Part shown: in pieces, positions 1 through 64,000 of the stretch
Layout: the number at the start of each line of letters is the position of its first letter
How positions within the stretch are numbered: the stretch's first letter is position 1
DNA from: Demequina maris
GTDB lineage: Bacteria; Actinomycetota; Actinomycetes; Actinomycetales; Demequinaceae
Assembly: GCF_000971155.1 (NCBI RefSeq)
Contig: NZ_BBLX01000004.1
Coordinates: forward strand, 62,001 to 126,000
DNA length: 64,000 bases
Direction: 5' to 3'
Program-made: the position numbers and the translations under genes
The notes under the pieces: model-generated
What the model was told of the DNA's origin: nothing
Databases searched by the model: none
What the model saw: only the letters and a program-made list of their open reading frames with translations

Positions 1-541
1 CGAGGACCTCGCCGAGGCCGTCGACGACGCCGGCGAGCGCGCGATCTTCGCGTACTCGCAGGAGGAGGGCACCCTGGACGAGGTCCAGGAGCAGCTGTTC
101 CGCGTCCAGCGCGAGCTGGTCGCGAACCGCGAGCTGCTCTCGGCGCTCAGCAACCGGGCGGCGACCAAGGAGGCGCGCATCGCGCTCCTCGACGGCGTGC
201 TCGGCGGCAAGCTGCTGCCGACCACCGAGGCGCTGCTGCGTCGCGTCGTGGGCAACCCGCGCGGCCGCCGGCTCATCCCGGCGATCGACGCGCTCCTCGA
301 CTCGGCCGCGGAGCACCGCGAGAAGGTCGTGGCGCACGTCACGGCCGCGGTCGAGCTCAGCGCGGACCAGCGCACCCGCCTCGCGCGCATCCTCTCGGAG
401 GCGTACGGGCGCGATGTCCTCATCAACGTCGCCGTGGACCCCGAGGTCCTGGGCGGCATCCGAGTCCAGGTCGGGTCCGAGGTGGTGGACGGCACCGTGC
501 TGTCCCGGCTCGACGAAGCACGACGACGACTTGTCGGTTAG
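1..541 (+). CDS. atpH: F1Fo ATP synthase delta subunit (partial, 5' end missing)
   Basis: This is the C-terminal 179 residues of the delta (OSCP) subunit, part of the peripheral stalk that ties the F1 head to the membrane sector. The first complete codon is at position 2 and the frame is open from the window edge. The C-terminal OSCP-type segment is visible, including [21 protein letters not shown] (about residues 143-163 of the visible part) with the conserved GG and D-G-T. It precedes atpA by 47 nt in the usual order (H, A, G, D, C). Subunits a, c and b should lie just upstream, outside the window. The true start and full length cannot be seen. Confidence 0.95.
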
Positions 542-588
542 TCCGACGCACCATTCGCCGCCACCGCGGCACTGACAGGAGAGATGGC

Positions 589-2220
589 ATGGCAGAGTTG
601 ACGATCAGCCCCGACGAGATCCGGGCTGCACTCGACAGCTACGTGAAGTCCTACGAGCCGAAGGGCGCCGTGGTCGACGAGGTCGGCCGCGTGACGCTCG
701 CGGCCGACGGCATCGCGCAGGTCGAGGGGCTCCCGGGCTGCATGGCCAACGAGCTGCTGCGCTTCGAGGACGGCACGCTCGGCCTCGCGCTCAACCTCGA
801 CGTCCGCGAGATCGGCGTCGTCGTGCTCGGCGAGTTCACCGGCATCGAGGAGGGCCAGACGGTCCAGCGCACCGGCGAGGTGCTCTCGGTCGCCGTCGGC
901 GACGGCTACCTCGGCCGCGTGGTCGACCCGCTCGGCAACCCGATCGACGGCCTCGGCGAGATCGCGACGGAGGCGCGCCGCGCCCTCGAGCTGCAGGCGC
1001 CCGGCGTCATGCAGCGCAAGTCGGTCCACGAGCCGCTGCAGACCGGCCTCAAGGCCATCGACGCGATGATCCCGATCGGCCGCGGCCAGCGCCAGCTGAT
1101 CATCGGCGACCGCCAGACCGGCAAGACCGCCATCGCGATCGACACGATCATCAACCAGAAGGCGAACTGGGAGACCGGCGACCCGACGAAGCAGGTCCGC
1201 TGCATCTACGTCGCCATCGGCCAGAAGGGCTCGACCATCGCCTCGGTGCGCGGCGCCCTCGAGGAGGCCGGCGCGCTCGAGTACACGACCATCGTCGCGG
1301 CCCCCGCGTCCGACCCGGCCGGCTTCAAGTACCTCGCGCCCTACACCGGCTCGGCCATCGGCCAGCACTGGATGTACGACGGCAAGCACGTCCTCATCAT
1401 CTTCGACGACCTGTCGAAGCAGGCCGAGGCCTACCGCGCCGTCTCCCTCCTGCTCCGCCGCCCGCCGGGCCGCGAGGCGTACCCCGGCGACGTGTTCTAC
1501 CTGCACTCCCGCCTGCTCGAGCGCTGCGCGAAGCTGTCGGATGAGATGGGCGCCGGCTCGATGACGGGCCTCCCGGTCATCGAGACCAAGGCGAACGACG
1601 TGTCGGCGTACATCCCGACCAACGTCATCTCCATCACGGACGGCCAGATCTTCCTGCAGTCCGACCTGTTCAACGCGAACCAGCGTCCCGCGATCGACGT
1701 CGGCATCTCGGTGTCGCGCGTCGGCGGCTCGGCGCAGGTCAAGGCGATGAAGTCGGTCTCCGGAACGCTGAAGATCGACCTCGCGCAGTACCGCTCGCTC
1801 GAGGCCTTCGCGATGTTCGCGTCCGACCTCGACGCGGCCTCGCGTCAGCAGCTGACCCGCGGTGCGCGCCTCATGGAGCTGCTCAAGCAGCCCCAGTACT
1901 CGCCGTACCCGGTGGAGGAGCAGGTCGTCTCGATCTGGGCCGGCACCAAGGGCAAGCTCGACAAGATCGCGCTGGGCGACGTGCTGCGCTTCGAGCGCGA
2001 GCTCCTCGACCACCTGCGTCGCAACACCTCGATCCTCGACGACATCGCCTCGACCGGGAAGCTCTCGGACGAGACGGCGGCGGAGCTCGAGAAGAACGTC
2101 GACGACTACGTCTCGACCTTCCTCGAGGGCGAGAGCGTGAACCTCACCACCGACTCGACCGTCGACGACGGCGAGGCCGTGGCGGTCGAGCAGGAGCGCA
2201 TCGTCGCGGAGAAGAAGTAG
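589..2220 (+). CDS. atpA: F1Fo ATP synthase alpha subunit
   Basis: 543 residues, the usual family length. It forms the alpha3beta3 head of F1 with AtpD on the cytoplasmic side of the membrane and carries non-catalytic nucleotide sites. The N-terminal beta-barrel domain is followed by the nucleotide-binding domain with P-loop GDRQTGKT near residue 170, the alpha-family motif [13 protein letters not shown] near 295-307, and the C-terminal helical bundle. The ATG has an upstream AGGAGAG Shine-Dalgarno. The gene sits in a tight atpHAGDC operon, with atpG starting 3 nt after its stop. Nothing is unusual. Confidence 0.98.
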
Positions 2221-2223
2221 CCG

Positions 2224-4616
<2,393 letters not shown>

Positions 4617-4618
4617 TC

Positions 4619-4918
4619 ATGGCCGGTCCCCTCACCGTCGACGTCGTCGCCCCCGACCGGGTCCTCTGGTCGGGGTCGGCGGAGCGTCTCGTCGCCCCGA
4701 CCGTCGAGGGCGAGATCGGCCTCCTGACCGGGCACGAGCCGGTGCTGTCCGTCCTGCGGGCGGGCACCGTGCGCGTGCGCGGCGGGGCCGACGGGGACGC
4801 CGAGTTCCCCATCGACGGGGGCTTCGTCTCCTTCGACCGCGACGTCGTGACCGTCGTCGTGGAGCCCGTCGCGCCGCTCGCGGCGTCGGGCGAGGCCGAG
4901 GAGACGGCCGCCTCCTGA
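4619..4918 (+). CDS. atpC: F1Fo ATP synthase epsilon subunit, short form
   Basis: Only 99 residues. Epsilon is a rotor-stalk protein; in many bacteria its C-terminal helices inhibit ATP hydrolysis. Here the N-terminal beta-sandwich is recognisable ([43 protein letters not shown]), but the protein ends in a short Ala/Glu-rich tail with no room for two C-terminal helices. E. coli epsilon is about 139 residues. Short forms are known in several actinobacteria. The stop overlaps the nucS start by one base (TGATG), so the two are probably coupled. Confidence 0.93.
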
Positions 4919-5613
4919 TGCGGGTGGTGATCGCGCGCTGCGCGGCCCGGTACACCGGGCGGCTGTCGGCGCATCTCCCGCTCGCGACCCGAGCCATCAT
5001 GGTCAAGGCCGACGGCTCGGTGCTGCTCCATTCGGACGGCGGCTCGTACAAGCCGCTCAACTGGATGAGCCCGCCGTGCACTCTGCGGTCCTCCTCCCTC
5101 ACGGAGGAGGCCGCGGAGCGCGGCGTCTCGGAGGTCTGGGTCGTCCAGCACGACAAGACCGACGACCGGCTCGAGATCGAGCTCCACGAGATCCTCGCCG
5201 ACACCGAGCATGAGCTCGGCGTCGACCCCGGCCTCATCAAGGACGGCGTCGAGGCGCACCTCCAGGAGCTCCTCGCCGCGCAGATCACGCTCCTCGGTGA
5301 CGGCCACACGCTGGTGCGCCGCGAGCACCCGACCGCCATCGGCCCCGTCGACATCCTCGCCCGCGACTCGGGCGGCGCCTCGGTCGCCGTCGAGATCAAG
5401 CGCCGCGGCGAGATCGACGGCGTCGAGCAGCTCACGCGCTACCTCGAGCTGATGAACCGCGACCCGCTGCTCGCCCCCGTGCAGGGCGTGTTCGCGGCGC
5501 AGGAGATCAAGCCGCAGGCGCGCGTCCTCGCCGAGGACCGCGGCATCCGCTGCCTGCTCCTCGACTACGAGGCGATGCGCGGCAACGAGGACCTCAGCGA
5601 CCGCCTCTTCTGA
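4918..5613 (+). CDS. nucS: mismatch-specific endonuclease NucS (EndoMS)
   Basis: 231 residues. NucS/EndoMS cuts both strands at mismatches and provides non-canonical mismatch repair in actinobacteria and archaea that lack MutS/MutL. The N-terminal domain contains [24 protein letters not shown] (split here: [12 protein letters not shown], then [11 protein letters not shown]). The nuclease core has [29 protein letters not shown] and [16 protein letters not shown], the D-(E-x-K) arrangement of a RecB-like nuclease. The protein ends DRLF, matching the family's C-terminal beta-clamp-binding tail. The ATG lies in the overlap with the atpC stop, so expression is probably tied to the ATP synthase operon; proximity to the atp genes is also known in mycobacteria. 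Confidence 0.95.
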
Positions 5614-5625
5614 CCCGACGCGGAC

Positions 5626-5725
5626 GCCTCTCCACACGCCGGGCCGCGGATCGCCCTTGATCCGGACATCTCGCGTGTATGAGCGGCGCCTCTGGTGGAT
5701 CAGTGCAGAAGCCGTGTGGAGAGGC
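5626..5725. repeat. dispersed palindromic repeat, copy A
   Basis: About 100 bp bounded by inverted arms GCCTCTCCACAC (5626-5637) and GTGTGGAGAGGC (5714-5725). An inner palindrome CGGATC-6 nt-GATCCG (5647-5664) lies 9 nt inside the left arm. The same layout, in inverse orientation and with the same 9-nt spacing, occurs at 60632-60738. It sits between nucS and the bglA promoter. Either a non-autonomous mobile element or a structured intergenic repeat would fit. Confidence 0.65.
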
Positions 5726-5743
5726 GCACGGCGGGTCTCGGGT

Positions 5744-5769
5744 CGAATCGTTTCGGCTAGGCTCGCCGC
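5744..5769 (+). promoter_or_regulatory. bglA promoter with leaderless start and LacI-like half-palindrome
   Basis: The -10 box TAGGCT (5758-5763) lies exactly 6 nt before the ATG at 5770, so the mRNA is predicted to start at or next to the A of the start codon. Just upstream, CGAATCGTTTCG (5744-5755) is a 10/12 palindrome with the AA-N-CG-N-TT core of LacI-family operators. It is incomplete against the family consensus, so the operator call is tentative. Confidence 0.55.
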
Positions 5770-7221
5770 ATGACCTTCCCTGACAGCTTCATCCTCGGCG
5801 CGGCGACGGCCGCCTACCAGATCGAGGGCGCCGCCACCGAGGGCGGCCGCGGCCCGTCCATCTGGGACACGTTCTCCCACACGCCCGACAAGGTCGTCGG
5901 CGGGGACAGCGGCGACGTGGCCTGCGACCACTACCACCGGTGGGAGCAGGACGTCGACATGATGGCGGACCTGGGCCTGCAGGCGTACCGCTTCTCGATC
6001 GCGTGGCCGCGCGTGCAGCCGACCGGCACCGGCGCGTTCAACGACGAGGGCATCGCCTTCTACAAGGCGCTCGTCGCCCGCCTCAAGGACAAGGGCATCC
6101 GCCCGCTCGCGACGCTGTACCACTGGGACCTCCCGCAGGCGCTCGAGGACGAGGGCGGCTGGCTCAGCCGCGCCACGGTCGACGCGTTCGTGGACTACGC
6201 GGTGCGCATGGTCGAGGAGCTCGGCGACGACGTCGACGTGTGGGCGACGTTCAACGAGCCGTGGGTGAGCTCGTTCGTCGGCTACGGCGCCGGCGCGCAC
6301 GCCCCCGGCCACGCCGACGACGTCGAGGGCCTCACCGCGGCGCACCACCTGCTGCTCGCGCACGCCCGCGCCTACCGCGCGATCAAGGCGGCGCGTCCCG
6401 ACCTCCAGGTCGGCATCGTCAACAACTCGCACACGCCGCGCCCGTGGGACCCGTCGAACCCGAAGGACCGCGAGGCCGCCGCGCACATCGACGCGCTCGC
6501 CAACACGATGTTCCACCAGCCCCTGGTCGAGGGCACGTACCCGGCAATCCTCGCGCCGAACACCGCGCACCTCACCGACTGGTCGTTCGTGCACGATGGC
6601 GACCTCGAGGAGATGCGCGACACCGTCGACTGGTTCGGCGTGAATTACTACGCCTCGCACGTGGTGCGCCACAACCCGCGCAAGGCCGCCGCATCGTCCG
6701 ACGTCGCGACCCTCGCGGACGGCCACAAGGCCGGCGCGAACTCGCCGTGGCCCGGCGACGAGGAGATCGAGTTCATGACCCCGCCGGGGGAGCTGACGGC
6801 GATGGGGTGGAACGTCGACCCGGGCGCGCTCCACGGGCACCTCATGAAGATCCACCGCGAGACCGGCCGCCCGCTCTACGTCACGGAGAACGGCGGCGCG
6901 TGGGACGACGTCCTCGACGGCGACGGCCGGGTCCGCGACGCCGCGCGCGTGTCGTACCTGCACGACCACCTGCGGGCCGTCGAGACCGCGATCGCCGAGG
7001 GCGCGGACGTGCGCGGCTACATGGCGTGGAGCCTCATGGACAACTTCGAGTGGGCGCAGGGCTACGCCAAGCGCTTCGGCCTGGTGCGCGTCGACTACGG
7101 CACGCAGGAGCGCCGCTGGAAGGACTCGGCGTACTGGTACCGCGAGACGATCGCGCGGCGCGACCCGCTGCCGCTCGCGGAGCTGCCGGCGCACGTGGAG
7201 ACCCCCGCGCGCACGTACTGA
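5770..7221 (+). CDS. GH1 beta-glucosidase
   Basis: 483 residues, normal for bacterial family GH1; a retaining beta-glycosidase acting on cellobiose or other beta-glucosides. It has no signal peptide and is therefore cytoplasmic. Seen: the N-terminal signature GAATAAYQIEGA, the acid/base motif TFNEPW (Glu163), the nucleophile motif YVTENGG (Glu373), and C-terminal MDNFEWAQGY binding the sugar. The start is fixed by the -10 box 6 nt upstream (leaderless). It stands alone, with no transporter nearby, so it probably serves a disaccharide importer elsewhere. The exact substrate cannot be told from sequence. Confidence 0.93.
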   Translation: MTFPDSFILGAATAAYQIEGAATEGGRGPSIWDTFSHTPDKVVGGDSGDVACDHYHRWEQDVDMMADLGLQAYRFSIAWPRVQPTGTGAFNDEGIAFYKALVARLKDKGIRPLATLYHWDLPQALEDEGGWLSRATVDAFVDYAVRMVEELGDDVDVWATFNEPWVSSFVGYGAGAHAPGHADDVEGLTAAHHLLLAHARAYRAIKAARPDLQVGIVNNSHTPRPWDPSNPKDREAAAHIDALANTMFHQPLVEGTYPAILAPNTAHLTDWSFVHDGDLEEMRDTVDWFGVNYYASHVVRHNPRKAAASSDVATLADGHKAGANSPWPGDEEIEFMTPPGELTAMGWNVDPGALHGHLMKIHRETGRPLYVTENGGAWDDVLDGDGRVRDAARVSYLHDHLRAVETAIAEGADVRGYMAWSLMDNFEWAQGYAKRFGLVRVDYGTQERRWKDSAYWYRETIARRDPLPLAELPAHVETPARTY

Positions 7222-7286
7222 CCGGCACGGCCGGGAGGGCGCGGCGGGACGATGCGCGGGCGGGGAGACGCCCCGGCGGGCGCCCG

Positions 7287-7299
7287 TAGACTGGACGGC
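7287..7299 (+). promoter_or_regulatory. leaderless -10 box for the 7300 gene
   Basis: TAGACT at 7287-7292 is followed by 7 nt and the ATG at 7300. No Shine-Dalgarno is present. The geometry matches the other leaderless starts in this window. Confidence 0.5.
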
Positions 7300-7611
7300 A
7301 TGCCCTCCGGTCGTCGCTCCTCCAAGCGCCCGTACGGCCAGCCCCATCCCGAGCTCGACGTCGACCGGCTCCGTGCCGGCGGCAGCGCGCGCGTGGAGAC
7401 GGGCCCCGGCGGCGAGGAGTACTTCGTGGCGGTGCCCCGCCCGAGCGACCGCACGTTCACGTGCCCCTGCTGCTCGCGGGACATCCCCGGCGACCAGCAG
7501 CACATCGTCGCGTGGGCCACGGGAGGGCTGTTCGGCGAGGAGGCGGCCGCCGCGGCGCGCCGCCACTGGCACACCGCGTGCTGGGAGACGTTCGGGAGGT
7601 CGCGTGGCTGA
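7300..7611 (+). CDS. small Cys/His-rich protein of unknown function
   Basis: 103 residues, not recognised with certainty. A basic N-terminus (PSGRRSSKRPYG) precedes a compact C-terminal part with CPCC (about residues 57-60), QQHIVAW and RRHWHTACWETFG. The Cys pair, the spaced His residues and the last Cys could bind one zinc ion, reminiscent of small HNH/treble-clef folds, but a nuclease signature is not complete. The start is the ATG 7 nt after a -10 box. The stop lies 19 nt before the chosen start of the next gene, an alpha/beta hydrolase, so the two are likely co-transcribed. Confidence 0.7.
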   Translation: MPSGRRSSKRPYGQPHPELDVDRLRAGGSARVETGPGGEEYFVAVPRPSDRTFTCPCCSRDIPGDQQHIVAWATGGLFGEEAAAAARRHWHTACWETFGRSRG

Positions 7612-7630
7612 GACGGAGGAGCTGCGCTCC

Positions 7631-8338
7631 ATGACGGTCCTGCGGGCGGACCGCGAGGACATCGAGCTGCGCACGGAGGACGGTCTCACGCTCGTCGGCG
7701 AGCTCGCGCTCCCCGCGGAGGGCCCCGTCACGGCGACCCTCATCACGCTCCACCCGCTGCCCACGCACGGCGGCTTCATGGACTCGCACGTCTACCGCAA
7801 GGCCGCCTGGCGGCTGCCGGCGCTCGCGGGCGTCGCGGTGCTGCGCTTCAACACGCGCGGCACGTCGTCGCCGCGCGGCACGAGCGACGGGGAGTTCGGC
7901 GAGGGCGTCACGGAGGCCGCCGACGTGCGCGCCGCCGTCGACTTCGCGGTGAGCCGCGGGCTGCAGCACCGGTGGCTGGTGGGCTGGAGCTTCGGCACGG
8001 AGCTCACCCTCATGCATGGCAGCGACCTCGACGTCGAGGGCGCGATCCTGCTGTCGCCGCCGCTGCATCGTGCCACCGAGGACGACATGCGCGCGTGGGC
8101 GGCCACCGGCAAGCCCGTGACGGCGCTCGTGCCGGAGCACGACGACTTCCTCCAGCCGGACGAGGCGCGCGAGCGCTTCGCCCCCCTCACCCAGCTCGAG
8201 CTGATCCCCGTGCCCGAGGCCAAGCACCTGTGGGTGGGGGAGAGGTTCGTGCGCATCGTCCTCGACGCGATCGTCGCGCGCGTGGCGCCGGAGCGCGCCC
8301 CGCTTCCGGGCGAGGTGCCCGCGTCCATGGTGGAATGA
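7631..8338 (+). CDS. alpha/beta hydrolase
   Basis: About 235 residues of the alpha/beta-hydrolase fold. Seen: LHPLPTHGGFMDSHV as the oxyanion-hole region, FNTRGTSSPRG, the nucleophile elbow GWSFGT, and a late EHDDFLQPDEA (acid) and EAKHLWVGE (His). The pattern resembles the KANL3/Tex30-like or dienelactone-hydrolase-related group of small hydrolases. The ATG at 7631 has GGAGGAG 9 nt upstream. An alternative GTG at 7604 with GGGAGG would overlap the previous gene by 8 nt. The substrate is unknown. Confidence 0.8.
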   Translation: MTVLRADREDIELRTEDGLTLVGELALPAEGPVTATLITLHPLPTHGGFMDSHVYRKAAWRLPALAGVAVLRFNTRGTSSPRGTSDGEFGEGVTEAADVRAAVDFAVSRGLQHRWLVGWSFGTELTLMHGSDLDVEGAILLSPPLHRATEDDMRAWAATGKPVTALVPEHDDFLQPDEARERFAPLTQLELIPVPEAKHLWVGERFVRIVLDAIVARVAPERAPLPGEVPASMVE

Positions 8339-8378
8339 GGCGAGGGATTCGACCTGGCACGATGCGAAGGAGTCGCCC

Positions 8379-9146
8379 GTGAGCCTCGTACCCGACGGCA
8401 CACCCCTGGTCCTGCTCAACGCCTTCCCCGTCGATCGATCCCAGTGGGATCCGCTCATCGACGCGCTGCCCGCGCTCCCGGGCGACATCATCACGTTCGA
8501 CGTGCCGGGCATCGGCGACATGCCGCTGCCCGACGAGGAGCCGTCGCTCGAGCTCATCGCGGACGCCGCGGTGCTCGCGATGCGCGAGGTGACGGGCCGC
8601 GACAAGGCGGTGTGGGTCGGCTGCTCGATGGGCGGCTACATCGCGATGGCCGTCGCCGAGCGGCACCCCGAGGCCGTCGCCGGCATCGGTCTGCTCGGCA
8701 CCAAGGCCGCCGCCGACACCGACGAGGCCCGTGAGGCCCGCCTCGCGCTCGCGGAGAAGGTGGACGGGGCCGAGGGCCACCCGGACCCCCGCGGCGCCGC
8801 CGAGGGGCTCGTGGGCACGCCGGGGGAGGGCCGTGAGGCGCTCGTCGCCGCCGTCGCGGGCAACATCGCGCGGCACGGGGGCGACGGGATCGCGTGGGGC
8901 CAGCGCGCCATGGCGGCGCGGCCCGACCGCACCGAGGTGCTGGCGGCGCTCGAGGTGCCGGCGCTCGTGGCGGTGGGGGAGCACGATGCGATCGCGGGCG
9001 AGGACGCCGCGCATGCGATGGCGGAGGCGCTGGGCGTCGAGGCCGTGGTCCTCGACGGCGTGGGCCACCTCAGCGCGTGGGAGGACCCGCAGCGCGTGGC
9101 CGCGCTGGTCGCGGACCTCGTCGACCGCGCCGACGCCGCGGGCTGA
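8379..9146 (+). CDS. alpha/beta hydrolase, BioH/RsbQ-like
   Basis: 255 residues. It has a classic alpha/beta-hydrolase layout: LLNAFPVDRSQWDPLI (HGF-like region), nucleophile elbow GCSMGGY (Ser near residue 80), VGEHDAI near 200 (acid) and GVGHLSAWEDP (His near 230). Such proteins are esterases, lactonases or C-C hydrolases. The start is GTG with AGGAG nearby. It follows the previous hydrolase by 40 nt in the same direction. The substrate cannot be assigned. Confidence 0.82.
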   Translation: MSLVPDGTPLVLLNAFPVDRSQWDPLIDALPALPGDIITFDVPGIGDMPLPDEEPSLELIADAAVLAMREVTGRDKAVWVGCSMGGYIAMAVAERHPEAVAGIGLLGTKAAADTDEAREARLALAEKVDGAEGHPDPRGAAEGLVGTPGEGREALVAAVAGNIARHGGDGIAWGQRAMAARPDRTEVLAALEVPALVAVGEHDAIAGEDAAHAMAEALGVEAVVLDGVGHLSAWEDPQRVAALVADLVDRADAAG

Positions 9147-9307
9147 ACGACGCCGCGGGGCCGCCCCGCGCATCGTCCCGTGCGGCGCTCCGTACGGCGC
9201 TCTGAACGGCGCTCCCGCGTGGGCGGGATGTCCCGCGTTTCCGATTTGTGAATTCTTGCGCCGGGACCTGGCGGGCGCGGGGAGCGGCGTGCCACCATGG
9301 CGTGTGC

Positions 9308-9347
9308 GGGGGGCACCTCACCACGAGGGGGGCGTGAGGTGCTCCCC
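9308..9347. terminator. bidirectional hairpin terminator
   Basis: GCACCTCAC (9313-9321) pairs perfectly with GTGAGGTGC (9334-9342), extended by a G-run/C-run to a stem of about 14 bp. It lies between the convergent hydrolase gene (ends 9146) and the minus-strand gene ending at 9368. The rest of 9147-9367 holds three spaced copies of CGGCGCTC (9183-9219) and one copy of the 10-mer CGCATCGTCC (9169-9178), and no gene. Confidence 0.6.
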
Positions 9348-9367
9348 CGCCCCTTCTCCCGCGAGCC

Positions 9368-9778
9368 TCAGGCCCAGTCGTCGCCGGCCGCGAGCCGCAG
9401 GCGCAGCGCCTCGACCAGCGGCAGGGACTCGCCGTCGCGGGCCCCGCGACCCAGCTCGAGCGGCGGGTCGGACGGCGTCAGGGTCGCGCCGCGCAGGCGC
9501 TCGCGCAGGCCGCCCGGCGTCGACAGCACGTAGAAGGCGCCGTCGGTGCCCACGCCCACGGAGCGGTCCCGCTTGAGGTACCAGCCGCTCACCTGGGTGC
9601 GCACGCGGCCCGAGCCGCTGTAGGTGCGCGCGGTGAGCGCCTCGGGGCGGATCCCCGCGGCGGCGGCGTCGCGCGCGAAGGCCTCGATCAGCGCGGCCGC
9701 CTGGCGGGTCTCCGCCTGGCGCTGCCGGTCGAGGGCGTCCGCCCGCCGCTGATGGTCACCGCGCGCGTCCACGCTCAC
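9368..9778 (-). CDS. conserved-type small protein coupled to the coiled-coil gene, function unknown
   Basis: 136 residues, not recognised. The N-terminal half is helical and charged (RRADALDRQRQAETRQAAALIEAFARDA); the C-terminal half looks like a small beta fold (TARTYSGSGRVRTQVSGWYLKRDRSVGVGTDG, read as two parts), followed by a Pro-rich ending. No signal peptide or membrane segment. Its GTG start overlaps the stop of the upstream coiled-coil gene (GTGA), so the two are translationally coupled and probably work together. Confidence 0.75.
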   Translation of the reverse strand: MSVDARGDHQRRADALDRQRQAETRQAAALIEAFARDAAAAGIRPEALTARTYSGSGRVRTQVSGWYLKRDRSVGVGTDGAFYVLSTPGGLRERLRGATLTPSDPPLELGRGARDGESLPLVEALRLRLAAGDDWA

Positions 9779-12700
9779 GCCTCGGAGCGCTCCGCCTCGG
9801 CCTCGTGCTCGGCCTGAAGGCGGCTCGCACGGGCGAGGTTGCCCACCGGGTCGGAGGAGAGCAGGCCGCGCAGGTCGTCGAGGTACGTGGTGATCGACTC
9901 GCGCTGACGGTTGAGCTCGTCGACCTCGCGCGCGGCCATGGTGCGCTCGCGCTCGGCGTCGCTCACGGCCTCGGAGATGATCGCCTCGGCGTGCTCACGC
10001 GCCTCGGAGACGATCTCGTCGGCGTTGTTGCGGGCGTTCGTCAGCAGCGTCTGCGAGTGGACCTCGGCCTCGCGGCGCACCGACTCGGCACGCTCGAGCG
10101 TCGCGCTCAGGCGGTCCTCCGCCTCGGAGGTGCGGCGCTTGGCATCCGCGACCATCGCGGCCGTCTCGGCGGTCGCCTCCTCGTGGCGGCGGGTGAGCTC
10201 GCGCTCGGCCTGCTCGCGGGTGGTGACGACCTCGAGCTCGAGGTCCTCGCGGGTGCGGCGGGCCTCCTCGTGCGCGGCCTCGGCCGCGGCCTGGGCCTCC
10301 TCGCGCATGCGGGTGGACTCGGTGGTCGCGGTGTCGACCAGGCGCTTCGCCTCGGCCTTGCCGTTGGCGACGGTGTCCTTCGCCTCGCGGTCGCTGGTGG
10401 CGCGCAGGTCCGAGGCCTGCTGCTGGGCGCGCGCGAGCGCGGTCTCCGCCTCGCGGGTGAGGCGGGCGGCCTCGGCGTCGGCGGTCGAGCGCAGCTCGGC
10501 GAGCTCCGCGTTGACCGTGGCGCGCAGGTCCGCGGTCTCCGACTCGGCGGCCTGACGCATCTGCAGCGCGTCCGTGGTGGCGGCCCCGCGCACGGCGGTG
10601 GCCTCCTCGTCCGCGGCGCGGCGCAGCTCGGCGGCCTGACGGCGCGAGTCCTTGACGAAGGCCTCGGCCTCGGCGTGGAGCGCGTCGGCCTCGGCCTGCG
10701 CGGACTGGCGCTGCTCCGCGATCTCCGCGGCGACCTCGTCACGCAGCTGCGTGACCTCCTCGTCGGCGGCCTCGCGGACGTGCGTCGCGTAGCTGTCGGC
10801 CTCGCGGCGCTGCTGCGCGGCGTAGGCGTCCGCGTCGCGGCGCTGCTGCGCCGCGTACACGTCCGCGCCGCGGTGCTGCTCGGCGGCGTACGCCTCGGCC
10901 GTCTGGCGCTCGTGCGTCGAGTAGGCGTCGGCCACGCGGCGGGTCTCGGCGGCGTACGCGTCCGCCTCGCGACGGGTGTCGGCGTCGTAGACGTCGGCGT
11001 CCTGGCGCTGGGTGGCGATGAGCTCCTCGTGCTCGCGGCGCTGCGCGGCGAGGTCCTCCTCGGTGGCCTGGCGCTCGTCGGCGGCCCACGCGGCGGTCGC
11101 GGCGCGGAGCGCGGCCACCTCCGCGGCGGCGGTGCGGCGCTCGTTCGCGACCCACGCCTCGGTCTCGTCGCGCAGGGCCGCGACCTCCGCCTCGACCTCC
11201 TTGCGCAGGCCGGCGGCGTACGTCTCGGCGTCCTCGCGGAGCGCGGCGACCTCGCCCTCGACGCGCTTGCGCAGCGCCGCGGCGTAGCCGTCGGCGTCCT
11301 CGCGCTGCGTCGCCGCGTAGTGCTCGGCCTCGCGGCGCTCGTTCGCGGCCCATGCCTCCGTCTCCTCGCGGAGCCCGGCGGCGTAGCCCTCGACGTCGCG
11401 GCGCTCGTTGGCCGCCCATGCCTCGGTGGCCTCGCGCAGCGCCGTGACGGCGGCGTCGGTCTCGCGGCGCTCGTTCGCGGCCCAGCCGTCCGTCTCCTTG
11501 CGGAGCGCGGCGGCGTAGCCCTCGGCCTCGCGGCGCTCGTGCGCCGCCCAGCCCTCGGTCTCCTGGCGCAGGTGCGCGACCCACGCCTCGGTCTCCTGGC
11601 GCAGCTCGGCGGCGTACGCGTCGGCGCTGTCGCGCAGCTCCGTCGCCTCGGCCTGCGCGGCGGTGCGCTGCGCGGCCGTGTCGCGGGCGGCGGCCGCGCG
11701 GAGCTCGCCGACCTCCTGATCGGCGGCGTGGCGCAGCTGCGCCACCTCCTCCTCGGCGGTGTGGCGCAGGTCCGCGACGTAGGCGTCGGCCTCGCGGCGC
11801 TGCTGGCCGGTCTCGCGCTCGGCGAGCGCGCGCAGCTGAGCGACCTCCTCGGCCGCGACGCGGCGCGCCTCGGCGGCGTCGTGCTCGGCCTCTTCGCGCA
11901 TCTCCTGGGCCTCGTCGTTCGCCTGGGCGAGCGCCGCGGCGGCGTCGTTGCGCAGCGTCGCGGCGTCGCTCTCGGCGGAGATGCGCATGTCGGAGGCCTC
12001 GGCCTCGGCGACGGCGCGCAGGTTCGCGGCCTCGCGCTCGGCCTCGCCGATCGAGTGGCCGGCCGCGGCCTCGGCGGCCTTGCGGGTGGCCTTCGCCTCC
12101 TCGCGCGCCTCGGCGACGATGCGCGCGGCGTCCGACCTCAGCGCCTCGGTCTCGACGCGGGTCGCCTCGGTGAGCTCGTCCGCCTCGGCGTGCGAGGCGG
12201 CGAGGAACGCGGCGGCCTCGTCGCGCAGGCGGCTCGACTCCTGGTGCGCGTGGGCGAGCTTCTGCTCGGAGTCGGCGCGCGCGGCGTCGACCAGGTCGGC
12301 CGCCTCGCGCTGGCTGGTGACGCGCAGCTCGGTGGCCTCGCGCTCGACGGAGGCGCGCAGGGTGTGCGCCTCGCGCTCGCCGGTGGCGCGGACCTCGGCG
12401 GCCTCGGCCTCGGCCGCGGACCGGATGCGCTCGGCGTCGCGCTGCGCGCGCTCGACGGACTCGCCGGCCTGCCGCTCGGCGGCCTCGCGGAGCCCCGCGG
12501 CGGTGTGCTCGGCCTGCGTCTTGATCTCGTCGGCCTCGCGGCGGCTCTGCGCGAGGATCTCGGCGACCTCGTTGTCCGCGCGGGCACGTAGCTGCTGGGC
12601 GGCGACGTTGGCGCGGGCGACCGTGTCCTGGGCGTGGGTGTTCGCGCGGGCGATGACGTCGGAGGACTGCTCCTCGGCGGAGCGGAGGAGCTGCTCGACG

Positions 12701-12918
12701 CGCGCGCCGAGGCCCTTGTAGGTGGGCTGCTCGGACTCGCGGAGCGCCTTCTGCGCCTCGTCCAGGGAGGACCGGGCCTGCTGCGCCTCGCGGCGCGCCT
12801 CGTCGACCGCGCCGGTCTGCTCGCGTACCGCGTCCTCGAGGCGCGCGATGTGGGCGGCCACCGCCTCGCGGTCGTAGCCGCGCATCACAAGCGGGAACGG
12901 CAGGTTCTCTTCGGCCAT
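9775..12918 (-). CDS. giant hendecad coiled-coil protein with DivIVA-like N-terminus (Scy/FilP-like)
   Basis: 1047 residues. The N-terminus (LPFPLVMRGYDREAVAAHI) resembles the DivIVA membrane-targeting segment. The rest is one continuous coiled coil in an 11-residue (hendecad) frame, with units such as ETEAWAANERR, EADAYAAETRR and DADAYAAQQRR. At least 29 consecutive units without a single insertion cover about residues 430-745, and position 5 is often Trp or Tyr. Streptomyces Scy and FilP, cytoskeletal proteins of polar growth, share this hendecad design, so a scaffold role in cell shape or polarity is inferred. The ATG at 12918 has AGGAG 5 nt upstream; the open frame extends upstream, but without coding character. 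No enzyme domain is present. Confidence 0.88.
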   Translation of the reverse strand: MAEENLPFPLVMRGYDREAVAAHIARLEDAVREQTGAVDEARREAQQARSSLDEAQKALRESEQPTYKGLGARVEQLLRSAEEQSSDVIARANTHAQDTVARANVAAQQLRARADNEVAEILAQSRREADEIKTQAEHTAAGLREAAERQAGESVERAQRDAERIRSAAEAEAAEVRATGEREAHTLRASVEREATELRVTSQREAADLVDAARADSEQKLAHAHQESSRLRDEAAAFLAASHAEADELTEATRVETEALRSDAARIVAEAREEAKATRKAAEAAAGHSIGEAEREAANLRAVAEAEASDMRISAESDAATLRNDAAAALAQANDEAQEMREEAEHDAAEARRVAAEEVAQLRALAERETGQQRREADAYVADLRHTAEEEVAQLRHAADQEVGELRAAAARDTAAQRTAAQAEATELRDSADAYAAELRQETEAWVAHLRQETEGWAAHERREAEGYAAALRKETDGWAANERRETDAAVTALREATEAWAANERRDVEGYAAGLREETEAWAANERREAEHYAATQREDADGYAAALRKRVEGEVAALREDAETYAAGLRKEVEAEVAALRDETEAWVANERRTAAAEVAALRAATAAWAADERQATEEDLAAQRREHEELIATQRQDADVYDADTRREADAYAAETRRVADAYSTHERQTAEAYAAEQHRGADVYAAQQRRDADAYAAQQRREADSYATHVREAADEEVTQLRDEVAAEIAEQRQSAQAEADALHAEAEAFVKDSRRQAAELRRAADEEATAVRGAATTDALQMRQAAESETADLRATVNAELAELRSTADAEAARLTREAETALARAQQQASDLRATSDREAKDTVANGKAEAKRLVDTATTESTRMREEAQAAAEAAHEEARRTREDLELEVVTTREQAERELTRRHEEATAETAAMVADAKRRTSEAEDRLSATLERAESVRREAEVHSQTLLTNARNNADEIVSEAREHAEAIISEAVSDAERERTMAAREVDELNRQRESITTYLDDLRGLLSSDPVGNLARASRLQAEHEAEAERSEA

Positions 12919-13065
12919 GGCTCTCCTAGATCGCGCGCCGGGGGAGGCGCGGGTCGCGCATTCGACCCTCAGGGTAGTGCCCGTGCCCCGCACGGAACAA
13001 AGTCGCGGGGAGCCGCGTTCGGGGCATGTCTCGTAAAGTGAACAGCGAGACGAACGGAGAATCAC

Positions 13066-14016
13066 GTGACTTTGCGCACCACCGCGCTCATCGCGGGGGC
13101 GCTCGGGCTGCTCCTTCTCATCGGCGGCCTGATCGCCGATGCGATGCGCCCGGCGTCCTTCGGCACGCCGAGCGCTGCGGTCGACACCCCCGTCCTGCTG
13201 ATCGGCCCCGCCATGGTCGCCATGGCGCCGGGCGGCACCATCACCGTCGAGGGCGACGGCGAGATCGTCGCCTACGCCGGCCGCACCGAGGACGCCGAGG
13301 ACTGGGCCGCGTCCCGCGAGACGACCGTCCTCACGGGCGTCGTCAGCTGGGACGACCTGTCGACCGAGGCGCTCGCCGCCGACGAGCCGCAGACCGCGGA
13401 GCCGAGCGCCTCCGCCTCGGCGTCCGCCACGGCCTCGGAGGAGCCCTCCGCCGACGCCTCGGCCTCGACGTCCGCGGAGCCGTCCGCGGACGCCTCGCCG
13501 TCGGCCTCGGCCGAGGAGGGTGCCTCCGCCACGCCCGAGCTGGCCGACATCTGGCGCGAGTCCTGGGACGCCGACGGCACCCTCGAGCTCGAGGCCGACG
13601 CGCTCCCGGTCGGGCTGACCATCGCGGTCGAGTCCGCCGACGGCGCCCCGCTCACCGGGGTGACGATGACGATCGACCGCGTCGTCAACGACGGCTGGGT
13701 GACGCCCCTCAAGTGGTGGGGCGGCGTGCTGACCGTCGCGGGCCTCATCGCGCTCGTGTCGCTCCTGTTCGACCACCGCGGCGCGGGATCGAAGGTGGAG
13801 ACCGCGGTCGCCGGGCGCAAGCCCACGACCCCGGCCACGCCGGGCGGCCGCCGCGAGCGTCGCGAGACGCAGACCGCCACCGGCGGCATCCCGGTGGTCC
13901 CGGCCGAGTCCGACCCGACCACCGGCGAGGTGCCCCGCGCCGACGAGGCCAGCGAGCCGGCCCCGGAGGACGATGCGCCCGCCGCAGGCGGCGCCGACGG
14001 AGAGGAGCGCTCATGA
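13066..14016 (+). CDS. membrane protein with Ser/Ala-rich linker, function unknown
   Basis: 316 residues. One N-terminal membrane segment (LIAGALGLLLLIGGLIADAM), an extracytoplasmic part with a long low-complexity Ser/Ala/Glu linker (about residues 108-155), a second small domain, then a second membrane helix (WWGGVLTVAGLIALVSLLF) and a cytoplasmic Pro/Glu-rich tail. The GTG start has ACGGAGA upstream and TAAAGT (13035-13040) as a possible -10. It heads an operon with the lipoprotein gene, whose ATG overlaps its stop. It diverges from the coiled-coil gene across 147 bp. The family is not recognised. Confidence 0.8.
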   Translation: MTLRTTALIAGALGLLLLIGGLIADAMRPASFGTPSAAVDTPVLLIGPAMVAMAPGGTITVEGDGEIVAYAGRTEDAEDWAASRETTVLTGVVSWDDLSTEALAADEPQTAEPSASASASATASEEPSADASASTSAEPSADASPSASAEEGASATPELADIWRESWDADGTLELEADALPVGLTIAVESADGAPLTGVTMTIDRVVNDGWVTPLKWWGGVLTVAGLIALVSLLFDHRGAGSKVETAVAGRKPTTPATPGGRRERRETQTATGGIPVVPAESDPTTGEVPRADEASEPAPEDDAPAAGGADGEERS

Positions 14017-14990
14017 GGAGGCAGACCACCCTCGCGGCGGCCGCCGTCGCCGGGCTCGTGGTGCTCGCCGGCTGCACGCCCGCCGTGCCCGAGCCGGTCG
14101 CGGCGCCCGCCGCGCAGGAGACCTCGGCCATCACGCAGACCCAGATCGACCGCATCGTGCCCGCGACCTTCGCGGAGCTCGAGGCGGCGGACGAGGCCCG
14201 CAAGGCGAGCCTCCTCGGCGAGCGCGTGGGCGGCACCGCCGTCACCGTGCGCGGCGTCGAGTATCAGCTGCGCAAGGCCGGCGACAAGCAGGCCATCGAG
14301 GAGATCCCGTCCACGATGCAGGCGGTCTACGTCAGCGCCGAGGGCGTGTTCCCGCGCCTGATGGTGGGCGTGTCCGAGGCCCCCGAGGACGCCACCCCGG
14401 TGGTGCTCGTGTGGCTCCAGGAGGACATCGACGCGGACTACGTCATGCAGAACTGGGCGCACATGGTGCCCGGCGCGACGCTGCCCGCGATGCCGGGCCC
14501 GGCGGTCGGCTCCAACCAGCTGCCGCTCGACTCGGACGCCGTCGACCCGTCGCCCGAGCAGGTGGTGCGGGACTACGTCAAGCTCCTGCGCCAGGGCGCG
14601 AAGAGCGACTTCGCGGACGACTTCGCGGCGGACACCTACCGCGCCCGCCTGTTCGCGGCCCGCAAGGTGCTCACCGCGGCCGCCAAGAAGGGCGACGGCA
14701 GCTACGTCGACACCGTGCAGCCGCAGCTGGACGACACGTACGCGATGGCCACCGCGGACGGCGGCGCGCTCGTGTTCGCCCCGCTCGTGGTCACGTCCTC
14801 GCTGCGCGTCAAGGGCGGCGCCACCGTGTCGATCTCCGACGCGGACAAGGCGCTCGTCAAGGGCAAGCTCAAGGACCGCGTCACCCACACGTACAACGAC
14901 CTGGTGGTCATCCACGTGCCTGCCGACGGCGGGGGCAAGCCCACCGTCGTCGCGGCCGACCATCACCTGGTCTCGGTCGAGGCCAAGTAG
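14013..14990 (+). CDS. lipoprotein of unknown function
   Basis: 325 residues. A signal peptide ends in the lipobox LAGC (Cys19), so the mature protein is anchored to the outer face of the membrane. The exported part has two apparent domains with the linker SPEQVVRDYVKLLRQGAKSD near residue 185. No catalytic motif was recognised. Its ATG overlaps the stop of the preceding membrane-protein gene (ATGA), indicating coupled expression and probably a shared function at the envelope. Confidence 0.8.
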   Translation: MRRQTTLAAAAVAGLVVLAGCTPAVPEPVAAPAAQETSAITQTQIDRIVPATFAELEAADEARKASLLGERVGGTAVTVRGVEYQLRKAGDKQAIEEIPSTMQAVYVSAEGVFPRLMVGVSEAPEDATPVVLVWLQEDIDADYVMQNWAHMVPGATLPAMPGPAVGSNQLPLDSDAVDPSPEQVVRDYVKLLRQGAKSDFADDFAADTYRARLFAARKVLTAAAKKGDGSYVDTVQPQLDDTYAMATADGGALVFAPLVVTSSLRVKGGATVSISDADKALVKGKLKDRVTHTYNDLVVIHVPADGGGKPTVVAADHHLVSVEAK

Positions 14991-15015
14991 CCCGGCCAGG
15001 AGGAGGCAGACACCC

Positions 15016-15894
15016 ATGACCGACACCCCCGCCGCCCTGCGCGGCGCCGTCGACCTCGGCGCGCTCGCGGCGCGCTCGCGCCGCGCCGACTCGGGGCTCG
15101 CGACGATCGACGAGGCCGCCTTCCAGGAGCTCGCGCAGCAGTCGCTGCAGCGCCCGGTGGTCATCGCCTTCGTCTCCGCGTCCTCGCCGCAGAGCGAGGA
15201 GCTCGCGCGCGAGATCGAGGAGGTGGCGGCGTCGGTCGGCGTCAACGCCGCCGCATGCGACATCGACGCGCAGCCCGCGATCGCGCAGGCCTTCCAGATC
15301 CGCGGCGTGCCGGCCGCGGTCGCCCTCATCGGCGGCCGTCCGGCGCCCCTGTTCCAGGGCGCCGCCACGCGCGAGCAGCTGGTCGAGGTGCTCGGCCAGG
15401 TCGTCGAGGCCGCGCGCCAGATGGGCGCCGCCGCCGGGCTGGGCGCCGGGGAGGCGCCCCAGGAGGACCAGCCCGAGCCCTTGCCGCCGCTGCACCAGGA
15501 GGCGCACGACGCGATCGACCGCGGCGACCTCGACGCCGCCGAGGCGGCCTTCGACAAGGCGCTGCGGGAGAACCCCAAGGACGCCGAGGCCCGCGCGGGC
15601 CGCTCGCAGGTGCGCCTGATGGCGCGCGCGCGGACGGCCGACCTGGGCGCCGTGCGCAAAGCCGCGGCCGATGCGCCGGACGACATCGACGCGCAGCTCG
15701 CGGTCGCGGACATGGACGTGCTCGGCGGGCAGCTGGAGGATGCGTTCGGCCGGCTCGTCGACCTGGTCCGGGCGACCGCCGGGGACGACCGCGAGCGCGT
15801 GCGCGCGCGCCTGCTCGAGCTCTTCGACGTGGTCGACCCCGCGGACCCGCGGGTGCTGCGGGCGCGTCAGGCGCTCGCGTCGGCGCTCTACTGA
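15016..15894 (+). CDS. ybbN: YbbN-type thioredoxin-like/TPR protein without the CXXC motif
   Basis: 292 residues. The N-terminal thioredoxin fold (RPVVIAFVSASSPQSEELARE, near residues 47-67 and written here as one 20-residue stretch plus one) carries SSPQS where active thioredoxins have WCGPC, so it cannot do thiol-disulfide exchange. The cis-Pro loop GVPAA is retained. The C-terminal half is TPR-like (AIDRGDLDAAEAAFDKALRE) and ends with helical repeats. E. coli YbbN/CnoX is a chaperedoxin that hands proteins to folding machines; a co-chaperone role is inferred. It is the third gene of the operon, with AGGAGG upstream, and ends at a strong terminator. Confidence 0.85.
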   Translation: MTDTPAALRGAVDLGALAARSRRADSGLATIDEAAFQELAQQSLQRPVVIAFVSASSPQSEELAREIEEVAASVGVNAAACDIDAQPAIAQAFQIRGVPAAVALIGGRPAPLFQGAATREQLVEVLGQVVEAARQMGAAAGLGAGEAPQEDQPEPLPPLHQEAHDAIDRGDLDAAEAAFDKALRENPKDAEARAGRSQVRLMARARTADLGAVRKAAADAPDDIDAQLAVADMDVLGGQLEDAFGRLVDLVRATAGDDRERVRARLLELFDVVDPADPRVLRARQALASALY

Positions 15895-15906
15895 CCCGTC
15901 ACGCGA

Positions 15907-16003
15907 GTTCGCTCCGCACGGTTCCGGAGACGACACGCCGGCGATGAGCCCCGATCAGGGGCTCATCGCCGGCGTGTCGCGTGTCGAACCGTGCGGAGCG
16001 AAC
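15907..16003. terminator. large nested palindrome, bidirectional terminator
   Basis: Two perfect stems are nested: outer arms of 17 bp (15907-15923 with 15987-16003) and inner arms of 21 bp (15932-15952 with 15958-15978) around a 5-nt loop. It fills the gap between the convergent ybbN-like gene and glgB. The stem is longer than a terminator needs, so it may also be a repeat element. Confidence 0.8.
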
Positions 16004-16012
16004 CGGCGGGGG

Positions 16013-18178
16013 CTACCTCGACGGGCGCAGGATGACCGCGCCGAGCGGGGGCACGCGGATCGTGGCGACGGCGGGGAAGCCGTGCATCGACCGCGCGACC
16101 GCGTCCACGTGGCCCAGGTTGCCCACGCCGGAGCCGCCGTAGGACTCCGAGTCCGTGTTGAAGACCTCGTCCCAGCCGCCGGCCTGCGGCAGCGGCAGCG
16201 CGTAGTTGTCGTGCGGCACGCCCGCGAAGTTCACGACGACCGCGACGGGCTCGCCCGCCTCGTCCATGCGGAGGAAGGCGAGCGTGTTGCGCCGCGAGTC
16301 GTCGGCGTCGATCCACCGGAACCCGGCCGGGTCCGAGTCGCGCTCGAACAGCGGGGGAGTGTCGCGGTAGAGGCGGTTGAGGTCCGCGAGCATGCGGCGC
16401 ACGCCCTCGTGGAGGCGGTCCTCGAGGTGCCACCAGTCGAGCGAGCGGCCCTCGGACCACTCGGCGTACTGGCCGAACTCGCAGCCCATGAACACGAGCG
16501 TCTTGCCCGGGTGCGTCCACTGGTACGTGAGCAGCGCGCGCAGCGTGGCCATCTTCTGCCAGTGGTCGCCGGGGAAGCGGTCGACGAGCGAGCCCTTGCC
16601 GTGCACCACCTCGTCGTGCGACAGCGGCAGCATGTAGTGCTCCGAGAACGCGTACATCAGCGAGAACGTCACGGTGTGGTGGTGGTACGAGCGGTGCACG
16701 GGCTCCTCGCCCATGTACCGCAGCGTGTCGTTCATCCAGCCCATGTTCCACTTGAGCCCGAAGCCCAGGCCGCCCGCGCTCGTGGGCGCGGTGACGCCGG
16801 GCCACGCGGTGGACTCCTCGGCGATCATCACGACGCCGGGGGCGCTGCGGTAGGCCGTCGCGTTCGTCTCCTGCAGGAACGCGATCGCGTCGAGGTTCTC
16901 GCGCCCGCCGTGGACGTTGGGGCGCCACTGGCCGGCCTCGCGCGAGTAGTCGAGGTAGAGCATCGACGCGACGGCGTCGACGCGCAGCCCGTCCGCGTGG
17001 AACTCCTGGAGCCAGTACACGGCGTTGGCCACGAGGAAGTTGCGCACCTCCGCGCGTCCGAAGTCGAAGATGAAGGTGCCCCAGTCCGGCTGCTCGCCGC
17101 GCAGCGGGTCGGGGTGCTCGTACAGCGGGGTGCCGTCGAAGCGGCCGAGCGCCCACTCGTCCTTGGGGAAGTGGCCCGGCACCCAGTCGAGGAGCACGCC
17201 GATGCCGGCGCGGTGCAGCGTGTCGATGAGGTAACGCAGCTCGTCGGGCGAGCCGAAGCGCGAGGTGGGCGCGTAGTAGCCCGACACCTGGTAGCCCCAT
17301 GAGCCGCCGAACGGGTGCTCCATCACGGGCAGGAACTCGACGTGGGTGAAGCCCATCTCCGAGACGTAGGCGGTGAGCTGGTCGGCGAGCTCGACGTAGC
17401 CCAGGCCCTGGCGCCAGGACCCGAGGTGCACCTCGTAGACCGACATGGCGCTGCGGTGCGGCTGCGAGGCCGCGCGCTGCTCGATCCAGTCGGCGTCGCC
17501 CCACGCGTAGCCGGACTCCTCGACCACCGAGGCGGTCGCAGGCGGCAGCTCGGTGCGGCGGGCCATCGGGTCGGCCTTCTGCCGCCAGTGGCCGTTCTTG
17601 TCGAGGATCTCGAACTTGTAGGTGGTGCCCGCGACGACGCCCGGGATGAAGAGCTCCCAGATGCCGGACGCGCCGAGCGTGCGCATCGCGTGCGTCGCGC
17701 CCTGCCAGTGGTTGAACTCGCCCACCACGCGCACCGCGCGGGCGTTGGGCGCCCACACCGCGAAGTCGGTGCCCTCGACCTCGCCCAGCACGGACTCGAG
17801 GCGGTGCACGTTCGCGCCGAGCACGCTCCACAGGCGCTCGTGGCGCCCCTCGCGGATGAGGTGCAGGTCGAGCTCGCCCAGGAGCGGCATGAAGCGGTAC
17901 GGGTCGTCAGCGACCGACGTGCTCTCGCCGTACGTCGTGTGGACCCGGTAGTCGGGGATCTCCTCGCCGGGCAGCACCACGGACCAGATCCCGTGGTGCT
18001 CATGCTCGGCGGCGAAGCGGCCCTCGAGCGTCTCGATCTCCACCACGTCGGCGAGCGGGCGCAGCACGCGGATCGTGACGGCGCCGGCGTCCGGGTGGGG
18101 GCCCAGGACGGCGTGCGGGTCGTGATGCGTGCCGCGCGCGATATCGGCGAGCACGGCCTGGTCGAGTCGGCGGGGCAT
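16013..18178 (-). CDS. glgB: 1,4-alpha-glucan branching enzyme
   Basis: 721 residues; adds alpha-1,6 branches to glycogen-like alpha-glucan in the cytoplasm. Seen: the N-terminal CBM48 region (FAVWAPNARAVRVVGEFNHW), the GH13 barrel with EVHLGSWR, the nucleophile region LRVDAVASMLYLDYSR (Asp401), MIAEESTAWPGVT (acid/base Glu) and LPLSHDEVVHGKGSL. The ATG at 18178 gives MPRRLDQAVL with AAAGG about 7 nt upstream; an in-frame GTG two codons earlier is possible. It follows glgE by 34 nt in the same transcript, the usual pairing in the GlgE pathway, where branching precedes or accompanies maltosyl extension. Confidence 0.96.
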   Translation of the reverse strand: MPRRLDQAVLADIARGTHHDPHAVLGPHPDAGAVTIRVLRPLADVVEIETLEGRFAAEHEHHGIWSVVLPGEEIPDYRVHTTYGESTSVADDPYRFMPLLGELDLHLIREGRHERLWSVLGANVHRLESVLGEVEGTDFAVWAPNARAVRVVGEFNHWQGATHAMRTLGASGIWELFIPGVVAGTTYKFEILDKNGHWRQKADPMARRTELPPATASVVEESGYAWGDADWIEQRAASQPHRSAMSVYEVHLGSWRQGLGYVELADQLTAYVSEMGFTHVEFLPVMEHPFGGSWGYQVSGYYAPTSRFGSPDELRYLIDTLHRAGIGVLLDWVPGHFPKDEWALGRFDGTPLYEHPDPLRGEQPDWGTFIFDFGRAEVRNFLVANAVYWLQEFHADGLRVDAVASMLYLDYSREAGQWRPNVHGGRENLDAIAFLQETNATAYRSAPGVVMIAEESTAWPGVTAPTSAGGLGFGLKWNMGWMNDTLRYMGEEPVHRSYHHHTVTFSLMYAFSEHYMLPLSHDEVVHGKGSLVDRFPGDHWQKMATLRALLTYQWTHPGKTLVFMGCEFGQYAEWSEGRSLDWWHLEDRLHEGVRRMLADLNRLYRDTPPLFERDSDPAGFRWIDADDSRRNTLAFLRMDEAGEPVAVVVNFAGVPHDNYALPLPQAGGWDEVFNTDSESYGGSGVGNLGHVDAVARSMHGFPAVATIRVPPLGAVILRPSR

Positions 18179-18212
18179 CAGCACCCTTTCTGCTGGTGGG
18201 CGGCGGTCGAGG

Positions 18213-20213
18213 TCATGAGGGCCTCACGACCGCCGCGTGAGCGAGCGTGACTGCGGGGTCGAGGCGGACGTAGAAGTCGCGCCCCCACGTGTAGGTGGCG
18301 CCGCCGACGACGTCGTCGACGACGAGCCGCGCATCGTCGGCGAGGCCGAGCGCCGCGAGGTCGAGCGTGACCACGCCGGACTGGACGTGGTGCGGGTCGA
18401 AGCTCGCGACCACGATGACCGTGTCCGGCCGGCCGGTCGGGGACTCCTCGGCCGGCAGGTGCCGCGAGAAGCACAGGATCTCGGGGTTCGTCGTCGGGTG
18501 GACGCGCAGCCCGCGCAGCCTCCGCAGCGCCGGGTGCGCGGCGCGCGTCCGGTTGAGCGTGGTGAGCAGCGTCCTGATGCCGTAGCGGTCGGCGTCCGCC
18601 CAGTCGCGCTGCTTGAACTCGTACTTCTCGTTGTCGATCTGCTCCTCGACGCCCGGCCGCGGCACGTTCTCCACGAACTCGTAGCCGGTGTAGATGCCGT
18701 ACGAGGGCGAGCCGGTCGCGGCGAGCACCGCGCGCATCCGGTAGATCGCGGGCCCGCCGTGCTGCATGTCGGGCGTGAGGATGTCGTGCGTGGTGGGCCA
18801 GAAGTTCGGGCGCATGTAGAAGGACGCGTCGCCCGACACCTCCTCGAGGTACTCGCCCATCTCCTCCGCGTTCTGGCGCCACGTGAAGTACGTGTAGCTC
18901 TGGTGGAAGCCGATCTTGGCGAGCGTGTGCATCATCGCCGGCCGCGTGAAGGCCTCCGACAGGAAGATCACCTCGGGGTGGTCCTCGGCGATGTCGCGCA
19001 GCAGCCGCTCCCAGAACGTCAGCGGCTTGGTGTGCGGGTTGTCGACGCGGAACAGCGTGACGCCGGCGTCGATCCACACCTGCAGCATGTCGCGGATGGC
19101 GTGGTAGATGCCCTCGGGGTCGTTGTCGAAGTTGAGCGGGTAGATGTCCTGGTACTTCTTGGGCGGGTTCTCGGCGTACGCGATGGTGCCGTCGAGCCGC
19201 TGCGTGAACCACTCGGGGTGCTCCGTCACCCACGGGTGGTCGGGGGAGCACTGCAGCGCGACGTCGAGCGCGACCTCGAGGCCCACGGACCGGGCGGCCT
19301 TGACGAAGGACCGGAACCCGCGCATCGTCCCCAGGTCCGGGTGGATCGCGTCGTGGCCGCCCTCGGCGGCGCCGATCGCGTACGGGCTGCCCGGGTCGCT
19401 CGGCTCGGCCTTGAGCGAGTTGTTGCGGCCCTTGCGGTGCGTGAGCCCGATCGGGTGGATCGGGGTGAGGTAGACGACGTCGAAGCCCATGTCCGCGATC
19501 GCCGGCAGGCGCTTCGCGGCGGTCGTGAACGTGCCCGAGGTCCACTCGCCGGTGCGCTTGACGATGCGGGCGCCCTCGGACCGCGGGAAGATCTCGTACC
19601 AGGCCGATACCAGGGCCTTCTCGCGCTGCACGAGCAGCGGGTACTCGGCGGACGTGGTGACCCAGTCGCGCAGCGGCGCCGCCGTGAGGGCCGCCTTGAG
19701 CTCGGGGGACGATGCGGGGGCGAGGCGGGCCTCGGGCGCCAGGGAGCCGTCCTGGAGCGAGGCGATCGCGCCCTCGAGGAGCGCCTTGCGGGCCGGCGTG
19801 TGACGCACCTCGGTGAGCGCGCGCGTGAGGATCGCGACGCCCTCGTCGAGCATGAGCTGGACGTCGACGCCCGCGTGGACCTTGACCTCGGCCGCGTGGC
19901 GCCAGGTCGACACCGGGTCCGACCAGGCCTCCACCCGGAAGCGGTGCAGCCCCTCGTGGCGGGGGGTGAGGATCGCGCGGTAGGTGCTGGTGCCCCAGTC
20001 GTGCAGCGGCATCGGCAGGCGCTCGTGGCGGCCGTCCGGCCGTGTCACGACGACGGTCGCGCCCTCGGCGTCGTGGCCCTCGCGGAAGATCGTGGCGGTG
20101 ATCGGGACGGCCTCGCCGACCACCGCGCGGGCCGGCCAGCGCCCCTCCTCGAGCGAGGGCTGGACCCCCACGATGGGGATGCGACCGACGGACGTCTCAG
20201 CGGAGCGGGCCAT
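18213..20213 (-). CDS. glgE: alpha-1,4-glucan:maltose-1-phosphate maltosyltransferase
   Basis: 666 residues. GlgE (GH13_3) extends alpha-glucan using maltose-1-phosphate in the trehalose-to-glycogen route. Seen: an N-terminal Ig-like domain (RIPIVGVQPSLEEGRWPARA), HPIGLTHRKGRNN near residue 240, nucleophile motif FRVDNPHTKP (Asp391) and acid/base FLSEAFTRP (Glu420). The ATG at 20213 matches the family N-terminus and lies 7 nt after a TAGGTT -10 box; the frame extends 36 codons further but without family character. It forms an operon with glgB. TreS and the maltokinase that make its donor are not in the window. Confidence 0.95.
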   Translation of the reverse strand: MARSAETSVGRIPIVGVQPSLEEGRWPARAVVGEAVPITATIFREGHDAEGATVVVTRPDGRHERLPMPLHDWGTSTYRAILTPRHEGLHRFRVEAWSDPVSTWRHAAEVKVHAGVDVQLMLDEGVAILTRALTEVRHTPARKALLEGAIASLQDGSLAPEARLAPASSPELKAALTAAPLRDWVTTSAEYPLLVQREKALVSAWYEIFPRSEGARIVKRTGEWTSGTFTTAAKRLPAIADMGFDVVYLTPIHPIGLTHRKGRNNSLKAEPSDPGSPYAIGAAEGGHDAIHPDLGTMRGFRSFVKAARSVGLEVALDVALQCSPDHPWVTEHPEWFTQRLDGTIAYAENPPKKYQDIYPLNFDNDPEGIYHAIRDMLQVWIDAGVTLFRVDNPHTKPLTFWERLLRDIAEDHPEVIFLSEAFTRPAMMHTLAKIGFHQSYTYFTWRQNAEEMGEYLEEVSGDASFYMRPNFWPTTHDILTPDMQHGGPAIYRMRAVLAATGSPSYGIYTGYEFVENVPRPGVEEQIDNEKYEFKQRDWADADRYGIRTLLTTLNRTRAAHPALRRLRGLRVHPTTNPEILCFSRHLPAEESPTGRPDTVIVVASFDPHHVQSGVVTLDLAALGLADDARLVVDDVVGGATYTWGRDFYVRLDPAVTLAHAAVVRPS

Positions 20214-20226
20214 GCCCCCGAACCTA
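20214..20226 (-). promoter_or_regulatory. leaderless glgE promoter (-10)
   Basis: On the minus strand TAGGTT (20226-20221) is followed by 7 nt and the glgE ATG. No clear Shine-Dalgarno precedes the ATG. Confidence 0.5.
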
Positions 20227-20343
20227 CTCGCAATGCGCGGCGAGCGATACCAGGGAGCCCCGCGTGCCAGGGGTGTCGCCGACCCGGGACCTGCGGTGTC
20301 GTGCGCCCGTCCGAACACCATGTAATGTGTGGCACGCGGTTCA

Positions 20344-20357
20344 TGTAACCGCTTGCA
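20344..20357. promoter_or_regulatory. LacI-family operator
   Basis: TGTAACCGCTTGCA fits the LacI-family consensus TGNAANCGNTTNCA at every fixed base. It lies 131 bp upstream of the glgE start and 181 bp upstream of the GH42 start. No LacI-family gene is in the window, so the regulator is encoded elsewhere. Confidence 0.65.
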
Positions 20358-20460
20358 TCCAAAGGAGGTTGTGCGCGGTCACGGATCGATAACGACGTGT
20401 CTCGAATGGGTCACGACGCAGCGCTCGATTTGTAGGGACACGGTCCGAGGGTCATAGACT

Positions 20461-20473
20461 GTGATCGGTCCCA
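20461..20473 (-). promoter_or_regulatory. galactan-locus motif TGGRACCGNTCAC, site 1
   Basis: On the minus strand it reads TGGGACCGATCAC, 65 bp before the GH42 ATG. Two close relatives lie upstream of the GH53 gene (26749 and 26818), and a weaker one lies upstream of the substrate-binding protein gene (22615). Confidence 0.4.
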
Positions 20474-20537
20474 GTACGGGCGGCCAAGGACGGCCGCCAC
20501 GGTTTTGCGAGGCTCCTTCGGGGGCCGGAGGAGTGTC

Positions 20538-22571
20538 ATGACGGCAGCGATGAGCTGGCCCCTGCTCGAGGGTCTCGCCTACGGCGGCGACTACAACCCC
20601 GAGCAGTGGCCCCGCGAGACGTGGGACGAGGACGTGCGTCTCATGCGCGAGGCCGGCGTGAACATCGTGTCCGTCGGCATCTTCTCGTGGGCCATGCTCG
20701 AGCCCGAGGAGGGCGTCTACGACTTCGCGTGGATGGACGACCTGCTCGACCTGCTCCACGCCCACGGCATCGCCGCGGACCTGGGCACGCCGTCGGTCTC
20801 GCCGCCCGCCTGGTTCTTCCACCGCTACCCGGACGCCCGCGTGACGGACAAGGACGGCACCGTCATGGGCTTCGGCTCGCGCGGCATGGCCTCCCACGCC
20901 GCTCCCGAGTACCGCGAGGCGATCGCCCGCATGGCGGGCGCGCTCGCGGAGCGCTACGGCGACCACCCGGCCGTGGTGATGTGGCACATCCACAACGAGT
21001 ACGGCGTGCCCGTCGCCGAGGACTTCGGCCCGCGCGCCGTCGCCTCGTGGCGGCGCTGGCTCGAGGAGCGCTACGGCTCGCTCGACGCGCTCAACGCCGC
21101 CTGGGGCACCGCGTTCTGGGGTCAGCGCTACGGCGCATGGGAGCACGTGGTCGCCCCCGCCGCCACGCCCACCATCGTGAACCCCGCGATGAAGCTGGAC
21201 TGGGCGCGGTTCACCGACGACCAGCTGCGCGAGTGCTTCGTGATCGAGCGCGATGCGATCCGCGCGCACGCGGACCAGCCCATCACCACCAACTTCATGG
21301 CCCACCAGTCGTGGAACACGGACCTGTGGAAGTGGGCCGAGCTCGTCGACGTCGTCTCCGACGACCACTACCTGTGGTCGCCCGACCCCGACGCGCACGT
21401 GGGCCTCGCGCTGTCCGCCGACCTCACCCGCTCCGTCGCCGGCGGCAAGCCGTGGATCCTCATGGAGCACTCCACGTCCGCGGTCAACTGGCAGGGCCGC
21501 AACACCGCCAAGCGCCCCGGAGAGATGCGCCGCAACGCGCTCACCCACCTCGGCCGCGGCGCCGACGCGATCATGTTCTTCCAGTGGCGCGCCTCCCGCT
21601 CCGGCGCGGAGAAGTTCCACTCGGCGATGCTCCCGCACGCCGGCGCCTCGTCCCGCGTCTTCCGCGAGGTCGTCGAGCTCGGCGGGCACCTCGAGGACGC
21701 CGCGGCGGTCCGCGGCTCGGTCGTGCAGGCCGACGTCGCGGTGCTCTACGACTGGGAGTCGCTGTGGGCCCAGGACCTCGAGTGGCGCCCCTCCGACGAC
21801 GTGCAGTTCCGCGAGCGGATGCGCGCCTTCTACGAGCGCCTGTGGCGCGACGGCGTGACCGTCGACTTCGCGCACCCGGGCCAGGACCTGTCGGGCTACA
21901 AGCTCGTCGTGGCCCCCGCCTCGTACCTGCTCACCGCATCGTCCGCCGCGAACCTCACGCGCTACGTCGAGGCCGGTGGCACGCTGCTCGTGAACTTCTT
22001 CTCCGCGATCGTCGACGAGCACGACGCGGTCCACGAGGGTGGCTTCGTCGCCCCGCTCAAGGACGCGCTCGGCCTCACGGTCGAGGAGTTCCTGCCGCTG
22101 CGCGAGGGCGAGACGGCGACCGTGCGCTGGACGCGCGGCGAGCCGCTCGAGCTGCCCTCCGACGTGTGGCAGGAGGACATCGCGCTCGCGGGCGCCGAGG
22201 TGGTCGCGGAGAACGCGACCGGCCCGGGCGCCGGCATGCCCGCGATCACCCGCAACGAGCACGGGAAGGGCGTGGGCTGGTACGTCGGCACGCGCCTCGA
22301 CGTGCACGCGCTCAAGGCCGTGTTCGACGCGGTCTACGCCGACGCCGGCGTCGAGGCCTCGGGGCTTCCCGAGACCCTCGAGGTCGTGACGCGTCACGGC
22401 GCTGCTGAGGACTTCGTCGTCGCCGTCAACCACGGTGACGACGCAGCTCTGCTCCCGGTGGCAGGAACCGACCTGCTGACCGGGCGCGAGACCGATGGCG
22501 AGCTCGAGGTGCCGGGAGGCGGCGTCGCCGTCGTCCGCACCGCGGGCACGACCGGAGGTGAGGAGGTCTGA
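20538..22571 (+). CDS. ganA: GH42 beta-galactosidase
   Basis: 677 residues, a normal length for GH42. It hydrolyses terminal beta-galactosides, here most likely galacto-oligosaccharides from beta-1,4-galactan. No signal peptide, so cytoplasmic. Seen: YGGDYNPEQW at the N-terminus, MWHIHNEYG with acid/base Glu154, and LMEHSTSAVNWQ with nucleophile Glu310; then the trimerisation and C-terminal domains. The ATG at 20538 has GGAGGAG upstream; the frame is open 11 codons earlier but without an SD. The neighbours (sugar importer, secreted GH53) form the same set as Bacillus gan genes, which is why the symbol is used. Confidence 0.94.
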   Translation: MTAAMSWPLLEGLAYGGDYNPEQWPRETWDEDVRLMREAGVNIVSVGIFSWAMLEPEEGVYDFAWMDDLLDLLHAHGIAADLGTPSVSPPAWFFHRYPDARVTDKDGTVMGFGSRGMASHAAPEYREAIARMAGALAERYGDHPAVVMWHIHNEYGVPVAEDFGPRAVASWRRWLEERYGSLDALNAAWGTAFWGQRYGAWEHVVAPAATPTIVNPAMKLDWARFTDDQLRECFVIERDAIRAHADQPITTNFMAHQSWNTDLWKWAELVDVVSDDHYLWSPDPDAHVGLALSADLTRSVAGGKPWILMEHSTSAVNWQGRNTAKRPGEMRRNALTHLGRGADAIMFFQWRASRSGAEKFHSAMLPHAGASSRVFREVVELGGHLEDAAAVRGSVVQADVAVLYDWESLWAQDLEWRPSDDVQFRERMRAFYERLWRDGVTVDFAHPGQDLSGYKLVVAPASYLLTASSAANLTRYVEAGGTLLVNFFSAIVDEHDAVHEGGFVAPLKDALGLTVEEFLPLREGETATVRWTRGEPLELPSDVWQEDIALAGAEVVAENATGPGAGMPAITRNEHGKGVGWYVGTRLDVHALKAVFDAVYADAGVEASGLPETLEVVTRHGAAEDFVVAVNHGDDAALLPVAGTDLLTGRETDGELEVPGGGVAVVRTAGTTGGEEV

Positions 22572-22614
22572 CCCGCGGGGAGGGACCGGGCTGCGCCGGT
22601 GCCGAACCCAGACC

Positions 22615-22628
22615 TGTTGGAACCAACT
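22615..22628. promoter_or_regulatory. imperfect palindrome upstream of the galactan importer
   Basis: GTTGG-AA-CCAAC lies 107 bp upstream of the ganS ATG. Its GTTGGAACC part is shared with the palindrome upstream of the GH53 gene (26744-26757), which suggests one regulator. A -10 candidate TAACCT follows at about 22668-22673. The rest of 22572-22734 holds an inverted repeat CCAGAG...CTCTGG and no gene. Confidence 0.4.
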
Positions 22629-22734
22629 GAAGATCCGGGGCTCCCGACCGGGGGACCCACTCGGAAGTAACCTGTCGCAGAGACGCGATCTCACCAGAGG
22701 CGCGCAATGTGGCTCCACTCTGGAAGGAATATCC

Positions 22735-23997
22735 ATGCGTAACACGATCGGCAAGGTCGCCGTTGTGGCGACGTCTGTCGCGCTTCTCGCCGCGTGCTCG
22801 TCGGGCACGACGACGGAGGAGGCCAGCTCCACCCCCGAGGCCTCGGCCTCCGAGACCTCGTCGGCCATCGACGCCACGGGTCTCACGCTCACCATCTGGG
22901 TCGACGAGAACCGTCAGCCCGCCGTCGAGGCCGCGGCCGCGGCGTTCGAGGAGGAGACCGGCGCGACCGTCGAGCTCGTCCAGAAGAACTTCGACGACCT
23001 CCGTGCCGACTTCCTCGCCCAGGTCCCGACCGGCGAGGGCCCGGACATCACCATCGGTGCCCACGACTGGCTGGGCGCCTTCGTCACCGACGGTGTCGTC
23101 AACACCGTCGACCTCGGCGCGAACGCCTCGAGCTTCTCGCAGGTCGCCGTGGACGCGGTCACCTACGACGGCCAGGTCTACGGCATGCCGTACTCGACCG
23201 AGGCCATCGCCCTGATCCAGAACACGGACCTCGTTGGCGAGGACGCCCCGGCGACGTGGGACGACATGATCAAGGCCGGCAAGGACTCGGGCGCCAAGTA
23301 CCCGTTCTGCATCAACACGAACGGCGCGACCGGTGACGGCTACACCATGTACCCGTTCCAGACGTCGTTCGGTGCCCCGGTGTTCGTCCAGGAGGGTGGC
23401 TCGTACACCTCCGAGGTCGGCATGGGCGGCGACGCGGGCGAGGCCTTCGCCACGTGGCTCGGCGAGAACGGCGAGAAGGGCACCGGCCTGATCTCGACCA
23501 CCATCGACTACGCGACCAACAACGAGCTCTTCAACTCGGGCAAGTGCGCGTTCACGGTCCAGGGCCCCTGGGCGCTCGGCGACTACGCCGACGTCAACTT
23601 CAAGGTGAACCCGGTGCCGTCGGCCGGTGGCGAGACCGCCGCGCCGTTCGTGGGCGTCCAGGCGTTCTACGTCTCGTCGCAGTCGGAGAACGCGCTCCTC
23701 GCGAACACGTTCCTCACCAACTACATCGCGACGCCGGACGCCATGCAGGCGCTCTACGACGCCGACCCGCGCCTCCCCGCGTACGAGGGTGTCGACACCT
23801 CGTCGGCCGCCTTCCCCGAGGCGATCGAGGGCTTCCAGGCCTCGGCCGACCAGGGCGTCCCGATGCCGTCCATCCCCGAGATGGGCTCCGTGTGGGACTA
23901 CTGGAACGCTGCCGAGTCCAAGATCATCAAGGGTGCTGACCCGGTCAAGACCTGGAACAAGATGATCACCGACCTCACCGCGGCCCTCGAGGGCTAA
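22735..23997 (+). CDS. ganS: sugar ABC transporter substrate-binding lipoprotein (galacto-oligosaccharide/maltose type)
   Basis: 420 residues. Lipobox LAAC (Cys21) anchors it outside the membrane. It is a MalE-type binding protein: LTIWVDENRQPAVEAAAAAFEE at the N-terminus (first 20 shown as LTIWVDENRQ and PAVEAAAAAF), GPDITIGAHDWLGAF near residue 102, YGMPYSTEAIAL, FTVQGPWALGDY near 265 and FLTNYIATPDAMQALYDADP. It delivers an oligosaccharide to GanPQ. The ATG has TGGAAGGAA upstream. Position between GH42 and GH53 genes argues for galacto-oligosaccharides; MalE relatives bind maltodextrins, which cannot be excluded. Confidence 0.88.
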   Translation: MRNTIGKVAVVATSVALLAACSSGTTTEEASSTPEASASETSSAIDATGLTLTIWVDENRQPAVEAAAAAFEEETGATVELVQKNFDDLRADFLAQVPTGEGPDITIGAHDWLGAFVTDGVVNTVDLGANASSFSQVAVDAVTYDGQVYGMPYSTEAIALIQNTDLVGEDAPATWDDMIKAGKDSGAKYPFCINTNGATGDGYTMYPFQTSFGAPVFVQEGGSYTSEVGMGGDAGEAFATWLGENGEKGTGLISTTIDYATNNELFNSGKCAFTVQGPWALGDYADVNFKVNPVPSAGGETAAPFVGVQAFYVSSQSENALLANTFLTNYIATPDAMQALYDADPRLPAYEGVDTSSAAFPEAIEGFQASADQGVPMPSIPEMGSVWDYWNAAESKIIKGADPVKTWNKMITDLTAALEG

Positions 23998-24010
23998 GAG
24001 GTTCCACCTC

Positions 24011-24043
24011 GCGGGGCGGGGCGCCACACGCGTCCCGCCCCGC
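24011..24043 (+). terminator. intra-operon hairpin after ganS (probable attenuator)
   Basis: GCGGGGCGGG (24011-24020) pairs perfectly with CCCGCCCCGC (24034-24043). It lies between the binding-protein gene and the permease genes and could let more binding protein than permease be made, by partial termination or by protecting the 3' end of the upstream mRNA. Confidence 0.6.
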
Positions 24044-24093
24044 ACCGGAGGACCCCGGCAGGGGCCGACGAGCTGATGGGAACAGGAGAGCAG

Positions 24094-25691
<1,598 letters not shown>

Positions 25692-25692
<1 letters not shown>

Positions 25693-26588
25693 TGGCCACC
25701 GACGCTACCGCCACCAGCAGGGACAACCGCCGCAACGCCACCCGCCGCAAGCGGTGGTGGGCCGAGGTCGGCTGGAAGTACCCGTTCGCCGCGCTGGTGA
25801 TCTTCTACGCGGCCTTCCCGCTCGTGTTCGTGCTGTCCGCGTCGTTCGACGAGCGCGGCAGCCTCGCGAGCGCGTCGCAGCTGTTCGCCTCGTTCAGCCT
25901 CGTCAACTACCAGGAGCTCAACGACACGCTCTTCTGGACGTGGATGGGCAACTCCCTCGTCATCGGCGTGGCCGCGGCGGTGGGCGCGGTGCTCATGGGC
26001 GCGGCCGCCGCGTACGCGTTCTCGCGCTTCCGCTTCAAGGGCCGGCGCACGTCGCTGACGGGCCTGCTGATCCTGCAGATGTTCCCGCAGACGCTCGCGT
26101 TCGTCGCGATCTTCCTGCTGCTGATCTCCCTCGGCGAGGTGGTCCCGTCGCTGGGCATCAACTCCAAGCTCGCGCTGATCTGCGTCTACCTGGGGACCGC
26201 GCTCGGCGCGAACACGTTCCTCATGTACGGCTTCTTCAACTCCATCCCCGCGGAGATGGACGAGGCCGCGAAGATCGACGGCGCCAGCCACGCGCAGATC
26301 TTCTGGGGCATGATCATCCCGCTGGTGCGCCCGATCCTCGCGGTGGTGGGCCTGCTCGCGTTCATCTCGGCGTTCAACGACTACATCCTCGCGAGGGTGG
26401 TGCTCGTGTCGCAGGAGAACTGGACGCTCGCGATCGGCATGTACAACTGGGTGTCCGACCAGCTCACCGCGCGCTGGGGCATCTTCTCCGCCGGCGCGGT
26501 GATCGCCGCGACGCCCATCCTGGTGCTGTTCCTGTCGCTCCAGAAGCTCATCGTGGGAGGCCTCACGTCGGGATCCGTCAAGGGCTGA
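25692..26588 (+). CDS. ganQ: sugar ABC transporter permease, MalG type
   Basis: 298 residues, six predicted membrane helices, with the EAA loop AEMDEAAKIDGASHAQIFW near residue 190 and the C-terminal LSLQKLIVGGLTSGSVKG typical of MalG. It is the second permease of the galactan importer. Its ATG shares one base with the ganP stop and has GAGGAG upstream. The transcript ends at the strong hairpin 26606-26644, so the GH53 gene is transcribed separately. Confidence 0.9.
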
Positions 26589-26605
26589 CGGCCTTCCTTC
26601 CAGGG

Positions 26606-26644
26606 ACGGGGTCCGCAGCGGCGCAGCGCCGCTCCGGACCCCGT
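26606..26644 (+). terminator. rho-independent-type terminator after ganQ
   Basis: ACGGGGTCCG and CGGACCCCGT arms enclose an inner AGCGGCG/CGCCGCT stem, 17 paired bases in all, followed by TTCCTG. It lies 18 nt after the ganQ stop. Confidence 0.8.
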
Positions 26645-26748
26645 TCCTGTGCCCGGGCGGGCGACGGGCGGACGATGCGCGGCCACCCCGGGGACGATGC
26701 GCCCCGCCCCGGTGCCCTGAGAGCGCGCGAGTGCACGCGTCGCCCGGT

Positions 26749-26761
26749 TGGAACCGGTCAC
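26749..26761 (+). promoter_or_regulatory. galactan-locus motif TGGRACCGNTCAC, site 2
   Basis: TGGAACCGGTCAC, overlapping the palindrome CCGGTT-GG-AACCGG. It is one of three matches, all in galactan-locus promoter regions. Confidence 0.4.
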
Positions 26762-26817
26762 AGTTGTGTCACGATCCGCGCCGAGGCCCCCGCCCGGGCG
26801 CGCCGGGCGCGTTAGGT

Positions 26818-26830
26818 TGGGACCGTTCAC
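26818..26830 (+). promoter_or_regulatory. galactan-locus motif TGGRACCGNTCAC, site 3
   Basis: TGGGACCGTTCAC overlaps the end of the TAGGTT -10 candidate (26813-26818), a position suited to repression of the GH53 promoter. Confidence 0.4.
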
Positions 26831-27025
26831 AGGGTGCGGTGGGACCGCGCTCGTCGGACAGCGGCCGTGAGGCCATCCGATTCGCAGGGGAGTCGTGCGG
26901 GACGGGGCAGGGAGGCCCCGCGACGCCACGCCGCCCGTGAGGATCCCACCCGGCACGGACCCACCCCCCGCGCCCGGACCGCCGGCTCGTGCCGGCAGAT
27001 CACTGTCGATCACAGGGAAGGAATC

Positions 27026-30000
27026 ATGAGACTCACTCTCAGGTCCACAAGCGCCGCGACCGCGGCGACCGCCATGGCGGTCTGCGGCGTCGTCGCGGTG
27101 CCAGGCGCGGCCGCCGCCGCGGATGAGCCCCTCGAGGCGGGCATCACGGTGCCGCAGGTCGAGAACCTCGCAGCGGACTTCATGAACGGCGTCGACGCGT
27201 CGTCGGTGCTGTCGCTCGAGGAGAGCGGCGTGACGTTCAAGGACTTCGACGGCCAGGAGGCCGACCTGTTCGAGGTCATGGCGGACGCGGGCGTCAACTA
27301 CGCGCGCATCCGCGTGTGGAACGACCCGTACGACGGCGAGGGCCACGGCTACGGCGGCGGCACGGTCGACGTCGCGCGCGCCACCGAGATCGGCCAGCGC
27401 GCCACCGCCGCCGGCATGAGGGTGTTCGTCGACTTCCACTACGCGGACTTCTGGGCGCACCCGGGCCAGCAGCCCGTGCCGAAGGCCTGGGACGGGATGA
27501 CCGCCGCCGAGAAGGCCGACGCGCTCTACGACTTCACCGCCGACGCGCTCCAGACCATGGAGGACGCGGGCGTCGACGTCGGGATGGTGCAGATCGGCAA
27601 CGAGACCACCAACCTCCAGCTCTCGGGCGAGAGCTGGCCCGCGTCCGCGGCGCTGTTCCAGGCCGGCTCCCAGGCGGTGCGCGACACCGTGCCGGACGCC
27701 AAGGTCGCGGTGCACTTCACGAACCCCGAGCGGGGCACGTACCTGGGCTACGCCGCGCAGCTCGCCGAGGGCCCCGACGGCGTCGAGGGCACCGGCGACG
27801 AGATCGACTACGACGTGTTCGCCAGCTCGTACTACGCGTACTGGCACGGCACCACCGCGAACCTCACGACGCAGCTGAGCAACGTCGCGGAGACGTACGG
27901 CAAGGACGTCATCGTCGCGGAGACCTCATGGGCGCACACCCTCGAGGACGGCGACGGGTACGCCAACAACATCCGCACGGCCTACGACCAGTACTCCTCC
28001 ACGGTGCAGGGTCAGGCGCTCGCGGTACGCGACGTCATCGCGGCGGTCGCGGACGTCGGCGACGCCGGCCTGGGCGTCTTCTACTGGGAGCCCGCGTGGC
28101 TGCCCGTCGGCCCCCCGGAGGAGGCCGAGCAGAACGCGCTCCTGTGGGAGGAGTTCGGCTCCGGCTGGGCGTCCTCCTACGCCGGCGAGTACTCGGCCGA
28201 CGCGGCCGCCAACTACGGCGGCTCCGGCTGGGACAACCAGGCGCTGTTCGACTTCGACGGCACCCCGCTCGAGTCGCTGCGCGTGTGGGACTACGTCCGC
28301 ACCGGCACCGTCGCGCCGCGCGAGGTCGACCAGATCGCGGCGCCCGACCTCACCGTGAACGACGGCGACGCGATCACCCTGCCCGCGACCGTGACCGTCA
28401 AGTACACCGACGGCACCTCCGAGGATGCGGCGGTCACCTGGACCTTCGACCAGTCCTGGGCCACGGGCGCCGGGCAGTACACCGTCCACGGCGTGACCGC
28501 GGGCGGCGATGCCGTCACGGCGACCCTCACGGTCCTCGACCCCACGGTCGACTCGACCAACTACGTGGTCAACCCGGGCTTCGAGGACGGCGTCGCGCCC
28601 TGGACGGGCACCGCCAACCTGTCGTCGACCTCCGACCCGCTGGACTCGACCCGCTCCGCGCACTTCTACACGGCCAGCGGCGGCACCCGCACGGTGATCC
28701 AGGAGATCACCGGGGTCCCCGAGGGCGACTACCGGCTGTCGGTGTACGCCCAGGGCCGCGCGAAGGTGGCGGGGGAGACCACCTACATCAGCGCATCGTC
28801 CGGCATCGCCACGGTCAACCGGGAGTTCTCGCTGGCGGGCTACAACGTCTGGCAGCACCCGGTCACCGACCTCATCCACGTCAACGCCGGCGACGCCATC
28901 ACGATCTCCGCGACTGTGATCGTCACTGACGGCGCATGGGGCTCGTTCGACGACTTCGCGCTCGTCGCTGACGTCCCCGTCGCGGAGGCGGACACGTCCG
29001 CTTTGGCGGATGTCGTCGCCGAGGCCGAGGCGCTCGACCGCGGCGAGTGGTCGGCGGTGTCGATGTTCCAGGTCGACAAGTCGCTGCGCCGCGCGGGCTT
29101 CGTGCTCGGCTCCGACCAGCCGAGCCAGGCCTCTGTCGACGCGGCGGTCGCGGCGGTGCGCGCCGCGATCGACGCGCTCGAGCCCGGCGACGGCAGCATC
29201 CCGGAGCCCACGGTGCGCCCGGTGGCGCTCACGGTCACCGAGGGGGACGCCATCGAGCTCCCCGGCACCGTCACGCTCGACGCCTACGACGAGACCACCA
29301 CCACGGAGCCCGTGGTGTGGAACGGCTCGCTCGCGTGGATCGACGGCCCCGGCGTCTACACCGTGACGGGCGTGACCGACGGCGGCCGCACGGCGACCGC
29401 CACCGTGACGGTGACCGCGCGGGCGCTGCTGCTCAACGGCGGCTTCGAGAAGGGCGGCGACGACGTGTCGCCGTGGAACCTCGAGGCGACCCCGTGGCCG
29501 GCGGGCGACGTCGGCACCTTCTGGGTCAACGGCGACGGCCCGCAGCACGGCAGCTACGCGCTCAACCTGTGGAACGGCACCGGCGCGGCGTTCGACGTCA
29601 GCGCAACCCAGGAGGTGAGCGGCCTCGCGGCCGGAACCTACCGGCTCTCCGGAAGCATCCGGGGCGGCGGCAGTGCCACCCTCGCGCTCACGGCGACCTC
29701 CGCGGTGGACGAGGCCTCGGCCGGCTTCACGTTCGGCGCCTGGAACGAGTGGGTGACGGCGAGCACCGAGGTGACCGTGGGCGAGGGCGGCGTCCTCACC
29801 GTCGCCTTCGCGGGCACCACGCAGCACGATGCGTGGGGCTACCTCGACGACGTCGTCCTCGAGCGGGTCGACGTGCCTGTGGCCGACACGGCCGCGCTCA
29901 CGGCCGCGCTCGACCAGGCGACGGCGCTCGACCGGTCCCGCTACACCGCGGACTCGCTCGCGGCGCTTGACCTCGCGGTCGAGGCGGCGAACGTGGTCCT

Positions 30001-30631
30001 CGGCGCGGAGCACCCGCAGCAGTCCACGGTCGACGACGCCGCGGCGCTCGTCGAGCAGGCGCTCGCGGCGCTCGAGCTCGAGCCCGTGGCCTTCGACGCC
30101 GCACCGGTGCCGACGATCACGGGCAAGGCCAAGGCCGGCTCGCTGCTGCGCGCCCGCCTGGGCACGTGGGAGCCGACCCCCACCACGGTCACGTACCAGT
30201 GGCTGCGCAACGGCAAGCCGATCGCGGGCGAGACGCGTGCCACGTACCTGGTCCGCGGCATCGACCGGGGCAAGAACCTCAAGGTCGTGGTGACCGCGAC
30301 CAAGGCGGGCCGCCTCGACACCACGGTCGTCTCCGAGCCGCTCGCGGTGCCCAAGGTGATGGCCAAGCCCGACCGCCCGTGGATCACCGGCAACCCGGCC
30401 GTCGGCTCGCGCCTGTCGGTCCCCGTCACGGGCTGGAGGCCCACGCCCGACGCGTACGCGTACCAGTGGCTGCGCAACGGCAAGCCGATCGCCGGCGCCA
30501 CCGGCTCCACGTACACGGTCCGCAACGCCGACCGCGGCGCGTGGATCCGCGTCAAGGAGACGGTGTCCAAGGAGGGCTACCTGACGGACCGGGTGATCTC
30601 CCACCCGCGGTTCGTGCGGTACTTCGGCTAG
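27026..30631 (+). CDS. ganB: secreted multidomain GH53 endo-beta-1,4-galactanase
   Basis: 1201 residues. A Sec signal peptide (residues 1 to about 34, ending AAAAA) exports it. The GH53 domain (about 50-430) has acid/base QIGNE (Glu193) and nucleophile VAETSW (Glu299). Then follow: an Ig-like Big_4-type domain, a carbohydrate-binding-type domain (NPGFEDGVAPWTGTANLSS), a FIVAR-like helical segment, a second Big_4-type domain, a second binding-type domain (NGGFEKGGDDVSPWNLE), another FIVAR-like segment, and two C-terminal repeats with YQWLRNGKPIAG. It cuts galactan outside the cell; GanSPQ and GanA handle the products. No sortase motif or C-terminal anchor is seen. The ATG has AGGGAAGGA upstream. 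Confidence 0.92.
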   Translation: MRLTLRSTSAATAATAMAVCGVVAVPGAAAAADEPLEAGITVPQVENLAADFMNGVDASSVLSLEESGVTFKDFDGQEADLFEVMADAGVNYARIRVWNDPYDGEGHGYGGGTVDVARATEIGQRATAAGMRVFVDFHYADFWAHPGQQPVPKAWDGMTAAEKADALYDFTADALQTMEDAGVDVGMVQIGNETTNLQLSGESWPASAALFQAGSQAVRDTVPDAKVAVHFTNPERGTYLGYAAQLAEGPDGVEGTGDEIDYDVFASSYYAYWHGTTANLTTQLSNVAETYGKDVIVAETSWAHTLEDGDGYANNIRTAYDQYSSTVQGQALAVRDVIAAVADVGDAGLGVFYWEPAWLPVGPPEEAEQNALLWEEFGSGWASSYAGEYSADAAANYGGSGWDNQALFDFDGTPLESLRVWDYVRTGTVAPREVDQIAAPDLTVNDGDAITLPATVTVKYTDGTSEDAAVTWTFDQSWATGAGQYTVHGVTAGGDAVTATLTVLDPTVDSTNYVVNPGFEDGVAPWTGTANLSSTSDPLDSTRSAHFYTASGGTRTVIQEITGVPEGDYRLSVYAQGRAKVAGETTYISASSGIATVNREFSLAGYNVWQHPVTDLIHVNAGDAITISATVIVTDGAWGSFDDFALVADVPVAEADTSALADVVAEAEALDRGEWSAVSMFQVDKSLRRAGFVLGSDQPSQASVDAAVAAVRAAIDALEPGDGSIPEPTVRPVALTVTEGDAIELPGTVTLDAYDETTTTEPVVWNGSLAWIDGPGVYTVTGVTDGGRTATATVTVTARALLLNGGFEKGGDDVSPWNLEATPWPAGDVGTFWVNGDGPQHGSYALNLWNGTGAAFDVSATQEVSGLAAGTYRLSGSIRGGGSATLALTATSAVDEASAGFTFGAWNEWVTASTEVTVGEGGVLTVAFAGTTQHDAWGYLDDVVLERVDVPVADTAALTAALDQATALDRSRYTADSLAALDLAVEAANVVLGAEHPQQSTVDDAAALVEQALAALELEPVAFDAAPVPTITGKAKAGSLLRARLGTWEPTPTTVTYQWLRNGKPIAGETRATYLVRGIDRGKNLKVVVTATKAGRLDTTVVSEPLAVPKVMAKPDRPWITGNPAVGSRLSVPVTGWRPTPDAYAYQWLRNGKPIAGATGSTYTVRNADRGAWIRVKETVSKEGYLTDRVISHPRFVRYFG
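30192..30492 (+). repeat. internal repeat in the galactanase gene with 34-nt identical tract
   Basis: The 34 nt at 30192-30225 and 30459-30492 are identical and 267 nt (89 codons) apart. They encode the TYQWLRNGKPIA-like core of two C-terminal repeat domains. Identity at silent positions points to recent duplication or gene conversion. Confidence 0.75.
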
Positions 30632-30637
30632 CAGGCC

Positions 30638-30675
30638 GGTGCGCGCGCGAGGCGTCCTCGCCTCGCGCGCGCACC
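30638..30675. terminator. bidirectional terminator between galactanase gene and glgX
   Basis: A perfect 17-bp stem (30638-30654 with 30659-30675) with a 4-nt loop fills the gap between two convergent genes. Confidence 0.85.
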
Positions 30676-30694
30676 GCGCCCGCCGACGCCGGGC

Positions 30695-32848
30695 TCAGGC
30701 CTCGGGCTCGGTGAGGTAGAGGCGCAGCGACAGCGCCTCCATCGTCTGCGTGTCGCCGGGCTTCACGACCTCGGACGTGCGCTCGGCCAGCGAGTCCCAC
30801 GCGCTGTCCCACGCGAGGCGCCACGGCGCGCCCTGGTCCTCGGGGATGCGCACCTCGGCCGCCGCATCGTTCCCGTTGACCACCACGAGCGCGTCGGCCT
30901 CCGCGGGCCGCGACAGGGACCGCATGAACTGGACCACGCGCGTCTCCGGGTCCTCCCACCAGTCCTCGTCCTCATGCTCGCCGTCGTGGCGGAACCACGC
31001 GGAGTCCGCGCGGTACAGCTGGTCGGTGGGGTCCTCGTCGACGCCGTCGTAGAAGCGTCCGGGGCGCAGCACGCGGTTCTCGCGCCGCAGCCGCAGCAAC
31101 TCGGCGATCGACGCCTGCAGTTCCACCTGCCAGTCGTCGAGGTCCCAGTCGAACCACGAGATCTCGTTGTCCTGGCAGTACGCGTTGTTGTTGCCGCCCT
31201 GGCTGCGCCCGAACTCGTCGCCGCCCAGGATCATCGGCGTGCCCGCGGAGATGAGCAGCGTGCCCAGCATGTTGCGGATCGACCGGCGACGGGCGTGCAG
31301 GATCAGCTCGTCCTCGGTCGGGCCCTCGACGCCGTGGTTGAAGGACCGGTTGTTGTCGGTGCCGTCGCGGTTGTCCTCGCCGTTGGCCTCGTTGTGCTTG
31401 TGGTTGTAGGCCGTGAGGTCGTGCGCGGTGAAGCCGTCGTGCGCTGTGATGAAGTTGACGGATGCGATCGGGCCGCGCATGCCGTACGGCTCCGAGTGCC
31501 CGAACAGGTCGGACGAGCCCGCGATGCGCGTCGCGAGCTCGGGCGCGGTCGGGTGGTGGCGCTGGCCCGAGCTGGCGGCGCCCCACTGGAGCCAGAACGC
31601 GCGCGTGTAGTCGCGGAAGCGGTCGTTCCACTCGCCCATGGGCTGCGGGAAGTTGCCCACCTGCCAGCCGCCGAGGCCGATGTCCCACGGCTCCGCGATG
31701 AGCTTGAGGCCGCCCAGCACCGGGTCGGTGATGAGGCCCACGAGGAACGGGTGGTCGCTCGAGAAGCCCTGCATCGTGCGCCCGAGAGTGGCGGCGAGGT
31801 CGAAGCGGAAGCCGTCGACGTGCATCTCGGTCGCCCAGTAGCGCAGCGAGTCGAGGGCCATCTTGCTCACCAGCGGGTGCGAGAAGTCGAGCGTGTTGCC
31901 GGTGCCCGTGGTGTCGTCGTAGTGCTGCGGGGCGTGCGTCTGGCTGCGGTAGTAGACGCGGTTGTCGAGCCCCTTCCACGACAGCACGCGGTCCGAGCTG
32001 GAGCCCTCGCAGGTGTGGTTGTAGACCACGTCGAGGATGACCTCGAGCCCGCCCTGGTGGAGCAGGTCGACCATGCCGCAGAACTCGTCCTGGACGGCCT
32101 GCGCGCCGGCCGCGCGCGCGGCCTCGGTGGCGTACCCCGCGTGCGGCGCGAAGAAGCCGAGCGTCGAGTAGCCCCAGTACGAGTCGAGGCCGCCGTGCTC
32201 GAGGTGCGGCTCCGGCGCGAACGCGTGGACGGGCAGCAGCTCCACCGCGGTCACGCCGAGCCCGTTGAGGTACTCGATCGCGGCCGGGTGCGCGAGGCCC
32301 GCGTACGTGCCGCGCAGCTCCTCGGGGACGCCCGGCATGGTCTTGGTGAGGCCCTTGACGTGCGTCTCGTAGATGACGGTGTCCGCCCACGGCACGCGCG
32401 GATGCGGCGTCTGCCACGGTCCCGACGGCTTCTCCGTCACCACGGAGCGCGGCATCAGCGGGGCGGAGTCGGTGGCGTCCCGCGAGCTCAGCAGCGCCTT
32501 GGCGCCCGGCTCGGTCATCGGGGTGAGGCGTCCCTCGATGCCGCGCCCGTAGGGGTCGAGCAGCAGCTTGGCCGGGTTGTACCGGTGGCCCTGCTTGGGC
32601 AGCCAGGGACCCGTGGCGCGGAAGCCGTAGCGCTGGCCCACCCCGATGCCCGGCACGAACGCGTGCCAGATGCCGTTCTGGGGGCCGTGCAGCTGGATCC
32701 GGGTCTCCGCGCGGTCGTCGTCGGAGAACAGGCACAGGTGCATCGCGGTCGCGTGCGCGGCGTAGACCGCGACGATCGCCCCGCCTTCGACGAGGTGCAC
32801 GCCGAGGCGGTGCGGGTCGGGCGACGGGGCGACGGTGGGGGTGGTCAT
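30695..32848 (-). CDS. glgX: glycogen debranching enzyme (isoamylase type)
   Basis: 717 residues; hydrolyses alpha-1,6 branches of glycogen in the cytoplasm. Seen: an N-terminal CBM48-type domain, YETHVKGLTKTMPGVPEELR, VVYNHTCEG, nucleophile region VDGFRFDLAATLGR, acid/base region LIAEPWDIG, and FITAHDGFTAHDL. The ATG at 32848 (MTTPTVAPSP) lies 6 nt after GACAAT, fitting the leaderless pattern here; an ATG two codons earlier (32854) is possible. It faces the galactanase gene and is probably functionally linked to glgEB, not to galactan use. Confidence 0.94.
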   Translation of the reverse strand: MTTPTVAPSPDPHRLGVHLVEGGAIVAVYAAHATAMHLCLFSDDDRAETRIQLHGPQNGIWHAFVPGIGVGQRYGFRATGPWLPKQGHRYNPAKLLLDPYGRGIEGRLTPMTEPGAKALLSSRDATDSAPLMPRSVVTEKPSGPWQTPHPRVPWADTVIYETHVKGLTKTMPGVPEELRGTYAGLAHPAAIEYLNGLGVTAVELLPVHAFAPEPHLEHGGLDSYWGYSTLGFFAPHAGYATEAARAAGAQAVQDEFCGMVDLLHQGGLEVILDVVYNHTCEGSSSDRVLSWKGLDNRVYYRSQTHAPQHYDDTTGTGNTLDFSHPLVSKMALDSLRYWATEMHVDGFRFDLAATLGRTMQGFSSDHPFLVGLITDPVLGGLKLIAEPWDIGLGGWQVGNFPQPMGEWNDRFRDYTRAFWLQWGAASSGQRHHPTAPELATRIAGSSDLFGHSEPYGMRGPIASVNFITAHDGFTAHDLTAYNHKHNEANGEDNRDGTDNNRSFNHGVEGPTEDELILHARRRSIRNMLGTLLISAGTPMILGGDEFGRSQGGNNNAYCQDNEISWFDWDLDDWQVELQASIAELLRLRRENRVLRPGRFYDGVDEDPTDQLYRADSAWFRHDGEHEDEDWWEDPETRVVQFMRSLSRPAEADALVVVNGNDAAAEVRIPEDQGAPWRLAWDSAWDSLAERTSEVVKPGDTQTMEALSLRLYLTEPEA

Positions 32849-32944
32849 GTCCATATTGTCAGGCAGGAACGCTCTCAGACCCAGGATTGCTTCCCGGGAG
32901 GGACGATGCGCGGCGCGCCCGTGCGTCGCCGTCGCGGGGGTGAG

Positions 32945-32990
32945 GCCGTCGGGGAGGCCCGCGGAGGAGCGATCCGGCCTCCCCGACGGC
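32945..32990 (-). terminator. terminator of the FAH-family operon
   Basis: A perfect 15-bp stem (32945-32959 with 32976-32990) begins 2 nt beyond the stop codon of the minus-strand gene ending at 32993. The 10-mer GGACGATGCG lies at 32901-32910 in the same gap. Confidence 0.75.
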
Positions 32991-32992
32991 GG

Positions 32993-33844
32993 CTACGTGA
33001 GCCGCGTCGTGAGCTCGCCCACCCCTGGGATCGTGCTCACGAGGGTCTCGCCGGCGCGCAGGAACCGCGGCGGCGTGCGCCGGTTCCCGATGCCGGCCGG
33101 GGTGCCGGTGAAGATGAGGTCGCCGGGCAGCAGCGTCAGCACGGCGGACAGCCGCGCGACCAGCTCCGGGACGTCGTAGATCATGCGCGACGTGCGCGAG
33201 TCCTGCATCGTCTCGCCGTCGATCGCGCACGAGATCGGCAGGTCGTCGCGATCCGGAACGGAGTCGGGGGTCACGAGCCACGGACCGGTCGGGGAGAAGC
33301 CCGGGTGCGACTTCGCGAGGCTGAACTGCGGCTTCGCGCCCTCGAGCTGCGCGATGCGCTCCGACAGGTCCTGGCCGACGGTGAGGCCCGCGACGTGGTC
33401 CCACGCGTCCTCGCGGGCGATGGCGTGGCCGCCGACGCCGATCGCCACCACCATCTCCACCTCCCAGTCGACGTTCCCGGGCGGCAGCGCCACCGCCGCA
33501 TCGTCCCCCGTGAGGCTCGACGCGAACTTGGTGAACGTCACGGGGAGGCTGTCCGGCGGGTAGCCGGCCTCGTCCGCGTGCTCGCGGTAGTTGACGCCGA
33601 TCGCGAGGATCTGCGGCGGGCGCGGCACCGGCGGGCCGAGCCGCGCCCGGTCGAGGGGCGAGCGGCGCAGGCCCGGGCGGTCGTCCGCCAGGACCTCGTC
33701 GGCCCACGTGCGGAACGCCCGCCAATCCGCGAAGGCGGACATGGGGTCGGGGCCGAAGCGGCCGCCCGAGGCCTCGGCGACGTCGACGGACCGCTCGTCC
33801 TCGGTGACGAGGACGAGCCGTCCGGCGAGGTTCGCGATCCTCAC
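32993..33844 (-). CDS. fumarylacetoacetate hydrolase (FAH)-family protein, second copy
   Basis: 283 residues. FAH-superfamily enzymes hydrolyse or decarboxylate acylpyruvates and dioxo acids with a divalent metal. Seen: ILAIGVNYREHADEAG near residue 80, the metal-binding VDWEVEMVVAIG (E-x-E pair), VAGLTVGQDLSER, SHPGFSPTGPW and GDLIFTGTPAGIG. The GTG start overlaps the stop of the upstream FAH gene (GTGA). This sequence type includes 2,4-diketo-3-deoxy-fuconate/rhamnonate hydrolases and HHDD isomerases; the exact substrate is open. Confidence 0.85.
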   Translation of the reverse strand: MRIANLAGRLVLVTEDERSVDVAEASGGRFGPDPMSAFADWRAFRTWADEVLADDRPGLRRSPLDRARLGPPVPRPPQILAIGVNYREHADEAGYPPDSLPVTFTKFASSLTGDDAAVALPPGNVDWEVEMVVAIGVGGHAIAREDAWDHVAGLTVGQDLSERIAQLEGAKPQFSLAKSHPGFSPTGPWLVTPDSVPDRDDLPISCAIDGETMQDSRTSRMIYDVPELVARLSAVLTLLPGDLIFTGTPAGIGNRRTPPRFLRAGETLVSTIPGVGELTTRLT

Positions 33845-34716
33845 CAGTCGACCCGCTGGGGCGCGGGCTCGCCGTACGCGTCCTGCCACGAGATCACGGG
33901 GTTGCGGAGCACGCCGATGCCCTCGATCTCGGCCTCGACCACGTCGCCGGGGTTGAGGTAGAAGTCGAACGGGTTCTTCTGCACCGCGGCGACGCCTGAG
34001 ATCGTGCCCGTGGTGATGAGGTCGCCGGGGGAGTAGATCTGCGGCGAGTGGTACGCGACCAGGTGCGGCCACGTGATGCGCGTGGCGTTGGTGTTGCCCT
34101 GCTGGCGCACCTCTCCGTTGACGCGCAGCTCCATCGCCATGTTGTGCATGTCGGGGATCTCGTCCTTGGTGACGATCCACGGGCCGATCGGGCAGAACGT
34201 GTCGATGCCCTTCGAGAAGGAGAAGACGCCCGACTCCATCTCCTTGCGCTGGATGTCGCGCGCGGTGATGTCGTTGAACACCGTGAAGCCCGCGATGTAG
34301 TCCTCCGCCTCGTCGGGGCCGAAGAACTTGCCGCCCTTGCCGATGACGATGGCCAGCTCGAGCTCGTAGTCGAGCTCCTTGGTCAGGCCCTCGGGGTACA
34401 CGATCGGGTCCTCGGGGCCGATGATCGCGTCGAGGTTCTGGAAGAACACGATGCCCTTGTGGACCGGGTGCGACCAGTCGACGGCCGTGAGCTCGTTGTG
34501 GTGGTCGATGAAGTTGCCCGCGGTGTGGAAGAACTTCTTGGGGCGGATGGGGGCGCGCAGCGTGACGTCCTCGTAGCGCAGGCGCTCGCCGGTCTCGCCG
34601 ACCTGGCCGCCGCGCTCGAAGTACTCGCGCGTGGACGGCACGTCGAGCTCGATGACGACGCCCTCCTCGAGCTCGAGGCGGCCGACGCGGCCCTCGTCGA
34701 AGGTGATGAGCTTCAT
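33841..34716 (-). CDS. fumarylacetoacetate hydrolase-family protein, first copy
   Basis: 291 residues. Seen: KKFFHTAGNFIDHHNE near residue 60, the metal-ligand pair in ELDYELELAIVIGKGG, FTVFNDITARDIQRKE, FDTFCPIGPW-like DTFCPIGPWIVTKDE, and SPGDLITTGTISGVA. It differs clearly from the downstream copy, so the two probably act on different intermediates of one pathway. The ATG has CTAGGAGAG upstream. It lies third in a minus-strand operon: hydrolase, SDR, FAH, FAH. Confidence 0.87.
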   Translation of the reverse strand: MKLITFDEGRVGRLELEEGVVIELDVPSTREYFERGGQVGETGERLRYEDVTLRAPIRPKKFFHTAGNFIDHHNELTAVDWSHPVHKGIVFFQNLDAIIGPEDPIVYPEGLTKELDYELELAIVIGKGGKFFGPDEAEDYIAGFTVFNDITARDIQRKEMESGVFSFSKGIDTFCPIGPWIVTKDEIPDMHNMAMELRVNGEVRQQGNTNATRITWPHLVAYHSPQIYSPGDLITTGTISGVAAVQKNPFDFYLNPGDVVEAEIEGIGVLRNPVISWQDAYGEPAPQRVDW

Positions 34717-34746
34717 GTCTCTCCTAGGGGTGTCCGGGGTCCGCGC

Positions 34747-35526
34747 TCAGGCGCCGACCATGTTGAAGCCGCCGTCGGCCAGCATGTAGCCGCCGGTGAG
34801 GTGCGCCGCCTCGTCGGTCGCGAGCCACAGGCACGCGCCGGCGACGAACTCGGGCGGCGGGATGTGGCCCATGGGGGTCTGCGAGATGAGCACCTCGCGG
34901 CGGCCGCTCTTCCAGTCCTCGCGCTGGAGCAGCCGCTCCGTCTCCATGAAGCCGGGAGCGAAGGTGTTGACCCGCACCGCGGGGGCGAAGGCCTTCGCGT
35001 AGGACTTGGTGATGCCGAGGATCGCGTACTTCGCGGCGGCGTACTGGGGCGCGCGGGGCGAGCCCTTGACGACCACCGTCGAGCCGACGTTCACGATGCT
35101 GCCGTGGCCCTGCTCGAGCATGCGGGCGCCGAACTCGTGGGTCATCAGCAGCGTCCCCTTGACGTCCACGTCCACCACGGCGTCGAGCGCCTCCTGGGTG
35201 AGCTCCTTCCAGGACATCTGCTCGCTCGACACGTCGCCCACGTTGTTGACGAGCACGTCGAGGCCGCCGAAGGCCTCCCACACCTCGTCCGCCATGCGCT
35301 TGATCTGGTCCCAGCTGATGATGTCGGCCTGGACCAGGATCCCGTCGGAGCCGGCCTCGCGGATGCGCTCGAGCGTGTGCTCGGCGCCCGCGCGCGAGCT
35401 CCGGTAGTGCACCGCGACGCGCGCGCCCTCCTGCGCGGCGCGCACCGCGATCTCGGCGCCGAAGCCGGTGCCGGCGCCCGTGACGAGCACCGTCTTTCCG
35501 GCGAAGCGGGGGAAGATCTGGGTCAT
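34747..35526 (-). CDS. short-chain dehydrogenase/reductase
   Basis: 259 residues, classical SDR. Cofactor motif TGAGTGFG (near residue 17), NNVGD, catalytic Ser near STVV and Y-AAAK (YAAAKYAILG near 160), with GGYMLADGGFNMVGA at the C-terminus. The HYRSSRAG after the second strand suggests NADP(H) preference. It would oxidise an alcohol or reduce a ketone in the pathway of the two FAH enzymes around it. The start ATG has GAAGGAGAG upstream. Confidence 0.87.
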   Translation of the reverse strand: MTQIFPRFAGKTVLVTGAGTGFGAEIAVRAAQEGARVAVHYRSSRAGAEHTLERIREAGSDGILVQADIISWDQIKRMADEVWEAFGGLDVLVNNVGDVSSEQMSWKELTQEALDAVVDVDVKGTLLMTHEFGARMLEQGHGSIVNVGSTVVVKGSPRAPQYAAAKYAILGITKSYAKAFAPAVRVNTFAPGFMETERLLQREDWKSGRREVLISQTPMGHIPPPEFVAGACLWLATDEAAHLTGGYMLADGGFNMVGA

Positions 35527-35550
35527 GGCGTCTCTCCTTCGAGGCGGGGG

Positions 35551-36480
35551 TCAGGCGCGCGCCGCGGCGGCGCGCTCGTGGATGAAGCGGGACATGCGGG
35601 CGAGCACGGCGATCCGGTGCGGGTCCTCGAGGCCGTTGAGGAAGCCGTGCTCCGAGCCGGCCGCGCGGGCCACCTCGACGTCGACGCCGGCCGCGGCGAG
35701 CTCCGCGGCGTAGGCCTGGCCCGAGGCGCGCAGGCGGTCGCTGTCGGCGTTGACGATCAAGGTGGGAGGCAGGCCGCGGGGGTCATGGCCCGCGGGGAAC
35801 GCGTACGGGTCGTCGGGCGAGGCGCCGCCGAGGTAGTTGGCGCCGATCGCGGCGGTCGCCTCCGGGGACATGTCGAACCCGGAGGCGAGGGCCGCGATCT
35901 TGGCCGCCAGCTCGTCGTCGGGCTTCGGCAGCGTCGGGTGCAGGACCGGATAGATGAGGCACGATGCGCTGGGCACGTTCCCGCCGCGGTCCCGCAGGCG
36001 CAGGGCGGCGCCCCCGGCGAGGTTGCCTCCCGCGCTCGCGCCGCCGATCGCGACCGCGCGTGCGTGTCCGCCCAGGTCGAGCGCGTGCTCCGCCGCCCAG
36101 TCGAACGCCGCGACGGCCTGCAGTGACGCGACCGGGAACGGCGCGCGCGGGCGGCCGCTGTCGAGCGCCTTGACCAGGTCCTCGGGCGCAGGCATGCCCT
36201 CCTGCGGCGGGGGAAGCGGGATAGAGGACAGCGCATCGATCGGGGCGAGCGTGTAGTCGACGGAGACCACGGACGTGCCGTGCTCGGCGAGGTGGCGCGC
36301 GGTGCCATCCGCCTCGGGCACGTCGAGGTCGCCGAAGATGAAGGCGCCGCCGTGGAGCCAGACCATGATCGTGCCGTCGGGACGCGCCGCGGGGTAGACC
36401 CGGATGCCGAATCCGTGGCCTCCCGCCCGGAGCGCGATGTCCTCGGTGGCGATCGTGATCATCGTTGATCCCGCTTTCAT
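35551..36480 (-). CDS. alpha/beta hydrolase, hormone-sensitive lipase (HSL) type
   Basis: 309 residues. HSL-family esterase: oxyanion motif HGGAF (near residue 44), nucleophile elbow GGASAGG (near 147), NADSDRL (acid) and GSEHGFLN (His). First gene of the minus-strand operon, next to the AT-rich palindrome. Two starts are possible: ATG at 36480, used here, or ATG at 36462 (MITIATEDI), which begins closer to the conserved part. Such enzymes cleave carboxyl esters or lactones; here it could open the pathway's first ester bond. Confidence 0.82.
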   Translation of the reverse strand: MKAGSTMITIATEDIALRAGGHGFGIRVYPAARPDGTIMVWLHGGAFIFGDLDVPEADGTARHLAEHGTSVVSVDYTLAPIDALSSIPLPPPQEGMPAPEDLVKALDSGRPRAPFPVASLQAVAAFDWAAEHALDLGGHARAVAIGGASAGGNLAGGAALRLRDRGGNVPSASCLIYPVLHPTLPKPDDELAAKIAALASGFDMSPEATAAIGANYLGGASPDDPYAFPAGHDPRGLPPTLIVNADSDRLRASGQAYAAELAAAGVDVEVARAAGSEHGFLNGLEDPHRIAVLARMSRFIHERAAAARA

Positions 36481-36482
36481 TG

Positions 36483-36504
36483 ACCAAAAAGCATTTTTAA
36501 TGGT
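36483..36504. promoter_or_regulatory. AT-rich palindromic operator, probably for the IclR regulator
   Basis: A 22-bp imperfect palindrome with arms ACCA...TGGT and central AAAAAGCATTTTT; 16 of 22 positions are symmetric. It lies between the divergent hydrolase operon and the carboxymuconolactone decarboxylase-like/IclR genes and is the most AT-rich spot in this region. IclR proteins bind such inverted repeats; the match to this IclR is inferred from position. Confidence 0.5.
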
Positions 36505-36577
36505 TGAATCTACGGCGGGACCGATGCGGCGTCAACCGCGACCCGCCGGCCCTGTCGATCGACACAGGGAGGTGCCG

Positions 36578-37132
36578 ATGGCTCGGCTGCAGGGGCTGCC
36601 CCCGGAGTCGCTCGACCCGGACGGCCGCGCGCTCTACGACGCGATCGCGGGCGGTCCGCGCGCCGCCGGCCCGCAGCACTTCGCGCTCACCCGTCCCGAT
36701 GGATCCCTGCGCGGGCCCTTCAACGCGATGCTGCTCGCGCCCGGCCTCGGAGGCGCGCTGCAGGACCTCGGCGCGGCGATCCGCTACCGCGGCTCGCTCA
36801 CGGACCGGTGCCGCGAGATCGCGATCCTGCTGGTCGCGGAGCGCTGGGACAGCGACTTCGAGCGCGAGGCGCACGAGGCCGTGGGCCGCGCGGCGGGCCT
36901 GTCCGACGATGAGCTCGCCGCGCTGCGCCGCGAGGATGCCGCGGTCTTCGGCGGGGACGAGGCTGCCGTGGTGCGCGCGACGGTCGCGCTGCTCGACGGC
37001 GACCTCGACGACGAGGCGTGGGCCGAGGCCGAGGAGGCGCTCGGCGCCGCGGGGGTCTTCGAGCTCTCGACCCTCGTGGGCTACTACGCGACGCTCGCGC
37101 TGCAGCTGAGGATCTTCCGCGTCGGCGGGTGA
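36578..37132 (+). CDS. carboxymuconolactone decarboxylase (CMD)/AhpD-fold protein
   Basis: 184 residues. The AhpD-like helical fold is recognisable in FNAMLLAPGLGGALQDLGAA and REIAILLVAERWDSDFEREAHE (written as two adjacent motifs, REIAILLVAE and FEREAHE). The Cys-x-x-Cys of AhpD peroxidase is absent, which favours the decarboxylase/other CMD branch over antioxidant function. The ATG has CAGGGAGG upstream. It diverges from the hydrolase-SDR-FAH operon and precedes iclR, supporting a role in the same ring-cleavage or lactone pathway. The substrate is unknown. Confidence 0.82.
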   Translation: MARLQGLPPESLDPDGRALYDAIAGGPRAAGPQHFALTRPDGSLRGPFNAMLLAPGLGGALQDLGAAIRYRGSLTDRCREIAILLVAERWDSDFEREAHEAVGRAAGLSDDELAALRREDAAVFGGDEAAVVRATVALLDGDLDDEAWAEAEEALGAAGVFELSTLVGYYATLALQLRIFRVGG

Positions 37133-37158
37133 CGCGGTCCCATACCGGACGAAGGGGT

Positions 37159-37171
37159 TAGGTTTCACACT
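37159..37171 (+). promoter_or_regulatory. leaderless -10 box of the IclR gene
   Basis: TAGGTT (37159-37164) lies 7 nt before the ATG at 37172, giving the regulator a promoter separate from the gene upstream. Confidence 0.55.
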
Positions 37172-37963
37172 ATGAAAGCTGATGTCGAGGCCAAGGCGGG
37201 CAGCCGCTACCGCATCGAGGCGCTCGCGAAGGGGCTGGACGTGCTGCGCCTCTTCGACGAGACCGTGACCGAGCTCAAGCTGCGCGACATCAGCGACCGC
37301 ACGGGCATCCCCATGCCCACCGCGTTCCGCGTGGTCGCGACGCTCGAGGAGGGAGGCTTCGTCGAGCGCTCGGAGGACGGCACCATCCGGCCGGGCGTCG
37401 CCGTGCTGACGCTCGGCTCGGCGGCGCTGCGCGGCTCGAGCCTCGTGCAGGTGAGCGAGCAGCCCCTGCGCCGTCTCGCGGAGGCCACGGGGGAGACCGT
37501 CAACATGGGCGTGCTCGTCGGCGACGAGGTGCTCTACCTGGTGCGGCTGCGCAACTCCGACCTGGTCACCGCGAACGTCCAGGTGGGCTCGACGCTGCCC
37601 GCGCCCGTCACCTCGATGGGCAAGCTGCTGCTGGCCTACCTGCCCGAGCAGGAGCGCCGGGACGTCCTCGCCGGCTACGACTTCTCGCGCGCGGTGGGCC
37701 CCAACGCGGCGCGCTCCGCCGCCGAGCTCGAGCCCGCGCTCGCGGCGATCCGGGACGACGGCTTCGCGCTCCAGGACCAGGAGGTCGCGGCGGGGCTGCG
37801 CTCGGTCTCGGTCCCGGTGCTCGGGCGTGACGGCAGCCCCGCGGCCGCGATCAACATCGCCGTCGCGGCCAACCGCCACGACGTCGAGGAGCTGCGCGGT
37901 TCGCTGCTCGAGGCGCTCCGCGCGACCGCGGACGACATCTCGCTGCGGCTGCGGGCGCTCTAG
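37172..37963 (+). CDS. IclR-family transcriptional regulator
   Basis: 263 residues. N-terminal winged helix-turn-helix (YRIEALAKGLDVLRLFDE, then LRDISDRTGIPMPTAFRVVATLEEGGFV) and the C-terminal IclR effector domain (TGETVNMGVLVGDEVLYLVR, PAPVTSMGKLLLAYLP, LRSVSVPVLGRDGSPAAAINIA). It is expected to sense an aromatic acid or sugar-acid and control the flanking catabolic genes through the palindrome at 36483-36504. Leaderless start. The next gene is convergent, 5 nt from its stop. Confidence 0.92.
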   Translation: MKADVEAKAGSRYRIEALAKGLDVLRLFDETVTELKLRDISDRTGIPMPTAFRVVATLEEGGFVERSEDGTIRPGVAVLTLGSAALRGSSLVQVSEQPLRRLAEATGETVNMGVLVGDEVLYLVRLRNSDLVTANVQVGSTLPAPVTSMGKLLLAYLPEQERRDVLAGYDFSRAVGPNAARSAAELEPALAAIRDDGFALQDQEVAAGLRSVSVPVLGRDGSPAAAINIAVAANRHDVEELRGSLLEALRATADDISLRLRAL

Positions 37964-37968
37964 GCCGC

Positions 37969-38796
37969 TCACGACGTCACGCGGCGCGCGAAGGCGATCG
38001 CGGCGTCGAGGATCGCCTCCCGGTCGACCTCGCCCTGCCACAGGTGCCCCGCGCCGGGCACGAGCGTGAGCTCCGCGTCGGCCCCGGCCGCCAGCAGCGC
38101 CTGCGCCATCGCGACGCTCTGCGAGGGCGGCACGGCGCCGTCCGACGTGCCGTGCGCGATGTGGAACGGCGGCGCCCCCGGCGCGACCCGCCACACGGGG
38201 CTCGCCTCGTGCGCGCGGTCGACGTCCGCGCCCACCGCGTGTCCCAGCCAGCCCGCCTCCCGCAGGCCCGGGTCGTCGAGGGCGTCCTGGCCCTCGGCGA
38301 GCGTCACCAGGTCCGCCGGGCCGTACCAGTCCACGACCCCGCGCACTCCGGCCCGCGCATCGTCCGGACCCAGGGCGACGAGCGCGGCCAGCGTGGCGCC
38401 GGCCGACTCGCCCCACAGGACGATGCGGGAGGCGTCGATGCCGAGCTCCTCACCGTGCTCGCGCAGCCAGGCGAGGGCCGCGGCGAGGTCGTCCACCTGG
38501 GCGGGGAAGCAGGCCTCGCCGCTGAGGCGGTAGTCGACCGACGCGACGGTCAGTCCGGCGGCGGCGATCCGCGCGAAGGGCGCGTCGCCCGGCATGGTCG
38601 GGGTCATGTCGCGGCGGCTGCCGACGCGCCAGCCGCCGCCGTGGACGAACACCACGACCGGCGCGCCTGCGGCCGGCGCCCGGTGGAGGTCGAGGCTCAG
38701 GGGGCGGAACCCGACCGGCTCCGCGAACACGAGGTCGCGGAGCACGGCCGGGGCCGCGGGGTCAGCCGTCACGGCCGCCGCGAGCTCAGTCGTCAA
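37969..38796 (-). CDS. alpha/beta hydrolase coupled to the quercetinase-like cupin
   Basis: 275 residues; alpha/beta hydrolase with HGGGW (near residue 52), nucleophile elbow GESAGAT (near 130), TSDGAVPPSQS (acid) and GAGHLWQ (His). It resembles the esterase/acetyl-hydrolase (BD-FAE-like) group. The longest frame starts with TTG at 38796, inside the last codons of the cupin gene (11-nt overlap); GTG at 38772 is an alternative, so the start is uncertain. Tight coupling to a quercetinase-like dioxygenase suggests it may hydrolyse the dioxygenase product; that is inference. Confidence 0.78.
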   Translation of the reverse strand: MTTELAAAVTADPAAPAVLRDLVFAEPVGFRPLSLDLHRAPAAGAPVVVFVHGGGWRVGSRRDMTPTMPGDAPFARIAAAGLTVASVDYRLSGEACFPAQVDDLAAALAWLREHGEELGIDASRIVLWGESAGATLAALVALGPDDARAGVRGVVDWYGPADLVTLAEGQDALDDPGLREAGWLGHAVGADVDRAHEASPVWRVAPGAPPFHIAHGTSDGAVPPSQSVAMAQALLAAGADAELTLVPGAGHLWQGEVDREAILDAAIAFARRVTS

Positions 38797-39340
38797 GGAA
38801 GTTGTAGTCGGGGCGGAAGACCGTGCCGTAGATCTCGCCGGCGGCCTTCATCTGGTCGAAGGACGGGATGTAGAACTCCTCGGGCGTGGGGATGCCCGGC
38901 TTGTCCGTGGGGCGGCCGATGCCGTGGAAGAAGCGCGCGAAGCCCGCGGAGCTCACGCCCATGATCTTCGAGGTGGCCTCCATGCGGAACGCGTGGATCG
39001 TGCCCTTGGGGACGTAGCCGAAGCCGCCGGTGGTGAGGACCTTGTCGTCCTTGAAGCCCTGCTCGTCGTCCATCCAGAGGTGGACGGCGCCCTCCATGAT
39101 GAAGAAGATCTCGTGGGTGAAGGGGTGGATGTGGGCCGGGATGATGTCGCCCGCGTTGCCCTCGCAGCTGAAGACGTCGTACTGGCCGTCGGTCTCGTCG
39201 CCGGTGAGCAGGATGGTGAAGAGGGTGTCGAAGACGACGGACTTCTCGCCCTCGCCATCGTCCAGGTAGAACGGCTTGGGCTCTCCGGGCAGGATCCCTG
39301 CGTGTAGCGGCGCCAGGGCCGGGGTCTCGTTCGGGGACAT
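38786..39340 (-). CDS. quercetin 2,3-dioxygenase-like monocupin
   Basis: 184 residues, one cupin domain, close in size to the monocupin quercetinases of actinobacteria. Cupin motif 1 is complete: HIHPFTHE gives His70, His72 and Glu77, and motif 2 PKGTIHAF gives His116, the four usual metal ligands. Quercetinases open the flavonol C ring and release CO and a depside ester. The ATG has AAGGAGG upstream. It lies downstream of the LysR gene, past a T-N11-A palindrome. Other cupin dioxygenases or isomerases share the fold, so the substrate is tentative. Confidence 0.75.
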   Translation of the reverse strand: MSPNETPALAPLHAGILPGEPKPFYLDDGEGEKSVVFDTLFTILLTGDETDGQYDVFSCEGNAGDIIPAHIHPFTHEIFFIMEGAVHLWMDDEQGFKDDKVLTTGGFGYVPKGTIHAFRMEATSKIMGVSSAGFARFFHGIGRPTDKPGIPTPEEFYIPSFDQMKAAGEIYGTVFRPDYNFLDD

Positions 39341-39448
39341 CGAGCCAACCTCCTTGTTGGTCCGCGGCCGACCTCGTCGTCGGGCCGCTGGGCACCAGCA
39401 TCCGGGACGAAGGTCCCGGCGGGGAAGTTCGAGATCCCTACGTTTCGT

Positions 39449-39461
39449 TAGGCGTCGCCTA
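39449..39461. promoter_or_regulatory. LysR-type T-N11-A box upstream of the cupin gene
   Basis: TAGGCG-T-CGCCTA is a perfect odd palindrome of exactly the T-N11-A form. It lies 109 bp before the cupin ATG and overlaps the stop codon of the LysR gene, in the gap 39341-39458. Confidence 0.5.
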
Positions 39462-40388
39462 TGGACGAGGCGCCGCGGCGCCGCCGTCGGCGGTCGCTCG
39501 GGCGCGCCGGGCCTCTGCCTGGGCGATCTCCGCGAAGGCCGCCACCGTCGGCTCCCGCCGGCGCCGCGTGCACAGCAGGATGGTCGCCGGCTCGATGTCG
39601 TCGATGGGCACGAACGCGAGGTCGGCGCGCGGATAGTGAGCCGCCGCGGAGGCGGCCGCGATGTTGACCCCCATGCCTGCCGACACCAGCTCGAGCAGCC
39701 CCTCGATGTCGTCGGCGCGGGGGCCCAGGCGCGGGTGCGAGCCGTCGGGCCGCGGGTCGACGGTCCACCATGCGATCGCGTCGGCATGGTCGCCGGAGAC
39801 CGCGACGAAGGTCTCGTCGCGCACCTCGTCGATCGAGATGGAGGCGCGCCCCGCGAGCGGGTGGTCGGCGCGCATGATGAGCACGCGCGGCTCGGTCCAC
39901 AGCGGCGCGGTGGCGAGAACGTCCTGGTCGTGCGGGAGCGGTGCGGGGGCGAGCACGGCGTCCACGCGTCGCGAGAGCAGCTCCCGCTCGACGTCGAAGA
40001 AGCCGACGCGCCTCATCTCGAGCCGCAGGTGGGGGATCTCGGCGACCGCGGTCATGATCGCCGCGGTGAGGGGGCCGGCGCCCGCCGCGACGACGCCGAG
40101 GCGGAGCGTCGTCTCGGCCGGCGTGCGCTGCTCGGCGATCCACGCGGTGAGGTCGTCGTGCGCGTCGAGCACCCGCGTCGCGTGGGGCAGCATCTCCGCG
40201 CCCAGCGGCGTGAGCGTCACGGAGCGCGAGGTGCGCTCGAACAGCAGCCCGCCCACGGTGCGCTCGAGCCCGGCGATCTGCTGGCTCAGCGACGGGGAGG
40301 AGATGGACAGGCGCTCGGCGGCCCGGCCGAAGTGCAGCTCCTGCGCGAGCACGCTGAAGTAGCGCAGCGTGGGGACCGAGACGTCCAC
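39459..40388 (-). CDS. LysR-family transcriptional regulator
   Basis: 309 residues. N-terminal HTH (LRYFSVLAQELHFGRAAERL, SISSPSLSQQIAGLE, LLFERTSRSVTLTPLG) and a substrate-binding domain of two alpha/beta lobes (LRLGVVAAGAGPLTAAIMTA, VDAVLAPAPLPHDQD, DDIEGLLELVSAGMGVNIAA). The GTG at 40388 has GGAGG 8 nt upstream, and a -10 candidate TAGGCT lies at 40443-40438. It is upstream of and parallel to the cupin-hydrolase pair and probably activates them through the box at 39449-39461. Confidence 0.92.
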   Translation of the reverse strand: MDVSVPTLRYFSVLAQELHFGRAAERLSISSPSLSQQIAGLERTVGGLLFERTSRSVTLTPLGAEMLPHATRVLDAHDDLTAWIAEQRTPAETTLRLGVVAAGAGPLTAAIMTAVAEIPHLRLEMRRVGFFDVERELLSRRVDAVLAPAPLPHDQDVLATAPLWTEPRVLIMRADHPLAGRASISIDEVRDETFVAVSGDHADAIAWWTVDPRPDGSHPRLGPRADDIEGLLELVSAGMGVNIAAASAAAHYPRADLAFVPIDDIEPATILLCTRRRREPTVAAFAEIAQAEARRARATADGGAAAPRP

Positions 40389-40459
40389 CGACCACCTCCG
40401 GGGCGAGCGGGGCCTCGTCGCCCCGATCGTGAGGCACAGCCTAACCGTGGCGACGCGGC

Positions 40460-40501
40460 CGAGGCCAGGGTTCCGCACATGCCGTGCGGGCCCCGGCCTC
40501 G
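40460..40501 (-). terminator. terminator of the rhamnosidase gene
   Basis: CGAGGCC (40460-40466) pairs with GGCCTCG (40495-40501), and inside it CCGCAC pairs with GTGCGG around a 5-nt loop. It lies 12 nt beyond the GH78 stop and just before the LysR promoter. Confidence 0.65.
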
Positions 40502-40513
40502 TGACGGCGGGCG

Positions 40514-43291
40514 TCAGACCGCGGCGAGCGCCGCGTCCAGCTCCTCCAGGGTGTGCGGCGGGACGCCGAACAGCACGTCCTGCAGCGCGCTGCCCTCGGT
40601 CCACGAGGTGCGCGCCGCGAAGCCGGCCGCGTAGCCCTCGCTGAACCCGCGCAGCGTCGCCATGAGCACCGCGAAGGCCTCCGGGTCGTCCGCGATCGCC
40701 GCCAGCGGCGTGGCGAGCGAGTACGGTCCGGCAGGCGCCGCCGGGGCGGGAAGCGTGCCGCGGAAGGCGTGCGCGCCGGACCCGACCTCGACCGGCGCGT
40801 CGCCCCACGGCAGCACGACCGTCGCGGTCGCGTTCGGCGGCACGACCGCCTCGACGACGACCTCGTCGCCCTCGCGCCGCCACGCGGACGATGCGGTGCC
40901 GAGCGGCGTCTCCTGGGTCGAGGACGCGTGGTCGAATCCCGCGACGGGCGTGGGCGCGATCGTGAGGCGCGCGCCGCCGGGCGTCGCGAGCGACAGGCCC
41001 GCGAGCGACCGGTGGAGCCAGTCCGCCACGGCGCCGAGCGCGTAGTGGTTGAAGCTCGTCATCTCGCCCGGGTTGATCGAGCCGTCCGGGAGCATCGAGT
41101 CCCACCGCTCCCAGATCGTGGTGGCGCCCAGCGTGACGGGGTAGAGCCACGACGGGCAGTCGGTCTGGAGCAGCAGGCGCGCGGCGGCGTCGGCGTGGCC
41201 GGTCGCGGCGAGCGCGCCCAGGATCAGCGGCGTGCCGACGAAGCCCGTGCTGATCCGGTAGCGCGTGGCGCGGACCCGCTCGGCGAGGCGCGCGCCCAGC
41301 GCGTCCCGCAGCCCGGGGTCGGTGACGAGGTCGAAGCCGATCGCCAGCGCGTACGCGGTGGGCGCGTCGGACATCATGCGCCCGGCGGGGGTGACGTATG
41401 CGGCGCGGAAGGCCGCGGCGACCTCCTCCGCGTGGAGCGCGTAGGCGGCGGCCGTCGCATCGTCCCCGAGCACGGCGGCGGCCTGCGAGACGATGCGCGC
41501 GGAGCGGGCGACGTACGCGGTCGCGACGATGTCGCGCGACACCTTGGCGGCGCCGGGCTGGTCGGCCGGGGCGTCGGGGTCGAGCCAGTCGCCGAACTGC
41601 ATCGAGCCCTCCCACAGGCGCCTCTCGCCGGCCTGGGCGAGCAGGACGTCGGCCCACGCGCGCATGCTCGGCAGCTGGTCCGCGAGGACCTCGCGGTCGC
41701 CGTAGCGGCGGTAGAGCTCCCACGGGACCACGGTGGCGGCGTCGCCCCACGCGGCGGCGGGGCGCGCGTGGCCGCGGAGCGCGTCGGGCACCACCATCGG
41801 CACGACGCCGGCGTGCGCCTCCTGCTCGCGCGCGAGGTCGACGAGCCAGTCCGCGAGGAACGCGTCGCAGTCGTGCAGCGTCGCGGCGGTGGGGGAGAAC
41901 ACCTGGATGTCGCCGGTCCAGCCGAGGCGCTCGTCGCGCTGCGGGCAGTCCGTGGGGACGGACAGGAAGTTGCCGCGCATGCCCCACACGACGTTCTCAT
42001 GCAGGCGGTTCACCAGCGGGTGCGAGCTGTCGAAGCGGGCGGTGCGGGCCATGTCGCTGTGGAGCACCCGCGCGGTGAACGCCGCCGGGTCGAGCTCGCC
42101 GGGCCAGCCCGTCACCTCGACGTAGCGGAAGCCGTGGAACGTGAACTCGGGCTCGAGCGCCTCGGCGCCCGTGCCGGCGAGCGTGAACGTGTCGGTCTGG
42201 ACCGCGGCGCGCAGCGGCCGCATGCCCATCTCGCCGTGCTCGAGGACCTCGGCGTGACGCAGCGTGATCACGGCGCCCGCGGGGCCGTCGACGATCGCCC
42301 GGACCCGGCCGACGAGGTTCTGGCCGAAGTCGAGCACCGTGGCGCCCGACGGGGTGGTGATCACCTCGACGACGGCGACCTCCTCGGTGACCCGCACCGG
42401 GGGAGCGAGGCGCGGCTCGGGCGCGAGGGCGACCTCCTCGACCGCGACGGGCGCCCAGCCGTCGGTCGCGATGCCGGGCTCATCCCAGCCCTCGACCGCA
42501 CGTCGCAGGTCGACCGTCTCGCCCGCGTAGATGCTCGACTCCGTGATGGGGCCGTCGCCGCGCGCGAGCCAGTCGGGCCCGGTGGCGACGGTGCGCTCGG
42601 TACCGTCGGCGAAGCGCATCCACAGCTGCGCCGCGTAGGACGGCTGCTCGCCGTACACGCGCTGCGGGCGGCCGAAGAAGCCGTAGCCCTCGGTGCGCCA
42701 CGCCCCGGCGAGCACGACGCCGATCGTGTTCGCGCCCGCGCGGAGCAGGCCGGTCACGTCGGTGCTGTCGAGCTGGATCCGCTTGTCGTACGCGCTCCAG
42801 CCGGGGGCGAGCACGCGGTCGTCGGTGCGCGTCCCGTTGATGCTGGTCGCGTGGGCGCCGATCGCGCTCGCGAAGAGCACGGCCTCGACGGGGGCCTCGG
42901 GCAGGTCGAAGGCGTGGCGCAGCAGCGCCGGCTGGGCCACGCGATCGGGATCCGCGAGGCCGACGAACGCGGCCTCCCACGCGCCCGCGCCGAGGAAGCC
43001 CGCGCGCACCTCGAGCGGGGCGCTCCACCCGGTCTCGACCCCCGTGGACGATGCGACGCGCACCGTGAGCGTGCGCCGCTCGCCCGGGGCGAGCGGCGCG
43101 AAGGGCCAGGCCACCGCGACGGCGTCGGAGCCCACGAGGCGGTGCACCGCGCCGGTGCCGTCGGCGAGCTCGGCCCAGGCCTGGATCCAGCCGGGCGCGT
43201 CGGTCGTGACGCGCCAGCCGAGGGTGGGCGTCGCGGTGGTCGCGACGCCGTCCGGGTGGCGGGTGAGGCGGAGGGAGGCGGTGGGCTGCAT
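40514..43291 (-). CDS. GH78 alpha-L-rhamnosidase
   Basis: 925 residues, multidomain as usual for GH78. N-terminal Fn3-like and beta-sandwich domains (GWSAYDKRIQLDSTDVT, YAAQLWMRFADG) are followed by the (alpha/alpha)6 barrel with PTDCPQRDERLGWTGDIQVF (catalytic Asp/Glu region) and GATTIWERWDSM (catalytic Glu), then a C-terminal sandwich. No signal peptide, so it removes rhamnose from imported glycosides in the cytoplasm. The ATG lies 33 nt from an operator copy shared with the transporter promoter across the TetR gene, so it belongs to the same regulon. Confidence 0.94.
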   Translation of the reverse strand: MQPTASLRLTRHPDGVATTATPTLGWRVTTDAPGWIQAWAELADGTGAVHRLVGSDAVAVAWPFAPLAPGERRTLTVRVASSTGVETGWSAPLEVRAGFLGAGAWEAAFVGLADPDRVAQPALLRHAFDLPEAPVEAVLFASAIGAHATSINGTRTDDRVLAPGWSAYDKRIQLDSTDVTGLLRAGANTIGVVLAGAWRTEGYGFFGRPQRVYGEQPSYAAQLWMRFADGTERTVATGPDWLARGDGPITESSIYAGETVDLRRAVEGWDEPGIATDGWAPVAVEEVALAPEPRLAPPVRVTEEVAVVEVITTPSGATVLDFGQNLVGRVRAIVDGPAGAVITLRHAEVLEHGEMGMRPLRAAVQTDTFTLAGTGAEALEPEFTFHGFRYVEVTGWPGELDPAAFTARVLHSDMARTARFDSSHPLVNRLHENVVWGMRGNFLSVPTDCPQRDERLGWTGDIQVFSPTAATLHDCDAFLADWLVDLAREQEAHAGVVPMVVPDALRGHARPAAAWGDAATVVPWELYRRYGDREVLADQLPSMRAWADVLLAQAGERRLWEGSMQFGDWLDPDAPADQPGAAKVSRDIVATAYVARSARIVSQAAAVLGDDATAAAYALHAEEVAAAFRAAYVTPAGRMMSDAPTAYALAIGFDLVTDPGLRDALGARLAERVRATRYRISTGFVGTPLILGALAATGHADAAARLLLQTDCPSWLYPVTLGATTIWERWDSMLPDGSINPGEMTSFNHYALGAVADWLHRSLAGLSLATPGGARLTIAPTPVAGFDHASSTQETPLGTASSAWRREGDEVVVEAVVPPNATATVVLPWGDAPVEVGSGAHAFRGTLPAPAAPAGPYSLATPLAAIADDPEAFAVLMATLRGFSEGYAAGFAARTSWTEGSALQDVLFGVPPHTLEELDAALAAV

Positions 43292-43323
43292 GGTGCTCCT
43301 CGGGCGGCGCGCGGAAGCGCCGT

Positions 43324-43344
43324 CAATTTCTTATGGGTGAAAGA
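43324..43344. promoter_or_regulatory. TetR operator copy 1 (rhamnosidase promoter)
   Basis: Read on the minus strand: TCTTTCACCC then ATAAGAAATTG. It matches 19 of 21 positions of the copy at 44008-44028. It lies 33-53 nt before the GH78 ATG, where a promoter must be. Confidence 0.75.
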
Positions 43345-43355
43345 TGCGGGGTGGT

Positions 43356-43976
43356 TCAGGCGCCGCGGACGGGTGCCTCGTCGAGCCGCGCGAGCGGTAC
43401 GGTGAGGTAGTTCTCGAAGTTGCCGCGCACGATGGTCTCCATGTCGACCTCGACGCCCTGCAGCCACAGCAGCTGCAGGCCCTCCGCCATCGCCGTGGTC
43501 TCGATCGCCGCGGTGCGCGGGTCGACACCCTCGCGCAGGAGCCCGCGGTCCCGGATCTCCTCGAACGCGCGGGTCGTGCCCTCGACGACGAACCCGAAAC
43601 GCCGCGAGATGTACGCGTGGGCCGGATGGTCCGGTGCGGAGGACTCGGCGGCGAGGATCGAATAGAGGCGAATCAGCCCTGGTACGGCCTTGTTTCGCCG
43701 CGCGATCTCCAGGAGTCCGCGCAGGAACTCGACGTCGTGGCGTCCGGACAGGATGTCGAGCGCGAGCTGGTCGCGGCGCTCCATCACCGCCTCGAGCAAC
43801 GCGAGCTTGGACCCGAAGTGGTGCAGCAGCCCGGGCTGCGTCATCCCGACCGTGCGGGCGATCTCGTTGACCGATGCGGCCGTGTACCCCTGGCGCGAGA
43901 ACACGTCGAAGGCGGCGTCGAGGATCTCCTCCCGACGCTTCGCCGACTTCCTGTAGGCGCCCCGTTGCGTTGCCAT
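43356..43976 (-). CDS. TetR-family transcriptional regulator
   Basis: 206 residues. N-terminal HTH: EEILDAAFDVFSRQGYTAAS, then VNEIARTVGMTQPGLLHHFGSK; helical ligand-binding C-terminal domain. It is flanked by two near-identical operator copies, one before the GH78 gene and one in its own promoter/divergent transporter promoter, so it very likely represses all three. The ATG is 6 nt after the -10 box TAACCT (43988-43983). The inducer is probably the imported glycoside or a breakdown product. Confidence 0.93.
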   Translation of the reverse strand: MATQRGAYRKSAKRREEILDAAFDVFSRQGYTAASVNEIARTVGMTQPGLLHHFGSKLALLEAVMERRDQLALDILSGRHDVEFLRGLLEIARRNKAVPGLIRLYSILAAESSAPDHPAHAYISRRFGFVVEGTTRAFEEIRDRGLLREGVDPRTAAIETTAMAEGLQLLWLQGVEVDMETIVRGNFENYLTVPLARLDEAPVRGA

Positions 43977-43988
43977 GAAGCGAGGTTA
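43977..43988 (-). promoter_or_regulatory. leaderless -10 box of the TetR gene
   Basis: Minus-strand TAACCT is followed by 6 nt and the ATG at 43976. The operator copy 44008-44028 lies just upstream over the -35 region, indicating autoregulation. Confidence 0.55.
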
Positions 43989-44007
43989 TCAGGTCGTGAT
44001 CTGAAAT

Positions 44008-44028
44008 TCTTGCACCCTTAAGAAATTG
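44008..44028. promoter_or_regulatory. TetR operator copy 2 (transporter and tetR promoters)
   Basis: Read on the plus strand: TCTTGCACCC then TTAAGAAATTG. Its start overlaps a -35 candidate TTGCAC (44011-44016 region), paired with a -10 TAGCGT at 44034-44039 for the plus-strand transporter operon, so binding would block RNA polymerase in both directions. Confidence 0.75.
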
Positions 44029-44084
44029 CGTGCTAGCGTCACCACCACGTCGCCGATGACGTCACCTCAAGGAGGAAAGCAACG

Positions 44085-45638
44085 ATGCTTCGCACTACAC
44101 GGCTCGCCGCACTGGCAGGTGCCGCCGCCATCACCCTCACCGCCTGCTCGTCCACGGGCGCCGACGACTCCCCCAGCGCGGGCGCGAGCGGCGACTCGGC
44201 CGGCGCCGTCGTCGAGGGCGGGGATCTCCGCTACGGCTCGGTCGTCGACATCTCGACCTGGATCGCCGCGGACGCGGCCTGGGGCAACGAGGCCACCTAC
44301 TACATGGCGGTCTACGACAGCCTGCTCCGGACGTCCGCGACGAACGAGATCGAGCCGGGTCTCGCCGAGGCGTGGGAGTACAACGACGACCTCACCGAGC
44401 TCACCCTCGACATCCGCGACGGCGTGACGTTCACCGACGGCACCGCGCTCGACGCGCAGGTCGTCGTCGACAACCTCAACCGCTTCCGCGAGGGCGCCTC
44501 GCCCGACCGCGGCCTTCTCGACGCGGTCGCCGACGTCACCGCGGCGGACGAGGACACGGTCGTCATCACGCTCTCCGCGCCCGACCCGGCGCTCGAGATC
44601 AACCTCAGCCTGCAGGCCGGCCTCATCGCCTCGCCCTCGACGTTCGACGCCGAGGACGCGCAGACCACCCCGGTCGGCACGGGCCCGTACGTGCTCGACA
44701 CGGCCGCGTCGACGATCGGCGCGACCTACGTGTTCACGCCGAACGAGGACTACTGGGCCCCCGAGGACCAGCACTTCGACTCGCTCACCATCAACTACTA
44801 CGCGGACGCCTCGGCGCTGCTCAACGCGCTGCGCGACAACCAGGTGGACGTGGCGAACCTCAACTCGGTCACGCAGATCCCGGACGCCGAGTCCGCCGGC
44901 TACACCATCAACTCGGAGCCGGTGAACTGGAAGGGCATCATCCTCGCGGACCGCTGGGGCATGAACAACGAGGCGCTCGGCGACGTCCGGGTGCGCCAGG
45001 CGATCAACTACGCGCTCGACCGCGAGGGCCTGCTCCAGGGCCTCGAGGCCGGCTACGGCGAGGTCACCACGCAGATCTTCAACACCGAGGGCGACGCGTT
45101 CGACGCCGCGCTCGACGACGCCTACCCGTACGACCCCGAGAAGGCGAAGGCGCTGCTCGCCGAGGCCGGCTACGCCGACGGCGTCACCATCGTGATGCCG
45201 CAGACGGGCTTCGTCCCCGCCTCGGAGTACGAGCTCATCGCGGGCGTGCTGGCCGAGTCGAACATCTTCATCGAGTACGAGCAGGCCGGTGAGAGCTTCT
45301 TCGGCGACCTGCTGGGCGGCACCTGGTCGGCCTTCAACTTCGGCCTCAACCAGGAGCCCCTCGCGTGGCAGACCTACAACCAGGCGATCGCGCCCGGGGC
45401 CGCGTGGAACGTCTTCCACCAGGCCGACGAGACGGTCGAGGGCCTCGCGGCCCGCATCCGCCTCGGCGGTGAGGACGGCGCCGCGGCCGCGCAGGAGCTC
45501 AACGCCTACATGGTCGAGGAGGCGTGGTTCGCCCCCTTCTACCGCGTGCTCGGCGTGATCGTCACCGCGGACGGCTTCGCCGTGACGAACAAGTCCGGCC
45601 AGGCCGTGGCCAACCTCTGGGACATCACCCCCGCGTAA
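44085..45638 (+). CDS. oligopeptide/oligosaccharide ABC transporter substrate-binding lipoprotein
   Basis: 517 residues, SBP family 5 (DppA/OppA type). Lipobox LTAC (Cys21). Seen: IEPGLAEAWEYNDDLTELTL near residue 90, DGTALDAQVVVDNLNRF, VGTGPYVLD, VRQAINYALDREGLLQGL and YDPEKAKALLAEAGY. Family-5 proteins bind peptides but also xyloglucan, cello- and other oligosaccharides; the glycosidases downstream favour an oligosaccharide or glycoside. AAGGAGG precedes the ATG. It is the first gene of the operon. Confidence 0.9.
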   Translation: MLRTTRLAALAGAAAITLTACSSTGADDSPSAGASGDSAGAVVEGGDLRYGSVVDISTWIAADAAWGNEATYYMAVYDSLLRTSATNEIEPGLAEAWEYNDDLTELTLDIRDGVTFTDGTALDAQVVVDNLNRFREGASPDRGLLDAVADVTAADEDTVVITLSAPDPALEINLSLQAGLIASPSTFDAEDAQTTPVGTGPYVLDTAASTIGATYVFTPNEDYWAPEDQHFDSLTINYYADASALLNALRDNQVDVANLNSVTQIPDAESAGYTINSEPVNWKGIILADRWGMNNEALGDVRVRQAINYALDREGLLQGLEAGYGEVTTQIFNTEGDAFDAALDDAYPYDPEKAKALLAEAGYADGVTIVMPQTGFVPASEYELIAGVLAESNIFIEYEQAGESFFGDLLGGTWSAFNFGLNQEPLAWQTYNQAIAPGAAWNVFHQADETVEGLAARIRLGGEDGAAAAQELNAYMVEEAWFAPFYRVLGVIVTADGFAVTNKSGQAVANLWDITPA

Positions 45639-45645
45639 CCGGAAC

Positions 45646-45679
45646 GCCGGTGGGGGCGGGCACGCCCGCCCCCACCGGC
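45646..45679 (+). terminator. intra-operon hairpin after the substrate-binding protein gene
   Basis: A perfect 16-bp G/C-rich stem (45646-45661 with 45664-45679) with almost no loop lies 7 nt after the stop. It parallels the hairpin after ganS and probably raises binding protein over permease levels. Confidence 0.65.
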
Positions 45680-45701
45680 CTCCACCCCCCTCGGAGACAT
45701 C

Positions 45702-46643
45702 ATGCTCAGCTTCGTCGGCAAGCGCCTCGCGACAGGCGTCGGCCTCATCGTCACCCTCGCGGTGCTCACCTTCTTCTTCCTCCAGCTCGGCAACAGCGAC
45801 ACCGCGCAGCGGATCGCCGGCCAGCAGGCCGGACCCGAGGCGGTCGCGGTCGTGGAGGAGCGGCTCGGCCTCGACCGGCCCGCGATCGTCCAGTTCCTCG
45901 ACTGGGCCGGCTCGGCGCTCACCGGCGACCTCGGCCGCTCGTGGTTCAGCGGCCAGGAGGTCACCGAGGCCGTCACCACCCGCATGTCCGTGACCGTGAC
46001 GCTCGCCGTCGGGTCGGTGCTCCTCACCGCCGTCATCGGCATCACGCTCGGCGCGCTCGCGGCCACCCGCCGCGGCTGGCTCGACCGCGCGGTCCAGATC
46101 CTGGCCGTCATCGGCCAGGCGATCCCCGGCTTCCTGCTCGCGATGGCCCTCGTCCTGGTCTTCGCGATCGAGCTCGACTGGTTCCCGGCGACGGGCTATA
46201 CGCGCTTCTCGGAGTCGCCCTCCGAGTGGCTCCTCTCGATCGCGCTGCCCGTGATCGCGCTGACCCTCGGCTCGATCGGCGGCGTCGCGCAGCAGGTGCG
46301 CGGGGCGATGATCGACGCGTTCGAGCGCGACTACGTCCGCACGCTGCGCAGCCGCGGGCTCCCGCGCCGCAGCGTCGTCTACCAGCACGTCCTGCGCAAC
46401 GCCGCCGGGCCCGCCCTCACCGTGCTGGGCCTCCAGTTCGTCATCCTGCTCGGCGGTGCCGTCATCGTCGAGCAGCTGTTCTCCATCCCCGGCCTCGGCC
46501 CGCTGGCGCTGTCGAGCACGTCCCAGGGCGACATCCCCGTCGTCATGGGCATCGTCGTCGTCACCGGCGTCATCGTCGTCGTCGTCAACACCCTGGTCGA
46601 TGTCATCCAGGCCTGGGTCAACCCGAAGGTGCGTGTCTCATGA
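45702..46643 (+). CDS. ABC transporter permease, DppB type
   Basis: 313 residues, six predicted membrane helices, starting FVGKRLATGVGLIVTLAVLTF (20-residue hydrophobic helix after the first Arg). It has the DppB signature loop VRGAMIDAFERDYVRTLRSRGLPRRSVVYQH near residue 205 (the EAA-like ATPase contact, cited as YVRTLRSRGLPRR) and GGAVIVEQLFSIPGLG. It pairs with the permease part of the next gene. Its stop overlaps that gene's ATG (ATGA). Confidence 0.92.
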   Translation: MLSFVGKRLATGVGLIVTLAVLTFFFLQLGNSDTAQRIAGQQAGPEAVAVVEERLGLDRPAIVQFLDWAGSALTGDLGRSWFSGQEVTEAVTTRMSVTVTLAVGSVLLTAVIGITLGALAATRRGWLDRAVQILAVIGQAIPGFLLAMALVLVFAIELDWFPATGYTRFSESPSEWLLSIALPVIALTLGSIGGVAQQVRGAMIDAFERDYVRTLRSRGLPRRSVVYQHVLRNAAGPALTVLGLQFVILLGGAVIVEQLFSIPGLGPLALSSTSQGDIPVVMGIVVVTGVIVVVVNTLVDVIQAWVNPKVRVS

Positions 46644-48436
46644 GCACCCCGACCACCACCGCATCGTCCGCCACCGGCGCCCCTCGCCGCGGCGTCCTCC
46701 GTCGCCTGCTCGTCCACCCGCTCGGCGGCGTCTCGATGATCGTCCTCGCCGTGATCGTGGTCGTCGGCGTGATCGCGCCGTGGATCGCGCCGCACGACCC
46801 GACCGAGACGAGCCTCAGCATGATCTTCGCGGAGCCGGGCGGGGAGTACCTCCTCGGCGGCGACTCGGCTGGGCGCGACATCTGGTCGCGGCTGCTCATC
46901 GCGACCGCGTTCTCGCTCGCGGGCGGCCTGCTCGTCATGGCCGTCGCCTCCCTCGTGGGGGTCACGGCCGGCCTCATCGCCGGCTACTACGGCGGGTTCG
47001 TCGACGCGGTGGGCGCGTGGTTCACCGCGCTGACCATGTCGCTGCCGTCGATCATCGTGCTGATCGCCGCGCGCGCCGTGATCGGCCCCTCGATGTGGTG
47101 GACCATGGCGATCTTCGGCATCTTCATCTCGCCCGTCTACTACCGCGTCGTCTACAACTCGGTTCGCGCCGTCCGGGGCGAGCTCTACGTGGACGCGGCC
47201 CGCACCTCGGGTCTCGGCGACGGCCGCATCATCGGCCGCCACGTGCTGCTCGCGGTCCGCGCCCCCGTGATCCTGCTGATGTCGGGCGTGATCGCCGCCG
47301 GCATCGGCATGCAGGCCGGCTTCGACTTCCTCGGCCTGGGCGACCCCACGATCCCGACGTGGGGGCAGATGCTCAACGAGGGCTTCTACAACATCACCCG
47401 CTCCGCGACCCTCGTGCTGTGGCCCGCGCTCGCGCTCGGCCTCACCACCGTGGCGCTCACGCTGCTCGGCACCGCGCTGCGCGACGAGCTCGAGGGCACG
47501 TCGGAGCGTCGCCGGTCGCGCAAGGCGCCGGCGTGGTCGCTCGACGAGGACGTCCCCGCGGTGGTCGACCACGGCGGCGAGGACGCCTCGGAGCCGCTCC
47601 TCGCGGTCCGCGACCTCGCGGTCGCCTACCAGGCGGGCGACGGCTACGCCACGGTGGTCAAGGGCGGTCGTCTGACCGTGCGCCGCGGCGAGACCCACGG
47701 CCTCATCGGCGAGTCGGGCTCGGGCAAGACGCAGACAGCGTTCTCGGTGCTCGGCCTGCTGCCCAAGGGCGGCAAGGTGATGGCCGGCTCGATCGTGTTC
47801 GACGGCCAGGAGCTCACCGGGCTGAGCGACGCGCAGATGAACCGCCTCCGCGGCACCCGCATCGCCTACGTGCCCCAGGAGCCCATGTCGAACCTCGACC
47901 CGTCGTTCACGGTGGGCCACCAGCTCACGGAGCCGCTCGTGAAGGCCGCGGGGCTGTCGCGCAAGGAGGCGAAGGAGCGCGCGCTGGCGCTGCTCGCCCG
48001 GGTGGGCATCCCCGACCCCGAGCGCGCGTTCGGCTCGTACCCGCACCAGCTCTCGGGCGGCATGGCGCAGCGCGTGCTCATCGCGGGCGCGGTCGCGTCC
48101 CACCCCGACCTGCTCATCGCCGACGAGCCCACCACCGCGCTCGACGTCACGGTGCAGGCCGAGGTCCTCGACCTGCTCCGGGACCTCCAGGAGGAGCTCG
48201 GGATGGCGATCCTCATCGTCACCCACAACTTCGGCGTCGTGGCCGACATCTGCGACCGCGTCTCCGTCATGCAGAAGGGGGTCATGGTCGAGACGGGCGC
48301 CACCGCGGACGTGTTCGACGACCCCCGCCACCCCTACACCCGCGCGCTGTTCGAGGCGATCCCGAAGGGGGCGCCGCGCGCGCCCCTCGCGGGCGTCACG
48401 AGCGCCGGCCTGCTCGGGACGGGGGCCCTGAAGTGA
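46640..48436 (+). CDS. fused DppC-type permease and DppD-type ATPase
   Basis: 598 residues joining two transporter parts in one chain. Residues 1 to about 290 are a DppC permease (GGDSAGRDIWSRL, VRAVRGELYVDAARTSGLGD, GFDFLGLGDPTIPTWGQML). A charged linker (about 295-325) leads to a DppD ATPase with Walker A GESGSGKT (near 357), signature LSGGMAQR, Walker B LLIADEPTTALD and the C-terminal HPYTRALFEAIP. The ATG overlaps the dppB stop. Such C-D fusions occur in actinobacteria and fix the stoichiometry of membrane and motor subunits. Confidence 0.92.
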   Translation: MSTPTTTASSATGAPRRGVLRRLLVHPLGGVSMIVLAVIVVVGVIAPWIAPHDPTETSLSMIFAEPGGEYLLGGDSAGRDIWSRLLIATAFSLAGGLLVMAVASLVGVTAGLIAGYYGGFVDAVGAWFTALTMSLPSIIVLIAARAVIGPSMWWTMAIFGIFISPVYYRVVYNSVRAVRGELYVDAARTSGLGDGRIIGRHVLLAVRAPVILLMSGVIAAGIGMQAGFDFLGLGDPTIPTWGQMLNEGFYNITRSATLVLWPALALGLTTVALTLLGTALRDELEGTSERRRSRKAPAWSLDEDVPAVVDHGGEDASEPLLAVRDLAVAYQAGDGYATVVKGGRLTVRRGETHGLIGESGSGKTQTAFSVLGLLPKGGKVMAGSIVFDGQELTGLSDAQMNRLRGTRIAYVPQEPMSNLDPSFTVGHQLTEPLVKAAGLSRKEAKERALALLARVGIPDPERAFGSYPHQLSGGMAQRVLIAGAVASHPDLLIADEPTTALDVTVQAEVLDLLRDLQEELGMAILIVTHNFGVVADICDRVSVMQKGVMVETGATADVFDDPRHPYTRALFEAIPKGAPRAPLAGVTSAGLLGTGALK

Positions 48437-48447
48437 AGGACACCACC

Positions 48448-49308
48448 ATGACCGACTCCCTGCTCACCGTCGACGGGCTCCAGGTCGAGTACCCCGGCCG
48501 CGGGTTCCGCGCGCAGCCGTTCCGCGCCGTCAAGGGCGTGAGCTTCGACATCAGGCCCGGCGAGACCGTGGGCCTCGTGGGCGAGTCGGGCTCGGGCAAG
48601 ACCACCATCGGGCGTGCGATCCTCGGCCTCGCGCCGGTGTCGGCCGGCACGGTGACGTTCAACGGCGAGGACATCTCGCACCCCACGAAGCAGCGCCGCC
48701 GCGAGCTCACGCGCGACATCCAGGTCGTCTACCAGGACCCCTACTCGTCGCTCAACCCGTCGCTCACGATCGGCGACTCCCTCACCGAGCCGATGATCGT
48801 CCGCAAGACCCCCAAGCGGGAGGCGCAGGCGCGCGTGCGCGAGCTCCTCGACATGGTCAGGCTGCCCTCCGACGCCGCGGACCGCATGCCGCGCGAGTTC
48901 TCGGGCGGCCAGCGCCAGCGCGTGGCGATCGCGCGGGCCCTCGCGCTCGACCCGACGCTCATCATCTGCGACGAGCCGGTCTCCGCGCTCGACCTGTCCA
49001 CCCAGGCCCGCGTGCTCGAGCTGTTCCTGGAGATCCAGGAGCGCACGGGCGTCGCCTACCTGTTCATCTCCCACGACCTCGCGGTCGTGCGCGAGATGTC
49101 CCACCGCGTGGCCGTGCTGCTGCACGGCGAGCTCGTCGAGTGGGGCGACGGCGACACCGTCACCTCGCAGCCGGAGCACCCGTACACGCAGCGGCTGCTG
49201 CTCGCGTCGCCGGTCCCGGACCCGGTCGCGCAGGAGCAGCGGCGGGCCGACCGGCTGCGCCTCAAGCAGCTCCACGCCGACCAGGACCTCCAGGCCGGCG
49301 CGGCCTGA
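48448..49308 (+). CDS. ABC transporter ATPase, DppF type
   Basis: 286 residues; second motor ATPase of the importer. Walker A GESGSGKTT, Q-loop VVYQDPYSSLNPSLT, signature FSGGQRQRVAIARAL, Walker B LIICDEPVSALD, switch FISHDLAVV, and the OppF-type C-terminus HPYTQRLLLASPVPDP. The ATG at 48448 has AAGGA upstream; an in-frame GTG at 48433 overlaps the previous stop but gives a non-family N-terminus. The glycosidase genes follow at once. Confidence 0.93.
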   Translation: MTDSLLTVDGLQVEYPGRGFRAQPFRAVKGVSFDIRPGETVGLVGESGSGKTTIGRAILGLAPVSAGTVTFNGEDISHPTKQRRRELTRDIQVVYQDPYSSLNPSLTIGDSLTEPMIVRKTPKREAQARVRELLDMVRLPSDAADRMPREFSGGQRQRVAIARALALDPTLIICDEPVSALDLSTQARVLELFLEIQERTGVAYLFISHDLAVVREMSHRVAVLLHGELVEWGDGDTVTSQPEHPYTQRLLLASPVPDPVAQEQRRADRLRLKQLHADQDLQAGAA

Positions 49309-49363
49309 GCGCGACGCACCCGACCGATCCACCCGCCGCACCGTCGCGGCCCGAAGGAGAAGC

Positions 49364-50602
49364 ATGACCGCCTCGACCCCCGCATCGTTCCTCTGGGGCG
49401 TCGCCACCGCCGGCCACCAGACCGACGGCGACGACACCACGTCGGACACCTCGTTCCTCGAGCTCACGCAGCCGAGCGTGTTCGCCGAACCCTCGGGGAG
49501 CGCCTGCCGCAGCTGGGAGCTGTGGGAGAGGGACCTCGACCTCGCCGTGGACATGGGCCTCAACGCGTACCGCTTCTCCGTGGAGTGGTGCCGCGTCGAG
49601 CCCGAGGAGGGGAGCGTCGACGAGACCGCGCTCGCGCACTACGAGGACGTCATCGACGGCTGCCTCGCCCGCGGGCTCGCGCCGATCGTGACCTTCAGCC
49701 ACTTCACCGCGCCTCACTGGTTCGCGTGCCGCGGCTCGTGGCTCGCGGACGATGCGGCGGAGCGCTTCGCGCGCTTCTGCACCCTGGTGATGGAGCGCAT
49801 CGGCGACCGGATCGCGCTCGCCGTGACCCTCAACGAGCCCAACCTGCAGCGCCAGCTCGCGGGCGGGTTCCTGCCGCCGCAGGTGTGGGAGGCGCACCGC
49901 GCGAACCTCCACGCCGCCTCGGCGGCCGCGGGCGTGGAGCGGTACCGGGCGGGCAACGTCCAGGTGCTCGAGGAGCTGGACGTGTTCGAGGAAGGCTTCG
50001 AGCGCGCCCACGTCGCGGCGCGGGCCGCGATCAAGGCCGTGCGCCCCGACCTGCCGGTGGGGCTGTCGCTCGCCGTCGCCGACGACGTCGCCGCCCCCGG
50101 CGGCGAGGCCGAGCGCGACCGCGTGCGCGAGGAGTGCTACGGCCGCTGGGTCCGCCTGTGCGCGGACGACGACTTCATCGGCGTGCAGAACTACGAGCGC
50201 ATCGTCCACGGTCCCGACGGCCGCGCGGGGGCGGAGGGCGGGCACACCCCGCCGGAGCCGGACTCGCTCGGGGGCGCGGTCCGCTACATCCACGAGGCGT
50301 CCGGCGCGCCCATCCTCGTGAGCGAGCACGGCATCAACACGCAGGACGATGCGGAGCGGTGCGCCTTCCTGCCGGCGGCCCTCGCGAGTCTCGACCGCGC
50401 GATCGCGGACGGCGTGCCGGTGCTCGGCTACTGCCACTGGACGCTGCTCGACAACTACGAGTGGATCTTCGCGTACGGGCCCAGGTTCGGGCTGCACGAG
50501 GTGGACCGCGACACCTTCGCGCGCACCCCCAAGCCCTCCGCGGGCGTGTACGCCGCCGAGATCCGCCGCCGCACCCCGGTGGCGACCGGGGCGGGCCGAT
50601 GA
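49364..50602 (+). CDS. GH1-family beta-glycosidase, short variant
   Basis: 412 residues, shorter than usual GH1 (about 450-480). Seen: WGVATAGHQTDGDD at the N-terminus, acid/base TLNEPN (Glu158), nucleophile in VSEHGIN (Glu321) where most GH1 have TENG, and LLDNYEWIFAYGPRFGL. No signal peptide, so cytoplasmic. Glucose-ring contacts at the N-terminus are kept (GHQTDG). The altered nucleophile loop and shorter barrel suggest an atypical substrate. The ATG has GAAGGAGA upstream; the stop overlaps the next ATG. Confidence 0.88.
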   Translation: MTASTPASFLWGVATAGHQTDGDDTTSDTSFLELTQPSVFAEPSGSACRSWELWERDLDLAVDMGLNAYRFSVEWCRVEPEEGSVDETALAHYEDVIDGCLARGLAPIVTFSHFTAPHWFACRGSWLADDAAERFARFCTLVMERIGDRIALAVTLNEPNLQRQLAGGFLPPQVWEAHRANLHAASAAAGVERYRAGNVQVLEELDVFEEGFERAHVAARAAIKAVRPDLPVGLSLAVADDVAAPGGEAERDRVREECYGRWVRLCADDDFIGVQNYERIVHGPDGRAGAEGGHTPPEPDSLGGAVRYIHEASGAPILVSEHGINTQDDAERCAFLPAALASLDRAIADGVPVLGYCHWTLLDNYEWIFAYGPRFGLHEVDRDTFARTPKPSAGVYAAEIRRRTPVATGAGR

Positions 50603-53028
50603 CCTTGGCCCCGCCGGTCGCCGCCTCGGCGGCGCTGTTCGACCTCGACGGCGTGATCGTCGACACCGCCGTCCACCACTTCGCCGCCTGGAGGGAGACC
50701 GCCGCGGAGCTGGGCTTCTCCCTCGCGGACGAGGACGAGGAGCGGCTCAAGGGCGTGGGTCGCATGGGCGCGCTGCGCATCGTCCTCGAGATCGGCGGCG
50801 TCGAGGTGGACGGGGCCACGGCCGCGCGCCTCGCCGACGAGAAGAACGCCCGCTACGTCGCCGCGATCGCGTCGATCACGCCGGCGGACATGCTCCCCGG
50901 CGCGCGTGAGGTCCTCGAGGACCTGCGCGCCCGCGGCGTGCGTACGGCGCTGGGCTCGGCCAGCCGCAACGCCCCGCTCATCTTGGAGCGCCTGGGCATC
51001 ACGGGCCTGTTCGACGCGATCGTCGACGGGTCGGTGGTGACGGAGGCGAAGCCCCACCCGCGGGTCTTCCTCGCCGGCGCCGAGGCGCTCGGCGTCGACC
51101 CCGACGCGTGCCTCGTCTTCGAGGACGCCATCGCCGGCGTCCAGGCGGCCAAGGCGGCCGGCATGACGGCCGTCGGCATCGGCGACCCCGCCGTGCTGGC
51201 CGAGGCCGATGCCGTCATCCCTGGGCTCCACGCCGTCGACGCGCTCTCCGCGCGCGGCATCACCTTCGCGGGTACGCTCGCGGCACGTCTCGAGGAGGAG
51301 ACCATGACCACGACCGCGACGGGCGACGGCGTGCGGCTCGATGCCGCACCCTTCCACCTGGACGATGCGGCGCAGGCCTGGGTGCGGGACACCCTCGCCG
51401 GCCTCACGCTCGAGCAGAAGCTGGGCCAGCTGTTCTTCCTCATGGCCAACGCCCCCGAGCAGGTCGACGCGGAGATCGCCCTCGCCGAGCCCGGTGGCTG
51501 GATGCGCCGCCCCGCGCCGGTCGACGAGGCCGTGAGCCTCAACCGCCACATCCAGGCCGCCTCCTCGATCCCGGCGCTCATCGCGGGCAACCTCGAGAAC
51601 GGCGCCGACGGCGCGAGCTTCATGGCGACGCAGGTCGGGACCCCGCTCCAGGCCGCCGCGACGGGCGACGACTCGTGCGCGTACCGGATGGGCCAGGTCG
51701 CCGCCGTCGAGGGCCGCGCGCTCGGCGTGACCTGGGACTTCGCGCCGATCGTCGACATCCAGTCCAACGTCCGCAACCCCATCGTCCTCAACCGCGGCTT
51801 CGGCTCGGACGCCGACCGCGTGCGCCGCATGGGCGTGGAGTTCGTGCGCGGGCTGCAGGACCACGGCATGGCGGCCTCGGTCAAGCACTGGCCCGGCGAC
51901 GGCGTCGACGACCGCGACCAGCACCTGCTGACGTCGGTCAACACGTTGAGCGTGGAGGAGTGGGAGTCCACCTTCGGCGAGGCGTACCGCGCGTCGATCG
52001 AGGCGGGCGCGCTGTCGGTCATGGCGGCGCACATCGCGCTGCCGGCGTACTCGCGCGCGCTGCGCCCGGGCATCGCGGACGAGGACATCCTGCCCGCGTC
52101 GCTCGCCCCCGAGCTCACGACCGAGCTGCTGCGCGAGCGGATGGGCTTCAACGGCGTGGTCATCACCGACGCCTCGCTCATGGGTGGGCTCCTCATGCGG
52201 ATGCCGCGCCGCGAGCTGGTCCCCGCGACGGTGGCCGCCGGCTGCGACATGTTCCTGTTCACCCCGGACTACGCCGAGGATCTCGCGCACATGCGCGCCG
52301 GCGTCGAGTCGGGCGTCATCAGCGCCGCACGGCTCGACGAGGCGGTGACCCGCGTGCTCGCCCTCAAGGCCGCTCTCGGCCTGCACCGCGCATCGTCCCC
52401 GGAGGAGCTGGTGCCGGGGCTCGACGGGATCGACACCGGGACCCACCGCGCGTGGGCCCGCGCGCAGGCCGAGGCCGCGGTCACGCTCGTCAAGGACAAG
52501 GAGGCGGGGCTCCTTCCGCTGTCGCCGGAGCGGACGCCCCGCGTGCTCGTGTACTCGCTGCGCGGCTTCTTGTCCGGCACCGGTCCCGCGGAGTCGTTCT
52601 GCGAGGCGCTGCGCTCGCGCGGCTTCGCGGCGACGCTGTTCGAGGACGGCCCGCCCGGGTCGACGATGTTCAAGCGCGTGGGCGTGGACGGCGGCGTCAA
52701 CGGCGCGGACCTGCTCGACCACTACGACGCGGTGATCTACCTGGTCGACATCCAGCCGCGCTCCAACGTCACGAGCGCCCGGATCGAGTGGGCGCCGTTC
52801 ACCGCGGGCAACCTGCCGCGCCACGTCACCGAGATCCCGACGCTGGTGGTGTCGCTCGGCAGCCCGTTCCACCTCCAGGACGTGCCGTTCATCCGCACCT
52901 ACGTCAACGCCTACGCGAACAACCCGGAGACGGTCGAGGCGGTCGCGGCCGCGCTCTCCGGCGAGATCGCCTTCCGCGGCGAGAGCCCGGTCGACGCGTT
53001 CGCGGGGTACGAGGACGCGCGCTGGTGA
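50599..53028 (+). CDS. beta-phosphoglucomutase fused in frame to GH3 beta-glycoside phosphorylase-type enzyme
   Basis: A single open frame of 809 codons. Residues 1 to about 228 are a HAD beta-phosphoglucomutase: FDLDGVIVD (Asp15, Asp17), cap motif ERLKGVGRM (Lys51), GSASRN, KPHP (Lys151), FEDAIAGVQAAK (Glu175, Asp176). From residue 236 follows a 574-residue GH3 enzyme with KHWPGDG (429-435), the dyad D-x-H (Asp440, His442) and nucleophile VITDASLMGG (Asp524). The D-x-H signature marks the GH3 subfamily shown for Cellulomonas fimi Nag3 to be retaining phosphorylases yielding beta-hexose-1-phosphate, the mutase's substrate. No stop separates the parts, but AGGAGG lies 5 nt before the in-frame ATG at 51304, so a separate GH3 protein may also be made. 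Confidence 0.9.
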   Translation: MTLAPPVAASAALFDLDGVIVDTAVHHFAAWRETAAELGFSLADEDEERLKGVGRMGALRIVLEIGGVEVDGATAARLADEKNARYVAAIASITPADMLPGAREVLEDLRARGVRTALGSASRNAPLILERLGITGLFDAIVDGSVVTEAKPHPRVFLAGAEALGVDPDACLVFEDAIAGVQAAKAAGMTAVGIGDPAVLAEADAVIPGLHAVDALSARGITFAGTLAARLEEETMTTTATGDGVRLDAAPFHLDDAAQAWVRDTLAGLTLEQKLGQLFFLMANAPEQVDAEIALAEPGGWMRRPAPVDEAVSLNRHIQAASSIPALIAGNLENGADGASFMATQVGTPLQAAATGDDSCAYRMGQVAAVEGRALGVTWDFAPIVDIQSNVRNPIVLNRGFGSDADRVRRMGVEFVRGLQDHGMAASVKHWPGDGVDDRDQHLLTSVNTLSVEEWESTFGEAYRASIEAGALSVMAAHIALPAYSRALRPGIADEDILPASLAPELTTELLRERMGFNGVVITDASLMGGLLMRMPRRELVPATVAAGCDMFLFTPDYAEDLAHMRAGVESGVISAARLDEAVTRVLALKAALGLHRASSPEELVPGLDGIDTGTHRAWARAQAEAAVTLVKDKEAGLLPLSPERTPRVLVYSLRGFLSGTGPAESFCEALRSRGFAATLFEDGPPGSTMFKRVGVDGGVNGADLLDHYDAVIYLVDIQPRSNVTSARIEWAPFTAGNLPRHVTEIPTLVVSLGSPFHLQDVPFIRTYVNAYANNPETVEAVAAALSGEIAFRGESPVDAFAGYEDARW
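51293..51306 (+). promoter_or_regulatory. internal ribosome-binding site and start within the mutase-GH3 ORF
   Basis: AGGAGG at 51293-51298, 5 nt before ATG 51304 in the same frame as the upstream mutase. It encodes the linker LEEETM. Initiation here would give a free 574-residue GH3 protein in addition to the fusion. Confidence 0.55.
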
Positions 53029-54482
53029 CCGGCGCGGGGGAGCCGGGCGGCGACCGGGTGCGCGTGGTCGTCACCACGGACCCGGAGCTCGACGACCTCA
53101 ACTCGATGCTGCGGCTGGTGCTCTACAGCAACGAGATCGAGCTGGTCGGGCTCGTCTACAGCTCCAGCATGTTCCACTGGGCCGGCGACCCGGCGCGGGG
53201 CGTCGCGCCGTTCCGGTGGCCCCCCGCCGGAGCGCGGGGCCACATCGATCAGGCCATCGACGCCTACGCGCGCGTCCACGACGCGCTGCGGGTGCACGAT
53301 GCGCGCTACCCGGCGCCGGGCGCCCTGCGGGCGCTCGTGCGCGAGGGCAACGTCGCGACCGAGGGCGACACCCGCGACGCGACGCCCGGATCGGACCTCA
53401 TCGCGGACCTGTTGACCGACGACGAGCCCGGCACCCTGGTGCTGCAGGCCTGGGGCGGGCTCAACACGATCGCCCGCGCGCTCATGTCGGTCGAGGAGCG
53501 CCACGCCGGCACCCCGGGCTGGGAGGCGCTCCGTACCCGCATCATGGCGCGCACCGTCCTCACCAGCTGGGGGGAGCAGGACTCGACGTTCGCGGACTAC
53601 ATCCGACCGCGCTGGCCCGAGCTGGAGCTGCGCCAGGTCGCGACCGTCGTGTGGGGCTACGGCGCGCGTCAGGTGACGCCGCCCGCGACGCACCGCTTCT
53701 ACTCCTCCGCGTGGACGCGGGAGCACGTGTCCCGGGTCGGCCCGATCGGGGCGGCGTACCGCGTCTGGGGCGACGGCCTCCAGATGGCGGACGGCTTCGA
53801 CAAGGAGGACTACTTCGGCCTGCGCGGCGTCGGTCGCGAGGAGCTCGAGGCGCGCGGCTACCAGGTGTTCTTCCCGGTGGAGGAGCCAGGCGCGTTCATC
53901 TCGGAGGGCGACTCCTCCAACTTCGCGCTGCACGTCGCCAACGGCCTGAGGAGCTGGGAGCACCCGACGTGGGGCGGCTGGGGCGGACGGCAGGTGCCCG
54001 ATGCCGACGACCCGCACCGGTGGGGCTCCGACGGGTTCAGCATGGACTTCTCGATGCCGCCGGTCGACTGGGGGGACGCCGCGCGCTGGGTCCCCGCCTT
54101 CCAGAACGACTTCGCGGCGCGCCTCCGGTGGAGCGTCACGGACGCGTACGCGGACGCGAACCACGCCCCGCGCATCGAGGTCACGACGGGGCTCGACGTC
54201 ACGGCCGCCGCAGGCGAGCGCGTGGTGATCCGCTGGCGGGTCGAGGACCCGGACGGGGACGCCGTCTCCGTGGAGGCATGGGAGTACCGCGAGGCCGGCA
54301 CGTGCCCCTCGGCGGCGACGCTCGCGCGCGGCGACGATGCGGAGGTCACCGTGCACGTCCCGGCCGACGCGGCGCCGGGACAGACTGTCCACGTGATCCT
54401 CGAGGCGACCGACCGGGGTGAGCCGCCGCTCACCGCGTACGCCCGCATCGTCCTCACGATCGCCGACGAGACGGAGGGCTGA
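53025..54482 (+). CDS. DUF1593/nucleoside-hydrolase-like protein
   Basis: 485 residues. The N-terminal part has a nucleoside-hydrolase-like Asp cluster (VVVTTDPELDDLNSMLRLVLYS, key Asp in DPELDD), then LVLQAWGGLNTIARAL and a middle part with WGGWGGRQVP. The C-terminal about 100 residues form a beta-sandwich (VVIRWRVEDPDGDAVSVEAWEY). This is the DUF1593 layout, whose members are often secreted and annotated as cellulose-binding, but no signal peptide is seen here. The GTG overlaps the preceding stop (GTGA). Its biochemical role is unknown; the setting implies action on a glycoside or N-/C-glycosyl bond. Confidence 0.8.
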   Translation: MTGAGEPGGDRVRVVVTTDPELDDLNSMLRLVLYSNEIELVGLVYSSSMFHWAGDPARGVAPFRWPPAGARGHIDQAIDAYARVHDALRVHDARYPAPGALRALVREGNVATEGDTRDATPGSDLIADLLTDDEPGTLVLQAWGGLNTIARALMSVEERHAGTPGWEALRTRIMARTVLTSWGEQDSTFADYIRPRWPELELRQVATVVWGYGARQVTPPATHRFYSSAWTREHVSRVGPIGAAYRVWGDGLQMADGFDKEDYFGLRGVGREELEARGYQVFFPVEEPGAFISEGDSSNFALHVANGLRSWEHPTWGGWGGRQVPDADDPHRWGSDGFSMDFSMPPVDWGDAARWVPAFQNDFAARLRWSVTDAYADANHAPRIEVTTGLDVTAAAGERVVIRWRVEDPDGDAVSVEAWEYREAGTCPSAATLARGDDAEVTVHVPADAAPGQTVHVILEATDRGEPPLTAYARIVLTIADETEG

Positions 54483-54486
54483 ACCG

Positions 54487-55944
54487 GTGACCATGCCGAT
54501 CCTGCCGGGCTTCCACCCGGACCCGTCGATCTGCCGCGCGGGCGACGCGTACTACGTCGCGACGTCGTCGTTCGAGTACGTACCGGGCGTGCCGATCCAC
54601 CGGTCGACCGACCTGGTGACCTGGGAGCTCGTCGGGCACGCGATCGCGGACGCGGACGTCGTCGCGGCGCCGTCGGGAGCCGCCGGGGCCAGCTCGGGCA
54701 TCTTCGCCCCCACGCTGCGCCACCGTGACGGCCGGTTCTGGCTCGCGACCACGTCGATCCGCCGCATCGGCGAGGGGCAGCTGATCACCCACGCCCCGGA
54801 CCCGGCCGGGCCATGGTCGGCGCCGGCCTTCGTGCCGGGCACGATCGGGATCGACCCCGACCTCGCGTGGGACGACGACGGCACGTGCCTGCTCACGTGG
54901 CGCGGCTTCGGCCCTCCCGGCATCCACCAGGTGCCGATCGACCCGGAGTCCGGCGCGCGCCTCGGCGAGGAGACCGTGATCTGGGAGGGGACCGGGCTCG
55001 CGGATACCGAGGGCCCGCACCTGTACCGCCGCGGCGGCTGGTGGTACCTCATGGTCGCCGAGGGAGGCACGCACCTCGGTCACGGCGTCTCCGTCGCCCG
55101 GTCGCGCAGCCCGCGCGGGCCCTTCGAGGCGCACCCCGGCAACCCGATCCTCAGCCACCGCAGCACCGAGCATCCGGTCCAGGCGGTCGGCCACGCGGAC
55201 ATGGTCGAGCGGGCCGACGGCACCTGGGCGATGGTGCACCTCGGCATCCGGCAGGCGGGCTCGCACCCGCGCTTCCACGTGCTCGGCCGCGAGACCTTCG
55301 TGGCCGGCGTCGACTGGGTCGACGACTGGCCCGCCGTCGTCGAGGACCGTTCCGACCTGCCCGCGCGGGACCGTGCGTGGGCGGACGCCTTCGACGCCCC
55401 CGCGCTCGATGCCCGGTGGGTCGCCCCGTCGGCGGACCCCGCATCGTTCGCCCGGGTCGGGGACGGGCTCGTGCTGGACGAGGGGCGCGCCGCCGCGGAG
55501 CCGGAGCAGGGCCGCGTGCTGTGCGCGCGCATCGTCGACTGCGGCTGGGACGCGAGCGTCGCGGTCGTCGACGGCGACGCGTGCCTGTCCGTGCGGATCG
55601 ACGCGTCCCACTGGTACGGCGTCGAGCTGGTGGGCGGGACCGCCCGGGCCCGCGCGGTCAGCGCCCCCTTCGACCAGGTGCTCGGGGAGGCGCCCGCGGC
55701 GGCGGGGGACCGGCTCGCGATCCGCGTCCGCCCGTCCGAGCCGGCGCTGGGCGAGAGCGCCGGGCCCGATGCCGTGGGGCTGGGTGTCGAGCGCGACGGC
55801 GCCTTCGTCGCGCTCGCCGAGCTCGACGGGCGCCACCTGTCGACGGAGGTGGCCGGCGGGTTCACCGGGCGCATGCTCGGGGTCGAGGCGCTCGGCGGTC
55901 CCGCGCGCGTCTCCGAGGCCCGATACCTCCCGGGGCTTGCCTGA
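54487..55944 (+). CDS. GH43-family beta-xylosidase/alpha-L-arabinofuranosidase
   Basis: 485 residues. The five-blade propeller starts with LPGFHPDPSICRAGDAYYVA (catalytic base Asp in HPDPS); IGIDPDLAWDDDG holds the pKa-modulating Asp and ADTEGPHLY the acid Glu, so all three catalytic residues are present. A C-terminal beta-sandwich (about residues 300-485) closes the active site as in GH43 beta-xylosidases. No signal peptide. The GTG at 54487 has GGAGGG 8 nt upstream; ATG 54493 is an alternative. Last gene of the operon; it would remove xylose or arabinose from the imported glycoside. Confidence 0.9.
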   Translation: MTMPILPGFHPDPSICRAGDAYYVATSSFEYVPGVPIHRSTDLVTWELVGHAIADADVVAAPSGAAGASSGIFAPTLRHRDGRFWLATTSIRRIGEGQLITHAPDPAGPWSAPAFVPGTIGIDPDLAWDDDGTCLLTWRGFGPPGIHQVPIDPESGARLGEETVIWEGTGLADTEGPHLYRRGGWWYLMVAEGGTHLGHGVSVARSRSPRGPFEAHPGNPILSHRSTEHPVQAVGHADMVERADGTWAMVHLGIRQAGSHPRFHVLGRETFVAGVDWVDDWPAVVEDRSDLPARDRAWADAFDAPALDARWVAPSADPASFARVGDGLVLDEGRAAAEPEQGRVLCARIVDCGWDASVAVVDGDACLSVRIDASHWYGVELVGGTARARAVSAPFDQVLGEAPAAAGDRLAIRVRPSEPALGESAGPDAVGLGVERDGAFVALAELDGRHLSTEVAGGFTGRMLGVEALGGPARVSEARYLPGLA

Positions 55945-55955
55945 CGCGCCCCCGC

Positions 55956-55968
55956 TAGGCTGAGCCCC
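55956..55968 (+). promoter_or_regulatory. leaderless promoter of etfB (-10)
   Basis: TAGGCT (55956-55961) lies 7 nt before the etfB ATG. It starts a new transcript 24 nt after the GH43 stop. Confidence 0.55.
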
Positions 55969-56757
55969 ATGCGCATCCTGGTGACGGTGAAGTTCGTCCC
56001 CGACCTGCAGTCGCAGCGCTCCTTCACCGAGGGGGCCGTGACGCGTACCGGGGACGACGGCACGATGAACGAGCTCGACGAGAACGCGGTCGAGGCCGCC
56101 CTGCAGCTCAAGGAGGCCGCCGGCGAGGGCGAGGTCTACGCCCTCACCGTGGGCGGGGACGATGCGGTGGCGGCGGTCCGCAAGGCCCTCCAGCTGGGCG
56201 TCGACCACGCCGTCCACGTCTCCGACGCGGCCGTCGCGGGCTCGGACGTCTTCGGCACCGCGAAGGTGATCGCCGCGGCGGTCGAGAAGATCAACGACGA
56301 GGCCCCGCTCGACCTCGTCATCACCGGCATGGCCGCGCTCGACGGCCTCACGTCGATGCTCCCGACCGCGCTCGCGGCGGAGCTCGACTGGGCTCAGCTC
56401 ACGCTCGCCTCGGGGCTCACGGTCGACGGCAGCACCGCCACCATCGTGCGGCACCTGCCCGACGCGCACGAGACCGTGTCCGCGTCGCTGCCGGCGGTCG
56501 TGTCGGTCACCGACGAGGCCAACAAGCCGCGCTACCCCAACTTCAAGCTGATCATGGCGGCCCGCTCCAAGCCGGTGACCACGTGGACGCTGGCGGACCT
56601 CGGCATCGCGCCGGAGTCGGTGGGCGCGGGCGCCGCGCGCACCGTCGTCGTCGACGCCTCGCCGCGTCCCCCGAAGGAGGACCGCACCGTCGTCACCGAC
56701 ACGGGGGAGGGCGGCGTCGCCCTCGCCGACTTCCTCATCGAGAGGGGGCTCGCATGA
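55969..56757 (+). CDS. etfB: electron transfer flavoprotein beta subunit
   Basis: 262 residues. EtfB binds AMP and, with EtfA, passes electrons from acyl-CoA and related dehydrogenases to the respiratory chain. Seen: MRILVTVKFVPDLQSQRSF, MNELDENAVEAALQLKEA near residue 30, VITGMAALDGLTSMLPTALA and LPAVVSVTDEANKPRYPNFK (family signature region near 170). Leaderless start. The stop overlaps the etfA ATG. Confidence 0.95.
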   Translation: MRILVTVKFVPDLQSQRSFTEGAVTRTGDDGTMNELDENAVEAALQLKEAAGEGEVYALTVGGDDAVAAVRKALQLGVDHAVHVSDAAVAGSDVFGTAKVIAAAVEKINDEAPLDLVITGMAALDGLTSMLPTALAAELDWAQLTLASGLTVDGSTATIVRHLPDAHETVSASLPAVVSVTDEANKPRYPNFKLIMAARSKPVTTWTLADLGIAPESVGAGAARTVVVDASPRPPKEDRTVVTDTGEGGVALADFLIERGLA

Positions 56758-57707
56758 GCACCGTCGCCGTCCTGGTCGAGGCCCGCGAGGGCGTCGTCAC
56801 GCAGCCCACCTTCGAGGCGCTCACGCTCGCGCGCACGCTCGGCACGCCCGTGGCGGTGTGGATCGGCGAGGAGCCTGCGGCCGCGGAGGCCGCGAGCCTC
56901 GGCGTGTACGGCGCCGAGGAGGTGCGCGTGGTCGCCGTCGGCGACGAGGCCCGCCTGCCGGCCAAGGCCGCCGCCGCGCTCGCCGATGCCACCGGCGACG
57001 CCGCCGTGGTGCTGATGATCTCGAACTTCGTCAACAAGGAGGTCGCGACGCGGCTCGCGCTCGCGACCGGCGCCGGCGTCGTGGTCGACGCGGCCGGCGC
57101 GGAGCTGGTCGACGGCCACGTCGAGACGATGCAGACCGTGTTCGCCGCCACCTGGAACGTCCGGACCAGGATCGCAACGGACAAGGCGATCGTGGGGATC
57201 CGCCCCAACACGACGCAGGCCGTGCCGGCGGAGACGCCGGGCGCCGCGATCGTGGTCGGGGTCGCCGAGAACCTGCCCGAGGCGCGCGAGACCGTCGTGG
57301 CGCTCGAGCCCGTCCCCGCGCCCGAGGGCGTGCCGCTGGCCGAGGCGCCCGTCGTGGTCTCCGGCGGCCGCGGCACCAACGGCGACTACACGCTCGTGCG
57401 CGAGCTCGCGGAGCTGCTCGGCGGCGCCGTCGGCGCGTCGCGCGACGCCACCGACGAGGGCTGGATCTCGCACGAGCACATGGTGGGACAGACCGGCACC
57501 ACGGTGACCCCCGCGCTGTACGTGGCGTGCGGCATCTCGGGCGCGGTGCACCACCGCGGCGGCATGCAGGCCTCGGGCACGATCGTCGCGGTCAACATCG
57601 ACCCCGACGCGCCGATCTTCGAGATCGCGGACTTCGGCGTCGTGGGGGACCTCGGCGACGTGATCCCGCAGGCGATCGCGCGCATCAAGGAGGTCCGCGG
57701 GGCCTGA
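56754..57707 (+). CDS. etfA: electron transfer flavoprotein alpha subunit
   Basis: 317 residues. The C-terminal FAD-binding domain is clear: SGGRGTNGDYTLVRELAELL, GAVGASRDATDEGWISHEHM, VGQTGTTVTPALYVACGISG, VNIDPDAPIFEIADFGVVGD. The N-terminal domain pairs with EtfB. The ATG overlaps the etfB stop. The transcript ends at the hairpin formed around its own stop codon. Confidence 0.95.
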   Translation: MSTVAVLVEAREGVVTQPTFEALTLARTLGTPVAVWIGEEPAAAEAASLGVYGAEEVRVVAVGDEARLPAKAAAALADATGDAAVVLMISNFVNKEVATRLALATGAGVVVDAAGAELVDGHVETMQTVFAATWNVRTRIATDKAIVGIRPNTTQAVPAETPGAAIVVGVAENLPEARETVVALEPVPAPEGVPLAEAPVVVSGGRGTNGDYTLVRELAELLGGAVGASRDATDEGWISHEHMVGQTGTTVTPALYVACGISGAVHHRGGMQASGTIVAVNIDPDAPIFEIADFGVVGDLGDVIPQAIARIKEVRGA

Positions 57708-57718
57708 GGGCCCCGCGG
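57695..57718. terminator. terminator overlapping the etfA stop
   Basis: CCGCGGGGCC (57695-57704) pairs perfectly with GGCCCCGCGG (57709-57718); the loop contains the etfA TGA. It separates etfA from the convergent gene ending at 57734. Confidence 0.6.
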
Positions 57719-57733
57719 CACGTCCGCGCCGTC

Positions 57734-58138
57734 TCAGCCGAGCATCGAGGCGCGCTCGGCGACCAGGCCCGGCCTGCCCTCGGGCACGACCGTCGCCCCG
57801 TCGAGCGAGTAGCGCTGCGCGAAGACGAGCGAGCGCTGCTGGCCGCGCTCCTGCGCGACGACCATGATGGCGCGCTCGTCGCCGTCCTTTCCGGTCAGGA
57901 GCCCGTCCCAGCAGATCGCGACGCGCTCCGCGGAGCTCGCGCCCGCGCCCTCGCGCGCCGCCTTCACCATGGTGTCCAGCGCCGCGCCCGAGAACTGCTT
58001 GATGGTGCGCTCGCCGGTGCCGGTCTCCTCGACGAGCGCGGGCGACAGGCCCTCCGGCCGGCCCATCGACCGGACGCCGTGCTCGAGCACGGCGAACACG
58101 AGCTTGTGGAGCGACTCGCCCCCCGGGATGCCCGCCAT
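57734..58138 (-). CDS. small protein of unknown function downstream of an SDR gene
   Basis: 134 residues, not recognised. Helical N-terminus (GESLHKLVFAVLEHGVRSMG), a central AICWDGLLTGKDGDERAIMV and a beta-rich end (SLVFAQRYSLDGATVVPEGR). No signal peptide or membrane segment. The ATG lies 3 nt after the SDR stop, so the two are one transcript and probably translationally coupled. Confidence 0.78.
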   Translation of the reverse strand: MAGIPGGESLHKLVFAVLEHGVRSMGRPEGLSPALVEETGTGERTIKQFSGAALDTMVKAAREGAGASSAERVAICWDGLLTGKDGDERAIMVVAQERGQQRSLVFAQRYSLDGATVVPEGRPGLVAERASMLG

Positions 58139-58141
58139 CGT

Positions 58142-58969
58142 TCAGTCCTCCCTGTCGATGCTGAGGGAGAGATCCTCCCACCGGTCCACCTCGGCGCCCA
58201 GGCGCTCGAGCTTCGCGCGTGTCTGGGTGACCGCATGCCGGCCGCAGATCAGGTGCATCGGCGGCTCGGGCTCGTCGGCCAGCCGCAGCATCGCCTCGGC
58301 CGCCGCCGCGGGGGAGCCCGGCTGGTTGCCCGGCAGTGCGTGAATCCGGTCCCAGAACGGCTGCATGACCTCCGCGTAGTCGGGGAGGATCTCCTCGTTC
58401 TTGGCGCCGCTCGGGATCCACAGCGTGCGGATCGGGCCCGGCTCGAGCAGCGTGACGCGGATTCCCAGGTGGCGCACCTCGGCGGCGAGAGCCTCCATGA
58501 AGCCGGACACCGCGAACTTCGAGGCGCAGTAGTAGCCGAGGCCCGCGGAACCCCGCACGCCGGCGATCGAGGACACCGTGAAGATGCGGCCCGAGCGGCG
58601 CTCGCGCATGTGGGGCAGCAGCGCCGTGGTGACCTTGGCGGCGCCCCAGAAGTTCGCGTCCATCACCTCCTGCGCGTCCTCGGGGTCGGACTCCTCGATC
58701 GTGGAGAAGTAGCCGATGCCGGCGTTGTTGACCAGCACGTCGACGTGGCCGAAGCGCGCCACGGCGGCCTCGCAGGCCGCCTCGATCGCCGCATCGTCCC
58801 TCACCTCGAGCGGGAGGGCGAGGACGGTGTCGGGGAAGCGTGCGGCGAGGTCGTCGAGCGTCTCGGGGCGGCGCGCGGTCGCGACGACGCGGTGGCCCGC
58901 CTCCGCCGCCCTCTCCGCCGTCGCGCGGCCGATGCCGGTCGAGCATCCGGTGATGAACCAGGTGGCCAT
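58142..58969 (-). CDS. short-chain dehydrogenase/reductase
   Basis: 275 residues, classical SDR with a longer C-terminus. Cofactor motif TGCSTGIG (near residue 7), ATARRPE after strand 2 (NADP preference), NNAGIGYFSTIEE, catalytic SSIAG and YYCASKFAVSGF. This pattern matches the large group of NADP-dependent oxidoreductases of the 17-beta-HSD/retinol-dehydrogenase-like type. The substrate is unknown. It is co-transcribed with the small gene below it. Confidence 0.88.
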   Translation of the reverse strand: MATWFITGCSTGIGRATAERAAEAGHRVVATARRPETLDDLAARFPDTVLALPLEVRDDAAIEAACEAAVARFGHVDVLVNNAGIGYFSTIEESDPEDAQEVMDANFWGAAKVTTALLPHMRERRSGRIFTVSSIAGVRGSAGLGYYCASKFAVSGFMEALAAEVRHLGIRVTLLEPGPIRTLWIPSGAKNEEILPDYAEVMQPFWDRIHALPGNQPGSPAAAAEAMLRLADEPEPPMHLICGRHAVTQTRAKLERLGAEVDRWEDLSLSIDRED

Positions 58970-59025
58970 GGGGGCTCCTTCGCTAGCCGTGGGTCTCCGG
59001 CCACGCTAGCGCGCGCGGGTCCCGG

Positions 59026-59382
59026 CTACGGCGCGACCACGGTCCCGTCGTCGGTCTCGATCCAGACGGTGTCGCCGGAGCCGGGCGCCGCGTCCCAGGA
59101 GCCCAGGATGGTCAGCAGGACGTAGAGGAACATCCCGGCGAAGGCGAGCACGAGGACGATCCGGGCGATGGTGAGCACCGCCCCGACCACGCGGACCGCC
59201 GACACGACGGGGAGCTCGTCGCCCGCGGTGCCCGTGCCGCGGTGGCGCAGGAACGCGAAGGGCTGGGCGACGCCGGCGGCGAGCGTCGCATCGTCCATCG
59301 CCTGCTGGTGGTGGATGCGCGCCATCTCCTCGTGCTGGAGCCGCGCCTGCTCGGCCATGCGGTCGTTGTAGCTGTCGTCCAT
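59026..59382 (-). CDS. small membrane protein of unknown function
   Basis: 118 residues. The N-terminal half is charged, soluble and His/Gln-rich (MDDSYNDRMAEQARLQHEEM); one membrane helix follows (VVGAVLTIARIVLVLAFAGM, extending a few residues), then a short acidic outside tail. The ATG at 59382 was chosen because a GAGGGG tract precedes it; an in-frame codon 27 nt upstream is less likely. It diverges from the cysteine desulfurase gene across 77 bp. Confidence 0.7.
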   Translation of the reverse strand: MDDSYNDRMAEQARLQHEEMARIHHQQAMDDATLAAGVAQPFAFLRHRGTGTAGDELPVVSAVRVVGAVLTIARIVLVLAFAGMFLYVLLTILGSWDAAPGSGDTVWIETDDGTVVAP

Positions 59383-59447
59383 CGCGCGCCCCTCTGCCGT
59401 TGCGCACACGCTAGCGGCGCGGGGGCCGGCGGGGAAGGAGGTCTTCC

Positions 59448-59459
59448 TAGACTGGCGGC
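59448..59459 (+). promoter_or_regulatory. leaderless promoter of the cysteine desulfurase gene (-10)
   Basis: TAGACT (59448-59453) is followed by 6 nt and the ATG at 59460. Confidence 0.55.
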
Positions 59460-60617
59460 ATGTACCTCGACCACGCGGCCACGACGCCGCTGCGGGCGTC
59501 CGCGCGGGAGGCGTGGCTCGCAGCGGCGGAGCAGGTCGGCAACCCGTCGTCCCTGCACGCGGCCGGGCGGCGCGCCCGCGCGATCGTCGAGGACGCGCGC
59601 GAGCGCATCGCCGCCGCGCTCGGCGCCGACGCCGCCGAGGTGATCCTCACGTCCGGCGGGACGGAGGCGGACAACCTCGCGATCAAGGGGCTGCACTGGG
59701 GACGCGCCGCGGAGGACCCGTCACGCCGCGACCTCGTGATCTCCGCGGTCGAGCACCACGCGGTGCTCGACCCCGCGCGGTGGCTCGCGGAGCGCGGCGA
59801 CGCGGACCTGGTCGAGCTGCCCATCGACCCCGCGGGCCGGGTGGACGCCGCCGCGCTCGCGGGCGCCGTGGGCGCCACCACCTCGCTCGTGTCGGTCATG
59901 TGGGCGAACAACGAGGTCGGCACCGTCCAGCCCGTCGCGGACGTGGTCGCGGCCGCCCGGGCCCACGGCGTCCCCGTGCACGCGGACGCGGTCCAGGCCG
60001 CGCCGTACCTCGACGTGCATCTCCATCGCTCCGGGCTCGACGCGCTCACCGTGTCGGCGCACAAGGTAGGCGGACCGGTCGGCGTGGGCGCGCTGCTCGC
60101 GCGCCGCGGGCTGCCGCTCGTGCCGGTCGCGCACGGCGGAGGGCAGCAGCGGTCGGTCCGCTCGGGCACGCTCGACGCGCCCGGCGCCGCCGCCTTCGCG
60201 GCCGCGCTGGACGATGCGGTGGCCGAGCGCGACGCCGAGCGCGCCCGCCTCGAGCGGCTCCGCGCCCGCCTGGTCGAGGGCCTGCGGGCACACGTGCCCG
60301 AGGCGACCGTGTCCGGGCCGTCGGATCCGGCGCATCGTCTCCCGGGCATCGTCCACCTGGTCGTCCCCGGCGCCCGGGCCGAGTCGGTGCTGTTTCTCCT
60401 CGACGCGGCCGGCATCGCCGCGAGCTCCGGCTCCGCGTGCACCGCGGGGGTGGTGCAGTCGAGCCACGTCGCGATGGCGATGGGCTGGTCCGCGGACGAT
60501 GCGGCGTGCACCGTGAGGCTCAGCCTGGGGAGGACGTCGACCGACGAGGACGTCGCGGCGGTCCTGGCGGCGTTGCCCGACGCCGTCGCGCGGGCGCGGG
60601 CGGCGTCGGGGCGCTGA
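59460..60617 (+). CDS. cysteine desulfurase (NifS/IscS class I)
   Basis: 385 residues. This PLP enzyme takes sulfur from cysteine for tRNA thiolation or Fe-S clusters. Seen: YLDHAATTPL at the N-terminus, SGGTEADNLAIKG, EHHAVLDPA, HADAVQA, the PLP lysine in SAHKVGGP (Lys202) and the catalytic cysteine in SGSACTAG (Cys327). Leaderless start. In many actinobacteria this gene lies next to etfBA and is followed by mnmA for tRNA 2-thiouridine; here the next item is a dispersed repeat and a GntR gene. Confidence 0.93.
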   Translation: MYLDHAATTPLRASAREAWLAAAEQVGNPSSLHAAGRRARAIVEDARERIAAALGADAAEVILTSGGTEADNLAIKGLHWGRAAEDPSRRDLVISAVEHHAVLDPARWLAERGDADLVELPIDPAGRVDAAALAGAVGATTSLVSVMWANNEVGTVQPVADVVAAARAHGVPVHADAVQAAPYLDVHLHRSGLDALTVSAHKVGGPVGVGALLARRGLPLVPVAHGGGQQRSVRSGTLDAPGAAAFAAALDDAVAERDAERARLERLRARLVEGLRAHVPEATVSGPSDPAHRLPGIVHLVVPGARAESVLFLLDAAGIAASSGSACTAGVVQSSHVAMAMGWSADDAACTVRLSLGRTSTDEDVAAVLAALPDAVARARAASGR

Positions 60618-60631
60618 CGCCCCGCGCCGAT

Positions 60632-60738
60632 GCGCCTCTCCACACAGATTCTGCGTCTCTCCGCCCGGCACCAGGGCGGACATGCGGGAGCTGCAGCGGA
60701 TCGGCCCGATCCGGCCACGCTTGTGTGGACAGGTGCGC
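60632..60738. repeat. dispersed palindromic repeat, copy B (inverse of copy A)
   Basis: Arms GCGCCTCTCCACAC (60632-60645) and GTGTGGACAGGTGCGC (60723-60738), with the inner palindrome CGGATC-GGCCC-GATCCG (60697-60713) 9 nt from one arm. Turned around, arm order, the 9-nt spacing and the about 50-nt long side all match the copy at 5626-5725. It fills most of the gap between the convergent cysteine desulfurase and GntR genes and may also end transcription. Confidence 0.65.
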
Positions 60739-60762
60739 GGCTGGGGCGGGCGACCGGGGCGA

Positions 60763-61476
60763 CTAGCGCAGGACGATGCGCAGGCGGTCCGAGCGGTACG
60801 ACCGGACGTGGAACGTCCGCGCGACCCCGCCCGCGTCGACGTTGACGCCGCTGCGGCGCAGCACCGGGGCGCCGACCTCGATATCGAGCAGGTTGGCCAC
60901 GCGGCGCGGCGCGGGCACGGCGTCGAAGGCGCGCCAGCCGGAGCGCAGCGGGGCTCCCACGATCGCGTCGAAGTGCTCGGGCATCCACGGCCCCGTGAGG
61001 CGCGCGCGGACCTCCTCGGCATCCATCGGGGTGACGAGGCTGTAGACGGTGCGCATCACCGGCGCGTCCCCGAGATGTGCGAGGGTCTCGAGCTCGATGC
61101 CCTCGTCGAGGCCGAGCTCGGCGCGCGCCTCGCCGCGCAGCGGCGCACGCCTGACCTCGAGCACGGACTCGCGGAACGTCCTCATGGCCTCGTCGGCGGC
61201 GTCGCCCGTGGGGCGCCCGGCGGCGTCGAGGTCGATGCGCAACGGGGGGGCGGTCACGAACGTGCCGGCTCCCTGGCGTGCCACCACCCGGCCGGTGCGG
61301 CGCAGCGAGGCGATCGCCTCGCGCACCGTGAGCCGGTTGACACCGAAGCGGGCGGCCAGCTCGGGCTCGGCGGGCAGCCGCTCGCCGGCGGCCCACACCC
61401 CCGCGTCGAGGTCGTCGAGCAGCTGCTCCTCGACCTGGACATGGAGGGGCGTCGCGAGGGACCGGTCGATCGTCAT
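60763..61476 (-). CDS. GntR-family regulator with UTRA domain (PhnF-like)
   Basis: 237 residues. N-terminal winged helix (LHVQVEEQLLDDLDAGVWAA, GERLPAEPELAARFGVNRLT, VREAIASLRRTGRVV) and a C-terminal UTRA ligand domain (MRTVYSLVTPMDAEEV, NVDAGGVARTFHVRSY). It diverges from phnDCE, with two CTAG-centred operators between, so it most likely controls that importer. ATG is 6 nt after the -10 box TAACCT (leaderless). The ligand is probably phosphate-ester or phosphonate related, inferred from context. Confidence 0.9.
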   Translation of the reverse strand: MTIDRSLATPLHVQVEEQLLDDLDAGVWAAGERLPAEPELAARFGVNRLTVREAIASLRRTGRVVARQGAGTFVTAPPLRIDLDAAGRPTGDAADEAMRTFRESVLEVRRAPLRGEARAELGLDEGIELETLAHLGDAPVMRTVYSLVTPMDAEEVRARLTGPWMPEHFDAIVGAPLRSGWRAFDAVPAPRRVANLLDIEVGAPVLRRSGVNVDAGGVARTFHVRSYRSDRLRIVLR

Positions 61477-61488
61477 AGGGCCAGGTTA
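61477..61488 (-). promoter_or_regulatory. leaderless -10 box of the GntR gene
   Basis: Minus-strand TAACCT (61488-61483) is followed by 6 nt and the ATG at 61476. Confidence 0.5.
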
Positions 61489-61504
61489 GGGCGCGGATCG
61501 AGAA

Positions 61505-61518
61505 TTCATCTAGACGAC
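61505..61518. promoter_or_regulatory. GntR operator, imperfect copy
   Basis: TTCATCTAGACGAC shares the core and right arm of the perfect operator at 61593-61606 and lies just upstream of the GntR promoter. Confidence 0.6.
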
Positions 61519-61592
61519 ATGTGCGTTCACCTGGACGTCACCGCGGATTCACCGCCGGTTGAGGCGCCGTCGCTACGTTCTCCGTCGTCGGA

Positions 61593-61606
61593 GTCGTCTA
61601 GACGAC
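61593..61606. promoter_or_regulatory. GntR operator, perfect palindrome
   Basis: GTCGTCTAGACGAC is a perfect 14-bp palindrome 30 nt upstream of the phnD ATG, at the expected place of the transcription start. CTAG is rare in such GC-rich DNA, which adds weight. Confidence 0.7.
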
Positions 61607-61636
61607 CGGCCACGAACTTCTCACCGAAGGCAGGAA

Positions 61637-62509
61637 ATGATCCGCTCCCGCAAGATCGCCGGCGTCACCGCCGGCGCCGCGTTCGCCGCCGCACTCCTCG
61701 CCGGCTGCTCGGCCGCAGCCGCGAACGAGACCCCCGAGGTCCTCAAGCTCGGAGTGCCCCCGGGTGAGGCCGACGCCGAGTATCTCGACATGCTCGAGCC
61801 CCTCGCCGGCATCATCGAGGAGGCCACCGGCATCCCCGTCGAGCTCACCGAGACCGGCGACTACCTCGGCATCGTCGAGGCCATGCGCTCCGACCTCATC
61901 GACATGGCGATCTTCAGCCCCTTCCCCGCCGTCCTCGCGCAGAAGGTCGCGGACGTCGAGCTCATCGCCGCCGCCACCGGCGCGCCGTACTCGTCGCTCA
62001 TCATCTGCTCGACCGCCTCGGGCGTCGAGGAGCTGTCCGACATCGACGACGAGACCGTCGCCTTCGTCGACCCGGGCTCCACCTCGGGCAACTTCATCCC
62101 CAAGCTGGTCCTCAAGGAGGCGGGCGTCGACCTCGACAGCCTCAACGAGACCTACGCCGGCGGTCACGACACCGCGGCGATCGCCGTGATGCAGGGCAGC
62201 GCGGACTGCGCGGGCGTGGCCTCGCAGCTGTGGGACTACATGGTCGAGGCCGGCGCGCTGGACGAGTCGCTCGTCACCAAGGTCGCGGAGTCCGACCCGA
62301 TCCCGATCTCGACCGTCGTGGTGGGCCGCGAGGGCCTGTCCGAGGAGATCTACCAGCAGGTCTCCGCGGTCTTCGTGGGCAGCTCCGACCCGGAGGTCCT
62401 CCAGGTCATGGGCGGCGCGACCGAGGTCATCGACCCCGCCGACGCGGATTGGACCATCTTCGAGGACGCCGCCAAGGAGCTGGGCGTGAACCTCGAGGAC
62501 GTCGAGTGA
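61637..62509 (+). CDS. phnD: phosphonate-type ABC transporter substrate-binding lipoprotein
   Basis: 290 residues. Lipobox LAGC (Cys24). PhnD/PtxB family: LKLGVPPGEADAEYLDMLEP, TGIPVELTETGDYLGIVEAM, DMAIFSPFPAVLAQKV, VDPGSTSGNFIPKLVL near residue 150 and AIAVMQGSADCAGVASQLWD. The phosphonate-binding serines of the STSG loop are present. The ligand could be a phosphonate, phosphite or phosphate ester. AGGAA precedes the ATG; the stop overlaps the phnC GTG (GTGA). Confidence 0.9.
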   Translation: MIRSRKIAGVTAGAAFAAALLAGCSAAAANETPEVLKLGVPPGEADAEYLDMLEPLAGIIEEATGIPVELTETGDYLGIVEAMRSDLIDMAIFSPFPAVLAQKVADVELIAAATGAPYSSLIICSTASGVEELSDIDDETVAFVDPGSTSGNFIPKLVLKEAGVDLDSLNETYAGGHDTAAIAVMQGSADCAGVASQLWDYMVEAGALDESLVTKVAESDPIPISTVVVGREGLSEEIYQQVSAVFVGSSDPEVLQVMGGATEVIDPADADWTIFEDAAKELGVNLEDVE

Positions 62510-63291
62510 CCGTCCTCGAGGCCGCGGACGTCACCTTCCGCTATCCCGACGGCACCCAGGCGCTCACCGAGGTGAGCGTCGGGGTCCAGCGCGGCGAGAT
62601 CGTCGCCGTGCTCGGCCCCTCGGGCGCCGGCAAGTCCACGCTGTTCAAGTGCTTCGCGGGGCTCGAGCGCCCCACCTCGGGCGTCGTCAGGGTCGAGGAC
62701 GTCGACCTCGCCGGGCTGCGCGGCCGGGAGCGCCGCCTCGCGCACCACCGCATCGGGCTGGTCTTCCAGGAGTTCCACCTGGTGGGCCGCGCGAGCGTGC
62801 TGTCCAACGTGCTCGTCGGGCGCCTCGCGACCGCGAACCCGGTGACGAGCCTCGCGCACTGGATGAGCCGCCGCGACCGCACGCTCGCGGTCGAGCTGCT
62901 CACCCGCGTCGGACTCGGCGAGCAGGTGCGCAAGCGCGCCGACTCGCTCTCCGGCGGCCAGCGCCAGCGCGTCGCCCTGGCCCGCGCGCTGTCGCAGCGG
63001 CCCGAGCTGCTCCTGGCGGACGAGCCCGTGGCGAACCTCGACCCGGTGCTCGCCGCCGGCGTGATCGACGACATCGTGCGCATGGTGCGCGAGGAGGGGC
63101 TCACCGCCGTCCTCAACCTGCACGACGTGTCGCTCGCGCGCCGCGTCGCCCAGCGCATCGTCGGGATGCGCGAGGGCCGCGTCGTCTTCGACCTGCCCGT
63201 CGGGGAGGTCACGGACGCGCTGCTCGCCGACCTGTACGCGAACGAGGGCCTCGCGGCGCAGGCCGCGGAGCGAGAGGAGGTGGCGGCATGA
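62506..63291 (+). CDS. phnC: phosphonate-type ABC transporter ATPase
   Basis: 261 residues. Walker A GPSGAGKST near residue 40, Q-loop VFQEFHLVGRASVLSNVLVG, PhnC-specific stretch ATANPVTSLAHWMSRRDRTLA (cited as NPVTSLAHWMSRRD), signature LSGGQRQRVALARAL, Walker B LLLADEPVANLDP and switch NLHDVSLARR. The GTG overlaps the phnD stop, and its own stop overlaps the phnE ATG. Confidence 0.93.
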   Translation: MTVLEAADVTFRYPDGTQALTEVSVGVQRGEIVAVLGPSGAGKSTLFKCFAGLERPTSGVVRVEDVDLAGLRGRERRLAHHRIGLVFQEFHLVGRASVLSNVLVGRLATANPVTSLAHWMSRRDRTLAVELLTRVGLGEQVRKRADSLSGGQRQRVALARALSQRPELLLADEPVANLDPVLAAGVIDDIVRMVREEGLTAVLNLHDVSLARRVAQRIVGMREGRVVFDLPVGEVTDALLADLYANEGLAAQAAEREEVAA

Positions 63292-64000
63292 CCGCGACCA
63301 TCGACAAGGCGCCGGACCCGGCGCCCGAGAAGACGCCGCGGCAGGCGCCCACCCGCCGCGACGAGATCGAGCGCCTCGCGCGCCTGCGCCGCCCCAGCTG
63401 GGGCACCATCGCGGGCGCCGTGGGCGTGGTCGCGCTGCTGGGCTGGTCCTCGACCTCGACGGGCTTCTCGGGCCCGGCGCTCGTCGACGGCCTGCCGCAC
63501 GTGGCGGACTTCGTGGGCCGCATGTTCCCGCCGAACCTCGAGGAGCTGCCGGTCGCGATCGAGCTCATGTTCGAGACGCTCGGCATCGCGATCACCGGCA
63601 CCGTGTTCGGCGTGCTGCTCGCGATCCCGCTGAGCCTCCTGGCCGCGCGGAACATCTTCCCGCAGCCGTGGATCCGCGACACCACCCGCGTGGTCGTCAA
63701 CGTGTTCCGTGCGATCCCCGAGCTCATGTGGGCGCTGCTGTTCGTGTCCGCCGTGGGCCTCGGAGCCTTCGCGGGAACCCTCGCGATCATGGTGGGCACG
63801 GCGTTCGGCGTGGCGCGCCTGTTCGCGGACATCTTCGAGACCGCCGACATGCGGGCCTGGGACGCGGCCGCCGCGACCGGCGCGCGGAAGTCCCAGCGCA
63901 TCGCGTGGGTGCTGCTCCCGCAGCAGCTGCCGACGATGGCGAGCTACACGCTGCTCGTCCTCGACGGCAACGTCCGCGCGGCGTCGCTGCTCGGCCTCGT
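63288..64000 (+). CDS. phnE: phosphonate-type ABC transporter permease (partial, 3' end missing)
   Basis: 237 complete codons are visible before the window ends. A Pro/Arg-rich cytoplasmic N-terminus precedes a membrane helix (WGTIAGAVGVVALLGWS), an outside segment (FPPNLEELPVAIELMFETLG) and the permease core with RAIPELMWALLFVSAVGLG and the EAA-type loop (FETADMRAWDAAAATGARKS), then LPQQLPTMASYTLL. This matches PhnE. The ATG overlaps the phnC stop (ATGA). The end of the gene and any C-P lyase or phosphonatase genes lie outside. Confidence 0.92.
   Translation, partial: MTATIDKAPDPAPEKTPRQAPTRRDEIERLARLRRPSWGTIAGAVGVVALLGWSSTSTGFSGPALVDGLPHVADFVGRMFPPNLEELPVAIELMFETLGIAITGTVFGVLLAIPLSLLAARNIFPQPWIRDTTRVVVNVFRAIPELMWALLFVSAVGLGAFAGTLAIMVGTAFGVARLFADIFETADMRAWDAAAATGARKSQRIAWVLLPQQLPTMASYTLLVLDGNVRAASLLGL

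What the first reader, a model, noticed from the sequence alone, without database searches (positions are those of the whole stretch)
50599..53028. In-frame fusion of beta-phosphoglucomutase with a GH3 enzyme of the retaining phosphorylase type
One ORF of 809 codons joins a complete beta-PGM (Asp15/Asp17, cap ERLKGVGRM, FEDAIAG) to a complete GH3 enzyme with the KHWPGDG...D-x-H dyad and Asp524. Established: GH3 enzymes with this His-Asp dyad (C. fimi Nag3) act as retaining phosphorylases releasing beta-hexose-1-phosphate, which is exactly what beta-PGM converts to hexose-6-phosphate. Inference: a self-contained machine that phosphorolyses a beta-glucoside and isomerises the product, saving ATP. 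I know of no described enzyme with this architecture. An internal AGGAGG/ATG at 51304 may also give free GH3, so one gene could make two products.
Basis: partly seen in the sequence, partly recalled or inferred. Interest (0 to 1): 0.87.

Follow-up and report, generated by a model that had tools for sequence, protein, structure and literature searches.

The report
Two-enzyme fusion: glucoside phosphorylase plus mutase
A bacterium of the genus Demequina makes one protein that probably cuts beta-glucosides with phosphate and then turns the released sugar phosphate into the cell's standard fuel, saving energy; elsewhere these two steps were found as separate neighbouring genes, and here they are joined.

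Summary
The ORF is real: 809 codons at 50599-53028 join a complete beta-phosphoglucomutase (over the TIGR01990 cut-off) to a complete GH3 enzyme closest to BglX/BglP, a described retaining beta-glucoside phosphorylase (39% identity, TM 0.94). It is no artefact: of 44 Demequina genomes searched, 12 carry this pair, 10 in one frame and 2 as genes overlapping by ATGA. No fusion was found outside Demequina, but a bPGM gene lies within 300 nt of such a GH3 in 33 of 72 named loci. Best reading: a bifunctional enzyme that phosphorolyses a beta-glucoside and isomerises the product to glucose-6-phosphate, beside an importer and a rhamnosidase. Corrections: the His/Asp dyad does not prove phosphorolysis (NagZ-type LpqI is reported as a hydrolase); bPGM-family domains are also fused to GH65; and in 16 of 17 relatives with only an unfused GH3 of this type no bPGM passes the cut-off. 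The internal start at 51304 has the strongest Shine-Dalgarno match of 46 in-frame ATG/GTG codons and is kept in 6 of 10 fused genes. Activity is untested. New variant of a known kind.

The parts
50599..53028 (+). fused bPGM-GH3 open reading frame, 809 aa
   Evidence: whole-length homologues in 9 other Demequina genomes
50599..51276 (+). beta-phosphoglucomutase domain (residues 1-226); start overlaps the GH1 stop as ATGA
   Evidence: TIGR01990 residues 11-195, 208 bits; 1lvh best solved match E 3.9e-49
50641..50649 (+). Asp15 to Asp17, the catalytic Asp pair of the mutase domain (roles recalled)
   Evidence: aligned to FDLDGV of the bPGM 1lvh; invariant in 10 fused
51277..51324 (+). inter-domain linker (residues 227-242), low confidence in the model
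   Evidence: pLDDT under 50 at 227-242; variable in sequence and length
51293..51306 (+). internal AGGAGG-AGACC-ATG: Shine-Dalgarno and start codon for a possible free GH3 of 574 aa
   Evidence: strongest duplex (-11.8) of 46 in-frame ATG/GTG codons; identical in 6 of 10 fused species
51331..53025 (+). GH3 BglX-like domain (residues 245-809)
   Evidence: PF00933; 5vqd E 5.8e-125, Foldseek TMt 0.94
51916..51924 (+). Asp440-Gln441-His442, the His/Asp acid/base dyad (role by homology)
   Evidence: RDQH aligned to BglX RDQH; D440 and H442 invariant in 10 fused
52168..52170 (+). Asp524, GH3 catalytic nucleophile (role by homology)
   Evidence: TDA aligned to BglX TDA; invariant in 10 fused
40514..43291 (-). 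alpha-L-rhamnosidase (GH78-type), divergent neighbour
   Evidence: Bac_rhamnosid domains; present in 9 of 11 fetched relatives' loci
43356..43976 (-). TetR-type regulator
   Evidence: PF00440; present in 11 of 11 fetched relatives' loci
44085..45638 (+). family 5 solute-binding protein of an ABC importer
   Evidence: PF00496; present in 11 of 11 fetched relatives' loci
45702..46643 (+). ABC permease 1
   Evidence: PF00528
46640..48436 (+). ABC permease 2 joined in frame to an ATPase
   Evidence: PF00528, OppC_N and PF00005 in one ORF
48448..49308 (+). ABC ATPase 2 (start set by the first ATG)
   Evidence: PF00005; the codon at 48439 is not a start codon
49364..50602 (+). GH1 beta-glucosidase-like protein
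   Evidence: PF00232; beside the pair in 5 of 11 fetched relatives
53025..54482 (+). Sde182 / nucleoside-hydrolase-like protein (GTG start overlaps the GH3 stop)
   Evidence: PF07632, PF21027; in 2 of 11 fetched relatives
54493..55944 (+). GH43 glycosidase
   Evidence: PF04616; in 5 of 11 fetched relatives

Best explanation
The gene makes a cytosolic bifunctional enzyme. The C-terminal GH3 half uses Asp524 as nucleophile and the Asp440/His442 dyad, lets phosphate instead of water resolve the glycosyl-enzyme, and releases beta-glucose-1-phosphate from an imported beta-glucoside. The N-terminal beta-phosphoglucomutase, tethered by a short flexible linker, converts beta-glucose-1-phosphate to glucose-6-phosphate, so no ATP is needed to phosphorylate that glucose. 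The neighbouring importer and alpha-L-rhamnosidase suggest that the natural substrate is a rhamnose-capped beta-glucoside, trimmed by the rhamnosidase first. The fusion arose from an adjacent or ATGA-overlapping bPGM-GH3 gene pair, and the old GH3 start may still be used in this species. Shown here: the anatomy, the conservation, the family likeness, the neighbourhood. Inferred: both activities, the cytosolic site, the substrate, the hand-over of product, the origin, the second product.
For: Frame and domains. GH3 half closest to BglX by sequence (E 5.8e-125) and by predicted fold (39% identity, TMt 0.94); the review PMC8950772 (passages) lists 5VQD as BglP, a retaining GH3 beta-glucoside phosphorylase. 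The catalytic positions of both halves are invariant in 10 fused proteins. Fusion in 10 of the 12 genomes with the pair, out of 44 of the genus searched. Outside Demequina, a same-strand bPGM lies within 300 nt of the GH3 in 33 of 72 named loci and within 3500 nt in 49 of 72; 46 of those 49 had no stop in the matched stretch and were scanned, and 46 of 46 match TIGR01990 at E 1e-20 or better. For comparison 0 of 17 NagZ-like GH3 loci had a bPGM, although those loci hold at most 1.5 kb on each side. Parallel fusions of a bPGM-family HAD to GH65: 6 of 6 long frames examined. TetR and the binding protein beside the pair in 11 of 11 fetched relatives and the rhamnosidase in 9 of 11. Two well-modelled domains on a low-confidence linker.
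Against: No activity data. Eighteen unfused GH3 genes with the same PGDG...RDQH motif (4 in the genus, 14 in other families of the order) were checked: only 2 of 18 have a bPGM in the fetched locus, and of the 17 genomes other than G020 that carry them only G372 has a bPGM over the cut-off (two more have weaker matches). So the motif does not by itself imply this pathway. Nineteen of 72 named loci have no bPGM hit in the held flanks. A NagZ-type GH3 behaved as a plain hydrolase (PMC6572805, passages). Two Demequina species keep the pair unfused, so fusion is not essential. pTM 0.70 with a low-confidence linker gives no support for a fixed channel. GH1 stands beside the pair in only 5 of 11 fetched relatives. 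The primary BglX and Nag3 papers were not held.
Confidence: 0.8

Rival explanations
1. The GH3 half is a hydrolase (or a beta-N-acetylglucosaminidase) and the bPGM half serves another source of beta-glucose-1-phosphate, such as a GH65 enzyme elsewhere in the genome; the fusion is an accident of overlapping genes.
For: A NagZ-type GH3 was found to hydrolyse without a phosphate effect. The own genome holds two GH65 matches. Two species keep the genes apart. Related GH3 genes often lack a bPGM partner.
Against: Closest solved match is a described beta-glucoside phosphorylase. It carries PGDG...RDQH and an Asn-Leu-Glu motif like BglX, not PGHG...DSH. bPGM adjacency recurs outside the genus. The joined frame is open in 10 species down to 60% identity.
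Confidence: 0.13
2. In this species the gene yields two products: free GH3 from the start at 51304, perhaps in excess, besides the fused polypeptide. (Not exclusive with the best explanation.)
For: Strongest Shine-Dalgarno duplex of 46 in-frame ATG/GTG codons, and stronger than that of the bPGM start (-11.8 against -7.0). Identical 14-base stretch in 6 of 10 fused species. The split orthologues have their GH3 ATG at the corresponding place.
Against: Four of 10 fused species have no Met there. Codon identity at the site is uninformative (20 of 21 conserved Glu columns are GAG in all six). AGGAGG-N4-8-ATG also occurs 4 other times in the window. There is no proteomic evidence.
Confidence: 0.35
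3. The joined frame is an assembly or sequencing artefact.
For: At the junction the split G025 differs from the window in spacer length by a net two bases, so a small error could mimic fusion.
Against: Ten genomes show the joined frame, four of them with a different linker that has no internal Met.
Confidence: 0.01

Closest known systems
BglX/BglP, GH3 beta-glucoside phosphorylase (PDB 5vqd, 5vqe)
   Same: whole GH3 half: length, fold, TDA nucleophile, RDQH dyad, NLE motif
   Different: the solved BglX chain is 573 residues with no mutase domain
Lactococcus lactis-type beta-phosphoglucomutase (PDB 1lvh; TIGR01990)
   Same: catalytic positions aligned, over the family cut-off
   Different: fused to a GH3; GVGR in the cap in all 10 Demequina fusions where the Ser of GVSR is invariant in 46 other bPGMs
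bPGM-family HAD to GH65 fusions in actinobacterial genomes (L169-L174)
   Same: mutase-type domain at the N terminus of an enzyme from a family of inverting phosphorylases
   Different: GH65 is an unrelated family acting on alpha-glucosides and also contains hydrolases (PMC8537180, start of abstract); only 2 of the 6 HAD domains pass the TIGR01990 cut-off
Nag3 of Cellulomonas fimi and NagZ/LpqI-type GH3
   Same: GH3 fold; His acid/base (for Nag3)
   Different: 16 of 17 NagZ-like comparison loci carry PGHG...DSH; LpqI reported as hydrolase

Membership tests
beta-phosphoglucomutase (TIGR01990) | score over the curated cut-off | tested here: met
   208 bits against 189.4, residues 11-195
beta-phosphoglucomutase (TIGR01990) | nucleophile and acid/base Asp, hinge Thr/His, cap Arg, core Lys and Glu-Asp | tested here: met
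   Asp15, Asp17, Thr23, His27, Arg55, Lys151, Glu175, Asp176 align to 1lvh and are invariant in 10 fused proteins; roles recalled
beta-phosphoglucomutase (TIGR01990) | converts beta-glucose-1-phosphate to glucose-6-phosphate | not testable with these tools
   needs an assay
GH3, BglX-type beta-glucoside phosphorylase | whole-length homology to BglX including the C-terminal domain | tested here: met
   GH3 half 13-573 to chain 7-566, E 5.8e-125; TMt 0.94
GH3, BglX-type beta-glucoside phosphorylase | Asp nucleophile and His/Asp dyad in place of an acidic acid/base | tested here: met
   Asp524, Asp440, His442; roles and recalled
GH3, BglX-type beta-glucoside phosphorylase | phosphate as acceptor in preference to water | not testable with these tools
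   needs kinetics; primary paper not held
GH3, BglX-type beta-glucoside phosphorylase | linkage to a mutase that uses the product (supporting, not defining) | tested here: inconclusive
   33 of 72 named loci within 300 nt, but 2 of 18 in the order-level set
NagZ-type GH3 N-acetylglucosaminidase | PGHG...DSH loop | tested here: not met
   KHWPGDGVDDRDQH here; PGHG...DSH in 16 of 17 comparison loci, the 17th gave no motif match
bPGM-GH65 bifunctional fusions | GH65 catalytic domain | tested here: not met
   GH3 and no GH65 domain in Pfam

The most novel reading that the evidence does not exclude
A single gene yields two enzymes in a set ratio: a tethered phosphorylase-mutase that passes beta-glucose-1-phosphate from one site to the other, and free phosphorylase from the internal start. 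The Demequina species would show the steps from overlapping genes to fusion with a kept start to fusion with the start lost. In this reading it belongs to an undescribed, widespread ATP-saving route for rhamnose-capped beta-glucosides.
Probability: 0.2. Interest if true: 0.72.

Novelty: new variant of a known kind. Interest (0 to 1): 0.52.

Why it matters
Which GH3 enzymes are phosphorylases is disputed in the papers seen (passages). A GH3 joined to the enzyme that consumes beta-glucose-1-phosphate is strong genomic evidence of phosphorolysis, and gives a clean protein to test: phosphate-dependent glucose-6-phosphate from a beta-glucoside in one pot. The Demequina set also holds both the joined and the overlapping state in one genus, so the step by which two coupled genes become one protein can be compared in close relatives.

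Tried and rejected
Artefact or missed stop: rejected, 10 of 12 pair-bearing genomes are fused.

Fusion elsewhere: searches of 396 order genomes at E 1e-40, 396 phylum genomes at 1e-60 (only the own genome matched), 80 kept loci of 252 in named genomes and plasmids (0 of 75 matching records cover 80% of the query) showed none outside Demequina. These are samples, and one search kept only the best 80. Two of the 80 (L092, L110) begin too near a contig end to show an upstream domain.

Synonymous constraint at the internal start as proof of use: rejected as uninformative. Among columns conserved in the six species, Glu is GAG throughout in 20 of 21 and Thr keeps one codon in 4 of 20.

The motif PGDG...RDQH as a mark of the bPGM route: rejected by the order-level set.

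Age and direction of the fusion: not settled. The GH3 tree needs two changes of state between fused and split, so one fusion with two later splits, or several fusions, would do. The bPGM tree is mostly unresolved (9 of 15 inner branches open), and the bPGM identities conflict with the GH3 identities.

Promoter or terminator inside the frame: no promoter-like site and two terminator-like matches between 50400 and 53200 against 0.3 expected; consensus matches only, not followed.

Paper searches on GH3, bPGM, phosphorylase and fusion or cluster terms listed no description of such a protein in titles or abstract starts. They cover only open-licence PubMed Central text; most listed papers were not opened, and the two primary BglX/Nag3 papers were not held.
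Full report
OBSERVATION. The frame at 50599-53028 is open for 809 codons. Its first part is a beta-phosphoglucomutase: TIGR01990 over cut-off at residues 11-195, best solved match the bPGM 1lvh with E 3.9e-49. Its second part is GH3 (PF00933), best solved match BglX 5vqd with E 5.8e-125 over residues 13-573 of the GH3 half.

IS IT REAL. In the 44 held genomes of the genus, 16 gave a match at 1e-80. Twelve carry the bPGM-GH3 pair. Ten have one open frame over both domains (own, G023, G004, G402, G001, G006, G020, G033, G353, G035), the nine others being 94 to 60% identical to the window protein. Two (G025, G385) have two genes overlapping as GCATGACC. The other four have only one piece (G017, G275 and G011 a GH3 at 40-41%, G028 a bPGM). 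A single error cannot explain ten genomes.

THE JUNCTION. In six fused species (G000, G023, G006, G001, G004, G402) the 14 bases AGGAGGAGACCATG are identical, while residues on both sides vary in kind and number. In the other four (G020, G033, G035, G353) the domains are joined by a linker without Met at that place. In the split G025 the same GAGGAGGAG is followed by a spacer longer by a net two bases, so that the bPGM frame ends in TGA across the GH3 ATG. Of 46 in-frame ATG/GTG codons after the start, 51304 has the best anti-Shine-Dalgarno duplex (-11.8), better than the bPGM start (-7.0), which itself overlaps the GH1 stop. AGGAGG-N4-8-ATG occurs 5 times in the window against 1.08 expected, and 0 of 100 shuffles reached 5; four of the five are elsewhere, so this one could still be chance. 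Codon identity at the site is uninformative. I take an internal start as plausible, not shown.

HISTORY. The GH3 tree puts the ten fused and two split members in one supported group of twelve, with the split members in two different subgroups. Either one fusion and two later splits, or several fusions, would do. The two domains disagree: G006, G020 and G385 have bPGM cores 86-93% identical to the window's but GH3 only 65-67%, whereas G001, G004 and G402 have bPGM 73-77% and GH3 81-82%. Exchange of the bPGM part between lineages, with a break near the junction, is the simplest reading. The bPGM tree itself is mostly unresolved.

CONTEXT. Upstream lie, divergently, an alpha-L-rhamnosidase and a TetR regulator, then an ABC importer with a family 5 binding protein, and a GH1 protein; downstream an Sde182-like protein and GH43. 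In the 11 fetched relatives with the pair, TetR and the binding protein are present in 11, the rhamnosidase in 9, GH1 and GH43 in 5 each, Sde182 in 2. Of the two loci without the rhamnosidase, L036 is cut just beyond TetR and L063 shows other transporter genes there. Permease matches are absent from L034, L035 and L065. So the steady core is rhamnosidase, TetR, binding protein and the pair. No signal-peptide program was run; the cytosolic location is inferred from the lack of an obvious leader and from the chemistry.

OUTSIDE THE GENUS. The scan of named genomes kept 80 of 252 relatives: 6 fused and 2 split, all Demequina, and 72 others (Firmicutes, Chloroflexota, Actinomycetota, Acholeplasmatales by their titles). 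None of the 72 shows a fusion; L092, an 83% identical fragment, and L110 begin too near a contig end to show an upstream domain. A same-strand bPGM lies within 300 nt in 33, within 1000 nt in 1 more, within 3500 nt in 15 more, within 6000 nt in 4 more, and is not found in 19 (some contigs are short). Of the 49 within 3500 nt, 46 were scanned and 46 of 46 match TIGR01990. For comparison, 0 of 17 NagZ-like GH3 loci had one, those loci holding at most 1.5 kb on each side; 34 of 72 against 0 of 17 gives p = 0.00014, with loci that are not independent. A rhamnosidase match is in 19 of the 72 loci. All 80 loci carry KH[FW]PGDG...RD[QH]H.

RESULTS AGAINST. Eighteen unfused GH3 genes with the same PGDG...RDQH motif, found at E under 1e-90 in the order (4 in the genus, 14 in other families), were fetched with wider flanks. 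Only two (L039, L076) have a bPGM in the locus. In the 17 genomes other than G020 that carry them, only G372 has a bPGM over the family cut-off; G209 and G064 have weaker matches. So some members of this GH3 group seem to work without bPGM: as hydrolases, on another sugar, or with another mutase. Also, NagZ-type LpqI showed no phosphate effect, its product ran with GlcNAc, and its authors cite another GH3 reported to lack phosphorylase activity (PMC6572805, passages).

PARALLEL. A bPGM search of 149 phylum genomes listed eight hits besides the window's own in open frames over 1000 codons. I examined six of the eight: all six have an HAD domain followed by GH65, a family described as inverting phosphorylases on alpha-glucosides (PMC3899277, start of abstract), though it also holds hydrolases (PMC8537180, start of abstract). 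Two of the six HAD domains pass the bPGM cut-off. So joining this mutase family to a likely source of beta-glucose-1-phosphate seems to have happened with two unrelated enzyme families. That supports the function and lowers the novelty.

STRUCTURE. The model has mean pLDDT 90.8 and pTM 0.70, with residues 227-242 under 50: two well-modelled domains on what is probably a flexible tether. Foldseek puts 5vqd first (39% identity, TM 0.94 by target length). No fixed channel can be claimed.

MECHANISM. Shown: two complete, conserved domains in one frame. From the literature seen: BglP (5VQD) is a retaining GH3 beta-glucoside phosphorylase said to act on cellulose and cello-oligosaccharides, and the dyad is held to let phosphate enter (PMC8950772, passages). 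Inferred: beta-glucoside plus phosphate gives beta-glucose-1-phosphate, the mutase gives glucose-6-phosphate, one ATP is saved; the rhamnosidase may first remove rhamnose from an imported rhamnosyl-glucoside. A cello-oligosaccharide or aryl glucoside is as open as a rhamnose-capped one.

VERDICT. The architecture seems confined to Demequina in what I searched, and the paper searches listed no description of it. It is a new variant of a known kind: a phosphorylase joined to its mutase.

Noticed in passing
L034, L035, L065 against window 50599-53028: The bPGM and GH3 halves have conflicting relatedness across Demequina species, as if the bPGM part had been exchanged by recombination with a break near the junction.
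   Followed up: partly
46640-48436: A second in-frame fusion in the same cluster: an OppC-type ABC permease joined to an ABC ATPase, matched as one stretch in 8 of the 11 fetched relatives' loci with the pair and absent from the other 3.
   Followed up: no
L042 7933-8580, L044 7079-7744, L045 6474-7118, L080 6788-7435: Stand-alone bPGM genes, 74-79% identical to the window's, lie within some 5 kb of another rhamnosidase gene; in L042 what looks like a different sugar ABC importer (no family search run) stands between them. No GH3 of this group matched in these loci.
   Followed up: partly
G000:C21:181813-184655 (own genome, outside the window): A bPGM-family HAD below the cut-off lies about 1.2 kb upstream of a GH65 core domain in the same genome: perhaps the unfused form of the parallel pairing.
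   Followed up: no
G000 contigs C17 and C19: The genome holds five matches to the window's alpha-L-rhamnosidase, itself included, so rhamnoside use may be a main trade of this bacterium.
   Followed up: no
residue 54 of the fused protein, 50758-50760: The mutase cap motif is GVGR in the 10 fused Demequina proteins where the Ser of GVSR is invariant in 46 of 46 bPGMs from other bacteria.
   Followed up: no
L040, L066-L079: Several genomes of the order carry a GH3 of the same PGDG...RDQH group without any bPGM over cut-off (all but G372 of those 15); what they make is open.
   Followed up: partly
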